DNA of 64,000 bases, taken from contig JAMXDE010000025.1 of the NCBI GenBank assembly GCA_026770025.1, positions 372,001-436,000 of the forward strand, read 5' to 3'. Positions 1 to 64,000 of this stretch are shown here, in pieces. A model generated the notes under the pieces. The model searched no databases and was not told the DNA's origin. It saw nothing but the letters and a program-made list of their open reading frames with translations. Numbering within the stretch: position 1 is the stretch's first letter; every line of letters starts with the position of its first letter. The DNA is from Craspedostauros australis. Taxonomy: Eukaryota; Bacillariophyta; Bacillariophyceae; Mastogloiales; Achnanthaceae. Position numbers and translations under genes: made by a program.

Positions 1-1438
1 TGACGATCTTTCCTTCGATCTCAGCAGATTGGATGGAGGTGTACGTTCCTCCCACGAGGAAGGCTACCTTGTTGTCGTATCCCGTGGGGGTGAGACAGTC
101 ATCGAGGTTGGGGTACTCGGCGACGTATGGGAATCCGGAGCCCACGGCATCGCCGATATTGTCTTCGCAGACGGACGCGCTGGGTGGGTTGCATGTCAGG
201 GAGCCGACGAAGGCGTCACCGTGGAGCTGGGAACCAGAGACATCGGTCGGTTGGGAGAATTCCTTGGCGACGACGAGGCCGTCCATGGCTTGAATGTCAG
301 AAGCGACTTCGACTGTGGCGAAGGGAGCGATGATGATCGCTCCCCACTGCCTGCCGCAGTTCTTCACGGTGATTTTCTCGTTGGTGTTGAAGAAGATGAT
401 GGTCCTTCCGTTGTCCTCTGCTTGGATGTCGCCGTCGAGGAAGTTGCACATCGTGACATCACCACCGGTGGTGCGGACGAAGACGTTGCCGTCGGACTGT
501 TTACGGGTGGAGACTTCCTTGACGTTTTGAGTGAGCCAGACGTAGTGATCCCATTTGGCGCGGGTCAAGGCATTGCTGTCGTTTGAGATGGCTGGACCAC
601 AGCGAGGATCGAAGTTGACGTTGTTGTTGGTGATGCTACCTCCGGCGAACACCTCTCCGTCCTTGTTGCTGCAGAATTTGTAGGAGTTGCTGTTGTTCAC
701 ACGGTTGATGTTACCTCCTGCGGCCACTCCACTGTAGATGTTCTTGGATCCGATGAGCATATCTCCCTCGGTGATGACCGTGAAAAGACCATGGTTGTCC
801 GGAAGGGCGCAGGCGAAGCTGCCCCCGCTGCCCGAATTTCCAAAGAAGTTCTGGGTGCTGCTGCCAGGGTCGATGGGCGAGGTGGTTGGCGTCTTGGTCG
901 GCGAGTCGGTCGGCGGGGATCCGGATGGCTGGACTGGCGGGTCGCCTGGATAGCAGCCGTTCCAGTATTCGTTGACGTACTGACAGTAGTAACCGGCGCA
1001 GCAGTTGCTGTAGGTACCCGGCTGTTCGCACCCACCCCAGGCGGCGACGCACTGTGCTTGGGTGGGGGCGGAGGTGGGGGCTTCGGTGGGGGATGGGGCG
1101 GATGGGCCGCTCGGCGCGAAACCTGCCTGACAGGAGTTCCAGCCTACGCCACCGTACACACAGTGCGAACCGTCGCAGCAGGTGCTCTTGGTGCCGGGGT
1201 TGTTGCAATGAAAGCCCCACAGGCGGGTACAGGTTTCGCCCGGAGGAGTCTGGCAATGATCCCAGCCGTTGCTGAAGATGCATTCCGAGGTTCCGCAGCA
1301 ATTGTCGTTTCCGCTGGGGCACCATGTATTGAGGGGGGTACATGTGGCGTCCGCGGTTGGCATCAGCATGGCTGCTGCGATGAGTCCCAAGAAACCGAGG
1401 GACGGCATGATGCCTCTGAAGGAGGCCTTGGTGTTCAT
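1..1438 (-). CDS. Secreted Cys-rich protein with CBM1-like modules and choice-of-anchor-A-like domain (partial)
   Basis: The frame opens with ATG at 1438 and stays open to the window edge, giving about 479 residues without a stop, so the C-terminus lies outside. Residues 1-31 form a signal peptide (hydrophobic core LGLIAAAMLM, ending ADA). Three Cys-rich modules of about 30 residues follow, each with a CC pair and a W/Y-x-x-C ending. They resemble fungal-type CBM1 cellulose-binding folds. Pro/Thr-rich linkers (PSPTEAPTSAPT; PTDSPTKTPTTSP) separate the modules. The rest, with GDMLIGSKNIYSGVAAGG and later FAGGSITNNN-type segments, looks like a choice-of-anchor-A (pAdhesive-like) beta-helical domain. 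An extracellular or wall-associated adhesive role is inferred. The long antisense frames in the same interval are shadows. Confidence 0.75.
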   Translation of the reverse strand, partial: MNTKASFRGIMPSLGFLGLIAAAMLMPTADATCTPLNTWCPSGNDNCCGTSECIFSNGWDHCQTPPGETCTRLWGFHCNNPGTKSTCCDGSHCVYGGVGWNSCQAGFAPSGPSAPSPTEAPTSAPTQAQCVAAWGGCEQPGTYSNCCAGYYCQYVNEYWNGCYPGDPPVQPSGSPPTDSPTKTPTTSPIDPGSSTQNFFGNSGSGGSFACALPDNHGLFTVITEGDMLIGSKNIYSGVAAGGNINRVNNSNSYKFCSNKDGEVFAGGSITNNNVNFDPRCGPAISNDSNALTRAKWDHYVWLTQNVKEVSTRKQSDGNVFVRTTGGDVTMCNFLDGDIQAEDNGRTIIFFNTNEKITVKNCGRQWGAIIIAPFATVEVASDIQAMDGLVVAKEFSQPTDVSGSQLHGDAFVGSLTCNPPSASVCEDNIGDAVGSGFPYVAEYPNLDDCLTPTGYDNKVAFLVGGTYTSIQSAEIEGKIV

Positions 1439-1474
1439 GGTGACGAACGGGTGTGGGCGTTGCGTCTGGTCTGC

Positions 1475-1534
1475 TTGGCTGTTGCCTTGGTTGTTGTCTT
1501 GGCTGTTGTCTTGGCTACTGTCTTGGCTACTGTC
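1475..1534. repeat. 12-bp tandem repeat, 5 copies
   Basis: Five consecutive 12-base units of the type TTGGCTGTTGTC, with a few substitutions, lie just upstream of the minus-strand start at 1438. On the sense strand of that gene they read as CAA/CCAAGAC-rich leader sequence. Confidence 0.9.
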
Positions 1535-2030
1535 GCGGGGTCTGGCGGGAGTAGACTTGGTGTCGGTCGCAAGCGTGCGCTTCTGCCTTTTGCGATCTGC
1601 CTGCTGGAGCTGAACCGAGGTGATGCGGTGCGCTTCGGATCCTGATGGATTCGAGTCGTTCCGTTTCGGTTGGTTCTTGCTCGAGGAGTCGGATGCTCTG
1701 TGCGTTTGCTTCTGCTCCAGCTGCTGCTGTTGCGGATTGCTTGGCGGTTGGTCTTGGGCTGTCGGGCTGTTGGGCTCTTGGGCTCTTGGCTGTGGATGCT
1801 CGCGGGTGCGGCAAACTTTTCTGCAACGGCGGGTGGATGCGGTTGGCGTGAGCCTAGTTCTGGGCTGGGTCTCCTTTCCTTCTTCGGTCGACTGAACGAG
1901 TTCGGTCGATCGTTGTCAGGTTGGGAGAGACGAGGTCAGAAGTCTGCTCTTGCTGTTTTGCTTTCACTTTTGCTGAAGAAAAGTTTTTTGAGCTGAATGG
2001 CGGAGGAGTGGCGGAAGGGATTGTGCATCT

Positions 2031-2073
2031 GCGCTTTATTGCGCTTTATTGCGCTTTATTGCGCTTTATTGCG
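2031..2073. repeat. 10-bp tandem repeat, 4 copies
   Basis: Four perfect copies of GCGCTTTATT are followed by a partial GCG. The unit length matches one helical turn. It lies in otherwise non-coding DNA. Confidence 0.95.
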
Positions 2074-5000
2074 TGTTGTTGTCGTGCTCTTTCGTGCTCT
2101 TTCTTGGTCGTTTTTCTTTTCTTGCCCTTGGTTGCCCAGCGTTCTGGCGCGTTGCTGGTCGCCGATGCGTCGCAAGGGAGGGAACCACGGACCTTCGCTT
2201 CGGCCTGGTGCGAGGATGACTCCCAAGGATCTCGTTGGGCACCAAATCCGACCAGGTCGATGTCTCTGTCACCGCTGCTGGTCGTGCAACGCTGACGACG
2301 ATGGAACTGTTTTTCCTGCTTTCTCGCCCATAGCGCACACCCCAATACCGCGATCTGTGGGTGGCTTGGTCGGTGGTCAACCAAGGGCCAACAAAGGGAC
2401 AGTGCACACACTCGCAGAGAACATGGGTTGCACCAGTCGCACACGCATCGAGCAAACGGCCTCTTTTGCACCCCTGTGCGAAGCTGCCTTGAGCTTTCGC
2501 CCTCGTCGATGACCACGCAAAACCGGCAGGAGGAACACAAATGCCTCCCACTCGCACAATAGATATTCTGTTGGTCTTTTGAACGGGACATCGTGACATT
2601 TTCTCGGTTACTCCAAGAGGTTGTGGTTGCCCCGCTACGAGCATGATGGGCGAAATCGCTAAATTTGTGCATGCGGTCAACCACAACCATCGGTTCCGGT
2701 CATTGGTTCGGCTTTTCTTCGGTCATAGTGACCAAGGTTGCATGCAATCCGGGAAGGTAACATCTTGAGCCGCGTCACAGCGACATATTTTCGCTTGGAA
2801 CTAAGCCTGAGGGAGTCAAATAATCGTGCCCGTAGTCTTAAATGCAGGCGTTTCACGACCGGTCAAACTTGCGCTCCATTCGCGGCCATGACCACTTTGG
2901 GTGACGTTGTTGGAAGAAACTGTTGACAAACGGAGTTGTGCGTGCCGAGCTCCGGGACGCCTTTGCCTCTGGTTGGGGCGTCCTTTGCGTCTGCCTCCGC
3001 TGTTTTCGGTCGCGAAAAGCCTTTGGCGTCGACAGGTGCAAAACCAACCCCAAAAGCGAATTTGTCCAACCCGGCAAGACACGTCCATCTGTTGGCGACA
3101 CTAACATCGGTCTTGGTTACGTCCAAGCATGCGCGTGAACTTGCGACGAAGCCGAGCCGTCATGGGAACTCCTTTTTGGTATATGAGGTATATAATATAT
3201 TAAGAGATAAAATCAAAACCAAACACAAATGCAAATGTGAGATCCAGATCCTCTGTCTCGCTCTGCTCCACAGAAAGAGAGAGCAGTTTGCTGATTCCCA
3301 TTCGGGATTGCCAGACGTGATCGACCATACCCGTAGTCCCACCAAGAAATGACTTGGTCCACGATCTTGGCCGAAACTCCCACATCAAACCATCGCTTCA
3401 CCAAGCTCACCTGCTGGTTTGGAGTGACACTTGGAGCCAGATGGGGCACCCTCACCGAAATTGCAACTCATAACCGAACGCCAACAGAGAGGATGGCGTG
3501 ATCGGAGAGAGCTCTGGCAGCCTCCTTCACACGTACGACCGACTACTCGTTCAGTGGGTACAGTATTATGTATTATCCAATGTTTTGCAGTTGCACAAGG
3601 GACGTAACGTCGTTGCCATCCTTCCATCCTTCCTTCCATAATTGGAAATTAGGCATGGCAAGGATCACAACTTAAACTCCTCCGGCAAATGTTGATGACC
3701 TCTCGTCTCAGATAGAGGCCTGCCAGCGGCACCAGACATGCCCCAATTTCATCAACCACCCCCATGACCATCGGAGAGATCTGGGCGCACGCATGTCAAC
3801 AACACAAGTGTGGATCTCAGCCCACGAAACAACCCAGCCCCTGGTTCGCAAATCCAAGACCGATTCCTCACAAACCAAGAGGCGAAACAAAAGCGCCAAA
3901 GAACAACCGATGAGAATGCGTTCGACTCCACGTTCCCATTCGTCCATTCCTTCGCTTTTTTTCTGACGATCGAGTGATGGCGGAAATGGTCAGAGGGAGG
4001 AACACAACGACGGCAGCCAGCCAGCCATCCAACTCGCGCGATCTTTTCAGGCCTTTCCTCTCTCTGTCTCTCTCTTCGTGTGTGCTTCTTTTGCCTCCTT
4101 CCCATTTCGCTCATTTGTATCCCAACAGCGGTCAAGGCAGAATCACGGCATCTGCTGCCCACCGCCAGCACAATGATGAAGGGGCATCACCAACCCACCA
4201 AAAGATGAGGGCGCCACCATGCGGAGTCTTTTGCACCTCTCGCAATCCTCCAATCGAAACGCAAAACGAAAGAGCAACGTCGATGGTGCTGTGCGGTCCT
4301 CATTCATCTCTCGTTTGTTTCTTCTTGCCGTCAGCCTCTGCCTTGATCGTCCGAGCCATCGTACAACTGCACTCTCTGCAAGCTCTGCCCAATAGAATCC
4401 TCTCATCCATGCACCATACTCAACATTCCTATCCACCAATCTGTCCCTCTCTCTCTCTCTCTCTGCCCCAAACGCCGAGGGTGAGTTGCGATGATTTGTC
4501 TCCCAAACATGCTTTCGTTCTTTCTTTCTACACGGCCAATGCCGCAGGGTACGTGTGCCATGTCATGGCAGGATCACCATCCCGCATCTCTCTCGAGATA
4601 GCTGATGGTCTGTCCACCAGCAACCACCATCATCATGAGCAGTACTCACGTGAGTGTCGCGCCTCGGAGGAAACCAGTAGTCGGTTGATTGGCTTCACCA
4701 GAATGAGCCTTGTGCAAACTGCGAAGAAGAGTAGGATTACGTCGCAGTGAGTGACGGGCATCTCTCTTGACGCCTTGATCGCCAGATGCGTCTGGGTGCG
4801 TACCGACGAGCACGAGCAATTCTACCAGACGTATCGATACACGTGACTATCCGCGTCTTCTTGCTCGCAGAGTGGGTACGCACGCACAAGTACCATGCCC
4901 CGCTCATTGTGATTGTTCCTGCCTGATAGATCGCAGGTGATGCTGTTGTTGTGCGTTGCTGCGCCCTCGTGTGGCACAGTAGACATCTTCCTTTGGAATC

Positions 5001-7181
5001 AGCGAGGGAGCGGGAACCACAACCAGAGGAGACAGAAAAGCAGTGGAGTAGGTCAATACACGTCACGTAATGCGTGGCAGAGGGTCACCACAGCACTCTT
5101 CTCGTGGCTCGCACGCATGTAGGCATGTATGTATGCACGAGTAGTAGTTTGAGCACCGGACAACACCATTGAGCACATCGAGGCATCTAACGGTGCGGGA
5201 ACATGGCGACTCGTTTGCATGTATTTACGCTGAGGCATTAATACAGACAAGTAGAGTCTCTATTATATCCTTATCATAGATGTTGCGCCACCTTGTCGTT
5301 TCTATTTCTGTACATGGCGTTCGCTGTCTTGCATCGCGTCGCCGTTGTTGCTGATGCTGATGCCGCTGCTATCCATTCTCCGCGCTTGGACCCGCACCGT
5401 TCTCCTTCGAGGGATCATGGCATCAAAAGCATGCACCCAGCACGCACTCGATGGATTCCTCCTCGCGGCCGCCTGTGGTCCAGATTTCTGTCATCTCCAA
5501 CAGCGAGACCCCGGATTGCACCGAGTCGGTGTCGTTAGCGCTGATGCTACGCTCTTCACTGCGGATTGATGTTGGTGAAGGTGGTTGCAAGATTTCGACT
5601 TGGGGCGGTGCTCGTGACGGCGCCTTCGAGCGGAATCGGAACATCCTGCTTCCTGTTGTCTGCTGTCACCGTTGTGACGGTCGCCTTGTTGATGGAATGT
5701 GGGCCGTTGCTGTTGCTAGTTTTGATGAACAGCAATCAGTTGCAATTCATTCAATCGATGAAGGGATGGATGGATCAATGGATGAACGAATCAGCGAATA
5801 CCTCCCTTGTCTCTGGTCGTTTCCTTCCAGCTGTGACCTGTGAGGTGAAGTTTTGCCTTCGTTGCTGCCGTCCTTTCCTTCCTTGCTTTCTTCTGTTTCT
5901 TCGTTGGTCTGCTTCCGTCGATCCTTTCCACTGTCCTCGCATAAATCAGAGGAACATCAGCGCTGGAAGTGAAAACATCACGCATTACGTTCGATTACGA
6001 ATGCTCATGGCCATTGCCATTGTTCCTCCTTGCCCGCTGTTGTTCCCGTTGCTGTGACTGGCACCGAGCACGCTGTCGTTGTCTCTCTGTTTGCCATTGC
6101 CATCACGCGAAAATGGCAAAGACACGAAACTTGTGAACGATTCGTGTGGGTGGAGCTCGGCTTGCGCATTCACACGAAGTTCGCGCGCTAAGTTTGTCAA
6201 TGGCCAATTTGTGTGTTCTATTTGTGTACTTGGTGTCATAATTGCGTATCACATCAAGTGACAGTCATGCTATCGGGAGATGCGCGGCAGGCGATGTAAA
6301 TGTAAATTCACCGCAGCTCCAGGGCTAAGATGAGAAAACCGATATGTTCGATCGGAGAAGTCGGAAGCGGCGATATCTTTGAACGGAGTCTTTGGCTTCA
6401 GTTGGCTGAACCTGTGTTTCTCAAGGATATTCGCTTCAGCTTCATCGGTCGTGTACGGGATCAGGAGGAATTAATGAGATTTATTGACCAGAGGATATGT
6501 CCTTGGTCGCTCTGCTTCCTGGTTCGTCGATGGTAGTGTTCCAGATTTATGGTGTTGGAAGAGAAGGCTGACGATGCACGAACTGTGGGCTCGGCAAGGG
6601 AATCTTTTCCCGTTTATGGTGGGGGTGGGTGGGTGGTCCGTATCTTCTCTTCAACTTCCATGCGATCCTTGGACCTCTTTCTGTTGGATGAGACGGAAGA
6701 AGTGGCATCATGTTTCCGTTTCGGCACCACCAATGCGAAAGATCGCAAGAAGCGTTTCGCGGAATGAATGGGTGAGTGAGTGGGTGAGAGTACGAGTATG
6801 ATTCGCATCCCTACGAGCGGCCACGAGCGGCTACAGCGACGATCCAAACACAATGGTGGAGATTGGAAATCAGCAAGCACTACAATTTCTTACTGTGATG
6901 TACGCCTTCGAAGCGTAGGCATCTGATGACTGCCTCCCTCTGACCTTTTCGCTCTGGTTGTGATGCGGTGCGCGAGTAGCGCAATGTTGTGCGGTGCATG
7001 CCATGCAAGTGCTCTGCGCTCGCTACCCCGCCTTTTTGTTGCTTCCATCCGCGCTGCTCCACGTTGTCGTCAGTTGCATCCCATTTGAGGCTTCCTCTCC
7101 TCTCATAAAAACGCAAACGCAGCAAGCAATCAGCAAACGCTCATCCTACGGAACATCACATCAACCATCAACACAACAACC

Positions 7182-8147
7182 ATGACAGGCAAAGACACCC
7201 CCTACACCCCCTTCATCGAGAATGTTGAGGCGCAAGACGACGAGGACGCCAACAAAAAGGAGCTTCCAAGCTGGTGCAACCTGATCATAAAGTGGTTCCA
7301 GAACAACTTCTGGGACTGGGCGGTTTCCAGGATCACTTGGGAGACCTTCCCATGGGTCATCTGCTCCCTCCTCTCTACCATCTACTTCTACCTCTACCTC
7401 CTCGCCGATCACGACATCTCCGAGGACAACGAGTACTACCTCCAGGGATTCTGCGTCACCGGCCTCGACATCTCCAACAGCACCAGCCCAACATGCACCC
7501 CGCAGCTCGGAAACTCGCATCAGTTCGCCTTCACCTTTGATGTCATGTTCCTGATCTTGGCCATCGCCCTTCCGTTCACCGGCCTGTGCGTCTCCCCGCC
7601 CAGCAGAGACCTGTGCATGCAGGGCGTCCTCTTCGCCTTCGTCATCGGCTTCCACGGCATCCTTCACTTGGCCTTCTCCGCGGCCCACTGCGACTTGGGC
7701 GGCACCTCCAGCCTGCTCGCCTCCCAGAGCTTCTTCGGCACCCCCAACGAGACGATCATCAGCATCATCCTCTACTTCCTCTTCGTCTTCCTCCTCATGG
7801 CCATGACCATCTTCGGCTTCAGCTGGCTTCCAGACGTCAGCAAGCCGCTTGCGTTCGGCGTCTCCCTCGTCCTTACCGTCATCATCGGCGCCATCTCCAT
7901 CCAGAAGCAGGGCGTAACGGTCTTCTTCATGCTCTCCCACTTCGTCGTGTCTTACGTCGGATGGTTGATCCCTAACACCAACAAGGTCACCGTTCCGTTG
8001 GGATACTCCTTCATCCCACCGATCATCATCTCCCTCCTCGAGTTCGGAGCCTGCGACAACATCCTTCTCGCCATGGGTGGACACCAGTGGTACGACGTGA
8101 CCTTGCATGCCTCCATGCTCGTGTCTTTGGCAACCATGATCCTTTAA
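7182..8147 (+). CDS. Eight-TM membrane protein, family member 1 of 3
   Basis: A single-exon gene of 321 residues. The ATG follows a CA-rich leader. After a short acidic N-terminus there are about eight hydrophobic segments (roughly residues 48-70, 105-130, 140-165, 190-218, 223-240, 245-265, 270-292 and 305-321). It is clearly paralogous to the genes at 44486-45385 and 46280-47233. Shared landmarks are the GFCVTGLDI segment, NSHQFAF at the start of TM2, a G-H-G-x-L-H-L motif in TM3, GWLIPN before TM7 and GGHQWYDV near the C-terminus. Conserved His and Asp residues in membrane segments hint at metal binding, as in CREST-type hydrolases, but that is speculation. I do not recognise a named family. 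Function unknown. Confidence 0.9.
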   Translation: MTGKDTPYTPFIENVEAQDDEDANKKELPSWCNLIIKWFQNNFWDWAVSRITWETFPWVICSLLSTIYFYLYLLADHDISEDNEYYLQGFCVTGLDISNSTSPTCTPQLGNSHQFAFTFDVMFLILAIALPFTGLCVSPPSRDLCMQGVLFAFVIGFHGILHLAFSAAHCDLGGTSSLLASQSFFGTPNETIISIILYFLFVFLLMAMTIFGFSWLPDVSKPLAFGVSLVLTVIIGAISIQKQGVTVFFMLSHFVVSYVGWLIPNTNKVTVPLGYSFIPPIIISLLEFGACDNILLAMGGHQWYDVTLHASMLVSLATMIL

Positions 8148-8954
8148 ACAGTCGTCCGTTTCTTTCCCGATGGCCATACCATAATGGAAGAGGAGATACG
8201 ACGACGAAGGCATTATCCATCGCTTGCTCGTGCGATGGATGGCGAGAACGATCGGTGTCCGCAGGAAACAAGCACACGAGCACAAACGCAATCAACAGTT
8301 GGGTAATCAGAATTTAGTCCCCGATTCTCTCACAACCACCTTGCCTTGTTGTGCTCATGGAAACAAGCAGTGGCAGTTTTCTGGCGATCATAAAGATGAC
8401 CCCGCATGGCTCGCACCATGCGATGCTTTTGCATGGTTTTTGAACCTTTTTGTTTGTTCTTGTTGTGGCGGATGGATGGACGGTTGTTATTGATTATGTG
8501 AGGGACTTCTGAAGTACCCAGAGAAGCCTGCAGGTGCTGACGTCATGCAGAAACTGGGCACGATGGAGCAACCAATGTTGGCGGTGTAGAACTGGACTGC
8601 TTTGCTCTGCCTATGTATTATAATATAATACATGATATTACATTACATAAGAATAGTAGGTATGTCCTCGATGCATATTCAGAAGCATGGATAGAGATTG
8701 ACTGAGAGCTGAAGACGCATCTCCCTACGAGCCACTCCAGCAGAAGTTATGGACAGAGCGAGCAGGACCGTGCAATCACCACCGATGCGATGGATTCTGG
8801 TGAGACATCACCTGTCGAACCCACAGCACAGCCTCAGCGTTCTCACTCAACTTCGATAGAGGAGTGCGTGAGCCATTCCGATTCCACATCCTACTGACAC
8901 TCACAACAAGAGAGTGGTGTGCGTTACGTCGAATAATATGTTATGCTATGCTAT
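8148..8954. other. Intergenic between convergent genes
   Basis: This is 3' flanking DNA shared by the plus-strand gene ending at 8147 and the minus-strand gene ending at 8955. It holds an AT-rich patch of ATTATAATATAATAC type near 8618-8650. No coding sequence is seen. Confidence 0.6.
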
Positions 8955-10538
8955 TTAAAAATACCGCTGCGGCTGATGCATGCGCTCGACGATGACGATG
9001 GTCCCGCGATTGCCTCGCGTGATGCGCATGGTGTCATCCATGTAGAGGACGTCTAGCCATCCGACGGGTGAACGTTTCATATCGAAATGGAATGAATTCT
9101 CAATGCGCAGGGCGTCGACGGCATTCTTGGCCATCCATTTGTTCTTGTATTCCAAGGTGGGACGCGTGAGGCCCAGAACGGTCTGCAGGATGGTGTCCCA
9201 CAGCGATAGTTTGGTTGCGGAAGAGGAGGAGGACGAGGTGTTGAGGAAGGATCGCCTCCATTCCTGCAGCTTGGCGGCATTGCGGACGGTGCTGCGGGCC
9301 GGTACCAAGGTGCCGCCCGTGAATTGGACGCGCAGGCGTTTGCGCTTGGTGGCGGCATCGTCTTCGTAGTGGCAGACAGCGTGGTTGCAGATGAGGGCCT
9401 GCAGCGGGATCCCGTTTGGCGTGGAGATGAGCATGTCGCAGAATATGTTGTAGGTGAACTGCTTCGTGTTGGCGGACGCGAGCTGCGGCGTGCGCAGGGG
9501 GAAGACCTGGTTGCGGATGCCCACGAGCGTGCAGACGAGGTCGCTGGGCTGGAATATGTTGAAGGAGATCCTGCCCAGGGTGTACTTGGTGAGCTGGCTG
9601 CCGAAGTCGCTCTGGAAGCTGGCAGCTCCATTGGCGTTTGCGCTGTTGCCGGCATCGTTTTGGTCGTCGATGCTGTTGCCGTTCCCGTTGAACATTGTGG
9701 AGGAGGCCGCCGCGAGTTCCGCGGGCGAGTCCTCGTTGTCGTAGATGCGTCCCGGGAAGGTGGGCGCTGTGAGGGTGCGGAAGTTTCCGCATAACTGGCT
9801 GAGCATGGTGTTCTCCACGCTCTGCGCAGTGAGGTTGTTGGCCTCCATGTTGTTGATGTAGAGGTCGTGCAGCTTGTCGATGACCTTGGCCACCTCCGGG
9901 TGGTCCGGGTCTCCTTCGTACTTGCGCAGCACGATGCGCAGCTCGCGTTTGGTCTGCGCGACGTGGCTCTGCGCGGATCTGTTGGTGGCGAGGATCCTGG
10001 CGCTGCGTTTGTTGTCGTCGTCGTTGTTGTTGCCTCCGTTGGGCGTGGTGACGCCAGGCCCGAAGAGGGACCTGGGATTGCGCAGCCGCGGCTCCTGAGC
10101 TCTGGTGTCTGATGTTGTGGAGGCAGGCATGGCGGAGGAAGAGGCGGCCGGGTTGAAGGTCCTGAACATCTCGTTGAGCGGTCCTCTGGGTGTGAATGGT
10201 GTTCTGCCGTTGCCATTGCTGTTGCCATTCGCATTGATGCCTGCATCCACATTGATGTCATTGATGTCCCTGTCATTCATGTCCACATCCATGCCATTCA
10301 TGTCATTGATGTCTGTGGTGCGACGAATGCGATTGGCACCTCCAAAAGGCTGGAAAAAGTTGGGTCTGGAGGTGGAGAGACGTCCGACCGCATTCAGCTG
10401 AACTCCATTGCGCTGTCCTTGTCGTTGCGGTTGCTGGTAAGACTGATTGTGAGACGCGTAGTGATGCTGAGGAAGGCTGGGAGAGCCGGTCGTCAGCAGG
10501 CTCGACTGCGTGTACGCATATGCCAACAGGAGCTGCAT
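8955..10538 (-). CDS. PAP/fibrillin-domain protein with long disordered N-terminus
   Basis: A single exon of 527 residues with ATG at 10538. Residues 1-200 are rich in Gln, Asn, Ser and Asp, with a repetitive MDVDMNDRDINDIN-like stretch, and are probably disordered. From about residue 205 the protein becomes globular. The C-terminus carries the plastid-lipid-associated protein (fibrillin) signature: residues 493-513 begin GWLD-x-x-Y-x-DD and end RI-x-RGN-x-GT. An upstream FPGRIYD and a hydrophobic beta-rich core also fit the lipocalin-like PAP fold. Fibrillins bind lipids in plastoglobules and thylakoids. The N-terminus begins MQLLLAYAY but has no obvious ASAFAP cleavage motif, so plastid targeting is not shown. 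The gene is divergent from the one starting at 12056. Confidence 0.75.
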   Translation of the reverse strand: MQLLLAYAYTQSSLLTTGSPSLPQHHYASHNQSYQQPQRQGQRNGVQLNAVGRLSTSRPNFFQPFGGANRIRRTTDINDMNGMDVDMNDRDINDINVDAGINANGNSNGNGRTPFTPRGPLNEMFRTFNPAASSSAMPASTTSDTRAQEPRLRNPRSLFGPGVTTPNGGNNNDDDNKRSARILATNRSAQSHVAQTKRELRIVLRKYEGDPDHPEVAKVIDKLHDLYINNMEANNLTAQSVENTMLSQLCGNFRTLTAPTFPGRIYDNEDSPAELAAASSTMFNGNGNSIDDQNDAGNSANANGAASFQSDFGSQLTKYTLGRISFNIFQPSDLVCTLVGIRNQVFPLRTPQLASANTKQFTYNIFCDMLISTPNGIPLQALICNHAVCHYEDDAATKRKRLRVQFTGGTLVPARSTVRNAAKLQEWRRSFLNTSSSSSSATKLSLWDTILQTVLGLTRPTLEYKNKWMAKNAVDALRIENSFHFDMKRSPVGWLDVLYMDDTMRITRGNRGTIVIVERMHQPQRYF

Positions 10539-12055
10539 GATTGGATTCGATTCGACTCAATTCAACTTGATTCAACTCAACTCAATTCGATGCGATGTAA
10601 CGTGATGGATTTGCGTCCCTGAATATGAATGTGGCTGTGGATGCTCTGTGGATGCTCTACCAAGTCTCCCGTGCTCAACAGGCAACGCTTCTCTCTGCTG
10701 CTGTTGCTGCTGCTATTGCCTCAACGAGTATGGCCTTTGTCTTGGTCTTGGTGCGAGTGTTGCGAGTGTTGCGAGTTGTGCTTCTCTGCTTTGTGTCTTG
10801 CGCTCGCAGTTGAAGAAGATGAAGCAGTTGACACACCTGATGTGCTTGATACGCTTGATACGCTTGCTGCAGCCCGAATGCCTTTGTCGCCTCTGATTGC
10901 TCTACCCTGTTGGCATGTATAGTATTATGTCTGCTGTCTGCTGTCTTGGTCCAAGCGTTGCCCTAACGACCTTCGACTACTCGCTCTATCTGCATGCAAT
11001 GGACTTGTGCTTGGTGCTCTGTCATGCGACGTTTCCCATCAAACATGTGATGTCACTCTTCTCTCTCTGTCGTCATTGTCTATTCCGCAAATCCTTTGAT
11101 CCTCCTGAGCCTCTCTCCTCATTTGCATTGCTTGCTCTCTTGATTGCTCTCTTGATTGCCTCCCTTGCTTGACGCTCTTCGTATCATTCAACACACGCAC
11201 CATCCACACCATCGATACCATCCAACAGAGCCAGCGAAGCCAACAACACCAACCACCACGACAACGAGATCCCCAACCACACTCGCACTCCGGAACAACA
11301 ACCAACCACCCAAAATCACCTTCTTTGCGTTCGTTCGTTTCCCGCCACGCATGCAACACGTCGCATGTCAAGTGTTGTCGCTGACGTGGCGCAATCAATT
11401 AACGAACGACAGACACTGCGACATTCACTTCCAATGATTGCATGTCGCAAGAATTCATCATTGTCAAGGGACAGGTGTTCCGTGTCGCAATCTACAATAT
11501 TGGAATGTAGTCACTCGTAGAGAGTGGAGAATAGACAATAGAGTTGATGAGCAATAGAATACACTTACATGTTGCTCGAGAGAGTGGTAGTATTGGGATG
11601 GATGTGTATTCATGGATTGGTTGTGGTGGCGGAGGAGAAGAATCTGCTCTGACGTGCTCCAATCGCACTTGGACAGGCAGTTCAGCTGAACGCTTTGCTG
11701 ATGGAGCAAACGCGCTCACGGCAATGCATTCAAACAATGCATCACAAGCAGACAGCTTAGCTTGAGTCGAATTGCATGGGCTATCTCAGATGCTGCTAGA
11801 GCAGTTTGCAACAGAGTGCGAGTAGGTCATAGTAAGATCACTGCACTTGGCAACCATGGCCTTGGTTCACCATCGCCAACCAATCAACCGACTCATTTGA
11901 ATCATAGTGCGCAGAACGTGCGACCGTTAATTGCGGTTTGGCGCCAAAACAAATATCCAAAATCACGACACACAACAACACAATCAATCCATCTCGCTTT
12001 CGCACATCACACCCATCGGCATCATTTTCACATCACAACCACCGCCATCACCATC
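10539..12055. other. Divergent intergenic region
   Basis: This lies between two diverging genes and should contain both promoters. The side near 10539-10600 has a TTGAAT/TTGAGT quasi-repeat on the minus (sense) strand. The side near 11930-12055 is a CA-rich leader (ACAACA, CATCAC repeats) before ATG 12056. The frame of the right-hand gene extends upstream to about 11762, but those codons look like leader sequence. No further gene is supported. Confidence 0.55.
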
Positions 12056-12721
12056 ATGTCCAACCACGACTACGACACCAACAAGTTCGATCACGTATTT
12101 TCGGGATGGTCTATCTGGATTGAACCCGAACTCACCGCGCAGCTGACGGGCGAGATGGACCATCTGCGACAGGAGGTCTGTGGCAACGACCCCAGCGTCC
12201 ATCCCTTCGTGCCGCACGTCACCTTGATGTACAACTTTCCGCCGCAGCCGTGTGCGGAGACGGCAAAAATCATGCTGCAGCAGTGCTGGGATGAATTCCG
12301 CGCTTCATACGATGCGGATCAGTGGAATGCCAAACGGGCAAGAGTCATTGCGGGGCAAGCATGCAGCACGGAACAACAACCACAAATGCCCCTCACCGCC
12401 TACGCATGGCATCATCTCCACTACCCCAAATCCGCAGATAATGGCAAGGGATTCGGCTGCGACATCGTCCTGCTCGTCGTCGAACCCTACGAATGGCTCT
12501 TCTCATTGCGGCGCATCGTGCAGGACAAATTCGGCACGGACGAACGAAACGACAACTTCATCCCGCACATGTCCTTGGTCTATGCGCCCGAGGCTCTGGG
12601 GCCGCGGCTATCCATGGACGATCGCCCGATTCCGGCACTGTCGGCCAAGTATCTATCCATCTGGAGCACGCAAGGGAGGCTGCCAGAATGGAGTTGTGTT
12701 TGTCGAGTTGATTTGACTTGA
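12056..12721 (+). CDS. 2H phosphoesterase, cyclic phosphodiesterase-like
   Basis: 221 residues from ATG 12056. I chose this start because it follows the CA-rich leader and opens the conserved part (FSGWSIWIEP). Two H-x-T/S motifs are clear: HVT at residues 54-56 within FVPHVTLMYN, and HMS at residues 171-173 within FIPHMSLVYA. These are the paired catalytic motifs of the 2H superfamily. The length and motif spacing of about 115 residues match the plant/yeast CPDase class, which opens ADP-ribose 1'',2''-cyclic phosphate, a by-product of tRNA splicing. Other 2H activities (RNA 2',3'-cyclic phosphates) are possible. It probably acts in the cytosol or nucleus, as no targeting signal is seen. Confidence 0.8.
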   Translation: MSNHDYDTNKFDHVFSGWSIWIEPELTAQLTGEMDHLRQEVCGNDPSVHPFVPHVTLMYNFPPQPCAETAKIMLQQCWDEFRASYDADQWNAKRARVIAGQACSTEQQPQMPLTAYAWHHLHYPKSADNGKGFGCDIVLLVVEPYEWLFSLRRIVQDKFGTDERNDNFIPHMSLVYAPEALGPRLSMDDRPIPALSAKYLSIWSTQGRLPEWSCVCRVDLT

Positions 12722-13049
12722 GATTGCGCGGATGGAGGTGAGTTCACTTGAATCGGACTGGTCATCATCGTTGAGTCGTGTCAGGACTGCGCGGTCCGTT
12801 GAGGGTTTTTTCGTGACCGCACAAAAATCAACTTCAACCACCACAGGAAGCGGCAAGACGGCGCGAGACCAACAGATGCAACGCAGAACCGAAACGGTTG
12901 GGGTTCCCTCCTCCCTTTCTTGTTCTTGCTTGCTTGGTTTCTTGGTGCGCGAAGTCATCCACTTGGCATTCAACTTGGCATTCAACTTGGCATTGCACTT
13001 GGCACTGCACTGCATCACACAAATAGCAACGACAGTTAGCAACGCAACC
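12722..13049 (+). promoter_or_regulatory. Leader and promoter region of the Sec63-like gene
   Basis: 328 bases between two plus-strand genes. It must hold the 3' end of the upstream gene and the promoter and leader of the next. It contains a 12-base tandem repeat (12961-13008) and a CAACGACAGTTAGCAACGCA-type A/C-rich stretch before ATG 13050. The frame is open through this region, but the codons are repetitive and I do not count them as protein. Confidence 0.5.
12961..13008. repeat. 12-bp tandem repeat, 4 copies
   Basis: Four units based on ACTTGGCATTCA (the last two diverged to ACTTGGCATTGC and ACTTGGCACTGC) lie 42 bases before the start codon of the Sec63-like gene. Confidence 0.9.
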
Positions 13050-14900
13050 ATGGTGTCCACAACCGCGATCGCCGGCGTATTGACGGTGCTGATTGCCGCC
13101 GCGGCCGCGTACTTCTTCCTGAAGGCCAAGCAGGCGAAGAAGGCCAAGGACATCGACGATGGCGACTCCGTGTCCCCACCCGTGGAGGGGCAGAACGTGA
13201 CGCTGACGGACGTGGCCTACCTAATGAACAAGCTGTCGCCCGACAGCAGCCACATGGACGTGCTGTGGGCCATCGTGAGCTCGCCGGAGTCCATCAAGTA
13301 CGGCCTCATGGCGCACAAGATGGTGGAGAAGCGCCGCGAGGATCGCGCCAAGCAGGATGCGGAGGTCAAGGAGGCCGCCAAGAAGAAGACGGACGCCGTG
13401 TCCTTCGACCTCGACGATGGCGGCTGGGACGACGACAACGACGCGGAAGAGGAGGACGAAGAGGCCAAGCGCAAGGCCAAGCTCGCGGCGGCGGCCGACG
13501 AACAGAAGAAGAAGGACATGGAGCAGCTCAACAAGGCCTCGGGCAAGTTCCAGCTCAAGCTGGAGGGCTTCGATGAGGGCGTCATCGGCCAGAAGTGGGT
13601 GGAGAAGATCCTGTCGGAGAAGGGATGCTGGCCACCCAAGGACCTGGGATTGCTCAACAACGAGGAGTACACCTACGGCGGCAAGCTCGTCGGTGCGCTC
13701 GATCATCCAGGACTCAGACGCAACATCTGCATGCTCATGGGACGTCTCAACTCTGCCATGCTCAACTCTCATCCTGATCTGCGTAAGTCCTGTCGATTGT
13801 CCATTGTCCATTCTGTTGTTGTCGTTGCTGCTGCGCTGGACAATGTTGCTCTGTTCATGTGCTTGACACTTGACATGCTCTTTACATGCTCTCTCCGTCA
13901 CACGTGTTCTCATCTCACGCATCTCGTAATTTTCGGTTCTCATTCATTGGCATTTCTAATCCACGTGGATACGCGACTCCACAATGCACCACCATGCACC
14001 CCGCATCTCTCTAAATTGCATTGCATTGCACTGTTGTATTGCGCAGTCGAAGCCGGCGCAAAGCAGCTCGTCGACCAAACCTATTTCCGACGCAGCCTGG
14101 AATTCCGCAGCCGCGTTTCCACCCTGCTGGAGGCCGTGCTGCGATCCGCCGTCGCGTCGCGTTCCCACGCGCTCGCCAAAACCGTCGTCGAGACCGTCTC
14201 CATGTTCAAGGTCGGCTGCGGCCTCGACAAGACCGAATGGTTCGAAGGCATCATGCAGAAGCAGTACCAGTGCCTGCCGCGGCTGCAAATCAAGAACACG
14301 GAGGTTGCCAACGCTGACGGAGAGAAGGAGATCATCCCCGGCGACCTCATCTCGATATCCCTCGACCTCACCCGATTGCACGCCGAGTCCTTCACGCGCC
14401 AGAAGATCGCCATGTACCAGAAGCAGGGCATCCCGCCGCAGATCGCCCTGCAGAGCTACCGCGAGAGCTGGTGGTTCCTGGTGCGCGCCGAGCGTCTCGA
14501 TGGACCCGCGCCCAAGACCGAGATGAAGATCAACACGAATGGCATCCTGCAGGCCGTCAAGGAGGAGGATCTCGCCAAGTTCAAGTCCGCCACCTTCGAG
14601 GATCAGCTCATCACGGCCTGGCCTATGGTCGTGCAGAACGTGGCGCAGAAGTCAGGACGCGTCGGCATCAACTTCCTCTCCCCCACCGATCCGGGCAAGT
14701 ACAAATTCACGGTCATCGTCAAGAGCCAGGACTTTTTGGGGGCCGATCAGGAGTTCGACGTCACCGGCACCGTCATCGATGGCACAGGCATCACGCGAAA
14801 ACCCAAGGAGAAGAAGGAAGCCGGGGACAAGAAGAACAAGGAGGAGGAGAAGGAGGAGAAGGATGGCAAGAAGGAAGAGCCAGCCGCCAAGAAGGAGTAG
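13050..14900 (+). CDS. Sec63-domain ER translocon-like protein lacking a J domain
   Basis: Two exons, 13050-13782 and 14047-14900, with a 264-base GT-AG intron (GTAAGT donor, GCGCAG acceptor), give 528 residues. An N-terminal membrane segment (about residues 5-22) is followed by a Lys-rich stretch, so this is a single-pass anchor. Residues about 100-165 are a highly charged Lys/Glu/Asp segment with GGWDDDND. The second half matches the Sec63/Brl fold: a helical region (AKQLVDQTYFRRSLEF), then an ESWWFLV motif, then an Ig-like end with PTDPGKYKFTV and LGADQEFDV. A KKEE-rich acidic/basic tail ends the protein. Canonical Sec63 has three TMs and a lumenal DnaJ domain with HPD. Neither is seen here. 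An ER translocation accessory role is inferred. The intron is a multiple of three and contains no in-frame stop. Confidence 0.75.
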   Translation: MVSTTAIAGVLTVLIAAAAAYFFLKAKQAKKAKDIDDGDSVSPPVEGQNVTLTDVAYLMNKLSPDSSHMDVLWAIVSSPESIKYGLMAHKMVEKRREDRAKQDAEVKEAAKKKTDAVSFDLDDGGWDDDNDAEEEDEEAKRKAKLAAAADEQKKKDMEQLNKASGKFQLKLEGFDEGVIGQKWVEKILSEKGCWPPKDLGLLNNEEYTYGGKLVGALDHPGLRRNICMLMGRLNSAMLNSHPDLRKSCRLSIVHSVVVVAAALDNVALFMCLTLDMLFTCSLRHTCSHLTHLVIFGSHSLAFLIHVDTRLHNAPPCTPHLSKLHCIALLYCAVEAGAKQLVDQTYFRRSLEFRSRVSTLLEAVLRSAVASRSHALAKTVVETVSMFKVGCGLDKTEWFEGIMQKQYQCLPRLQIKNTEVANADGEKEIIPGDLISISLDLTRLHAESFTRQKIAMYQKQGIPPQIALQSYRESWWFLVRAERLDGPAPKTEMKINTNGILQAVKEEDLAKFKSATFEDQLITAWPMVVQNVAQKSGRVGINFLSPTDPGKYKFTVIVKSQDFLGADQEFDVTGTVIDGTGITRKPKEKKEAGDKKNKEEEKEEKDGKKEEPAAKKE

Positions 14901-15483
14901 TCATGGTGATGGTAGATCATCAGGTGATTGTAGCAATCATGGAATTTGTCATGAAAGTTTCATTTCTTGCTGAGATTGTCTACGAATGAGCGAGTTGTAC
15001 TACCGTGTGGAATACGATCTAAGTATATTACCATAGATCATACTCCGCTCCAAACACTACCTGTTACAGCGCCAGTGGTGATGTGGATACTCCCACCGTG
15101 AAGCTCTTCGGACTGTGCGATGATGATCATTGGAAGCGCAAACTCCTCTCGTTCGTGCGTACTCGCACATTGATGAAACTGATTGGAATTCACGAACTGT
15201 CGGGTGTGCTTTTCCAGTCGCTGTGACAAAACAAAAGGCGCCAAAACTCCGTGAAAAGATGTGCGACCGAGAGATGTTTGTGCACAAGCGTGCGACTCAC
15301 ATGAAACCTCATGGGAGAAGTTTGACACGATCGCCATCCGATACAAAGAAGGAAGCAACGCAGATTCATACGCACCATACTCATGCGCGTGCGTGTAGAG
15401 TATGACTACCCACACACCATCCAGACACAAAAGAAGCAAGCAGCAGGTATTGCATTTATGCAATACACACCAACAACCATTGG
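14901..15483. other. Intergenic between tandem plus-strand genes
   Basis: 3' flank of the Sec63-like gene and promoter region of the next gene. A short AT-rich element (GTATATTACCATAG) lies near 15019, and an A/C-rich stretch with ACACACC and CACAAAAG runs up to the next start. No gene seen. Confidence 0.5.
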
Positions 15484-17205
15484 ATGCAATCTTCCACGAT
15501 GACGATGTCGACGAACATCTCCATGAGGCGGATGCCGATGGCAACAATGACAATGATCCTCTCTGTTGCCACCATGGCAATGATGACAATGATGGCAATG
15601 CTGATGATCAGGCCGTGCGATGCCCTCATCGACAAGTTCGACGCCACTCGACGGCCCTTCGCGACAGTGTACTGGGACCCTGCAGTTGGGAGAGTGCGGG
15701 AGGATTGGAAGGTGGAGGAGATCCCCCAGTTCGTCATCATTTCCACGGATCAAGCCCTCACCTCCCAGGCGTCCGGAAACCTTGTCAACACCACCAAGGT
15801 GCGCCAGGAGCATGTCAATGGCTGCCATCCAGACCTCCGGCAGCCACCGCTTGCGGGAGAATCCTCCGACGGGGACGGCATCGCCATCTCCAACATTGGC
15901 ACGCTCGATCCCAGCGACCCCACCTCCCTCAAGGACAAGAGCGCCATCCCCATCACCTTCTTCCTCTCCGTCTTCGCAGGCAACAGCGCAAATCCCTCTC
16001 TCAAATGTGATGTCGTGCGGTCCTTCTACCTTGGTGGCAACGAGATCGCCACAAACACGATCCGCGGCTCTATCAGACCTCGAAACCCGCAGATCAAGGA
16101 GGCCATCGAATATCTCGTCGACGTTTGCAAGATCCCATTGGAGGCCATCCAGGGCTTCCGCGCGCCCAGCCCTTCGACCTCGCCCATTCCCCTAATGTCG
16201 AGCGACATCATGGACGCCGTCAAGATTGAAGCATCCATCCGCTACGATTCCTCCATCGAAGAGATCGGTACAAATGAGAGGAAGAACAAGGATCCCTACT
16301 GGCCCTTCACATTGGATAACGGCGTGCCCCCGGAGTTCGAAAATTATGAGGGCGAAAGAACCCGCAGGTACCGCGGATTGTGGGAGGTGCCGGTGTACAC
16401 TGTTTCCCATCCCGTCGTACCAACACCACAGCTTCCCCCTTTTCGACCGGACGTGGTCGCTACTCGCAACTTCCTCGATAACGCCCTGGAAGATCGTTTG
16501 GAGGGCAACAGGGCACCCCTCGGCGTCTACCTCGATGCTGGATACATGCAAACCAACTCCAATCTCATCATCGAGTGGATCGAATCCACCGTCCGGCAAT
16601 ACCCCAATCTTGTCTACTTCGTCACCTACCAGCAGCTCCTCCAGTACATGGAGGCGCCCGTTAAGCTCAGGGACTACCGTCTGCCGCAGATGTGTCGCAA
16701 CGATGACATGGACGACGTCGCGACGCCCGAAGACAGGTATCCCATCTTCCCGGGATGCATCCCGCCCTTCCCGTCTGGATGCCTCGCTGGGGTGTGGAAC
16801 CATGAGACCTGCCGCTGCAATTGCAACGACGAATTGTGCCGAACCGTGGAAGGACCCGATTTCGGTCTCTGCAACACGCGCTGCGACATGCTGCCAGGTG
16901 GCGGCGAGAAAGGGCCCGATGGTGACGAGTACGTGGATCCAGATGAAGAAGATAACAGCATGGTCATCGATGGTGGGTGGAGCGCTTGGACGTCCTGGAG
17001 TCTCTGCTTCAAGGGAGAGCAGACGAGATTCCGCAATTGCAACAGCCCCGAGCCCCGAGGCGGCGGCAAATTCTGCGGAGGCATCGGCCAAGAGAAAAGA
17101 GAGTGCGAAGCCACGGATGGATCCGATGCTCACATAGGAGCCATGTTCTCGCCTTGGTGCATCCTCTCGATGATTTGGTCCGTATCCATGTTCCTATTGG
17201 CATAA
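15484..17205 (+). CDS. Extracellular NodB/chitin-deacetylase-like pseudoenzyme with thrombospondin repeat
   Basis: A single exon of 573 residues. The N-terminus is a Met-rich hydrophobic signal (about residues 20-45, ending CDA). Residues about 80-400 follow the layout of chitin deacetylase-like NodB proteins: FVIISTDQAL (87-90 at the TFDD position), a GGNEIATNTIRGS segment (186-196, the H-x3-H position), GFRAP (224-228), a YDSS segment, RGLWEVPVY and a C-terminal YFVTYQQLL. The metal ligands are replaced: Asp by Gln90, and the two His by Asn191 and Gly195. Catalysis is therefore doubtful. Cys-rich residues 404-467 precede a thrombospondin type-1 repeat (497-541, WSAWTSWSLC and a CGG ending). 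The last 17 residues are hydrophobic, fitting a GPI or tail anchor. It is probably a cell-surface carbohydrate-binding protein. Confidence 0.8.
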   Translation: MQSSTMTMSTNISMRRMPMATMTMILSVATMAMMTMMAMLMIRPCDALIDKFDATRRPFATVYWDPAVGRVREDWKVEEIPQFVIISTDQALTSQASGNLVNTTKVRQEHVNGCHPDLRQPPLAGESSDGDGIAISNIGTLDPSDPTSLKDKSAIPITFFLSVFAGNSANPSLKCDVVRSFYLGGNEIATNTIRGSIRPRNPQIKEAIEYLVDVCKIPLEAIQGFRAPSPSTSPIPLMSSDIMDAVKIEASIRYDSSIEEIGTNERKNKDPYWPFTLDNGVPPEFENYEGERTRRYRGLWEVPVYTVSHPVVPTPQLPPFRPDVVATRNFLDNALEDRLEGNRAPLGVYLDAGYMQTNSNLIIEWIESTVRQYPNLVYFVTYQQLLQYMEAPVKLRDYRLPQMCRNDDMDDVATPEDRYPIFPGCIPPFPSGCLAGVWNHETCRCNCNDELCRTVEGPDFGLCNTRCDMLPGGGEKGPDGDEYVDPDEEDNSMVIDGGWSAWTSWSLCFKGEQTRFRNCNSPEPRGGGKFCGGIGQEKRECEATDGSDAHIGAMFSPWCILSMIWSVSMFLLA

Positions 17206-17523
17206 GCAGAGCAGCGTGCAAGTCAACCAACGCCGGGGCCTTTGCGTGCATGTCGCAGTTAACACCAACATGTGCACGATCATCGAAAGCAGTTCATGTT
17301 TTGCATAACAGTAGGTAAGAGCAACGTGCTCGTAGTGTATGTAGGTACTATACTTGAGAGTATTACATGGAGTAGAGTACTCTCCAACTATTACGCTCTC
17401 CTCTGCTGCATGCATCACGTTGTGCTTGACGGCGTCCTCAATAAGGCAGACCTGGACTCATCATAGACGCAGTGCCTTCACCTGTCCTTGTCTGCCTGTC
17501 TACCTACCCACCTACCTACCTGC
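17206..17523. other. Short convergent intergenic region
   Basis: This lies between the 3' ends of the genes at 17205 (plus) and 17524 (minus). It contains ATACTTGAGAGTATTAC-like AT-rich sequence near 17345 and a CTAC/CCTAC tandem tract (about 17502-17526) that runs into the last codons of the minus-strand gene. Confidence 0.55.
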
Positions 17524-19698
17524 CTACGCATTTGACCGCTTGCGCATCTGACGACACGGGTCAAGCCGGAACAATCGATACACCAGATCCAACGGAGTCG
17601 AGAATCGGGATGCCGCAATCATCAACGGCGTCATGCCATCCTTGTCCCGAATGCCCAAGACGCCATTTCCACAGTGCGCCAACATTGGCTCGACGACATC
17701 TGCCACCTTCCCGTCGACACTTCCCGACAGAAAGAGAAGATGCAACGGCGTGCGTCGGCGTCTTCCTCCCTGCGCCTCCAAGGTCGACGGATCCAGATTC
17801 AGCAAGTAGACCATCGACTCGATGGACCATGGCATGGACTCCACGATGATGTGCAATGCAAACATGCCCCGTCGAAAGTCAAAACGTGTTGACAGCGGGC
17901 GTTGAGCTTCAAACATCCACGACAGTTTGTGCACGCGGGCCAGAAACAGCAAGGTCTCTTCCACGTTTTGCAGAGAAATTCGGTGAAGGATACATTGATG
18001 GATGCTATCGCGGACCTCCTGATCACCCTCCATGAAACAGCGATGCCAAGCGTTGATACCTTTGGCATTCTGATGACAGAGATAGGTCCCGTTCCCAAAC
18101 AAAGATTCCACCAGCACTCTGGAGTGTTGGCCCAGCTTCATGTATCGCATGGGTATCATGGCGATAGGGAGGTTACCGTAGGCGTCGAAGCAATTTACCA
18201 GATCCTGATGTTGCTGCGCGGCATGGATGGCACCATAAATCTCGGTGCAGTTGCGCAGCTTGTAGTGAAGCTTGTGGTCAGGATTGCATTTGAACGCGGG
18301 GGTGTATATGCGCGAGTTGATGGTGTTGTGAGTGTAGCCCATGTAGCTGGGACCGTAGATGTCATCGTCGCTATCTCCATCAGAATCATCCGCAGGGTTG
18401 GGGCTGGGGTGGCGAGGTTTGCGCTGGCCATCATGCTCGTGCTTCTTCTCGTCCTCTATTGCAACCTTGAGACCGTCATCATGGTTCTCATCCCAATCGT
18501 CGATCGCAAGCGGTGTCGTGGGACTCTCGGCCGGCTCATCCTTCTTCTCTTTCTCCGTGGTGACATCCGTCTGGCTGTTCAACGACACGTCTGAGTATTG
18601 GTACTCGCTTCCATCGTCATCGTCATCGTCCAGCATGTCGTAGATATTCTTGGTGCGATTTGAACGCAGGTTGGCCTTGGATTGGCGGTCTTCGAAATGG
18701 TTCGGAGTCTGGAAGGACTCGGCATAATTGCCGCTCTTCTTCATCTTCTTGGGCTGGATCCAACCGTGGGACCTCGGCGGCGGATCTATCTTTGGATCCC
18801 AAAGATCACCGCCGATGGTGATGCGATCGAACTGATCGGCCAGTTCCACGAACTCTTCGTTCTTGTTGGAGGCGTCGCTGTCGTAGTACTCATCCGGAAG
18901 GGCCCGGGTGTTACGACCGCGTGAGGATGTCCTTCCGTACGGATCATGATTGTCCCAGAAGGAATCGCGAGTAATACCTGGTGGTCTGGAGATTCTCTCT
19001 GAAACTACGCGCTTGAAATTATCTTCAAAGGCAGCCGCAAGGGCGTATGGTCGGTAGTGTGTGTGGAAATTTGTTTCGCCGTGCTCGAAGATACAGCAGA
19101 AGCACAGCGTTGTGCGAGTATGACAACAAAAAGATCGTGGTGAGCGGAACCAGAACTCCATCTCTGCGCCGCCGGATGTGTGCAAGACACACAGCAAACA
19201 AACAAACACAACGCTGTTCGTACCTTGCCAACGTTGTTCGTACCCAAACTGATACTTCTTCTTTTCCACTTTGTACCCAACCTTGGGTGCAACTGGCACT
19301 TGCGTGCTGCTGGTGTAGGTGGTGTTGCCCCATTGGGGCCAGAAGCTATAGTTATGCGTGTACCTTGTCTCGTAGTTCGCCTCCGGTTTGCGTTCTCCAT
19401 ACGGGACGAAATCGTAGTAGGAGTAGGTGTGCTGCCGCTGTGGGTAGCGCGCGTGGTGGTTGTGGTAACGCATCATGATGGACGTCAGGATCTGGAAGAT
19501 GGTACTCTTGAACTGCAGATGGAGCTTGTTGCGCTGAATGCCAAGGGCAGCACAGATGGTACTACGGAAGCTTGACCTGGTCCTGTAGAGAAAGCAGGCC
19601 GAGAAAAGGATTGTGATTGCGGCGCGAATCGTGTGGCGGTTGGTGGCGAGGATAGTGGTGATACCGAGCAGTTGACTACGATGAGCGATTGATATCAT
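17524..19698 (-). CDS. Ankyrin-like protein with acidic, disordered middle
   Basis: Two exons on the minus strand, 19698-19224 and 19022-17524, with a 201-base GT-AG intron (donor GTACGA), give 657 residues. The intron keeps the frame and has no stop. The N-terminus is uncertain: the first 70 residues include a hydrophobic stretch (AAITILFSACFLY) and may be leader, with an alternative start at the Met pair at 19476/19473. Residues about 90-160 are Tyr-rich (YSYYDF, YETRYTHNYSFWPQW). The middle is acidic with Ser/Asp runs. The C-terminal 250 residues show degenerate ankyrin-type helices (DAYGNLPIAMIPMRY, RRTPLHLLFLSGS, DKDGMTPLMIAASRF). The style is that of stramenopile ankyrin proteins. Function unknown. 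It is convergent with the gene at 15484. Confidence 0.7.
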   Translation of the reverse strand: MISIAHRSQLLGITTILATNRHTIRAAITILFSACFLYRTRSSFRSTICAALGIQRNKLHLQFKSTIFQILTSIMMRYHNHHARYPQRQHTYSYYDFVPYGERKPEANYETRYTHNYSFWPQWGNTTYTSSTQVPVAPKVGYKVEKKKYQFGYEQRWQGTNSVVFVCLLCVLHTSGGAEMEFWFRSPRSFCCHTRTTLCFCCIFEHGETNFHTHYRPYALAAAFEDNFKRVVSERISRPPGITRDSFWDNHDPYGRTSSRGRNTRALPDEYYDSDASNKNEEFVELADQFDRITIGGDLWDPKIDPPPRSHGWIQPKKMKKSGNYAESFQTPNHFEDRQSKANLRSNRTKNIYDMLDDDDDDGSEYQYSDVSLNSQTDVTTEKEKKDEPAESPTTPLAIDDWDENHDDGLKVAIEDEKKHEHDGQRKPRHPSPNPADDSDGDSDDDIYGPSYMGYTHNTINSRIYTPAFKCNPDHKLHYKLRNCTEIYGAIHAAQQHQDLVNCFDAYGNLPIAMIPMRYMKLGQHSRVLVESLFGNGTYLCHQNAKGINAWHRCFMEGDQEVRDSIHQCILHRISLQNVEETLLFLARVHKLSWMFEAQRPLSTRFDFRRGMFALHIIVESMPWSIESMVYLLNLDPSTLEAQGGRRRRTPLHLLFLSGSVDGKVADVVEPMLAHCGNGVLGIRDKDGMTPLMIAASRFSTPLDLVYRLFRLDPCRQMRKRSNA

Positions 19699-20737
19699 TC
19701 CATACGCAATGATGATGGTTGCAGTTTTATGGTGGTGTTGTGTTGGTCAGATTGATTGATTGATTCATTCATTGTCTGGTTTGGAGAGCAACGCTTACCA
19801 CTCGAGGATCACCACAAATGCGCTCTGATTGTACGATATCGTGAAGCTGCCATGCCACAATCACCACCACCACCAGCAGTGCCAATGCACCCACACATCG
19901 GCAACGTGTTGATTCCGCACGCCCATCCAAAGCCCGAGCGAACGAGACGGAGAGATCACGCAAGCCTGGAGACAAGCGGTTGGGTCGTGTGGCACTCGAT
20001 ACAGGTTTTCGAGAAAACATCGGTTTGGTTGTGCATCGCGTCATGGTTGTGTTTCCATCGAAAAAAGCGAGTGACCACGATGACTTCGGATGGCGCGTTA
20101 TTAACGTCTGAATAACGACAAAGAAGAACCGCGCAATTTGGGTTTGGAATGAAGTTCTGGGAATTCGAATGAGTCGACCGTATCTAGCGGGAGAAGCTGT
20201 AGCGTAAAATGGTGTACTCGCGCAAACACAACAAAGACTTGGTACAAGAACACGCAGAAATAGTGTTGGCAACGACACGAGAACAGCGGGGGAGAAGAAC
20301 GAAGAGGCACTTCGAGAAACGCGCGCATTTCGTGAGGTTTGTTGGAGCCAAAACAAGAGAGCAACCAAGAAAGCAAGAGATCAGCCGCACGATAGGTATT
20401 CTATAATAGATAGACATATAGCACTACAGGAGCTCGAGTTGGCACAGGTATACACGTAGAGTACCATATTACTATATACAAGCAGACGGGAGCTCCGCAG
20501 CGCGTTGAACTGGATGGTTTGCGATTGGCTGGGTCTATCTTGACGAGGACGACTACGGCAGTAGCAGTAGCAGTAGCAGTATCGAAGACGAAGACGCTGC
20601 GAACGCAACAGCGCGTCCAAAGAGGAGAAGGCAGCAGCGACCAAGACAGAGGACTCCAGCACCTATTATAGAATAGAAGCCAAGCACATCAACAGGCCAT
20701 TGATCCATCGATCTGCTTGGAACGGCCGCACGCGACG
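19699..20737. other. Divergent intergenic region upstream of the SUMO-protease gene
   Basis: The region holds the promoters of two diverging genes. AT-rich patches lie near 20395 (ATTCTATAATAGATAGAC) and 20465-20480. A GCAGTA hexamer is repeated four times at 20558-20581, in the leader of the plus-strand gene. Its frames give no recognisable protein. Confidence 0.5.
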
Positions 20738-23700
20738 ATGCCGCCAAGACGAACATCCAACTCCGCAGCCCATGGGGTATCGACAAGTTCGCTGGATCAG
20801 CAGGAAGCAAAATCTGCCCTCGACGAGCATGACGCCAGCAAGCACGATGACGGCAATCACGACGCGCAACCAGAGGATGTGAGAGGAAGCGCCCCTCCTC
20901 TCAGAGCAACGCGAGCTTCGCCACGGCGATGGTTGCCCTCGCGATCTGGACGAAGGAAGTCAACGGCGTCGCCGGAGCCATCGCGCGAAGAATCTGGAAC
21001 GCAATCATCTCACGACGACCCTCGTCCACCTAGAAGCAAAGGCCGAGGAAGCGGCTCGTCCCAAAGAAACAGCAGACATGCTGGTAGACACCGCGACTCC
21101 AAAGCGCTATCCAAATCGCGCAGGTCCAAAGCGTTCAAGAAGGAGAATCACCAGATGGACCTGTTGGCGACGTTGGGTGGAAATGATGATCGGTATTACT
21201 TTGACGGCGCATACCACAACGGCGAATACCACAATGATGAACATGATGAAGACGACCATCACGACCAGGAACAAGACGACGATGAACATCATCGCCAACA
21301 TCACAGCGACCACTGTGAACGACCGCACAAGCGACGAAGACACAGCAACGGTGGACACAAATCGCAACCACACGGACCTCCTGCCAGTCTGCCCAATCGC
21401 AATGCGGCGGATAGTCGTGTGCCCATCATTCCATCGCTGCCACCGAGTGGGAAGGGGCTACGTGATCCGCTGCAGCATCTCAACAACCGTCCGCCAGCAC
21501 GGCACGGAAGGCCACGTTCGCAATCCAGACATAGCAACGCCGCTGGCGCTGTGAGCAAGCAATCGTGGCCATCGGAACCCGTGGATACAGTGGACCTGAC
21601 GGGATCGAAGGATGATGATGATGATCATGTCGGTGACCGAGACCTCGAACATGACAACCAAAATGGGCATGGTAACGGCAATCCAGACACACCCAAGCCC
21701 AGCACGCGCGGAGGATCTGACGAAGCGGCTCAGGCAGAGGAATCTCAGCAGCAAGCGCCCACGGCAACAACCCAGGCGGACAATGGTGTCGGCGTAGATC
21801 GATCATCTCGCCTTTCGTCTCCAGAATCTCAAGCTCCTTTGCCAGGCAGTGCATCCGGCAGTCACCACGATTCCGACGATCAACAGGGCCAAGCGGCTGG
21901 CCATCCGAACGTCGAGGGAAATCACGAAGCGTCAAGCGACAAATCAAAGGAAGACAACCGAGCTTTTTCTTTGGTCCAAGAGTTTGTGGAGGTCAATAGC
22001 ACACCCTCCAACGTCGACACCGAATCAGCAGTGAGCGTATCCAAGGCACAGCAAGAGCAGCAAAAGGAGCCCACTGTCCAATCGCCCGAGACTCCGCCAA
22101 GTCGGCATGAAGACGCAGCATTTCCGACACCATCCAAGTCGTCCAAGCAACCGGCTGGTTCATTCAAAAGGAAGACCGCCCCAGCCTCACCACAACGCCG
22201 ATCACCGAGATTAAGGCATCTCAGCGCAGCCCGTCCGACTATCGATCAGTACACGTCCAGAATAGCCAAGAATCTCGCGGACTTCTTGAAAGCACCGCTG
22301 CCCAAGAAGAAACTCAAGAAGCATCCACACTTCGCATCCGTGCCAAAGACCAAAGCTTCCAGGCAGCCAGATGATCTCGCTGCGGACGATCGTATGCAGA
22401 AGCCATTCCAAGCCCCGCAAACGTTGGATAGAAGCGTCTTCGCAGGCATGAAGACAACAGCTTCATCCAAGACGACAATCAGCAACGGCCGGCCCAAACA
22501 AAGCAAGGACATGGTATCGCCACCCGCCAAAGCGGATATGCAACCGGAACTTCACAACGCACCTGGTGATGAATCAAAACAGTCCAAAGACAAAGATGCA
22601 GATTCTCCAGTCATCGATCTGTGTGACGACGATGGTGACGACGACAACAAGGATCACAGCGGCAAGGACAGCAATGATGGAAAAGTCGAGACTGGGAGTA
22701 ACAGCCGAAGCGCGCACGCACAGCAATTGGCAAAGGAGCCACCAAAGGAGGCACCCGAAACACATAGAACACCTCGCTCCAAGAATGACGCCTCTTTGAA
22801 CTCCAACGCAAATAACTCCAGTGCTGCCAGCAAGGGCAAGCAGAACACCAACCCGAATGGAAGCGGTAGGAATAGCACTGGCGATGTGCAATCGGTTGGA
22901 TCCGTTGACACCCAGCCTTCGTCTCCTGCGCATTCGATCGATGCTCCGCTGAAAATGAAGTCCCAACAGAGTCGTGCACCAACACTGCCGGTGATTAAAG
23001 TGGCGGATCAACCAAAGCCACCCAGCGATAAGCCATCCTCTCAAAACAGAGTTGATATCGCAGAGAAAATGCCGCCAAAAAACGCAGCAGATGGAGCGGG
23101 CATGAAGACGCCGAGCAAACTTGACTCGGGTAACACGTCGTCGCAATGTGGAGCATTTGATTATGGCGAGGACTCCGACGAAGCAAGCGCGGGCAATGCG
23201 TCTCCAAAATCTATGGCCGATACTCATAAAAGATTGACTGACGAACACCCAGTTCCAGCTGCCGCCGCAAAACCAAAAGCGAAGCTTCGCATATCCAAAT
23301 CTGGGAATCCAGACAAGAAATCGAAACCCCGAAATCCAATCAAAGATCAGTACTTGGTGGACAGAGCCTTTGATATGAACAGCAACAGCCACACCGTGAC
23401 ACTTGTGAATCAGATGGCAGACGAAGTGGATTCGAAACCTTCTGATGGTGGTAATGCGCAACCACCAAAAACAGATCAGGCCAAACCCGTGGCACCCGAC
23501 ACCACGCATAAACCCGTCCAGCCCGCCGAGAACAGTGCCAAAGGTGCGGGAGATGGCTCAGATCTGCTGCGCAGGTATGCTGAGAACGCAATGGCGCCGG
23601 TGGGCTCACGAGCCAGAAGCATGCCGGGTCTACCGGTTAGAGGCACGCTGAGGAAGGCGAGAGGGTCATTCAGCTCGGCTGGACATTCTCAGAAACTCAA

Positions 23701-26700
23701 GCGCTTCCAAGATGCTAAATCACCATCGACTTCCGACGACGATGAGGACTCGCAGCAGCAACAGAAGAAACCATCCGTACTCAAACTTTCAAAGCAGAAT
23801 GGTACGCACGGATACAAGTCTGCATGCATGTATGGTATCTGTTGTGTTGACTGCGCTGCTTGAGACTTGCAGAACATCGAGCGTCTTCATACGCCTGGTG
23901 CTCGCGCACGCTCGGGGAGCATTGGAACTCACGGATGATCATTTTATCTTCTTTATCGTTGCCATCTCGGCATGTGCTACTTCCACTGCTCCACTGCGAC
24001 ACAACGCACCAACTGCAACGCACCAACTACAACGCACCATGCCGCGCCATGCAATCTCGCACCGTCGTCCCTACAAATGCACACTCGTAGGCAAACGCAT
24101 CAGAAATCCACATCGGTTGTCTAACGCCGCCATAACACCAAAGATCAAGCACCCAGCAGACGTGAAGAAATCTCTCTCCTCCACCAAGAAGAAAGGCAAC
24201 AAGATACGGATGCCTTGCGGTACGTATTGTTACTGGCGATGCACCATGTCTTTGGCTGTTGCATGATGGTGTTTGATTCTTGCATGTTCGACTCGGGTTG
24301 TTCGACACTCAGGCTGATCGCTGCGTGGGGAGCTCATTCCAATTGCATCAAGCTTGACTGACGGATCCATCCTTGCGATGGAGACAATCAAACACCCTTC
24401 AAATTCTCATAACGTGCGTGTCTGCTCTGACGAACTCTGCTCTACTCTATGATGTAATGACATACAATACCAACAGTTGGGAATGGTTTCATGGCCACAT
24501 GTCGCGAATCGGCGGGTGGTCGACCCGTATCTCCTCCACCAGTGAATGCATCGAAGGCAGCCCAGCGCCAGCCAACCACTCCAGAACCTACACATCACAA
24601 CACCAGTAGCAAACCTGCACAGAAGCAAAACAACAACAACACGATCACCATCGATTCGAGCGATGATGAGACCGGTGATGCCAACCTTGACGAAACCCTT
24701 GCGCAGCTTCACAGAAACAAATCACAGATACCACTGAAACGGCTAGCTATCGGCGCGGACGTGCATATGACGGACTGCAAGGTGTTGCTGGATCGTGATG
24801 AAGGGATATTGAAAATCACGTTCGCGAAGAAAGTTGAGGAGACGGGGACGCAGAGAACCAGGGCACGAAGATGCAAGGCAAAGAAGATGGAATTCAAAAC
24901 AATAGTCCTGGACATTCCGTTGGTGGCCAAGACAAAGAAGCTTCAGTCGTACCAGGACATCTTGGTGGATCTAAAATTCAACGCGTACAGCGCGAGCAGC
25001 AGCGATGAATCCAACAAACCCCCTTCCGAGAGTGACTCGAACAGCATCAAAGACTCCGATCAAAGCGGAAAGGCAAGCGCTGAGGTTGATCCTATGAAGA
25101 CGGAGAAGAGCAAGAAGAGGAAGGGCGGGCGTTCGGAGACAAGCGACATGGTCAACGTGATCGTGATGAGATTCTCGATGGGTTACCTCATGGATGCATG
25201 CGAGGTGAATGGGTTGGATCAGAACGATGAACGTGCAACACATGACCAGATTGGTCTCGAATTCAAAAATGCCGAGGATCTGCACAAGCTCCGGCATGCG
25301 ATGGTGCAGATGGAGCAAGTGGGCGAGGCAATGGCAGGGGAAGAGTCTCAGATGATGGCGGGGGATATGCTTGATTATGCCCCCCTGTTCCTGAGGGATG
25401 ACATGTTCATTGACTCAACAGATGATCTGTCGCCAGAGAAGCGCAAAGGCCGAGGCACTTACTCGTCGATGAGGGATGATCACGTGCTGATGGAATATCC
25501 CTTTGCTTGTGACTCGGAGCTGCTGGAGGCAGTGACAGAGTCGTTTGACGATGCGAAGGCGCATCACACAAGTGTCGAATCAGATACCGAAGCAACCAAT
25601 CTCGCTGTATCAAGGGTCACTGGAGTCCGGGATTCGACGGAGAGCAAGAGCCGAGGCCACTACGTCACAATCCGCGTCATGGACTACGAGAGGCTAGATC
25701 CGGAAAAGTACCTCAATGACTCATTGATTGACTTTTGGATGCAATGGTAAGTGTGCAGGCGAATATGCTGCGGAAATACGAGGATGGCCCGAACCCTCGC
25801 GGGATGATGCTGTCTATTTGATTTCAGTTCGATTTATGGGTGTCGCCGTTGATGTCAACATTCATTCAGCAACTCGATCTTCAACAGCGGCAGCCTTCTT
25901 GACGCGTGACTTGCGCCTTCCAATCTTCGCGAGCCAACGATCTCACCGGTGGCTCATTGTTTGATCGTCTTCTGCTCTTTGTGAACGTATAATACCATGC
26001 TTACCGCATGTTCGTGCATCTTGACCGTGTCCGAATGGTTGTCGGCTTTGCAGGATCTCGAGGCACGAACCGAAGAACTCCACGCGGTTTCATTTCTTCA
26101 CGTCCCACTTCTTCACCAAGCTCATGAAGGATGGCTACCAAGCGGTGCAGTCTTGGACGGCGAAGCGGGGCATCAACATCTTCGAGAAGAAAATGATCTT
26201 CCTGCCTGTCAACCGTCGCTACCATTGGTCGTTGTGCGTGGTGATCAATCCAAGCCACATCCTTGGAAGAAGCAAGGGTACCGAACGGCCCGATGATCCG
26301 TACCCTTGCCTCATCTTTTTGGACTCATTGAAGATCCACAAAAAGGACATGGTTCACCGCCATGTGTTGAAGTGGCTGAACGCGGAATACAATCGCATGA
26401 ACAGCATCCCGGATGACACGGAGCCGATTTTCACGAAGGCCAACTTCCCGGTGCTGTGTCCGAAAGGTGAGTTGATTCTTGACACGTCTTGTTGTGGAGA
26501 GACCGACTTGACAGAGATGTTCGTTCGGAATGCCCAGAGGGCTTGGAGACAGTCGCACTCCATTCGGCGGTTGTCTCACGCGCAACGTTTTTTGTTTCCT
26601 CACGCCAACCATGCTCGTACGCTCGTCGCCTACACAGTTCCCATCCAGACCAACGGGTGGGATTGTGGCATCTTCGTCTGCAAGTACGCGGGCGCCATGT

Positions 26701-27449
26701 TCAAGCTGCGGGATAAGAATTTCAGCAGGTTGGCCGCAGGGATCGTCGACGAACCGCCCCAATCCAAAGCGCCAGCCAACAACGCCGCCCAGGATTCCCA
26801 TGTTCCCATCAGTTCCAAACCGCGCGAAGCTCGGCGCATAGCATCCCCGTTCCAAGAGTTGATAGTGAACAGCGAGCACTTTGACTTCAACATGGATCAC
26901 ATTCATGAGTTTCGGGACAAGTTCGCTGCGATGCTGGTGAAACTGTCGGACCTGTACGCCGGGATGAAGCAAGGGGAGAAGGCGAAGAAGAACACCACGG
27001 AAGATAAAGAACACGTCAGCACAGGCCCGCACGAAGAAGTTGCTGTTGCCAGCCGCAACATCACAACACCCATCAAGTACGCCGACGCCGATGACGACCC
27101 GATGGAGGGAGTGGAATTGACGGATGTTGACGATCGCAACAAGCCCGTGGTCCACGATCTCGTGCAGGCATCGCCGCCGGTGGACACAGGTCTCGTCGTG
27201 CAAACCGGAGCCAATCTGGGCGTTGTCGTGGCCGTGATCCCCGTTGCCACACCCATCGAGCGCCGCAGCAATCCGGGCATCGCCGCGATCAACCGCGCCG
27301 CCGCAATCAAGCCGATCGACATGACGGAAAGTCCGATGGAGCAACCCATTCCACGCAAGCGCGGGTTGGCGCAGAAGCAAGTCAATGATGCAAACGGTGG
27401 CGCAGTGCGAGGTGGCGTCTATGGGGATGTCGAAACTGCGGACGTGTGA
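20738..27449 (+). CDS. Ulp/SENP-family SUMO protease (peptidase family C48) with SUMO-interacting motifs
   Basis: Five exons: 20738-23801, 24091-24219, 24477-25746, 26054-26466 and 26638-27449, all GT-AG. They sum to 5688 bases, exactly 1896 codons, so 1895 residues. The first 1100 residues are disordered and rich in His, Asp, Ser and Lys. The protease domain runs from about 1450 to 1650: YLNDSLIDFWMQW (substrate-binding start, split by intron 3), RFHFFTSHFFTKL, then His1545 in RRYHWSL, Asp1578 in LIFLDSL, Gln1629 and Cys1635 in VPIQTNGWDCG. This is the complete C48 triad plus oxyanion Gln. Three candidate SUMO-interacting motifs occur before it: VDLT at 285-288, VIDL at 625-628 followed by DDD, and ITID at 1121-1124 followed by SSDDE. 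The likely role is nuclear SUMO removal or maturation. Intron 4 (171 bases) is frame-neutral and stop-free. ATG 20738 is the first in-frame ATG. Confidence 0.85.
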
Positions 27450-27648
27450 TGCAAGCTGTCATGTAATAGGTCGTACGAGTAACGAATTGCATCGTGCTGG
27501 CGTGGTAACACCGTCCCATTGCTATGCAATAATAGAATGCATTCGAGACTGTCAGGGAGTTGTTGTTGTTGTTGCTCTTATGATTGTGTGTGTCTATGAT
27601 GGAACATGTATGGTATGGTGTGGTATGGTATGGTGGAGTGTGGCCTTT

Positions 27649-28140
27649 TTAACGCCGCACGATCATGTGCAGAACGCAAAGCACCGCGAGAACCGTGACG
27701 TGCAACGACGACGACGTCGCGCTGGCCGACGTGGGCGCCATGGTGGGCGCACGCGTGTCGCCGTTATCAAAGATGTTGAACTCCCCGTTGCACGTGCCGT
27801 CGCAGGAGAAGGTCTTGCAGGGACCCACGATGGGCTGGTCACATTCGAAGGCGTAGCCGACCTTGGGCGTCGGATCGAGGGGACACGCGTAGCAGTTGCA
27901 GTTGATGGGCTTGCCGTCGCGACCGCGGCGTTGTTCGCCCTCCGTGAGGATGGCCGTGGTGCAGTTGCAGACGCCGTTCTGGGAGGCCTGGATGAAGTTG
28001 GATTGCAGGACGGCGTCGAAGGGGCACGAGACGTCCGCGTTGAGGTACGTGACTTCGCCGGAGTAGGAGACGGAGATGTCGCCTGGGCAGATGTTGTAGT
28101 CGCCGTTGATCATGCACAAGTTCTCGGATGTGCCGGCCAT
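27649..28140 (-). CDS. Small Cys-rich protein with C-terminal hydrophobic anchor
   Basis: 163 residues from ATG 28140, after a leader of ACAAAC hexamers. Cysteines are frequent and spaced as in an extracellular domain (NGVCNCTT, INCNCYACPLD, CKTFSCDGTCNGEF). A Thr/Pro/Ser stretch (RAPTMAPTSASATSSS) leads into a hydrophobic C-terminus (VTVLAVLCVLHMIV) ending in RR, like a GPI or tail anchor. The N-terminus MAGTSENLCM is not a signal peptide, which is odd for such a protein. An upstream signal-peptide exon may be missing. The frame upstream of 28140 is open, but it is the repeat leader. Family not recognised. Confidence 0.55.
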   Translation of the reverse strand: MAGTSENLCMINGDYNICPGDISVSYSGEVTYLNADVSCPFDAVLQSNFIQASQNGVCNCTTAILTEGEQRRGRDGKPINCNCYACPLDPTPKVGYAFECDQPIVGPCKTFSCDGTCNGEFNIFDNGDTRAPTMAPTSASATSSSLHVTVLAVLCVLHMIVRR

Positions 28141-28994
28141 GGTTGTGTTTGTGTTTGTGTTTGTGTTTGTGTTTGTATTTGCTTTGACTTTGACTTTGAC
28201 TTTGAGTGGAGCTGCGTATGCTTTGGATGAAAGGCGCAAGCGAATTCGCAAGGAGGAAATCAAGGAAGGAAATGGATTCTGCGGTCGTTCGCTTGGTCAA
28301 CGTGCGATTCTTGGTGCTGACAAGAGTATTCGTACACTCTTTGTGTGGTCTGCGTGTGTGTGCGTGTGAGTTGCTGCTCTATTTGATGCCCCTTTGAGTT
28401 GGTCTGATGTGAACGGTCCAATGTGAAGTCTCTTCTGATGCAAGGATGGAGCTGCGAATGCAATGAGTAGTCGTATGAGTTGCGAACAACATGCCGAGTG
28501 AGGAGACGGTGGAGGTGCCATCCTGTTGTTGCTTGTTGCGTTGCCGCTCTCGTGTTCCGTCGCGATGCCGTGTCTGTGCAAGAAGAGGGAAGGCGCAAGA
28601 GAGCCAAAGCAAAAATCGCAAGATTGAGAAAGTCATTCCGTCTTAACACAATTGTGCGATGCGACAAGCACTGAGACATGTTGCAGACTTGGTTGGGCCT
28701 CAACGAGATGTATGCAATGTAATTATGTATTCGCCGCAGCCTCTGAAGCACGATTCGCCTGACTCAAACTCATCGAAACACGATCAAGAAACAGAACTAC
28801 CAAATCAACGCAGGTCACCAATTCGAGAATCACCACCGTTGCTCTCGTCATCTGCCTCTGCGATCTCATTCAATTGTCATGTCATTCATCCCATCGCATC
28901 CCATTGCATCGTCCTCTGCAAAAGAATATAACAGATCGTATAATAGATCAGAAAGAACAACCCAGCACATTCCCAGCACGGTCAAGAAGCAAAG
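28141..28994. other. Divergent intergenic region
   Basis: Promoters of the genes starting at 28140 (minus) and 28995 (plus). It contains the hexamer repeats at 28145-28206 and an AT-rich ACAGATCGTATAATAGATC motif near 28930. No gene seen. The long minus-strand frame from 30431 that ends here is antisense to the ankyrin gene. Confidence 0.5.
28145..28206. repeat. GTGTTT hexamer repeat followed by CTTTGA repeat
   Basis: Six units of GTGTTT (the last GTATTT) are followed by CTTTGA units. The repeat begins five bases upstream of the minus-strand start codon at 28140. On the sense strand it reads AAACAC and TCAAAG. Confidence 0.9.
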
Positions 28995-30509
28995 ATGAAC
29001 GCCATTTACGGAATGATCCAGAACCAGATGCAGCGGCAGAGGATGAGGCGACGCAGCAGCAGAACACGCAGCTCTGGAGCGGATGCGGACATCATCGAGC
29101 CATCCGTCGTCATCACCTCCGCGCGACGAGCGTCGTCGTCTTCCATGCTGCTTCCATCCGCTTTGCGCCCACCGTCCAGATCGCGACGTTCCCGCAGCGA
29201 CGGCAGCAGCCAATCGACGACGACAGCGCCCAAACCATTCCTCTTCGAAATGTGCAAACGCTGGGCATGGGAAGTCGTGCAGCATCGCTGTCAGACGCAT
29301 CCGCACGAAGCGCACCACTCGATCGTCGATCACAACGGCGACACGGCCCTGCATCTCGCCCTCATTGGCAATCCGCCCGTGCAGACCATCGAGGCCTTGC
29401 TGCAGGCCTGTCCCAACTTGGCACGCACGACCAATCACAAGCGCCAATATCCCCTGCGTGTCGCCGCCTCGTACCGCGCCTCGAGTGCCGTCCTGCGCTG
29501 CATCGTGCGACGCTATCCCGAGGCCTGCAACTTGCCCGATCATCGTGGATCGTATCCGCTGCATATCATGTGCGATTATGGTTGCACGGCCGATGCGGTG
29601 CACGCCATCTTGGAATGCAAGGAGGGCAGGCTGTCGGCCAACAAGGTCGACGCCATCTACAAGCGCACGCCGCTCAAGATATTGCATCAGCGTCAGAATC
29701 TTGCGGAGTTTCATGATATGCTCAAGTTGTTGCGGGAGGTGCGGGAACGGCAGCGGGATCTTGCGGCGGAGCTTGCTGGCATCAACGGCGTTGGCGCGGT
29801 CCACGACGACAATCGCAGCATGCGCGTTCTCAGGAAACAGGAGGAGCTGGACGAGCTGGCGCAGTGCGTCGCGGACTTGGCCGAGAAGGAGTACTGGAAG
29901 AAGGTCAAGGCGCTCATCAATGCCGCCATCGTCTATGGCAACACCTACTTTCATCATGTGTCCAGCGACGCGGTCGTCGATGAGACTCACGAGTTGCAGC
30001 AGGATCAACTCACACCACCACGCAACAACGCCGACAACTACACAACCGCCCACGCCTGCCTCTTCACCAAGCACTGTCCTTCCTCGCTCCTCGAATTCGC
30101 CCTCCTCATGTGCTACGACGACCTGCTGCAACCCGATCATCACGGCAATCTGCCCATCCATCTCGCCATCCAACTCACGGCATCGTCGGAGACCTTCACG
30201 CCCTTCTTCACGTCCAAGATCGCCAGCGACATGGTGCGCATCTGTCCCGACTGCGCTTTTCATGACGACCCGCTGCGGTACGCCCTGCAGCACGATCACA
30301 ACAAGTACCTGTCGTGGTGTCCCGTCCTCTTTCAACTGTGGGTCGCCAATCCTGTGGCGCTCGATGCCATCGACGATCGCTTGTGGCCGCATCTCTGGGC
30401 CAGGTTGGCCGTGCGCAAGCCGGATCGACAACAGTCACCTGACGTCTTGCGCAACGCCCTCTACACATCCATACGCGAGAATCCGCATCTCTTTCAGGCG
30501 GGTGCATAA
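28995..30509 (+). CDS. Ankyrin-repeat protein
   Basis: A single exon of 504 residues from ATG 28995. Residues 1-85 are basic and Ser/Arg-rich. Ankyrin repeats follow from about residue 95: DHNGDTALHLALIG, HKRQYPLRVAASY, DHRGSYPLHIMCDYG, then a diverged repeat and a charged helix (about 235-300, ELDELAQCVADLAEKEYWKKVKALI). A further repeat, DHHGNLPIHLAIQL, lies near 395. The HPHEAHHSIVDHNGDTALH style, with a pathogen-effector-like or scaffold layout, is common in diatom gene sets as I recall them. A protein-protein interaction role is inferred. The 3' end lies only 53 bases from that of the convergent gene at 30563. Confidence 0.8.
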   Translation: MNAIYGMIQNQMQRQRMRRRSSRTRSSGADADIIEPSVVITSARRASSSSMLLPSALRPPSRSRRSRSDGSSQSTTTAPKPFLFEMCKRWAWEVVQHRCQTHPHEAHHSIVDHNGDTALHLALIGNPPVQTIEALLQACPNLARTTNHKRQYPLRVAASYRASSAVLRCIVRRYPEACNLPDHRGSYPLHIMCDYGCTADAVHAILECKEGRLSANKVDAIYKRTPLKILHQRQNLAEFHDMLKLLREVRERQRDLAAELAGINGVGAVHDDNRSMRVLRKQEELDELAQCVADLAEKEYWKKVKALINAAIVYGNTYFHHVSSDAVVDETHELQQDQLTPPRNNADNYTTAHACLFTKHCPSSLLEFALLMCYDDLLQPDHHGNLPIHLAIQLTASSETFTPFFTSKIASDMVRICPDCAFHDDPLRYALQHDHNKYLSWCPVLFQLWVANPVALDAIDDRLWPHLWARLAVRKPDRQQSPDVLRNALYTSIRENPHLFQAGA

Positions 30510-30562
30510 ACATTGCATATGTACCAGTGCTCCACATAATACTACTACTCGCATTCATTAAT

Positions 30563-33139
30563 CTAGTCTAACGTCATCAACTCTTCCAAACACATTTGCA
30601 GAAGCATGCGCTGCGCTGTCTCACCGCCATTCTCTTCCAAATTCCCCAAAAAGGATTCGCTCTGCACCACCTTCCCGAACTCCTCCAGGATCGTGCGCAG
30701 CGCTGCGCGTCGCAACATCATCAACGATGCATCCGCCGTCGCGATGCGCTGCGACACTTCCTGCGCCGTCGTCCAACATTCCAATGGCAATTCTATGGGA
30801 TTTGACGCCAGTTGCACAGCGCAGTGCTGGATCAATTCCAAATACAGGTATTCTTCGCCGATCCAGATCAATTCCAACAGATCCGCCGTCGCATCGAGCA
30901 TGCCGTGCTGCATGTATTGCAACATCCATCGCAGGTGGTGCGAGGCGATATCGAGCCGTTGCGTCGTGTCTTGGGAGAAGCGAATCAACGCCGCGAATTT
31001 CTCGCTGGCTTGTATCAGCATGGTCGTCTCGATGTCGTCGAAGACCATGCCGTCGTTGGCGATGAGTCGGATCGTTGGCGCGTTGGCCGCAGTTTTGCGG
31101 GGCGGTGTTGCCGGGCGGGTCTGTGGTTGCTGCGGCGGGCTCTTCCATTCCACGATCCGTTTGGACTCCATACACTGCTTCAAATGCTGCACCGAATACA
31201 ATTGCGCATCGTGGCGATACAAGACAATGGCGTAATCGAACAATGCCTCGTCCAGCATGCTGTGAATCAGCGCGTGCGTCATGGCGTCGTTCTGCTCTTT
31301 CGTTTCTTTCTGTTCCAACGATCGAAAGAACGATTCGGGCTGCTTCTGCAAGACGGGATCCTTGCGCCGCGTGGATTGGATCCATTGCAATCGTTGTTTG
31401 CCGCACTTGAGGATGGTGCGCAGGACATCGATTGGGACGCGCGCTTGGATGGCCGCAAGCACGGGATTGGTGTCGGCGTCGAACGCATTGGCGCCCGCGT
31501 GGATCAGCAAGGCGACGAGATTGGACTGCATGTCGTGATTGTGGCAGCTGGAACACAAGGCGCTCGTGAGATCGTAGCATTGGCCATCGCGAAACTCCAA
31601 CAACAGCTCCACCATTTCGACGTTGCCGACCTTGGCGGCCCATGACAACGGGCACGTCCGATTGGCGGTGGTTTGCGACCGGCCCGATGTGTATTTGTGA
31701 TTCCTCGGATGATTGCCGCGCCACAAAATCATGGCCAGGGCCGTGTCCGTCGCGTTGGCCGAAATGGCCGCGAGCAACGGCGTCTGCTGCTGGGCATCGG
31801 GAATCTGCAGCAGCTTGTCCAACAATGCTTGCGGGCAGTGCTTCAGAAAGACTTGCGGCAGCTCGACGTACCCGCTGGCGCAGGCCAGATGCAACGCCGT
31901 GCTGCCATCCGCGTTGGTTTGCGACAGGATCTTGTAGAGCAGTTGCTGTTGCGTTTTGGCCGCGCGCTCGCGCAGGATCGTCACGATCAAGTATTTGAGC
32001 AACTCGACTTTCCCAGCGACGTTGTCGTCGACGTGGCAACAGACATGAAAGAGGTTGGCGCCGTCGTCGTTGCGAATGGCAAACGTTGTGGCGCTGCGAC
32101 GCGATGATCGCTCAAGATGGGGCACGATGTACGCGAGGCAATCCGCATGTCCCAGCCGCGCCGTGAGGAACATGGCATCGACGATGTCCTCGAATGCGGG
32201 GTCGTGCTGTTTCAACGATTTGGCCAGCATCGCCACGTCGTTGAGTTGGATGGCGTCCGCCATGCCGATCGCGTCTGGTTGGGGCTTGGGGATGGCAGGA
32301 AGGGGCTCGCGTATGACAGGGATACTCGCTGTCTTTTCTTTTTGTTCCTTCGGCACATCGAACACGATCGGCGCATGGTAATGCTTTTGAACCGAATGAT
32401 GCAGATCTTTACGAAATTCGAATCGCCGCAACGACTCCCAGAATCGATCTCGCAATTTGTTCATCGGAATCTTCTTGCGCAGTTTGATTTCAACGGGAGG
32501 TGGTGGATTGCTATCCGCAACGGCGGGTGGTTGCTGCTGCGGTTTCGCGGCGGTCAACGCAGTGAGACCAAGCTGTTTCTGCAGTTGATGGAATGCATCT
32601 TCTTTGCGTTCCGCCTTCGTTGCCGTCCTCTTGACCATGTTGGCGTAATCGTTGCGTTGGACGACGGGTCGAGCGACGGCCAAGGCAGGAAACTGTTCCA
32701 TGGATGCCTCGTGCTCTTGCGTGGCCAAGCGTGTGGCCAATCGATAATCCTCCTGCATCTGTTTGGAAGCGGCATTCCGCTTTCTGTGGTTGTGCTGGCG
32801 CGGCTGATGTGACTTGGAATGGGAGTTGTTGCGTCTGCCGTTGTGTCTGCCGTTGCGTTGTCGAGCGTTGGCGTCTTGATCATGTGGAGAGGCTTTGGTG
32901 CCTTGATTCTGTGGCTTGGTCTTTCGTCTGCCATTCTGTTGCTTCTTTCCCTTATTCCTCTGCTGCTGCCTTTGATGCCTTTGATGCCGTTGATGCCTGC
33001 CATGCCCATCAGCCTTGCGCCTCGCAGGAGTTCTGTGAGAGGACCCATCGTCATTCACGGACGTCTCAGCAAGCTGCTGTTCATGATGCTGCGATTGTCC
33101 AGGAACGAAGGTGGTGGCATTCACATTCAACTTTGGCAT
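30563..33139 (-). CDS. PAM2-ankyrin-BTB protein, predicted poly(A)-binding-protein partner
   Basis: A single exon of 858 residues from ATG 33139. Residues 4-13 (LNVNATTFVP) match the PAM2 consensus L-N-x-x-A-x-x-F-x-P, which binds the MLLE domain of poly(A)-binding protein. Residues 30-135 are very basic and Gln/His/Arg-rich, plausible RNA contact. A helix with EQFPALAVA follows at about 150-165. Ankyrin repeats occupy about 300-560 (DGANLFHVCCHVDD, DGSTALHLACASGY, QTPLLAAISANA, CPLSWAAKVGNVEMVELLLEF, VALLIHAGANAFD). Residues 690-780 form a BTB/POZ fold, ending in LLELIWIGEEYLYLELIQHC. BTB proteins often recruit Cullin-3. Control of mRNA-bound partners is therefore inferred, not shown. Confidence 0.8.
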   Translation of the reverse strand: MPKLNVNATTFVPGQSQHHEQQLAETSVNDDGSSHRTPARRKADGHGRHQRHQRHQRQQQRNKGKKQQNGRRKTKPQNQGTKASPHDQDANARQRNGRHNGRRNNSHSKSHQPRQHNHRKRNAASKQMQEDYRLATRLATQEHEASMEQFPALAVARPVVQRNDYANMVKRTATKAERKEDAFHQLQKQLGLTALTAAKPQQQPPAVADSNPPPPVEIKLRKKIPMNKLRDRFWESLRRFEFRKDLHHSVQKHYHAPIVFDVPKEQKEKTASIPVIREPLPAIPKPQPDAIGMADAIQLNDVAMLAKSLKQHDPAFEDIVDAMFLTARLGHADCLAYIVPHLERSSRRSATTFAIRNDDGANLFHVCCHVDDNVAGKVELLKYLIVTILRERAAKTQQQLLYKILSQTNADGSTALHLACASGYVELPQVFLKHCPQALLDKLLQIPDAQQQTPLLAAISANATDTALAMILWRGNHPRNHKYTSGRSQTTANRTCPLSWAAKVGNVEMVELLLEFRDGQCYDLTSALCSSCHNHDMQSNLVALLIHAGANAFDADTNPVLAAIQARVPIDVLRTILKCGKQRLQWIQSTRRKDPVLQKQPESFFRSLEQKETKEQNDAMTHALIHSMLDEALFDYAIVLYRHDAQLYSVQHLKQCMESKRIVEWKSPPQQPQTRPATPPRKTAANAPTIRLIANDGMVFDDIETTMLIQASEKFAALIRFSQDTTQRLDIASHHLRWMLQYMQHGMLDATADLLELIWIGEEYLYLELIQHCAVQLASNPIELPLECWTTAQEVSQRIATADASLMMLRRAALRTILEEFGKVVQSESFLGNLEENGGETAQRMLLQMCLEELMTLD

Positions 33140-33558
33140 CGATCTCCCACTTGATTCGTCGATTCTATGTGCGCTTGTCCTCTCTTCGAATACCTGTGCG
33201 ATCTTCTTGTCCGATGCTCTTCAGAGCACCGCAGGAATCTCACGTGCGTGTGGTGGTCCACAATGCGTTTGTCATCTTTCTTCGTGTGGTTTCGTTGCTT
33301 TTCGTTTCATTTCATTTTTGTGGTCACAATGTGACAAAATCCGTGAATGGATATTGCTCGTGACTGTTGAATTGCAGGCTTTGGATACGGACCTAGAGAG
33401 CGAGACTGCTGGCTCCAATACAACAGAAAAAGAAGAGCACGGATCGAGCATCTGCAACCACGACGCTGCTTCTCAACTCCTGTCGGGTCTACTCAGCACA
33501 GAGCGAATACATCGATATATAACTCACTATCAATTGCGGTGACGTAATACAATGGGGC
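33140..33558. other. Spacer between two minus-strand genes
   Basis: This contains the promoter and leader of the PAM2-BTB gene (right of 33139) and the 3' flank of the next gene. CGAATACATCGATATATAACTC near 33510 is AT-rich. No gene seen. Confidence 0.5.
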
Positions 33559-34729
33559 CTACACCTGCACAACCAGGACATCATCTTCGTCCTTTTTGAT
33601 CTCTGATTCTGTCGTTGCTTCGGACGACAACATTTGTTTCGTTTCGTCGTGATGCAGTTCTGCTTCCTGCTCAGAAGCGACTGGTTCTGCATCTTTGTGG
33701 AACGCTGCACGCGCCTTGCAGTACAATGCCACGAATATCCATGCGCCGACTACCATTGCCACCGACGGCACGAAGCTGTTGCCACAATTCTGGCACGGCA
33801 CATCGCCCGATGGACTCAAGTACCGCGTGTTGAGCACGGTGGAACTACGGTAGGAAAGACTGTGCGTCATGTCCTCCTCGATCTGTTGGTACATCTTGCT
33901 GTCGTCTTGGGCGAAGCAATCGGTCTGGAGGCTCAGATTCGTCTCCAAAATGGCACAATGTTTGACGCCGGAGTGGCTCGTTGCGCATGTATCTACGGCG
34001 TCCAGTTGTTGATGATGCAAAATTGGGAAGTGAGTGAACGATGATACAATATCAACAAATGCAACTTCGTTCATCCCTCCTTGTGGAAATCACACAAACG
34101 AACAAATCAACTCACCGATCAAGACGGTCTGCGCTGAAACGCGCTGCGATGTCTCGTCCATGCGATCGCAGGCGATTGCAGTGTGTTTGGGACAGGAACG
34201 CATTACGGCGGCCGTCGCTGACTTGCAGATCGCAACTTCCAACTCAGCTGCGGGAACTTGCGTGGTCGTGCTTTCCACGACATACTTCACTTTCAATTTG
34301 GAAACTGATGCGTGGCGCGGCATGCAGGATGGCGCAGGCGCCGTGCGGTCTTGTGCAATTTCCGGGAATTGCGACGGCAACGATGTGGACATCGACATGG
34401 ACAGATCCATCTCAATTTGCAATGGGTACATCTCACTGTCCATGGTTTCACGGAATCTGTGGTCGACAAGAACGCAAACGGTAGTGTGAGAAATGAAATG
34501 AACGACGATCGCACAACATATCATCACATACGTTACGCTGTAGCCGCCCAACTCACTCGTTCAGAACCCCAAGTTTGCGTGCCTGCGTATCCAGATTGGC
34601 AAAGGGGATCATGCGCAATCGCAAACGGCCAACACGATGGCCCTCGTGACGATCGTCATCCAGCAATGGCTCATCGTTGCTAGTGTCTCTCCCGAATTCG
34701 GCATGCGAGATTGCGGTAGAATCGGTCAT
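33559..34729 (-). CDS. Two-TM protein of unknown function, reading frame broken at a TGA
   Basis: From ATG 34729 the minus strand encodes a natural-looking cytosolic segment (MTDSTAISHAEF, then NDEPLLDDDRHEG and RMIPFANLDTQARKLGVLNE), ending at TGA 34555-34553. Coding continues in the +1 frame with a TM segment (SVTYVMICCAIVVHFI) and a Cys-containing lumenal or extracellular domain. A 123-base GT-AG intron (34115-33993) interrupts it. A second TM (VPSVAMVVGAWIFVALYC) and an acidic cytosolic tail follow, and the frame ends at 33559. Dropping one base at 34555 joins the two halves smoothly. A 19-base GT-AG excision would also restore the frame, but it would be far shorter than the other introns here (123-307 bases). 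An indel, a sequencing error or a +1 shift are the options. Family not recognised. Confidence 0.55.
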
Positions 34730-36717
34730 GATGGAGTTTGGCAGAGATGTCGGGGGTATGTGTCTCGATCAACGAGCGTCGCCGTTGCTGCGATTGGCGT
34801 GCGATTCGGTGCTGTCTTGAAATTGTGAGAGATGGTCTGTGCAAAGCGACCAGAGAACGGTGCTGCCATGGTGCAACGTGCCTTTGCATCAGTGCGGACC
34901 TTCGGCTCCCGTGAGATTCATGTCATGGCATCAATGCTGGTGATGGCCATGCTGCAACCATCCTCCTCCAACGAAACGTGCACGATTCCGCAACAGCGGT
35001 GCGCTTGCCACCATGCGTTTGATGGATGAATCTGCACATCCGCCATTGTCATTCCCGCGAGTATCATTCCGCAGGATGCAGGCAAGCTCTGCTGAGGAGC
35101 TGGTGCATGCCTTGCTTCCATGGATGCTCCAGATCTTCGCGAGCATGCTTCTCCCTTGTGGTCATCTCTGTCATGGTCGTCTCTCTTCTTTGTTGGACTG
35201 ACATGTGATGGTCCTGATTTTGGCGCAACCATTTGGGAACAGAGTCAGAGGATGCCAAAACGTCGGAAAATGCGCCGAAACCCCCGTGGATCCCAGCGGA
35301 CCCATGACAGACGAACAAAGTCCACCCAAAGTCGACTTCTGCAAACGTACGACCAGTTCTGAAACGCACCTACGCGACAAACAATACAACAAAACAACAC
35401 CAACACCTCCACACACACAACTTCGCGAGGGAACAGCTCGTACGAAACGACCATGGCGGAATGCTCCTGTTGTGGCCGTTTGGGCAGTTGCGAACGGAGA
35501 CAAGATGGCTGCAAGAAGCGCGCGGAACGATGAATGCGATCAGCCATTCGATGCGACACCACATACTGTGTGGGAACCTGCAAACCAATGGCATTCTTCA
35601 GCTCCAGCATCACTGACAAAACCGCTTGATCCTATTTTTGCTCGCCTGCATCTTCGGCGTCGCCTTCTCGGCCATTCACAACGATGACGACGACAACATT
35701 GCACCGCAACATGATGCCACATGATGCACAATGATGATTGCCATGCGCAGAGAAGAAAAATGTTTCACAATTCCAGACACGATCAACGCACCGTGCGAAC
35801 GCATCAATCCTTCATACGAGTGCGAGGGCGAGTACGAGCACTCCATGCAGAGGTTGCTCCATTGATCCATCGATCCTTCACTCCAACCTCCCACAAACTG
35901 CAGCAGATATCTGCATGATTGGAGTGCATGGTATGATAGTCTGATTGATGGAAAGATGTGCCCAGGCTCCGATGCGATGCAATGTGAACTGTCTCTCTGA
36001 TGACACCCTGGTATTCACAGAGCAAGACCAAGATCAACGGCGAGAGTGAGAGCAAAGACAAGAGTGAAGGAACAGACAAGGGGCACGGGCTGAAGCAAGC
36101 CAATGTCATTTTGATCGGGCGAAGCAACAGCAACGCCATGGGGACAACCTTTCACACATCAAAACGCGATGCGAGCAGATCCATCCTGCACACGAGTACG
36201 GAGGTGGCACATGGTTTCTGGGACTTCATCTTCAACCTTGAAGGTGGCCCACACAGACTTCAACCGCAGTTGACATCAGCGCCCATTTCAAGAACATTGG
36301 ACTACGATGTTCCACTGTATGGTACACATGTTCCCTCTTGCGCCATGAGCTTCATTCTGCATGATGTTGTGATGAGTTCGCGATCGCATTCACACATCGT
36401 TTCTGAGCGGAGACGAAATCGGAAACAACGCAATGCAAGGAGGGGAACCTTCATGTTCCGGAATGACGCGAACAGTACAGCTACACGCACGACATCAAAC
36501 ATGTGCTCTCCAACTCCAACAGCCGAAGCCCCTTGCTCTTGACGTTGTCTGAAAGAGAAACAGGAAGCAAAAGGATCATCATCATCATCGCTTCTCCTCT
36601 CACAAAATCAACAAGCTCCAATTCGAATAGGAAACTTACAGCAACAACAATAACAACAAATCAGCATCGAATCCCATCGTTCCATCACCCCACAACATAC
36701 CACACAGCACAATAACC
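34730..36717. other. 2 kb divergent region without a recognised gene
   Basis: Promoter regions of the genes at 34729 (minus) and 36718 (plus). The last 100 bases are strongly A/C-rich (ACAACAACAATAACAAC, CCACACAGCAC) before ATG 36718. Several frames of 100-180 codons exist on both strands (for example 36000-36542 plus), but they overlap and carry no motif. Confidence 0.5.
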
Positions 36718-38331
36718 ATGATAATCCACACCAACACAATCATCGTCACCACTCTCCTTGTTGCCTTCATGGCAGTGGCTGAAGCGCGCCTCAATGGAGA
36801 TACGACCATGGACGTTGCGGATGAAATGCACCTGGCATTGCAAGCCACCCGCACAATCAAGGCTGTTGCCGGCGTTGGCAACAACAAAGGTGCCAAAACA
36901 AACAAAAACGACGTCTTGGATTCCTCCAATCCGCCGTCTTCAATGCCTTCGACGTCCATGGAGGCTGCAGGTCCAACAACCATGCCCACATGGATTCCAA
37001 GTGCTCATCCAACGGCCGATCCCACACGCTCTCCGACCTCATCGCCAACCATGCCGCCAGCTCCAGCTCCATCAGCTCCTCCGATGGACTTCGATTCCAC
37101 CATCTCCGTTGTCTGCAAGCCCGATGGTGCCACCATCCTCACACCACAAGAGGCAAGCGCTAAGACCATCATCTGCAACTCTGCCAAGCCATCATGCCGT
37201 GAGGCTGTAGCTGCCGTCAAGGAATCCAAGCAATTACAGAACTTCTTCGGATGCGCAGGAGACCTCGGTGAAGGAGCTGCTCGCAAGCTCTTCAACAAGT
37301 ACGCATCCGATGACATGCGCGCCGAGCAGCTCACCCACATTGCTGCCACCAAGCCGATTCTCGTCACTGAACGACCAGATGCAATGAAGGAGGCCTGCAT
37401 GACCATCGGAATGGCCCAATCTCCATCCGTCGCAGACCCATGCTGCCAAGGGTCATCGGGATGCACCTCAGTCACCGGTTCCGCCTCCAACTCTCCTCCA
37501 TTCATGACCATCGCTATCACGGCATGCACAGGTGACAGCGCCTGCAAGGATATGGGACCGAACCCTCTCATTCTCGATTCCTCCTGCACTGGCGCGAGTG
37601 CCTGCAAGTTGATGAATGAGAATGAGATCAATTCCTTCACCACAGGAGTCACCTTCGTTGGCGAGATGGCGTGCACCACCCCTCAATCTTGTGAGGGAGT
37701 GGGACGCCGTTCTCATGGTGATGTGGCCATCCAGACCGGTGCATGCATTGGGTCAGAGGCATGCAATTCCACTGGACACCGCGTCGTGCAGAAGGCACCA
37801 TCCTTCCGCTTCCGCAGCCATATCGACATCGGGGCAAGTGCTTGTGTTGGCAGCAATGCCTGCAGGCTTGCCCATTCCACTGTGAGTCATTTTCCTGGTG
37901 GCAAGATTGCAGGAAGCCTGACCATCGGTGATGGTGGCTGTGCTGATGAAGGCTCATGCGAGAAGCTTGGCTTGGATGACAGGATGAGGACGGATATCAT
38001 TGTCCCTCCTGGTGGTTGCAGCGGCGTTCAGAGCTGCTGGGCATGTATGACGAAGACAGAGTGCAACCTTGATGAGGTGTATCTCATCAGTGATGCAGAG
38101 AAAGCCTGTCCCAAGGGAGGCAGGGACACAAACTTCCTTCCAACGGGTGACAAGGTGGATGAGTACTGTATTGGCAAGGACACCTTGCGAACGGAGTGTC
38201 CGACGTTCTTTCCCACCCCATTCCCTACTGTGTCGGTGAAGCCCACACCTGTTCCCACATTGCCTCCAACGTCAGATCCAACTCTCCCTCCCAGCACCGT
38301 TGAGCCTTGGATGTCTTTCAACACTGGGTGA
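36718..38331 (+). CDS. Secreted protein with C-x-G-x-x-x-C tandem repeats
   Basis: 537 residues from ATG 36718 to the first stop. Residues 1-23 are a signal peptide (TIIVTTLLVAFMAVAEA). A Pro/Thr/Ser linker (about 75-122, PTADPTRSPTSSPT) leads into a Cys-rich domain. From about residue 245 at least six repeats of about 30 residues carry a core like ACTGDSACKDMG, SCTGASACKLM, ACIGSEACNSTG, ACVGSNACRLA, GCADEGSCEKLG and GCSGVQSCWACM. A second Pro/Thr linker (about 500-530) then ends abruptly at TGA 38329-38331. The linker normally implies another domain, and one is found just downstream in another frame (38326-38669). A cell-wall or matrix role is inferred. The leader is A/C-rich. Confidence 0.8.
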   Translation: MIIHTNTIIVTTLLVAFMAVAEARLNGDTTMDVADEMHLALQATRTIKAVAGVGNNKGAKTNKNDVLDSSNPPSSMPSTSMEAAGPTTMPTWIPSAHPTADPTRSPTSSPTMPPAPAPSAPPMDFDSTISVVCKPDGATILTPQEASAKTIICNSAKPSCREAVAAVKESKQLQNFFGCAGDLGEGAARKLFNKYASDDMRAEQLTHIAATKPILVTERPDAMKEACMTIGMAQSPSVADPCCQGSSGCTSVTGSASNSPPFMTIAITACTGDSACKDMGPNPLILDSSCTGASACKLMNENEINSFTTGVTFVGEMACTTPQSCEGVGRRSHGDVAIQTGACIGSEACNSTGHRVVQKAPSFRFRSHIDIGASACVGSNACRLAHSTVSHFPGGKIAGSLTIGDGGCADEGSCEKLGLDDRMRTDIIVPPGGCSGVQSCWACMTKTECNLDEVYLISDAEKACPKGGRDTNFLPTGDKVDEYCIGKDTLRTECPTFFPTPFPTVSVKPTPVPTLPPTSDPTLPPSTVEPWMSFNTG

Positions 38332-38669
38332 TGACATATCAGCGTTCAATCTCATCGCTGGTGATGTATTGTGTGATGGTGCAACATGCACAGGTGCGGA
38401 CTTCGTCTCCATGGTTAATGCTCTGACTGATGAGAGGAAGCGCAAGATGGTCAAAACATCTTTGGATGCAATGGGTAGAGGACTTTTGCATTCTGCTCGC
38501 CCAGTCACTAACAGTCCCACAAAGGAGTCAAACCCTGATAGAGACAATTTTCGAGGGGCAGGATGCAAGCTTCCCCCTCGGCGAGCTGATGAGAATTCAG
38601 TTTGGGCGCTCCAAACTCAAATGCTCTCAGCTCGTACAGTCCTGGCAAAAATATCACTTCCACGTGTAA
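38326..38669 (+). pseudogene. Out-of-frame C-terminal domain of the gene at 36718 (two +1 frame breaks)
   Basis: After the stop, the next frame continues the protein with GDDISAFNLIAGDVLCDG and DERKRKMVKTSLDAM. A third frame then carries VEDFCILLAQSLTVPQRS to QKYHFHV and a TAA at 38667-38669. Each change of frame falls at a GGG run (38326-38328 and 38473-38475), where one G fewer would join the frames smoothly. Two G-run indels within 150 bases point to sequencing error or recent decay. If they are errors, the true protein has about 650 residues with a C-terminal domain I do not recognise. Confidence 0.5.
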
Positions 38670-39709
38670 ACAAGCAACAGCCAATCATGATGCTTCATTT
38701 GTACATTTTTGGCGTTCTTGTCGTTCCTTGATATATATGTTCGTAGGGACGCTACGCCGTATGCATTCAATTTCAGACAACAACATCCAAGAGAACAACA
38801 GTTACACACCCATCACATCAGATTTACATCTTTTCCTATTTCCTGGCCGTCATCTACAATCTCAGAAAAGGAATGACCAAAAGAGGATGTTGTCGAACCA
38901 GAACTGAAACGAACTTGTCTAAATTTGATACCTTTGTCATTGAACTGACTCGACTTTGCTTGAGTTAATCCAAGCACGATTATGTCATGAATCAGCCCTG
39001 TGCAGTTTTCCTTCTTGACAGTCAATGCGAACCGGCCAAGGGAGCAGAATGCGAAAGCCCTCTATTCGCTCGTGATCTGGTCATTTTCATGGTTCGTGTT
39101 GGCTCAGGATACGATTCAAACGCACAACGAAGCAAGAACATGAGAGAGAGAGAGATCTGTGCGGCATAAAGCAAAATGCAAATAAGGAGAAGGAGGGTGT
39201 TGTGGTCGTCGGAGTTGAAAGATTTCGCGCCATGCTGATTTCCGATCATCGGCGTGGGCCACTATAATTTGGAGGTAGTCTGTCCCGAGTTGGATTCCAG
39301 CTCAAAACTCGTATTGTTCGTAATCTTCTTGTCCGATCCAATCTAATTTTAGTGACCGACGCAGACTCTTCAAGGGATTCTTCCTTCGCCAACGTGAGCT
39401 GACGTCAGAATGACAATTCACATTGTTCCTAACGGTCATTCAGAACTGAACGCGAATAGCGAAACGAACGTGAACAAAAGATTCGAAGCACCAAACTTCC
39501 ACACACAGATGAAACGTGTTGTTTGATTGCGGACTGCGCGAGGAAGAACACCGTCACAATCACGATCACGATCACAATCACGATCACAATCCCAATCCCA
39601 ACCCAGTCCCAATCATTATCATAATCACAATCACAATCATCCTCCCTATCCCAACCACAATCTCAATCTCAATCCCAATCATAATCACAAACAACAACAA
39701 GATACGATC
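38670..39709. other. Intergenic with repeat leader
   Basis: 3' flank of the upstream gene and promoter of the next. The stretch 39180-39480 has no coding signal. From 39554 on it is the CACAAT/CACGAT leader repeat. Confidence 0.5.
39554..39700. repeat. CACAAT/CACGAT hexamer-type leader repeat
   Basis: About 145 bases of near-tandem hexamers (CACAAT, CACGAT, CCCAAT, CTCAAT), almost free of G and ending just before ATG 39710. The frame is open through it and would encode an S/R/Q/H-rich run, but this is probably untranslated leader. Confidence 0.85.
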
Positions 39710-40543
39710 ATGAGCGAAGAAGGAACCGAAGTCGCTGGAGGCAAGCACGTCGTGCCCGAGGGCGTGGCCGTCGAAGAGCTCAATGGCGGCAAGAAGAAGC
39801 TGTCGAAGAAGTGCCCACCGGCGCTGCTGACCCTGCTGGATCACAAGGATCTGCTGGAGATCTACGATGCCATGGTGGAGGCCGTCGTGGCGGAGAGCAA
39901 CACGCGCGGGACCTTCGGCAAATGGCACGACAAGGAGTTCGACTCCATCGTCGACATCTACCGCGAGGACTTCGCCATGAAGGGCGTGCGCGTGGCACTG
40001 TGCAAGCGCAAGTCCGCGGACGGCACGCGACGTTGGTTGGAGTTCATCGATATCGATATGCTCGGTGATACCTACGTGCCACAGTACGACGTGGCCAACT
40101 ACAGCGGCCAGGCCATCCGGACCGTTTTCACCAAGCTTGAATTTCCCAAGGGCGTCGCCGTGGAAGAGCTCAAGCAGTACGGCAATGCCCGCACGCGCCT
40201 CAAGGAGAAGATCCCGGCCCATGTGCAAGACATGATGACCAAGAAGGATCTCATGACCGAGTACCAGGCCCTCGTGGATCATTGCGCCGAGGCCGGCGTC
40301 GGAAAGAAGTTCAAGTCATGGAACATTACCAAGCTCAAGGAGGTTATCAGTGCGCACGCGGATGTCTTCGAGAAGAAGGGCGTCTCCATCTTCGTCAGCC
40401 ACAAGCAGGAGTACGTCTCGCACGGACAGTCGGGTCACACGGAGTACTTCCGGTGGATCGAGTTTGTGGATCGTGAGGCGCAGCCCAACTACCACCCGCA
40501 GCGCGACGCCGAGACCAAGGGCGAGGATTGCGTCATCAGTTAG
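39710..40543 (+). CDS. Tandem-duplicated domain protein with C-terminal CaaX box
   Basis: 277 residues from ATG 39710. I chose this ATG because everything upstream in frame is the hexamer repeat. The protein is two copies of one domain of about 110 residues. Copy 1 (about 17-125) starts PEGVAVEEL, and copy 2 (about 145-262) starts PKGVAVEEL. In both, a Lys-rich helix, a D/K-KDL-x-x-x-Y core, a K-x-W segment, F-x-x-KGV and W-x-EFxD recur in order. The last four residues are CVIS, a classic CaaX motif with Ser, predicted for farnesylation, after an acidic KGED. I do not recognise the domain. Membrane association by prenylation is inferred. Convergent with 40816. Confidence 0.75.
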   Translation: MSEEGTEVAGGKHVVPEGVAVEELNGGKKKLSKKCPPALLTLLDHKDLLEIYDAMVEAVVAESNTRGTFGKWHDKEFDSIVDIYREDFAMKGVRVALCKRKSADGTRRWLEFIDIDMLGDTYVPQYDVANYSGQAIRTVFTKLEFPKGVAVEELKQYGNARTRLKEKIPAHVQDMMTKKDLMTEYQALVDHCAEAGVGKKFKSWNITKLKEVISAHADVFEKKGVSIFVSHKQEYVSHGQSGHTEYFRWIEFVDREAQPNYHPQRDAETKGEDCVIS

Positions 40544-40815
40544 ACTATGACAGCCACGCCGTTTGTTGGCGACTTTAGTTTCACTTGGTTTTGAACCACA
40601 ATGTGTGATACATGCCATACATCCATACGAAATCCACCCACGAGAGGCGGTGACTGCGACCAGTTTAGAACCGTCATTGACTGCCTTCCCTCGCTGATCA
40701 GAAATGGGCGATGTTACGTGCTGATGTCGCTCTGTTATATTCAATATAAAAAGTACCTATACGAAATTGCATTACCATCTTGTGCTCCATTATGACGTAG
40801 GAGTCCACAGGCCTC

Positions 40816-41961
40816 TCAGCACAGCCCGTGGTTGTCACGTTCCTCATCGACAGGCACGAGGCGGATGCAACGACATCCCCACCATCCGTGCGTACTGTAT
40901 TCCACCTTGCATCCATAGCGTTCCGTCATCATGTCAGACAGCTCGGTCCGCACCCATTCTTGGATCGCGACCTGTTTTTTGCACCAACCGTAGCCCGCAT
41001 AAAACAACGTCACGAGCAGGATGCCGCACATGATGGCAATACCACGCAGCGCAGGACTGTTGTCACTCTCATCCATTGCGTCCCTTCTGTTCGCCAGGAT
41101 CTTGAGAACGAAAAGGTACACGATGAAGAATTCCAACCATACCAATGCACCGACGATCGTGCCGCACACCGTGTAGGAAAACATGCGTCCCGTGTAACGT
41201 GGAGCGATGCCGCCCCAAATGATCTCCTTCTGTTGCTTGGTGAGACTCCTCACAATCTTCTCCTGCTTCTCGTTGATGGAATCGCCATCGATGTCGCCAT
41301 CTATCGGTACCTCATGAAGGCTGTACAAGACTCCCATGGGATGCACTCCGCCAATGTGAACCCAAGGAGAGCAAGTTTCCAACTGTGCCGCCTGCGTCGT
41401 TGGTGGCGTGTCCTCCGCACCTTCCTCCAGACGGCGGATGACATATCCCATGATCATCTTGTTGGGATAGAAGGCCTCGTACGCGATCGAGAGACCGACC
41501 CTCCGGAAGGGTGCGACCAGCTCTTCCTGGATCATTTCCCGAATCCGAAGATCAAATTGTTCCGATCCGCGGGAGCCCAGAAGCATCGCCAATCCTAGGA
41601 CGAGCAGAGAAGCCACGAGGATGACCGGTACGTTGACCGTATCGTCGCACCGGTCGTCGGGACACGACAACATCAGGGTGCCGAGCGCGAGGACAACTAG
41701 TACGGATGTCATCACCATCTGCGTGATCGGATATCGATGGTGGATGACGTACCGCAACTTGCACGTGTGATAGACGAGCTTATCGAACAGGACGTCGTCG
41801 ATTGGCAAGTCGCCTTTGGACAAACCGCGGAACTTCATGAAAGATCTGCCGTCGTGGGTTTCGAGGATCTGCACTTTCCAGACCGGAGCGGCATCGGCTG
41901 TTTGGGCCACCTCCGTGAACGTGGCTCCATCCTGAAGCGTCTTTCTTGGAGCGCATGCCAT
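40816..41961 (-). CDS. Four-TM membrane protein of unknown function
   Basis: A single exon of 381 residues from ATG 41961. After an N-terminal soluble part (KFRGLSKGDLPIDDVLFDKL) come two close TMs (about 80-98 and 108-128), a soluble loop of about 130 residues, and two more TMs (about 265-290 and 305-325). A C-terminal soluble part ends in WGCRCIRLVPVDE. The layout, two TM hairpins with similar RIREMIQEEL-like and WVRTELSDMM-like helices after each hairpin, suggests an internal duplication. No known family recognised. The leader contains TATGG repeats. Confidence 0.75.
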   Translation of the reverse strand: MACAPRKTLQDGATFTEVAQTADAAPVWKVQILETHDGRSFMKFRGLSKGDLPIDDVLFDKLVYHTCKLRYVIHHRYPITQMVMTSVLVVLALGTLMLSCPDDRCDDTVNVPVILVASLLVLGLAMLLGSRGSEQFDLRIREMIQEELVAPFRRVGLSIAYEAFYPNKMIMGYVIRRLEEGAEDTPPTTQAAQLETCSPWVHIGGVHPMGVLYSLHEVPIDGDIDGDSINEKQEKIVRSLTKQQKEIIWGGIAPRYTGRMFSYTVCGTIVGALVWLEFFIVYLFVLKILANRRDAMDESDNSPALRGIAIMCGILLVTLFYAGYGWCKKQVAIQEWVRTELSDMMTERYGCKVEYSTHGWWGCRCIRLVPVDEERDNHGLC

Positions 41962-42540
41962 GGTATGGTGTGTGGTGTGGCGTTATGTTGTGGGTAGGTG
42001 GAATGCTGTTGTTATGGTATGGTATGGTATGGTATGGTATGGTACGATCATCTATGGTATTCTATGAGACAACGAGGATGAGGTCGCACCGAAGCTGTGT
42101 TTGGTGTTCACGTTGTTGTTGTGATGTTGCTGTGATGTTGTTCTTTTTGATTGAGTCGTGCTTTGGATGAACGAATCATCGACGCTGTCACAAAACAAGA
42201 CTGCAATTGAGCCTGTCGTTCGTGACTCAAGAAGTTGAAACTAGAACGACCGGAAGTGCTGGAGTACGAGCTGGAAAACGCACAATCAAACACAACATCA
42301 AGCCAACTCCTCATTAGAGATAAACCAGCACGTTCGAAAGAAGTCTATTATATTATTTATGATGTTTGAGCATGGCGTTATATTGTATGAGTCGGAGGAA
42401 AGCGACACCGCGAGCTTCGTAGCTGGCGCTGTGGATCACTCCGACCGACCAGCGTCATCCTATCTCATCCCCTTGTTGAATGCCGCGCGCTTCAATTTCA
42501 ACGACTCTCCAGAGCCTCTGTGTCTGTTCAAAAACCGAAA
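41962..42540. other. Spacer with promoter of the four-TM gene
   Basis: It holds the TATGG repeat and A/C-rich (sense) leader of the minus-strand gene starting at 41961, and the 3' flank of the protease gene. ATTATATTATTTATG near 42345 is AT-rich. No gene seen. Confidence 0.5.
42013..42044. repeat. TATGG pentamer repeat, 6 copies
   Basis: Six tandem TATGG units lie about 50 bases upstream of the minus-strand start codon at 41961. Read on the sense strand they are CCATA. Confidence 0.95.
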
Positions 42541-43872
42541 TCAAAGCAAATGTCCACCGACGGGCACAACGCTATCGTGCAAAATACCGGACGTCCCGCA
42601 CACCCGGATGGGCTTCGGCACCACCTCGGTGCCGTTGCGGAGGGTGCAGGCATCGCCATGCGACGGAGTGAAATCCATGCGGCAATCTGCTTCGGGATCC
42701 TGTTCGGGATTGACGCGCTTGAGACGGATGTACCCCTTCTCTCCCCATGTCGGACCCCAGCTGTTGCGCACCAGCCAGTAATCCGCACCCGTCTCTTCAT
42801 CGGTGCCGTACCCTTCCAGCACGACGGCGTGGTTGATGTCGCGCGTCTGTCTGGATTCGTCATCAAAGATGCCACCGTGGTAGAAGGACCAGCCCGACGC
42901 GGCGACGCTGACGGCGACGGGACCGACGTGCGCCACAGTGGCCATCAAGGAGTAGTAGTCGTTGCTTGGCAAATTGGCGAATCCAACGATGGAGGCGACG
43001 GCACTGTTGACGAACCTGTGGTCGGACGGCGCGGCACGAGCTCCTAACGCGCGACTTTGCTTATCATGTTCGGGCAAAATGGTGCACGCCACATCGGCGC
43101 CATGACCAGAGCTGTAGCCGAAGGACCATTCCTCCGCGACGCCGTGCAGCGCTGCGAAAGCGTAGGCCAACTCGACCGTGGATCCGGAGCAACCGCCCGT
43201 GCCGCCGCAGTGATTGGGATTGGGCGCGCATGACACGAACTCCTGCACGCTGAGGGTGAAGAGGATGCCGGTGGCGATGGCGATGTGCGATTCCAAAACG
43301 GCCGTGGCAGCGAATGCCCAGCACGAGCCGCAGCCACCTTGATTCTTGACGGGCCCCGTGACGCCCGGTTGCGTGCGCCAATCGACGGATTCTGGCAGTT
43401 CGGAAGTCGCCGTCTTGTGTCCGAGTCGGAATGGCATTCGAAAGGCCGCGGCGGTGAGATCGGCCTGTCCCGGCTTGGGCGTGCTATCGAACTGCGAGCT
43501 CTGGAACTTGTCGTGGCCCATCGGCAATTCCCATTCTTCCAAGTCCGCAAACGCATTGACGGCCAACGTGTAGGCGCGATCTGGTTGCGCATTGTGCTGC
43601 ACGATCGCGTCGATGTTGGCGGCGTAGATTGCGGCGCGCCGTGCGTGCTCTTCCGCTGTGGCGTACGACTTGCGATGGTCCTTCACGAATTCATCGAAGG
43701 AGTACGCTCTGAGAGCGTCTTCGTCGGTGGACCAGTCGATGGCGGCCTCCTGCAGATCATCCTTGATGTGGTTGGACTGGGCATCCCGGATGGTGCTGAT
43801 GGACGTGCTCAGCCAATTGAAGAAGGAGGCCGACAGCGCGAAGATTACCACTGACTTGCCAAACAGCATCAT
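42541..43872 (-). CDS. Membrane-anchored papain-family cysteine protease (C1A)
   Basis: A single exon of 443 residues from ATG 43872. An N-terminal hydrophobic segment (about 5-24) is a signal or anchor. Residues about 55-115 are an I29 inhibitor prodomain (FDEFVKDHRKSYATAEEHARR, with NAFADL). The mature enzyme starts near LPESVDWR (159-166). Catalytic residues are Gln178, Cys184 (GGCGSCWAF), His348 (DINHAVVLEGYG) and Asn370 (RNSWGPTWGEKGY). The active-site set is complete, so an active cathepsin-L/papain-like protease of the lysosome, vacuole or secretory route is inferred. A C-terminal extension of about 60 residues with extra Cys residues is unusual for the minimal fold. Confidence 0.88.
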   Translation of the reverse strand: MMLFGKSVVIFALSASFFNWLSTSISTIRDAQSNHIKDDLQEAAIDWSTDEDALRAYSFDEFVKDHRKSYATAEEHARRAAIYAANIDAIVQHNAQPDRAYTLAVNAFADLEEWELPMGHDKFQSSQFDSTPKPGQADLTAAAFRMPFRLGHKTATSELPESVDWRTQPGVTGPVKNQGGCGSCWAFAATAVLESHIAIATGILFTLSVQEFVSCAPNPNHCGGTGGCSGSTVELAYAFAALHGVAEEWSFGYSSGHGADVACTILPEHDKQSRALGARAAPSDHRFVNSAVASIVGFANLPSNDYYSLMATVAHVGPVAVSVAASGWSFYHGGIFDDESRQTRDINHAVVLEGYGTDEETGADYWLVRNSWGPTWGEKGYIRLKRVNPEQDPEADCRMDFTPSHGDACTLRNGTEVVPKPIRVCGTSGILHDSVVPVGGHLL

Positions 43873-44485
43873 GATGTCTGTCAGCAGGTTGTGAATGAAC
43901 GAAATGGGACGGGACGGAGCTTGGCTCTCAGGGATTGTGTTCCTTTCTCTCTTGGATTGTGGGTGCCTTTCGCTTCAGTTGTTGATGTGTTTTCCTCTCT
44001 CTCTGTTTTGTGTTCTTTGTTGTTCTTTCAAGAGAGGTGTCTGACGAACGGAACAGTCAAGGACGATGCAGCATGCCAGCTCAACAGACGCGACGCTAAC
44101 TGCCCCACATGTCCTTTTTTGCGTTCGGATTCCACGACATCGTGGAAGAGTACTCCAACTGTACGCACGCACGTATTGACTGACAGACGGGAGGCATCAA
44201 GCAACGTGGCTTCATGATTGGACTCGGTCGATTCATCAACCCGGAATGAAGAAATCCCTGGAGAGAGCAATCTATGTTGTGGGAGACAAGCCAGGCAGAG
44301 TACCACGCAGTCCGCGTCCAATGTACGTATGGAATCATTACATGTTATTGTTTCTACTAATACGCAATCGCACCACAACATCCAACGCTCCTCTGCGATT
44401 ATACAGCCGTCTTCGATGATATCCTGCACTGGACGGGTATCCCTTCTCCCCCGTGCCAAACCATGGCATGGCATTCGATGTCGGC
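43873..44485. other. Spacer between two minus-strand genes
   Basis: Promoter and leader of the cysteine protease (near 43873) and 3' flank of the 8-TM gene ending at 44486. The frames here are short. No gene seen. Confidence 0.5.
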
Positions 44486-45385
44486 CTACACCTTCATCGT
44501 TGCCAAAGCAACCAGCACAGAAATGTGCAATGACACATCGTACCATTGGTGCCCACCCTTGGAGAGGAGGAAATCGTCGCATCTTGCATACTCCAGAAGC
44601 GACACGACGATTGGGAAGATGAAGGAGTATCCCAACGAAGCCGTCACCTTCTCCGGATGGGGGATCAACCACCCCGTCAACGAGACGGCGAATTGGGACA
44701 GCATGAAGAAGATGGCGACGCCCTGATCTTTGACGGAGATGACGTAGGTGATGACCGTCAGAGCCACGGCCAAACCAAGCGCGATGGTGTTGCCGATCTT
44801 GGGAATTTGCGGGAGGCAGCTCATGCTGAAGACGTCGATCGCCATGAGGACGAAGATGAAGATCAGGTAGGGGAGGTCACCGCCGCTGCTGTCGAGATCC
44901 AGTTTGCAGTCGCTGATGGAGAATTTTAGATGCAGGGCGCCGTGGCCGATGATGATGCCAGCGAAGAGGATCGAATGGATGCAGAGGTTCTTGCCGAGCG
45001 GGGAAGCGCAAAGGCCCGTGAAGGGAAGTCCGAGCGCCATGAACATGAACATCAGGTCGAAGTCGAAGGCAAACTGATGGGAGTTGCCCAGCTTGTGGCT
45101 GCAGAACTTGTTGGAAGGATCCGTGATGTCGAGGCCGGTGACGCAGAATCCGTGCATGTAGTATTCATTCTTCTCCGCAACGCCGGACTCGTAGAGGTAG
45201 AGGTAGGAGTAGACGCTGGAGAGAATAGAGCAGATGATCCATGGCAGGGTCTTCCAGGTGAATCTCGATTTCAGCCAATCGTATGATCTGTTGCGAACCC
45301 AATCATCAACCAAATCAATGAGGCTCCGATCGGATCCGGTCGACGATCCCTTTACGTCGATGAGGGGCTTGGATTGATCTGTCAT
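44486..45385 (-). CDS. Eight-TM membrane protein, family member 2 of 3
   Basis: 299 residues from ATG 45385 (MTDQSKPL). The frame is open further upstream, but there it reads through the AAC-rich leader. It shares with the other two members CSILSSVYSYLYLY, GFCVTGLDITD, NSHQFAFDFD, GHGALHLKFS and GGHQWYDVSLH. Residues 40-299 carry about eight hydrophobic segments. It is closest to the neighbour at 46280-47233 (both read KFCS-x-KLGNSHQFAFDFD), so these two are tandem duplicates 894 bases apart. Function unknown, with possible metal-binding His residues. Confidence 0.9.
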   Translation of the reverse strand: MTDQSKPLIDVKGSSTGSDRSLIDLVDDWVRNRSYDWLKSRFTWKTLPWIICSILSSVYSYLYLYESGVAEKNEYYMHGFCVTGLDITDPSNKFCSHKLGNSHQFAFDFDLMFMFMALGLPFTGLCASPLGKNLCIHSILFAGIIIGHGALHLKFSISDCKLDLDSSGGDLPYLIFIFVLMAIDVFSMSCLPQIPKIGNTIALGLAVALTVITYVISVKDQGVAIFFMLSQFAVSLTGWLIPHPEKVTASLGYSFIFPIVVSLLEYARCDDFLLSKGGHQWYDVSLHISVLVALATMKV

Positions 45386-46279
45386 GGTGTTTGTTGCTAA
45401 TGTTGTTGTTGTTGTTGTTGCTGAATGTGCTTGAGAGGTGTGGTGGATGGTGGCTGTGTTTGCTCTGTTTACTCTGTTCCAGTTCGTTGTTCTTTTCTGT
45501 GGGTGTGGGTGGGGCATCATTCAAATGAGGTGGAGTGAGCGGTTTGATCTCGCAGCCATCACAACGCCGAACATGCATCACATCAGACGTTTTGTTGCAA
45601 CACACAGTGCCAACGCATGATACGCGCAACCACATCGACAGACCAACCTTACCGAAAGGACGAGGGATCAGGGTGGAGGCGCTCACTTGGATAGAGCCGT
45701 AATGGTGTCGTCTGGTATGCTGCTTTGGCTGTGGTGGAAAGTGTGGTGGCGAACTATGGCCATTGTGCAATGACGATGGAAGGATTTGCTCAGTCGAACA
45801 AAAATGAGGATGGCCACTGCCTCTGTGCAGTCCCATTCCTCGCACATGCGTACTTCTGCTCTCTCGCGCGCAAAGGGGCAGTTCGGGTCGATCAAGACGA
45901 AGTTCCGTCAAAGACATCACATTGTTATCGTTTGGCCGGAAATGTTGGAAAATGTGTCATCTAGAGGAGGTGCGGTGGAGTATGTATTGATCACCATTGT
46001 CCAACCTGTGTCAACCCAAAGATACGGCAGTCGCTTTGCGCATGTATGACACGGACATCAACACCCAAATCGTCCCATTCTCTCCCTGCCAATGACAAAG
46101 TGGACGACTCGCTGGAGAAGCAAGTCGAAGTTGAGTTTGGTTTGCATTGGTTTATACTCTTACTGTTTGTTATACTACGTGTGTGCGTTGCGCGTTGTGC
46201 ATTGCATTCGATACTCTCCCGACAGAACAGCTCGTTGGCGCGGCATGTTTGCGAGCATGCTCTCTCTCTCTCTCTCTCT
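45386..46279. other. Spacer between tandem 8-TM paralogues
   Basis: It contains the AAC-rich (sense) leader at 45401-45420, the promoter of the downstream copy and the 3' flank of the upstream copy. A (TC)n tract at 46261-46280 runs into the TAG stop of the next gene. No gene supported. The frames in both strands are composition-driven. Confidence 0.5.
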
Positions 46280-46281
46280 CT
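46261..46281. repeat. (TC)n dinucleotide tract
   Basis: About ten TC units abut the stop codon of the minus-strand 8-TM gene at 46280. In sense orientation the 3' UTR starts with (GA)n. Confidence 0.9.
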
Positions 46282-47233
46282 ATGGGACAGTCATGGTTCC
46301 CAAAGAAATCAACAACGAAATGTGCAACGCCACATCGTACCACTGATGCCCTCCCTTGCTGAGGAGGAACTCGTCGCACCTCACAAATTCGAAGAGCGAG
46401 ACGACGATCGGGAAGATGAAGGCGTATCCCAAGGGAACGGTCACCTTCTTGCTGTTGGGGATGAGCCATCCCGTGAAGGAGACGACGAACTGGGACAGCA
46501 TGAAGAAGATGGCGACGCCCTGGTCCTGGACGGAGATGACGTAGGTGATGGCCGTCAAGATCACGGCCAACGCAAGCGCAATGATGTTGCCGTACTTGGG
46601 GATGAGCGGAAGCCAACTGAAGCCGAAGACATCGATCAACATGAGAACGAAGATGAAGATGAGGTAGAAGAGGTCGCTGTTGCCGCCGTCGTCACCGGTA
46701 TCCAGGTTGCAGTCGTTGACAGAGAAGGTCAAATGGAGCGCACCATGGCCGATGATGATAACAGCGAAGATGACTGCTTGGACGCAGAGGCTCGAGCTGA
46801 ACGGAGAGGCGCAGAGGCCGGTGAATGGAAGTCCGAGCGCCATGAACATGAACATGAGGTCGAAGTCGAAGGCGAACTGATGAGAGTTGCCCAACTTTTG
46901 GCTGCAGAACTTGTTGGAGGGATCGGTGACGTTGAGGCCGGTGACGCAGAATCCTTGCATGTAGTACTCATTCTCCTCCGAGACGCCGGCATCGTAGAGA
47001 TAGAGGTAAAAGTAGATGGCTGAGAGGATGGAGCAGATGATCCATGGCAGGGTTTCCAAGCTGAATCTCGATCTCAGCCAGATCTTGAACAAGTCACAGA
47101 TGAGCTTCCGTTCTGCTGCTTCTATGAGCTCTTGACTGTGGAATTTCTCTCCTACCGCCAGCTTAGCGATATCGACCGCAATGTCGGGGTTCGATTCGAC
47201 CGTATTGATGAGGCTGTCTGATTCAGATGCCAT
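46280..47233 (-). CDS. Eight-TM membrane protein, family member 3 of 3
   Basis: 317 residues from ATG 47233. It has the same hydrophobic layout and landmarks as the copies at 7182 and 44486: ICSILSAIYFYLYLY, GFCVTGLNVTD, NSHQFAFDFDLMFMFMALGLPFTG (start of TM2), GHGALHLTFS, GWLIPN, VPLGYAFIFPIVVSLFEF and GGHQWYDVALH. The N-terminal 50 residues differ from the paralogues. An acidic, possibly lumenal loop (NDCNLDTGDDGGNSD) lies between TM3 and TM4. Single exon. Function unknown. Confidence 0.9.
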   Translation of the reverse strand: MASESDSLINTVESNPDIAVDIAKLAVGEKFHSQELIEAAERKLICDLFKIWLRSRFSLETLPWIICSILSAIYFYLYLYDAGVSEENEYYMQGFCVTGLNVTDPSNKFCSQKLGNSHQFAFDFDLMFMFMALGLPFTGLCASPFSSSLCVQAVIFAVIIIGHGALHLTFSVNDCNLDTGDDGGNSDLFYLIFIFVLMLIDVFGFSWLPLIPKYGNIIALALAVILTAITYVISVQDQGVAIFFMLSQFVVSFTGWLIPNSKKVTVPLGYAFIFPIVVSLFEFVRCDEFLLSKGGHQWYDVALHISLLISLGTMTVP

Positions 47234-48445
47234 GATGAAGTCTTGATTTTCGTGTTTGGTTTGACTTGTATGGAATGGTGCGCCCTTGATGTGCTTGCGT
47301 GCGGTTGTGATTTTGCTCGCTTTTGTTTTTTATGAGTGTGCAGATGGAGTGAAAATGAAGTGAAGGCCGATGAAAATGAAAGATGCAAGTAGATACCTGG
47401 GATGATGGCCATTCCGTGTCACACTCGCACACAACAACAGCGGACATCACCGCACGGAGTCGGAAGTGCCGAACTTGAGCTGCCGACCAGGCCAGTACGT
47501 ATGGTGCCCTTCCTTCACAGAACTTGTCGTGGAACGTACATACATTTAGTAGCACTTCCATAATTCTGTGTTGGTCTCCCTCGTTGGGTTCGTCGTTTTC
47601 GTCGTCGTCACCATCATCATCATCACTTCTGTCGTTGTCGTTGTCGTTGTCGTTGCCGATGCTTGATGCCTCATTTCTGCATGCGGTCTGAGATCGGCGA
47701 TACTGGTCAGGGTCGAAACAAAGATACGCGGCCACATCCAAGGATCGAAGCAGAAGAAGATGCTTCCGATCCAGATAAATGCGAAGGATACGACCTCAAC
47801 TCAATAAATCTCAATGCGTTTGGTGAAGCAGCTGGATGCACTTTGGCAGACAGGTGTCAATAAATGCGAAGCGTCCATTCACTTCATTTTTCTCCAACAT
47901 GCGAAGTATCCATCATTCACGATTGCGTTGGTCGAAGTTTGGAATGACTGCATTGATTCGTGTGATCAACTCCGAAGCGGTCGAATGGGTCGGAAAACTG
48001 ACGAGTCAGAGTTCTTCGCCACGTTTTACAATCCGTGTTACAACCAATCAAAGTAGTGCACGCACACAACACGAGGCAGTGACGTCAAACACCAGAAACA
48101 AACCAAAACGACGACCAAATTCCGACAAGTTCGTGTTCGTCAGTTTGCAGAAAAAATGAACTTTCTTCCAACCAACACAAAGACCACAGAACACAACACC
48201 ACCTCAACACTCGCAACAACCCACAAAACGACCTCCGCCTCCAACTCTCATCCCACATTCCAATTCACAACTTCGTCTACATCTACACCTCCACCTGCAA
48301 CAACAACGCCACCACCACCACCATCACCATCATCATCATTACCACAAAGAACAAAGACCAACGAATCGAAGTCCTCACCAACAGCGCCACACACAACACA
48401 GAAAGAGACCATCAGTCAATAACAGCGACAACAACAACAACGACA
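47234..48445. other. Divergent intergenic region
   Basis: Promoters of the 8-TM gene (minus, start 47233) and the thylakoid protein gene (plus, start 48446). The last 300 bases are A/C-rich with CAC/CAA runs (CACCACCACC, ACAACAACAACAACG). A patch of GTCGTTGTCGTT repeats lies near 47630. No gene seen. Confidence 0.55.
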
Positions 48446-49042
48446 ATGACGAAATCAACGACCTTCGCGTTCCTCTGCGCCTTGCTGATTGCCAGCGCCG
48501 CTGCTTTCTCCACTCCAACCACACAGACCACAGGACGCAGCGCAACCATGCTGTCAGCACTGAGCAACAACAACAACGACAGTGCTGACGACCAAACCCT
48601 GCTGAGCCGCAGAAAGGCCCTGTTCGGCATGGCCGCCGCCGCGTTCGCCGCACCGCAGGCAGCCAACGCCAAGTACTCCGACTACAGCCGCAGAGAGAAG
48701 GATTGGCAGGAACGCAAGGAAAATGGCGAAGTGCAGTACTCGTCGGCGCGCGACCTGAAGGCCCAGCTGGCGCAGATCGCACCCATGAACACGGAGAGCT
48801 CCCGCATCTTCTGTCCCAACGGACCGTCGGCCGCCGTGTCGCCGCTGATGGAGAACAAGTGCGGCGATCGTTTGGCCACACCCTCCGTCTTTGGCCGTCA
48901 AGATGATATCGTGGGCAACTCCATTCCAGGATTCTCGTCCGGTAAGGGGTACCTGCCGGATGAAGGTACCACCACGATCGCCTCCATGTCGGGCGGATTC
49001 CCGAGCTACAAGACCAACGAGTACAGCATCAAGATGAGATAA
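48446..49042 (+). CDS. Thylakoid-lumen protein with plastid and Tat targeting signals
   Basis: 198 residues from ATG 48446. Residues 1-21 are an ER-type signal peptide ending ASAAAF, like the ASAFAP cleavage site of stramenopile plastid preproteins. A Ser/Thr/Asn-rich transit part follows (22-50). Then comes a twin-arginine thylakoid signal: Arg55-Arg56 (SRRKALFG), a hydrophobic Ala stretch, and an ANA cleavage site at 73-75. The mature protein (about 123 residues from Lys76) is soluble, with a charged N-terminal helix (DYSRREKDWQERKENGEVQY) and two Cys (IFCPN, NKCGD) that may form a disulfide. Size, charge and targeting suggest an extrinsic photosystem subunit, but I cannot name it. The leader is (CAA)-rich. 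Confidence 0.85.
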   Translation: MTKSTTFAFLCALLIASAAAFSTPTTQTTGRSATMLSALSNNNNDSADDQTLLSRRKALFGMAAAAFAAPQAANAKYSDYSRREKDWQERKENGEVQYSSARDLKAQLAQIAPMNTESSRIFCPNGPSAAVSPLMENKCGDRLATPSVFGRQDDIVGNSIPGFSSGKGYLPDEGTTTIASMSGGFPSYKTNEYSIKMR

Positions 49043-50666
49043 TTGCATTGCTCGTACTCTAGTCCGCAGTTCGCCTGTTCCTCTTTCTGTGGCCTCTCTC
49101 CAGCCATCATGGAATTTGAGGCAGCAGCAACAACGGCTGCCAAAAGGAGCTCCTGCCAACACAAAACTCAGCTCTACGGGAACGCCTGGGTGCCAAATGC
49201 TCTGCCACATCGGATGCACGAGATTCCTTCGTCGTCAACTTCAGACAACATGGGGACAGTAACCAAAGAGTCGTAAGCCATGACTGCAACTTCATTTTGG
49301 GAGCATTAAGCAAACAGGACGGAAGAGGACAGAGGATGAGTAGAACAGAGCAGCGTGGAGTAGGCCAACCGAATTGACGCGATAGCCATCTTTTTGTTTC
49401 AGAACATCGTACCTTGAGTACTTGTCCTCCTGCCCACACATCTCTGCCGGTCTGAGAACGATGTTGGTATGGTATCTTGGCTTCATCGACGACGACTGGA
49501 AACACGAATGGTCGTCGTCATTCCTTCGATGCGGTTCTTCTTTGCAAATGGTGTTGAACGGGTGTTGACTGTTTGTTGCGAAAGTGTATGTATGCCTGAT
49601 GTTCGGTATTCCTTCCCAAAGCAAACATACAAGTAGCAAACATACAAACTCTGCTCCGCTTCGTCATCAAGTGGGACAACATACACTATTCTAGTGACGT
49701 CTTCAACGTAAATTTAACGCCCATTTCTAACCAAAGGATGACTTGTCCCTGTCCATCGCGCAAGTGAAGCCGTTGGACGCGAACGAATGACTCCAATTTG
49801 TCAAGTCGCTTCCCCTTTCCGCCACCCACACGGTCCAAACGCTCACAAATCAGGTTCCGAATGAAAAAAGCCAAACACGCAAACAACGAAGTGCACAAAC
49901 GCGTTCGGACACAAACACAGAGTTCGTTGCATCCCATCCACGGCATCAAGCCACTTCGATGCGACTCCACGACTCCGAACAGCATCATCGAAGACAAGAG
50001 GGGCCATGGCACAAGAGACACCTTCCGAATTGGTCTGTTGAGATGGATCGCAGTTAATCTGCGTCCGACGATGCTGACGCTGACGACCACTCTACGATTC
50101 TGCGCATGGTCGCAGCGACTTTCAGAGAACAGAGAGATCGAGTCGTGTGGCTGCACGTCAGTATCGTCGAGGCAGTTGTCCATGGATGCCGATGCGGATC
50201 GCCAGCATGACCGTTCCTTCTCTCCTCGCGCATGGACCTTCCGATTCACGACACGGCTCGGAAGATGAAGAAGTCCTGTTGGGAGAGACGTGTTGGAGTG
50301 GGCGCACTCCGCAGAAAATGGAATGGAGGTCATCCAGGAAAAAAGGAATGAGATGGACACATCAGCCCAAAGCCACGAGCTCTGTTGGTGCACGCACTCG
50401 TACTCATGTTCGCAGGGATACAGACTGCGCACAATCTCGCACCATCCATCGACTCCGCTACACTCAAGCCGCCTAATTATCGGCTCGTTTTCGCACATTG
50501 AGTATGCTCTCCGGCTGAGACTGCTACAGACAGGAGGAGAGATTGGGAACTCTCACAAGGAACGACGAGCCAATAACGCAAGGAGTGGTCCTTGCGCAAC
50601 CGTGGTTCAGCTCAGCTCAGCGCAAAGCATCCATTCATCAGAACAGAGCACAGCACGGTATCCACC
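49043..50666. other. Intergenic between tandem plus-strand genes
   Basis: 3' flank of the lumen-protein gene and promoter of the PqiA-like gene. A minus-strand frame of 270 codons (49686-50498) has no domain and is rejected. Sequence just before ATG 50667 reads GCACAGCACGGTATCCACC. Confidence 0.5.
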
Positions 50667-53600
50667 ATGGCGAGACTCCGACTGGTCTCTCTTTGCGTCG
50701 CGCTTGCCGCATGCACCGTTGTTCGCGCAGCCACAAGCAATCAGGAAAGCAGGAACCGGAGCAGCAGAACAAATGACGGTCGATCGTCGCATCATGCCAA
50801 TCGTCCGCACGTTGCGCCAAATGATGGTCGCGCCAACGAAAGCAGCAACAAATACTATCATGACGACAACAACAACAACAACCTGCAGGAGACATCCCGC
50901 AGCCAATTCGGAATCATAGACTTTCGCGATCTGCTTCTGCCGCCAGATCAAGCCAGATCATTGGGCGGTTCGGGCGATGCGCCCTACGGCGATGCCTTCT
51001 CATCGATGCTCTTTCCTGCGATTCTGGACGAGTTCCTGTCGGTGGAGCCATTCAACTCGCGCATCATCGTGCCGCTGACGGCCGACCAATCGGGACAGGC
51101 GGGCACAGTCGTGCTTCCGGATGTGGCCGACTTCGAATTGCCAAAGACGAATGACGACTTGGAATGGCTGACGGACGACGTCCGGCTGAAGGTTTCCAAC
51201 CTGGAGATCAGCAACCTGGACACGGTGACGCAGCTCACGCCGCTGCAGGCCAAAGGACCCGACCGTCTCTTCAACAGGATCGTGATGGGATCATCGGCGT
51301 CGCCGCCGACCGTGACGTTCGACATCTCCGTCTTCGTTGGATCATCGGAATCCTCATCACCGATCTTCATGAACAACACCCTGCAGGTCATCATCACAGT
51401 CCCCACGATCGCCATCGAGTTCGACCTCATCACGAGCATCCGAGAATGGGATGTCATGAACATCCCGCTGCGCGATGCTTCCAACGTCTACTGCTGGATA
51501 TCCTCCATCGAGAGGTCGCAACTGACCGGCCTCGATCTGCAGAACCTGGTCGTCACCATGCCAGCCGGTTGGTCCATCGACCTCAAATGTCCATCCTGCA
51601 CGTCCACAATCTCGGGAACTGCCTTGGAGCAAATGTTCGGCATCACGCTGAAGGCGCTGGGCTTTCCCACCACCTTCGCACCACGTATCGAGACTCTCAT
51701 CGAGGAGAGCATCTTGGGGTACTGGAAATCTGTCAACTCGGATGAATTCTTTGAACGTGCACCCAAGCTCTGTCCGCATCGCGAGGAGTACGAAGGCGAT
51801 GCAGTGCTTCCCACATCGTCGTCTTCCGCATTTGATGTCCTCACCGAGTCGTTGGCGCAAGTTCCGTTCCCGGATGCATCGAGGTACACAGTGGAGACCT
51901 TGCTCGGAGGCATCCTCATTTGGTTCCAAGTTGCCATGATCGCCGTGCTGCGTGGACAGGCAGAGCAGATGGTGATGGGAAACATCGATGAAAGCAATCG
52001 CAATCTCCTTGCGCTGGCTGAAGACTCGCAAACGCTGTCCGCCGTCAATGATTACGTGGATTGGACCGATCTGGAAGACTCCGTCGGTCGGTGGTCGTCG
52101 TTGGGGTTGCGTGAGCTCCAGAAGTACTTGAAGTCCCCTTCCACCGTCATGGAGCTTCTTCAAGAAATCGAGGTGCTGGATGAGGATGGAGTGCTGGACG
52201 TCACGGTGCAGCAGGATACCATCGACACCGGCATCGGCTTCAACATGACGTTGGCCAACCTGCGTGTGCACGGCCTGGAATCCATCGAGTTTCGCAGCAT
52301 CTTGGATCCTGTCGGACCCACCACCCTGTCAACGATCGCTCACTTGGACAAGCTTGGGTTGGACTTGGTATTTGGCGTGGAAATGAATTCGGACGGCGCC
52401 ATGAACGGAACTGCATCGCAGGAAACCAAGCTGGAGTACATATTCCGCGACGTGGAGATTGGCTTCAACACGTCCATCGTGCTTGAGCGTGACAGGCTTT
52501 GGGACATGCAGATCTCCTCCATCGCGTTGCTGGATTCCATCCTGCCTTGCACGCTGCAAGGGTTGTCCAAGCTCGAAATCTCACGACTATCGATGCAGAG
52601 CAACGATGTGGTCGGTCCGCAGCTGGTGAGCGCATTCCTCGATAACGACTTCCAACAACAGCTGGTAGGCATGTCATCGGCATTGATGGACATGTACAAG
52701 GCGGATGCATTGATCGCACAGCAGGCCGTCGTCGATGACATCGTCAAGGATGTGCTGAATGCCTTCATCGCACAGCAAATCAAACTGCAACAACGCGAAA
52801 CCGACTGCGAAGTGCTGGATCTCAACGCTGCAACGCAGACGCCGATGGTTGACTTTCGGGATCTTCTGCTCGATGCCGAGGTCGCCATCGCGAGCGGCGG
52901 CACGGGATCGTCGCAGTACGGTGACTTGTTTCGTCGGTTGTACAGCACCGTGTACGATACGTTGGATGGAGACGATGTTAACACAGTCGTGGCCAAGGCC
53001 ACGGAGAAAGAATCAGGAACGCCCGGAGTCCTGGAATGGCCTGTCACGGTGATGGACCGGGCAGTGAGCATCACGCTGGCTGGTCTCGAGGCCATCATGG
53101 CGGTGAAGATCTCCGATGTGACGGTGATGAATTTGGACAGCGTGGGCAGTCCGTTCGTGATCTCGCGGCCGATCGATGGTGAAGGCCAGGGCTTGAACAC
53201 CTCGTTCACGTTCGGAACGGACGGGCGTCCCCTGATGGTGGTTAGCGAAGTCGAGCTATCCATCAGTGATGGAGGTGAGTGTTGACAGTGTTGTTCGTGT
53301 TGCGGCTAGCATTGTGTTTGAAGTGTGGTCGATGGTTGTTGGCACCCTCATTTCTTGTGATGTGCAGTCGATGCTATCCACCAACTCAAATCCTGTCCAC
53401 TCTTGCATTCGTCCTTCGCGTAATGTCACGGCTGTCAACGGCTGTCACCACTACCTTCCCTTCACCAATGTACGTACTCCACTTGAATCCAACGAATGCG
53501 GTAGACTCCATCAATATCCAGAACACCTTGAACATGTCCGTTGCGGTGGACACATTCAACATCCTGTCCACCATACTTCTCTCCATCGACAGCCAGAGCC

Positions 53601-56188
53601 TGTTCAACTTCTACCTGCGAGACAGCGACAACGTGTTTTGCTGGCTGGCAACGTTGCCGTCCAAACAGGCATCGGCGGACAACAGCACAGGCTACGCGCT
53701 GGAGATCCTCGAGTACGCCTTGAACGTGAACGATTTGGGGATCTCCATCGAATGCACAGCCTGCACCAGCCCCACCTTCGACGATCTCCTCATGTCACTG
53801 TACGCTCCGCAGGCCGACGATGAACCAGGAGCCGTCATTCGGAACGTCGCTGGCAAGGTGGCCGGCAGCGATCTTCTGTCCGAGTTCGTGGATGCCGTCG
53901 TGAGGGATTCTGGCACAGTGTGCCCTCACAGACCAGAATACGACGAGGCCATGAACGGGGACGTCACCGTCGCCCAGTTCCTCGAAACATCGGCGACCTC
54001 CCTCGCCACAGTCCAAGAGGTGCTCGAGAGATCTCCCGATGCACGGTACTTCACGTTGGCCAATGCCGGCGTGGCCGTCGTCCTCTTCGTCATGGCGCTC
54101 GCTTTGAGATGCTGGACCGCATGGAAGGGCCGGGCTCTGGTCGATTCCTTGTCCATGCAAGAGACGGAATGGCTGAACACGCAGCAGGCCCTTGAGCAAC
54201 AACGGTTCAACTACCTCGATCGCTCCTCCGCCTCGCTGGTCCGTAGCAAGCACCTTCCACGGTCTGTGCGGTACGGTGTACCGCTGTACTTGCTGCTCAA
54301 CTTTGGCCTGTTCCTCGGCGGTCACTTCGGCGTCCTTTCCGTTTTGGAGTTGGACACGACTTTGGCCGGGCAGTCGGTGTACATCAAGGATTTCCTGGTG
54401 TTCACATTCATCTCCGCCACCCGACGCACGTACCAGAACGGAGGCAGCGAAATGGCGGTGCTCATGTGGGTGTTCACCGGCATCTGGCCCTACATCAAGC
54501 TCATCCTCTGCTTCGTCGCGTGGCTGCTGCCACCCAGCCGCCTTCCCGTCCAGAGACGCGAGAGGATCCTCCTTTGGATAGACTCCTTGGTCCGGCTGTC
54601 AGTCATCGACCTCTTCACGGGCCTGATTGGAATTGCGACCATCCTCATCTACGTTGGTGGTAAGGAACGGTCGGTCTCAACTGATGAAGCAGGCGATAGA
54701 CAGTACGCCATGCGCTTGGTGGTGGTCCCGCACGCCGGCGTCTACTGCTTGGTCATCGCTCAGCGAATGTCTCGCGTCAGCTCGCAGTTCTTGCTGGACT
54801 GCCATGAGCGAGTCCTGGCCATGTCTGACAAGGCATGCACCGACGTGGTGTGCACCGAGAAGGACGACGATCTTGACGCCATCATGAGTAAAGCAAACCA
54901 AGTGATCATCGTGGATGATTCGCCATTGGCTACTTCAAGGGACAGCGGCAGCGATGGTGGAAATCACAACGAAGAACGTCGTCGCGCGCGTAAGAATAAG
55001 GGAGCAAATAGCAAGAGAAGGAGGAGAGATGATGACGACCAAGGACGAGGTAGCTTGGTGCTGTCGGGAGACCGCCGCGAGTTCCCCAGCGAGAGCACGG
55101 CGGATCGTTTCGACGATGTCGGTTCCGCAGATTCCTTCCACTCCAACAGTTCGTCGTCATCATCGTCGTCGGGCTCGACCATGTCCGACGATGATCTCCT
55201 GTCAAGCCTGTCATTGCGGAAGCGATGGGGCATCTTGGGCATCTCATTCGGAACCATCACCGTTATCAGCATCTTCGTGATTGGCGCCGCGCTGGCCCCC
55301 AGCGTGTCAATCGACGTGTCGGATGTGTGGACCGCAACGTTGGAGTCCGGCAAGACATTCGAAGAAGTGGTCGATGAATACGGAGTGTTCTACCTCGCGA
55401 GCACGGTCCTGTTGAAGGCGCGGTTTGCAACGAATGAAACGCGTGACTACATCGGTCTGGGTCTCCTGATCGGCGTCGCGCTTCTGTCGGTCTCCATCAC
55501 CTTTGCCATCAAGCTGTGGTACTTCCTCAAAGAACGACTGGGATGGGATCGTCGCGATCGTGGCTACGATTCTGACTCTGATGACAGCGACTCGACGACC
55601 AGCAGCAGCTGGAGCTACGACCGCAGCTGCCTGTCGGCGGCGAGATCCTGGTGCAGAAACGTTTGTGACTGGAGACGCCACGACGATTCCGACAGCATCG
55701 ACGGCGATGGCGCACGCAGCATCGGTGACCAGACCACACCGACGTACCTGCATTTCAACAAGTACAAGCACGTCGAGGTGTTTGCGATCGCGGTGACCAT
55801 CGGTGTATGGCAGCTTGGGTCCGTGTCGAGCTACGCCGTTCACACGTACTGCGTTCTGTTGGAACGATTGTACACCATCCTTTCATCGGTTGGTCTTGTG
55901 GCGGACACGTCCGCAAACTGCTTCCGAGTGCAGGCGTCGGATCCTGGATTTCTGTCCGTGATCATGGCGGCCTTCCTTGGTTTGATGGCCGCGTTTGCGT
56001 TCGGAGTGCGCGGGCAGGTGCAGAAGAACATCCACGACGCCAAGACGTCCCTGCAATCCAACTACGAGGATCCCAACAACGTCACGGCCATGTTCACGTT
56101 GGATAGCGAACGATTCAGCCGTGGGTTTGATGGCGAACAGCCGTCGTCGCCACCACGATTCGAACGCAAGCGTCGGGGAGAGTACTGA
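50667..56188 (+). CDS. PqiA-like multi-pass protein with duplicated lumenal lipid-binding-like domains
   Basis: Two exons, 50667-53274 and 53505-56188 (230-base GT-AG intron, donor GTGAGT), give 1763 residues. A signal peptide (1-22) precedes a lumenal region built of two copies. Copy 1 starts near residue 90 with IDFRDLLLPPDQ and copy 2 near 728 with VDFRDLLLDAE. Both then show GG-x-G-x-x-x-YGD and later a VYCW/VFCW segment and a C-x-x-C pair, with TMs near 408-430 and 1051-1075. The intervening part (NMTLANLRVHGLES, LPCTLQGLSKLEISRL) resembles TULIP/BPI-type lipid-binding strands. The C-terminal third has about six TMs and a PqiA-type helix near 1220-1240 (RRERILLWIDSL, VRLSVIDLF). Bacterial PqiA works with MCE proteins in lipid transport. 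A eukaryotic lipid-transfer role is inferred. A Ser/Asp-rich cytosolic loop lies near 1350-1450. Confidence 0.75.
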
Positions 56189-57746
56189 CGTGCACGAAAT
56201 CCTCTGCCATGAACGCGGGTGTAGTATGATTTCTGTAGATAGAGCAACCACAAATGGAACATCACTCCGTGACATCCAATAGATGCGTCACGTGATCTTG
56301 TAGTCGCACGTTGTGTGGGCAGTGCAGAATGGAGGGACGCTCGCCGATGATGAGTATTGTACGCGCGTGTGGCAATTATAATGGCCACGGACGCGACGAA
56401 GACATGTTGTGGTTGCTTGTTGGAACGCCATTGTGGCAACTCCGAGCAGCTGCTTCGCAAGGAGGGCCGCCGTTGCGATCCTTGGCAGATTTATGCGTTG
56501 ATTCCATCGCATTGGAAGTGTCAATGGTAGATTGTTGTGTTGGGTGACGTCCATTGGTGATGTTGTGAGGGAAGCATGGATACTTCATGGGCAGCAGATC
56601 GATGTTGCTGTTGACGGCGCGTGGACGATCATGTGAAGGAGGATGCCGATTTGGTGCAAGTGGACGGGCGATTTTGTGATGTGCGCACAACAGCGTCAGT
56701 CACGGACACCAGCATAGTTCTTGATGATGCGTTGGCACGACTGTCCGTTTCGTCCCTCCATCACCTTTGTGAGTTGAGTGCATAGTAGGCACTTCAGCGG
56801 ATTCTACTTATCGTGTTTGACGGTAATTCATGTCGCAGACGACTATCAGAGGTGACTCTAAAGATGTGATGGATACTGTAGCGCCTTAAGTAAGTGGGGC
56901 ATAGAGCGTGACATCCAGAAGCGAAACGCTTCCAACTTGAACTGTTGCGTTTGTGACACATTCTGTTTCGCGGTGCAGTCCTTTGTCCACTCGTGCGTTT
57001 GTGTGCCATCGTGGAAATTATGCAGACGCGTTGTGCGAAATGAGAAGCGCTGTGTTGAAGCGCAAAGGCGAAATACGGTAACTGTCATCAAGGCCAGCGG
57101 CTACAGCAAGGACACCATCCTCGCAAGCAGAAGAGACGATCAGCACATCGACAAACGAATCAAAACACACGACAAGGACACGGACGATCGCTGTTGGTAC
57201 GACCACGGTCTGCACATCGGAGAAGGAGCACAACAATTCCATTGCATCGACGACAGAGCCCGGTTATTCGTTCTCGTCCAAAGCGGTTTTGGAGACAGCC
57301 AAATCGATACGAAAAGGGCTTAGTGCAGGTCTGGTTGCGGAACATCGCTTGCATACTTGAGAGAGCAAATAAGTCCGCATTTGCGATTGATGGAAGTATC
57401 GCAACGAGAGGCTGCCATCTTCGGCTCTTTGGAAGTGAACTGTGTTTGATTGGAAGTGCACATTGCACAGCAGGAAGCGGACAGGACGGGACGGGATTAC
57501 TCTTGCTCAAGCTCATGCTCATAGCTCATAGCTCGTACGACTGCTATACTCAAAGAGACAAGGATTCAAACGCCACAAATACACTCGGACGCTAGAGAGC
57601 GAGAGACTGGACCCACAATTCAAGCCAACCACCCTCATCATCCTCGCATTCCATTCTGCACATCACATCAGCCATCACATCAGCCATCACATCAGCCATC
57701 ACAGCAACCAGCGAGTGTGCTAGTGAGCCATAGAAAGACAGCGACC
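56189..57746. other. Intergenic between tandem plus-strand genes
   Basis: 3' flank of the PqiA-like gene and promoter of the disordered-protein gene. It contains scattered frames of up to 130 codons without motifs. The last 100 bases carry a 12-base repeat (57661-57704) and lead into ATG 57747. Confidence 0.5.
57661..57704. repeat. 12-bp tandem repeat, 3.5 copies
   Basis: Units CATCACATCAGC are repeated three and a half times, 43 bases before the next start codon. Confidence 0.95.
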
Positions 57747-60017
57747 ATGCAGGACCACGCAGATCATGAGATGATGCGCAGAGGACCTCAGCATGAAGAT
57801 GGTGGACGCGCATATCGTTCGAATAGGTTCGACAGTGGACCGTCTCCAATGCGTCATCTGCCTCCTCTTCAGCCGTGCCATGCCTTGACAGATGATGAAA
57901 TGGATGATCACGAGGATGGTATCGCCGACGGCCCTCGATCGATCCTCTCCACGAGCCATAGCAAGCGGAAACGGAAGAGGACGGTCACCGATCATCGTCG
58001 TTCCATATCGAAAGCGCAGAACATGGAGTACGACGAACTCGCTCGGCCCTTCGCAGTCTACTTCGTCAACATGATTGCGGAGGCTCTGCAGCGTGATGAT
58101 CGTGTTCATGGTCGTTCTCATACCGACGACGACGACGATGACGATGATGACGATGATGAGCAGCAACAGCAACAATCACTGGAAGATCCAACATCACAAA
58201 GGAATACCGGTTCAGTCAATGCACACAAAGCAGTCAATCCAACTTCGAGCCGAAGCCACAGACAAAAGCAGGCTCACATTTCTCTGAACCCTGACGTGCT
58301 CGAGGACCTCGTGATCCTCGAGGACAACGCGAAGCGGCATGTCCGCACCTGGACAAGGCCTTCGTACGTCCCGCCTGCCACGACGACCACACAATGCGTC
58401 TGCGTCAATCAGCGTGGCGAGCCCTACCACCACAGCAACCTGCAGGATTGCTGCTGCGTCGCACGTCACGACAACGCGCGTGCGCTCGATGATCTCACGG
58501 CGCATTCGTCGGATTCGTGCATCTCCTACGCGGACGCACATCGATCTTCGGATGCGAGGTTACCGCGCGGCACGCGTCCTGCCTATCTTCCATCTCATTC
58601 ATCGCCGTCGCTGCTGCAGAATACCTGGAACCCAAAGACCGATCCCGTCATTGGCTCCACGAGCAAAACCAAATGCAAATGGGCCGAGCTCACGGCCGGG
58701 GATAACCACGACAAGGTCGATCGACCGCCGGTGCGTCGTCTATCGTCTCAGATATCGTTGCTCGCTACGACGAACGACGATCACAGCACGCAGTGTGCTG
58801 CGACAAACCGTGACAGACCACGTGTCCGCCCTTCCACGATGGCACTGCGAATGCCACGACGTCGTGCCAGCGTCGAACAACCATCGATCCCCGATGCTCC
58901 CATGCGATATCCCAGACGCATGAGCAGCAGCAGCAGCGACGATGTTTCGATTGCCTCGTCGGAGGAGGAGGATGACACACGCCAACGCCCCGTCAAGATG
59001 ACGCAGGCACGTCGTCTCACTTCCTTGGAACGTCGATTGCCATGCGCCACCAATTCCTTCCTGCTGGCCACCAAAAAATTCAAACGGCGCGGTGCGATCT
59101 TGCATATGACGCAGGCGCAGATCTTGGCGGTGGCCTTGCAAGCTAGCGAAGAATTGTCCGACGAGGACAGCGTCGATGATCCACGGCAGGAGAGCGAGCA
59201 AGTTGACGACGCGGCGAAGAAGGACACCACGTTACCTGCGACGGACGCGGTGCAAACGCAAGACCACGAAACCGGTAGCTGCAGCGAGGATTCCATCGAC
59301 GACGTTGTCAAGCTCTGCGAACAGACCAGGATCTCACGACACAAGTCGATGCCGGCCAAGACGGCGTCGGCAAAGACGCAACAGCTACGTCGCAACAGCG
59401 CCTTTGCGAGTCCCATGCTCCCCGTGCGTCAGCCCTCGTTGGATTCAATGGAATTCCTCGCGGATCAGGAGCCGCCGGCAGAAAATAAGAATGATGCAAC
59501 GGAGACATGGTTGCGCAAATCCACCTTGGAGCAAATGGAGACGCTGCGACAGGCATTGCGTGAACTGGATGCGTGCAAGGTATCGCGCCGTCGCGGTGCC
59601 GTGACGGCCAGCTGCAACAGCGCGGAGCTATCGTACGGCGGACACGCGCGGGAGCACGACCGCAGCAGCGACACGTACGCAACATGGGAGACCTCGGCAT
59701 CGACCGTCGACTCGCATCAAGAGCAGACCCAGGTCTTGCAGGCCTTGCACGAGATCCAGGATGAGCTCATCATCCACCGCCGCGGCGGAATGGCGATCAG
59801 CGGCTCCTCGCACGAAGATCTGCTCGGCGCGCTGAATGACGCCGCGCAACGCGACGAGTCACCAGAATCGTCGATGGAGCTCAAGGAGATCTTTCCGTCG
59901 TTGGAGAAGACATCGCGGCAGGCCAAGACGCAGCACCAACTGCAATCCTTGGCCAAGGCATTGCGACGCATTGCCTCGCGCACCGTCACGGGCAAAATCT
60001 CCGTGCATAAGGCTTAA
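57747..60017 (+). CDS. Large disordered, Ser/Arg-rich protein of unknown function
   Basis: 756 residues from ATG 57747. Upstream in-frame codons lie in the leader, so I start at this ATG. There is no recognisable domain. Features seen: an 11-Asp run followed by Gln (about 133-150); several basophilic-kinase-type sites (RRLSSQ, RRRASVE, RRMSSSSSDD, RRNSAFAS); short helical segments with repeated ALxEL/LQALxEIQ patterns near the C-terminus (METLRQALRELDACK, QVLQALHEIQDELI, HQLQSLAKALRRIASR); and a Cys-rich patch (CVCVNQRGEPYHH, QDCCCVARHD). A scaffold or regulatory role is possible. I do not assign one. Confidence 0.75.
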   Translation: MQDHADHEMMRRGPQHEDGGRAYRSNRFDSGPSPMRHLPPLQPCHALTDDEMDDHEDGIADGPRSILSTSHSKRKRKRTVTDHRRSISKAQNMEYDELARPFAVYFVNMIAEALQRDDRVHGRSHTDDDDDDDDDDDEQQQQQSLEDPTSQRNTGSVNAHKAVNPTSSRSHRQKQAHISLNPDVLEDLVILEDNAKRHVRTWTRPSYVPPATTTTQCVCVNQRGEPYHHSNLQDCCCVARHDNARALDDLTAHSSDSCISYADAHRSSDARLPRGTRPAYLPSHSSPSLLQNTWNPKTDPVIGSTSKTKCKWAELTAGDNHDKVDRPPVRRLSSQISLLATTNDDHSTQCAATNRDRPRVRPSTMALRMPRRRASVEQPSIPDAPMRYPRRMSSSSSDDVSIASSEEEDDTRQRPVKMTQARRLTSLERRLPCATNSFLLATKKFKRRGAILHMTQAQILAVALQASEELSDEDSVDDPRQESEQVDDAAKKDTTLPATDAVQTQDHETGSCSEDSIDDVVKLCEQTRISRHKSMPAKTASAKTQQLRRNSAFASPMLPVRQPSLDSMEFLADQEPPAENKNDATETWLRKSTLEQMETLRQALRELDACKVSRRRGAVTASCNSAELSYGGHAREHDRSSDTYATWETSASTVDSHQEQTQVLQALHEIQDELIIHRRGGMAISGSSHEDLLGALNDAAQRDESPESSMELKEIFPSLEKTSRQAKTQHQLQSLAKALRRIASRTVTGKISVHKA

Positions 60018-60265
60018 CGAATACGATAGTATGAGAGCTACACTTGATCGTGAATCTACGTAGATTTGTACGTGACAAACAAGATCTTTTTCGTGTTGAT
60101 TCTTGCGCATGATCATACAGAGCAGAGTACGACCAATTGCAGTCAAAGACATCACTATTCCTATTATACAATGCAGTGCAGTCCGATGTCGACACAATCA
60201 CACTGCGAGCATAACAACAATAACAATAGCAACAGCAGCAGCAGCAGCAACAGCAGGTCTGAACG

Positions 60266-61534
60266 ATGAGGCCGCGATTATCCGCCAGCCCAGGAATCGA
60301 GGCTCGTCGACGATCGCGGAGGTGGAGACAAGCGCTGATCGTGTTGGCCTTCGCTGCCATGGTCCTCCTCCACGCTCTGTCTCATTCATCTTCGTCCAAA
60401 CACCACCACAGGAACAAGAGCAAGCGGAAGAACCGCCGCCTGGTGCTGCTGGCAGGCCCCGAACACGCCGCCAGCGTCAGCGTGATGCGGTTCTTCCGCA
60501 AGTACTCCAAGAAGCGCATGATCCACGATTGGACCTACGTCGATTGCCCACCAGATGCCTGCCCCAACTTGAACCTCGGCGACCACCGCGGCCACGAAGA
60601 CCACCGCGAATGGAGCCACCTCTCGAGCTCCGATGAACAGCTCGTCGAGGAGATGCTGACGCGCATCGCCGCCGTCTGGGACGCCACCGACGATCACGTG
60701 CTGCTGGGCACGCCACAATTCTCGTTGCCCATCGTGCAGCGCATCGTGAAGCGGTTGCAAGCGCCGCGTGTCACGATCGTCTTGAATTACCGCACGCCGC
60801 GCATCGATCAATGGCGGTCCGTGTGGACTGCCGCGTCGGCGCAGTCCTATGCCGACTTTGTTTGCAGCGCGCGTGCCGTCGCGCCATTGGATGTCAGCAT
60901 GAATGTCATGGCGGTCGCGGCGCGGTATGCCAAGCAGAAGTACGAGACGGCCGTCATGGATATGGCCAGCATCGCGGCGAGGGGATTGGATATATCCCAC
61001 ACGATCGGGTGCGACGTGCTCAACGTCAAATGCGACGACGGTTGGATCGGCGGATTGAAAGATGAGACCATGTGGGACAATCGGCACGAGCACCGCGAGT
61101 TCGGATTGGGCGCATCGCAATTGCGTCATATGGAACAGATCTTTTGGCAGCGCGATTGCGCCTATCGCGATGACGTCGTCACCATCGTGCCTGCTCCGAA
61201 CGGCACCGACTTTTGGAGCAACTGCACCGACAACGCCAACTTGCAAACGAGCTTGCAGGACACGCATTTGGTGCTGAATGCGCTGCGGTCGCAAGTGCAT
61301 TGCGAGACGGAGGAGATTGTTGTCGAAACGATTCCTGCGCATGGATCATCGCAACATCAGCACGGGGTGTGGACGATCGTCGTGCTGGGGGCGGTGCTAT
61401 TGTCCATCGTGGTGTTGGCGTGGCGGTATCAGCGGCAGACGGATACGCTGCGGCATCCGCGCAGGCATGGTTCAAACAACAATCGAGGTGTCGAAATGAA
61501 GTCCCTGGTTGTGAATGGGTTGCGGATTGTGTAA
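60266..61534 (+). CDS. Sulfotransferase-like Golgi-type membrane protein
   Basis: 422 residues from ATG 60266. A basic N-terminus and a TM at about 22-38 give a type II topology. The lumenal part has LVLLAGPEHAASVSVMRFF (59-77), the position of a PAPS 5'-phosphosulfate-binding loop, though with PEH instead of the usual K-x-x-x-T/S. It also has LNYRTPRIDQWRSVW (about 173-187), matching the R-x-P-x-x-x-x-x-S-x-x 3'-phosphate loop. A second TM lies near 363-385, which type II sulfotransferases usually lack. A carbohydrate sulfotransferase-like fold is inferred. The P-loop variation leaves activity open. The gene sits convergent with the PNPOx-like gene at 61731. Confidence 0.6.
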   Translation: MRPRLSASPGIEARRRSRRWRQALIVLAFAAMVLLHALSHSSSSKHHHRNKSKRKNRRLVLLAGPEHAASVSVMRFFRKYSKKRMIHDWTYVDCPPDACPNLNLGDHRGHEDHREWSHLSSSDEQLVEEMLTRIAAVWDATDDHVLLGTPQFSLPIVQRIVKRLQAPRVTIVLNYRTPRIDQWRSVWTAASAQSYADFVCSARAVAPLDVSMNVMAVAARYAKQKYETAVMDMASIAARGLDISHTIGCDVLNVKCDDGWIGGLKDETMWDNRHEHREFGLGASQLRHMEQIFWQRDCAYRDDVVTIVPAPNGTDFWSNCTDNANLQTSLQDTHLVLNALRSQVHCETEEIVVETIPAHGSSQHQHGVWTIVVLGAVLLSIVVLAWRYQRQTDTLRHPRRHGSNNNRGVEMKSLVVNGLRIV

Positions 61535-61730
61535 ATTATCGCGTACAATACATCATCATGGGCTACACAAGCACAATATTGTATTCTATGAAACAAACGC
61601 GATCATGCTACGAGTCCTCGAATAGATCGTAGTTTACGCTCGTGTTCTTAACTGTTTCCATCGTTGCACGAATACTGATTCCGTCGCATGCAAGGTGGCA
61701 GCCGACCAATGAGAGAAGTACGCGAGTTGC

Positions 61731-62534
61731 CTACAAGTCAGGAACCGCAACACTCTGCTGTTGCTGATACACCTGCATGCCACACGCGCCGACGGCCAAT
61801 CCAAGCAGGAAGATCAGAAGCATCCTTGGCAGCGCGCTGTTGCCTTGCGAGTTGAAATTGTTCTGCTTCGCCAGCTGCATCGCCTGCAATTTGGCGTCGT
61901 CGCCATCCCCCTCCTTGCCAAAGATGTACCCGTCTTCGGCGTACGGCACCAGCTTCTTGTCACCATGTCGTTGATGCGAGATCGATGGCAACCCATCAAT
62001 CGAAAAGGAATTCTTCTTGATGCTGTAATCCTGCACGGCCTGCGGGCTCCACTTGCCGGTCAGATCGTCCAAAGTCGTGCGGTACTTTTCGAATCCCATG
62101 ATGGGCATGGAATACCCACAACTCGTCGAGATGCGGTGCACATCGATCACGAAGATGCCGCGAAAGCCCTTGTTGTTCAGCAGGACGGGCGCGAACTTGT
62201 CCAGCAGATCGGACGCGGCGCGTTCCTTGACGACCAACTTCGCCGTGCCATAGAGGCGCAGCAATTTGGGCGGGCCTTGTTCCAAATTGCAAAAGAGAAG
62301 CGTGATGCGTCCATTTTGCAGCACGTGCGCCGACGTCTCCGCACCGCTGCCCGTCAGATCGAGGTAGGCGACCTTGTGCGGACCCAGCACGACGACGGGG
62401 GCGTTGGCGGCGCCTTTGGGCGAGACGTTGACGTGATGCTCATCGCTCGAGGGTGCGGTCGCCACGAAGAAGACCTTCTGTTTGGCGATGAACTTGGTCT
62501 CGTTCGACGTGATTTCCTGCAGCACTTTGCCCAT
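61731..62534 (-). CDS. Tail-anchored PNPOx-like FMN split-barrel protein
   Basis: 267 residues from ATG 62534. Residues 15-150 fit the pyridoxamine 5'-phosphate oxidase-like split barrel: KQKVFFVATAPSSDEHHVNVSPKG, then VLGPHKVAYLDLTGSG, ETSAHVLQNGRITLLFCNLE, PPKLLRLYGTA. This is the layout of the FMN-binding PPOX class found in bacteria and fungi. A middle segment with GYSMPIMGFEKYR may contact the flavin or substrate. The C-terminus ends in a TM helix (about 234-256, MLLIFLLGLAVGACGMQVY), so the enzyme should be tail-anchored with its catalytic part in the cytosol. Substrate unknown. Confidence 0.8.
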   Translation of the reverse strand: MGKVLQEITSNETKFIAKQKVFFVATAPSSDEHHVNVSPKGAANAPVVVLGPHKVAYLDLTGSGAETSAHVLQNGRITLLFCNLEQGPPKLLRLYGTAKLVVKERAASDLLDKFAPVLLNNKGFRGIFVIDVHRISTSCGYSMPIMGFEKYRTTLDDLTGKWSPQAVQDYSIKKNSFSIDGLPSISHQRHGDKKLVPYAEDGYIFGKEGDGDDAKLQAMQLAKQNNFNSQGNSALPRMLLIFLLGLAVGACGMQVYQQQQSVAVPDL

Positions 62535-63390
62535 CGTTGATCGTTGTTGCGACTGTTGTTGTCGATGCTGATTGGGATGCGGCTAGGTTTGTGAGTGCCT
62601 TTGTGTGCGGCACGAGTATGCTGCCATTTTGTGGCGACCAGGCACACCAGCAACACAGACACAGAGCAAAACGAGAAGCATGAGGTGCGATGGCTCTCTC
62701 GATCTTTGATGCGGAGGATCGTAACGAGGATTACGCACGAAGGGGCGGTCTCCGTGGTTGGCCTTGTCTCCATCTTCGACTTCCTCACAACAGTATCCAC
62801 GTTTCGTTTGTTCGTTGGCGCCATTGTTGTTCTTGGAACGATTTGGAAGTTGCGGAGTCGTGGATTGATGACGAGCGGGGAATCGACCCAATTGAATGTT
62901 GAGCTCATTTTTTGGGATTGGACGAAAGGAACGGGCCAGATGCCGTCCACGATGTTGCTGTCTGGGAAGGGCAAGGCCATGACGATCGACAAGGGGTCAA
63001 GAGATGCTGTCCAACCCGTCGCTTTCTCGCTCTCTCCAGAGAAGATATTTTCCTCGAAGGACAGATCCGGACTCACTCCGTCAGCAGAAGACCTATCAGA
63101 TCCGAGAACTGATGTGTATGCAACCTTCGCTGAGGGGACGCTGCTCCACTCTTTGCATCAACAAAAATCATGCGGTCCCCCTGACGATCTTCTCCTCTCT
63201 TGCATGTGTGTACGCCACGGGGACAGTCGCCAATTGAGGAGAACAAGCATGCAGTCTCCGGCACACGTGAGTTTGGAGTCTGTACAAAAACTGTCTCATC
63301 CAATACATTCGATGCACAAACAGAAAACGGCATCGACATGCTCTCTGCCGGAGTACACACTGCATACTTCAGGGATAAAGAGATAGAATA

Positions 63391-63422
63391 GATCGATCGA
63401 TAGATAGATAGAGATAGAGAGC
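63391..63422. repeat. GATA/GATC tetranucleotide repeat
   Basis: About eight tandem GATA-like units with GATC variants (AGATCGATCGATAGATAGAT) end in a GAGATAGAGAG stretch. Confidence 0.85.
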
Positions 63423-63801
63423 ATCCATTCGATTGGTACGCAAACAAGGAGCACCATCAATGCCGAAGTCCTCATAACATCAACGCCTTGTCTTAGTGGT
63501 ACACGCTATGCAGAAGTGTGTCTCTTCTGCATATGACCCCATTCAGGATACGATCGTATAAAAATGCGGATTTTTGTTATTTTTACTTAAATCATCCTAT
63601 TATTTTGTAGATAGTATATGGGTTAAGTTACAAGCTTCTGGGCCTTGTAGTTAAAAAGTTTATAATTTTCGCATTAGTCTATGACTAAACACGTGAGGCA
63701 TGCGAACGTAGAGGGGCAACTTGGATTCGAAATTCTCAGTCGTGTTTCGACCAATGTCCAGTCGTGTCCTTCATCTACACACTCACATTTCGCGTGGGTG
63801 A

Positions 63802-64000
63802 GGTGGGTTGTTGCGAAACAATGTCGAGGATTTTGCAGTGGCAGTAGGCATGCTGAAGTTGCTGCTTTATCTGGGCTGTGGATCAGTTGTTGAGATCCAG
63901 AGTTGTGGGTTGGTGTGTAATCCAAAGCCTGACCCCCACCAAGACTGTCACACTGCCTTATTCTCGGTTCTGCCACCGTTCATGGCCCAACAGGTTGAGC
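63802..64000 (+). other. Open frame running off the right edge, possible gene or element start
   Basis: The frame is open from the codon after TGA 63799-63801 to position 64000, with an ATG at 63850 (MLKLLLYLGCGSVVEIQ, then a CNPKPDPHQ segment). It might be the start of a gene or a transposable-element ORF beyond the window. There is no firm motif. Confidence 0.2.

Follow-up and report, generated by a model that had tools for sequence, protein, structure and literature searches.

A putative PAM2 motif, ankyrin repeats and a diverged BTB-BACK region predicted in a single protein of the alga Craspedostauros australis

Introduction

Might an alga bring a Cullin-3 ubiquitin ligase to its mRNA by way of a peptide that docks on poly(A)-binding protein (PABP)? 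The question is raised by a gene in a 64,000-nucleotide stretch of Craspedostauros australis DNA (hereafter the window), for which a first-pass annotation had proposed a PAM2 motif at the N-terminus, ankyrin repeats, and a BTB-like fold at the C-terminus that would recruit Cullin-3. Here we consider how far each part of this proposal holds, whether the same genome (74.8 Mb in 90 contigs was searched) supplies the partners that it calls for, and which other explanations compete with it. Several of the papers cited below were available as excerpts, and statements taken from them extend to those excerpts.

The gene and its reading frame

The gene is an 858-codon open frame on the minus strand (30563..33139) that requires no intron. 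Its ATG is the first within an 885-codon stop-to-stop frame, so that 27 codons stay open beyond residue 1. To score coding signal, a codon table was derived from 21 other loci, each represented by its longest ATG frame, and the gene's frame was the best of six in all eight (partly overlapping) stretches examined. From residue 129 onward the signal is clear (0.20-0.36 bits per codon), over residues 1-50 it is weak (0.02 bits per codon), and across residues 35-128 little separates the three forward frames (0.16, 0.12 and 0.14 bits per codon). The next Met after the start Met is residue 128. Genome searches for paralogues returned the self-match alone, both with the whole protein (E up to 0.001) and with the C-terminus by itself (E up to 10), and no relatives of the protein were found in viral contigs.

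The central part of the protein has two recognisable portions. Residues 35-128 (32756..33037, minus strand) form a basic stretch of low complexity, with 28 Lys and Arg against 3 Asp and Glu in 94 residues, which may possibly contact RNA. The ankyrin repeat region spans approximately residues 320-560 (31460..32182, minus strand), with bounds set by eye around the stretches matched by Pfam (400-469 and 497-515), and it scores 55.7 bits with Ank_2 against a cut-off of 27.3 (E 7.6e-15). Neither a FYVE nor a RING domain was found in the protein by a Pfam scan up to E 1.

The surroundings are varied. Tail to tail with the gene, across a gap of 53 bases, lies a second ankyrin protein of 504 residues (28995-30509, plus strand), and a weak ankyrin match was seen at 17524-19698 (minus). 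Elsewhere in the window are a match to Ulp1-type C48 proteases at 26124-27449 (plus; E 5.7e-15), a papain-family protease with an I29 propeptide at 42541-43872 (minus), a PAP_fibrillin match at 8955-10538 (minus), a 2'-5' RNA ligase/CPDase-like frame at 11762-12721 (plus) and a weak thrombospondin-1 match at 15484-17205 (plus). Many genes of this genome read as long intronless frames, and it holds 61 light-harvesting-protein matches.

A candidate PAM2 motif at the N-terminus

The candidate motif, LNVNATTFVP, occupies residues 4-13 (33101..33130, minus strand). All five key positions named in the first-pass annotation (L4, N5, A8, F11 and P13) bear the residues claimed for them, and the only departure from the published consensus, xxLNxxAxEFxP (PMC9249222), is at the Glu before the Phe, a position that the annotation did not name and where this protein has Thr. 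For the PAM2-N peptide of human eRF3 on MLLE, the excerpted account names Leu69, Asn70, Val71, Asn72, Ala73, Phe76, Val77, Pro78 and Asn79 (PMC2854688). Eight of these nine are identical in the algal protein at the same spacing (L, N, V, N, A, F, V and P), the sole mismatch being Gly14 at the counterpart of Asn79.

The probability of meeting LN..A..F.P by chance is approximately 5e-7 to 6e-7 per position, which amounts to 5.5e-4 across the whole protein and to 6e-6 when ten starts are allowed. When all six frames of the window were scanned (127,996 codons), L[NS]..A..F.P was matched once, by the motif under study, and a looser PAM2 pattern found two additional matches. Judged in this way the match exceeds chance where this one protein is concerned, but a proteome of roughly ten million residues would be expected to hold a few chance matches. 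A GTG-started frame at 34034-34489 (plus) contains a relaxed PAM2-like string, ISTNATSFIP, at 34049, which is probably due to chance.

Profile methods were less generous. With the first 80 residues as query, Pfam PAM2 (PF07145) scored 12.4 bits (E 0.14), against a gathering cut-off of 20; the same family gave no match when the query was residues 1-300 (E up to 10) or the complete protein (E up to 1). The locus is absent from the three places returned by a genome-wide PAM2 profile search, and a PDB sequence search with the first 50 residues gave no match. The Pfam cut-off is nevertheless a strict and poor judge here, because the PAM2 of an ataxin-2-like frame in the same genome also misses it, at 16.4 bits in a plain scan. 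Among 20 other BTB frames of the genome (L033-L052), none has a PAM2-like string.

The strongest counter-evidence to the PAM2 reading comes from retrotransposons. Two closely alike LINE-type frames carry LSPNAPAFTP (L011; G000:C4:2756634-2756678) and LSPNAPAFIP (L012; G000:C47:292305-292349) near their N-termini, with an endonuclease domain downstream in L011, and these strings score 18.0 and 17.8 bits with Pfam PAM2, both higher than the gene under study. The retrotransposon region occurs at 40 places in the genome, 38 of them beyond these two, and in all 13 of the further copies that were read the motif is absent, the F.P part being kept in none. We have therefore dropped PAM2 as a real feature of the retrotransposon, and the loss of the motif from 13 of 13 copies implies that high-scoring PAM2-like strings arise in this genome without visible constraint.

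A candidate PABP partner in the same genome

A six-frame profile search that ignored introns found one MLLE domain in the genome, within a PABP (E 1.6e-31). It is identical to that of human PABPC1 at 52 of 78 residues and retains 14 of the 17 PAM2-contact residues named in the available part of PMC2854688, the changes being Q560N, F567Y and I588M. The ataxin-2-like frame mentioned above (L010) has the PAM2 string FNPSAKSFTP at its C-terminus (G000:C8:566933-566980), together with matches to the ataxin-2 SM (E 1.1e-11) and LsmAD (E 1.2e-24) domains. Since the MLLE of PABP keeps most of its contacts and an ataxin-2-like frame carries a PAM2, this organism probably makes use of the PAM2/MLLE system. 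Docking of the studied protein on PABP, as predicted from the motif, is plausible and indeed probable.

A diverged BTB-BACK region at the C-terminus

Pfam BTB and BACK gave no match at the C-terminus, and the locus is absent among the 104 BTB places that a Pfam BTB family search found in the genome. We turned to profiles made from the alga's own BTB sequences, drawn from 40 of these 104 places; from the 40, 18 representatives were picked by an identity limit and 22 were selected for a BTB-BACK profile by our own choice. The BACK reading was first made by eye, and the BTB-BACK profile dates from after the tests with BTB alone. With the 40-sequence BTB-only profile the C-terminus came fourth, below three of 2000 shuffles, and with the 18 representatives it came above 2000 shuffles and 273 tiles. 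With the 22-sequence BTB-BACK profile (hmmsearch) it reached 18.5 bits (E 1.3e-4), above all 2000 shuffles and all 273 tiles, the best of which scored 9.6 and 3.8 bits, respectively. An hhalign comparison with the same profile aligned 119 columns over residues 706-832 (probability 89, P 2.3e-6), and none of 300 shuffles did as well. When the full-length protein was the target, the scores were 5.4 bits (40-sequence BTB), 6.3 bits (18 representatives) and 15.4 bits (BTB-BACK), the first two lying within the range of the shuffles of the C-terminus and the third outside it. For the last 81 residues only, one of 2000 shuffles scored higher with the BTB-BACK profile.

Structure prediction was less informative. 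Two single-sequence AlphaFold runs, made with no alignment, gave the C-terminus a pLDDT of 47 and 57; a Foldseek search with the latter model had a best E of 1.4, and of its 98 matches the 50 listed included no BTB, and a PDB sequence search with the C-terminus yielded chance matches alone (best E 0.18). Because the genome's own BTB-BACK profile matches above shuffles with both hmmsearch and hhalign, we are fairly sure that the C-terminus is a diverged BTB-BACK region, a more specific assignment than the BTB-like fold that had been claimed. The BTB domain is placed at residues 688-776 (30812..31078, minus strand), where the hhalign match begins at 706 and residues 688-705 were added by eye, and the BACK-like segment at residues 777-834 (30638..30811, minus strand).

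The genome holds at least 104 BTB places, many of them on contig C31. Ankyrin repeats were found in 15 of the 20 BTB frames tested (L033-L052), which indicates that ankyrin-BTB-BACK proteins form a large family in this alga. In some ankyrin-BTB frames a coiled-coil-like stretch can be seen by eye between the domains, and six BTB places on contigs C8 and C19 share an identical score, frame length and inner TAA and are perhaps recent copies. Read against this background, the studied gene appears to be a diverged member of the ankyrin-BTB-BACK family that has no close paralogue and that bears a PAM2 motif and a basic tail in front.

A possible link to Cullin-3

The genome has five cullin matches in four places, the fourth of which contains an inner stop. 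One of these, L058, has Cullin-3 as its best PDB match (385 bits, against 326 for Cullin-4B), whereas two others (L059 and L060) best fit Cullin-4. KLHL3 and SPOP bind Cul3 via a phi-x-E motif, which in KLHL3 is M83-S84-E85, and the BACK region of KLHL3 belongs to the portion required for Cul3 binding (PMC3616122, from the excerpt). No phi-x-E was found between residues 714 and 731 of the algal protein, the matching stretch, KFAALIRFSQDTTQRLDI, having no Glu. The motif is present in five other BTB frames (L013-L017: MRE, FRE, MRE, FAE and FTE), and by a crude count some phi-x-E occurs in 23 of the 40 BTB domains read and is absent in 17, which means that its absence may signify little in this genome. 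Of the earlier claim of Cullin-3 recruitment, the Cul3-like cullin could be supplied and the phi-x-E could not; the missing motif lowers the claim and does not close it. A ligase role for the protein, as predicted from its sequence, is uncertain.

Proposed mechanism and rival explanations

What computation shows is an open frame, a PAM2 motif, ankyrin repeats, BTB-BACK homology, an MLLE with most of its pocket and a Cul3-like cullin. The reading that we favour, at a probability of roughly 0.4, is that the protein is a PAM2-docked ankyrin-BTB-BACK substrate adaptor placed on mRNA, where PABP or a neighbour would be ubiquitylated. From the parts at hand we infer that the N-terminal PAM2 peptide would sit in the MLLE pocket of cytoplasmic PABP, with the basic tail lying on RNA and aiding the docking, while the ankyrin repeats would hold a client within the mRNP. 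The BTB domain would dimerise and, together with the BACK segment, bring in the Cullin-3-like cullin; ubiquitylation of PABP or a neighbour would then alter translation or mRNA decay. The adaptor reading draws on the 8/9 match to eRF3 PAM2-N, the organism's own MLLE, the ankyrin repeats, the BTB-BACK profile, the commonness of ankyrin-BTB frames in this genome, the Cul3-like cullin and the precedents of SPOP and MKRN1. It is weakened by the lack of phi-x-E, the change of Asn79 to Gly, the misses with Pfam PAM2 and BTB, the retrotransposon strings, the weak 5' coding signal, the low pLDDT and the absence of BTB among the 50 fold matches listed, and also by the report, in the excerpt of the Upa1 paper, that the PAM2 motif of this protein is dispensable for function (PMC4466420). 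A narrower version of the adaptor reading, to be held more tentatively, is that the protein uses its PAM2 peptide to recruit a Cullin-3 ligase to PABP on poly(A), its BTB domain binding the cullin without phi-x-E, as an algal counterpart, built of other parts, to MKRN1 and Upa1.

The chief competitor, in our opinion unlikely, is a PABP-docked scaffold with no ligase role, in which PAM2 would engage MLLE, the ankyrin repeats would hold a protein of the mRNP and the only task of the diverged BTB-BACK would be to form dimers. Such a protein would act as a bridge, as Upa1 does for endosomes, and in that way control translation, storage or the transport of mRNA. A BTB that lacks phi-x-E and is too diverged for Pfam would suit this role, as would the basic tail, and in Upa1, also a PAM2 and ankyrin protein, the RING is dispensable under the conditions tested (PMC4466420, excerpt). 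Against a scaffold speaks the keeping of a BACK-like segment, which in KLHL3 is within the part needed for Cul3 binding (PMC3616122, excerpt), and the missing phi-x-E may count for less when the crude count finds 17 of the 40 BTB domains without it too.

Next in order, and unlikely also, the gene may encode an ordinary ankyrin-BTB-BACK family protein, in which the PAM2-like string is there by chance or is untranslated, with the start at residue 128. Against this stand the eight of nine eRF3 residues three codons past the first ATG, the probability of approximately 6e-6 that ten starts would yield the five key residues by chance, and a frame that is open through residue 1 and 27 codons beyond. 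The 12.4 bits with Pfam PAM2 favour it, but the ataxin-2-like PAM2 also falls below the cut-off (16.4 bits); to its credit remain the 18.0- and 17.8-bit strings of L011 and L012, missing in 13 of 13 other copies read, the weak coding signal of residues 1-50 and the 0 of 20 other BTB frames with a PAM2-like string. Very improbable, finally, is a Skp1- or Elongin-C-like C-terminus linked to a different cullin. A profile of five of the alga's own Skp1 sequences does align in the same register, with 6 of 300 shuffles as good, but BTB-BACK gives the better fit (none of 300 shuffles as good, 119 aligned columns), and with hmmsearch 10 of 2000 shuffles scored higher than the C-terminus with the Skp1 profile; we have rejected this identity as the weaker of the two.

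Comparison with known systems

The first-pass annotation knew of no described protein with this combination of domains. In literature queries that needed three of four terms, and that papers with two terms could escape, no title or abstract opening was found that pairs PAM2 with BTB. The words PAM2 and BTB both occur in a proteomics study (PMC2702278), and the main text of a paper on ataxin-2 chimeras (PMC12898128) has neither 'ankyrin' nor 'BTB'. PAM2-ankyrin-BTB-BACK probably joins known parts in a new way. The mechanism already has precedents: PAM2 with ankyrin repeats and RING (Upa1), PAM2 with RING (MKRN1), and a Cul3-BTB protein acting on PABPC1 (SPOP) are all in print.

Should the docking prove real, an adaptor of the cullin type would join, by PAM2 and in an alga, the RING and HECT ligases that are tied to the PABP/MLLE system, and the coupling of ubiquitin to poly(A)-bound PABP would have originated several times, from ligase parts of different kinds. 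The 20-residue peptide, the one MLLE and the one cullin are all found in the same genome, so the proposal is directly testable.

To our knowledge SPOP has no ankyrin repeats, and we know of no PAM2 in BPOZ-2/ABTB2. SPOP resembles the predicted protein in being a Cul3 adaptor with a BTB domain and in modifying PABPC1, although SPOP/Cul3 adds K63 chains to PABPC1 that is bound through a MATH domain and not by PAM2 (PMC13273242). BPOZ-2/ABTB2 shares the union of ankyrin repeats with BTB and is found with Cul3 (PMC3394778; PMC4768134), and UBR5 likewise ties the MLLE/PAM2 system to ubiquitin, except that UBR5 itself bears the MLLE where the algal protein bears the peptide (PMC9249222). MKRN1 is akin in tying docking on PABPC1 by PAM2 to ubiquitylation, its substrates being PABPC1 and RPS10, but it is a RING ligase and was the sole E3 added in vitro (PMC6805484), whereas no RING was found in the algal protein by the Pfam scan. 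In Upa1 of Ustilago maydis, PAM2 binds to the Pab1 MLLE and is combined with five ankyrin repeats, FYVE and RING (PMC4466420; PMC9249222). As these partial sources describe it, Upa1 has in common with the predicted protein PAM2, ankyrin repeats and a C-terminal module linked to ubiquitin; it differs in its FYVE domain, its two PAM2L motifs and its RING, in the place of which the algal protein would have a BTB-BACK.
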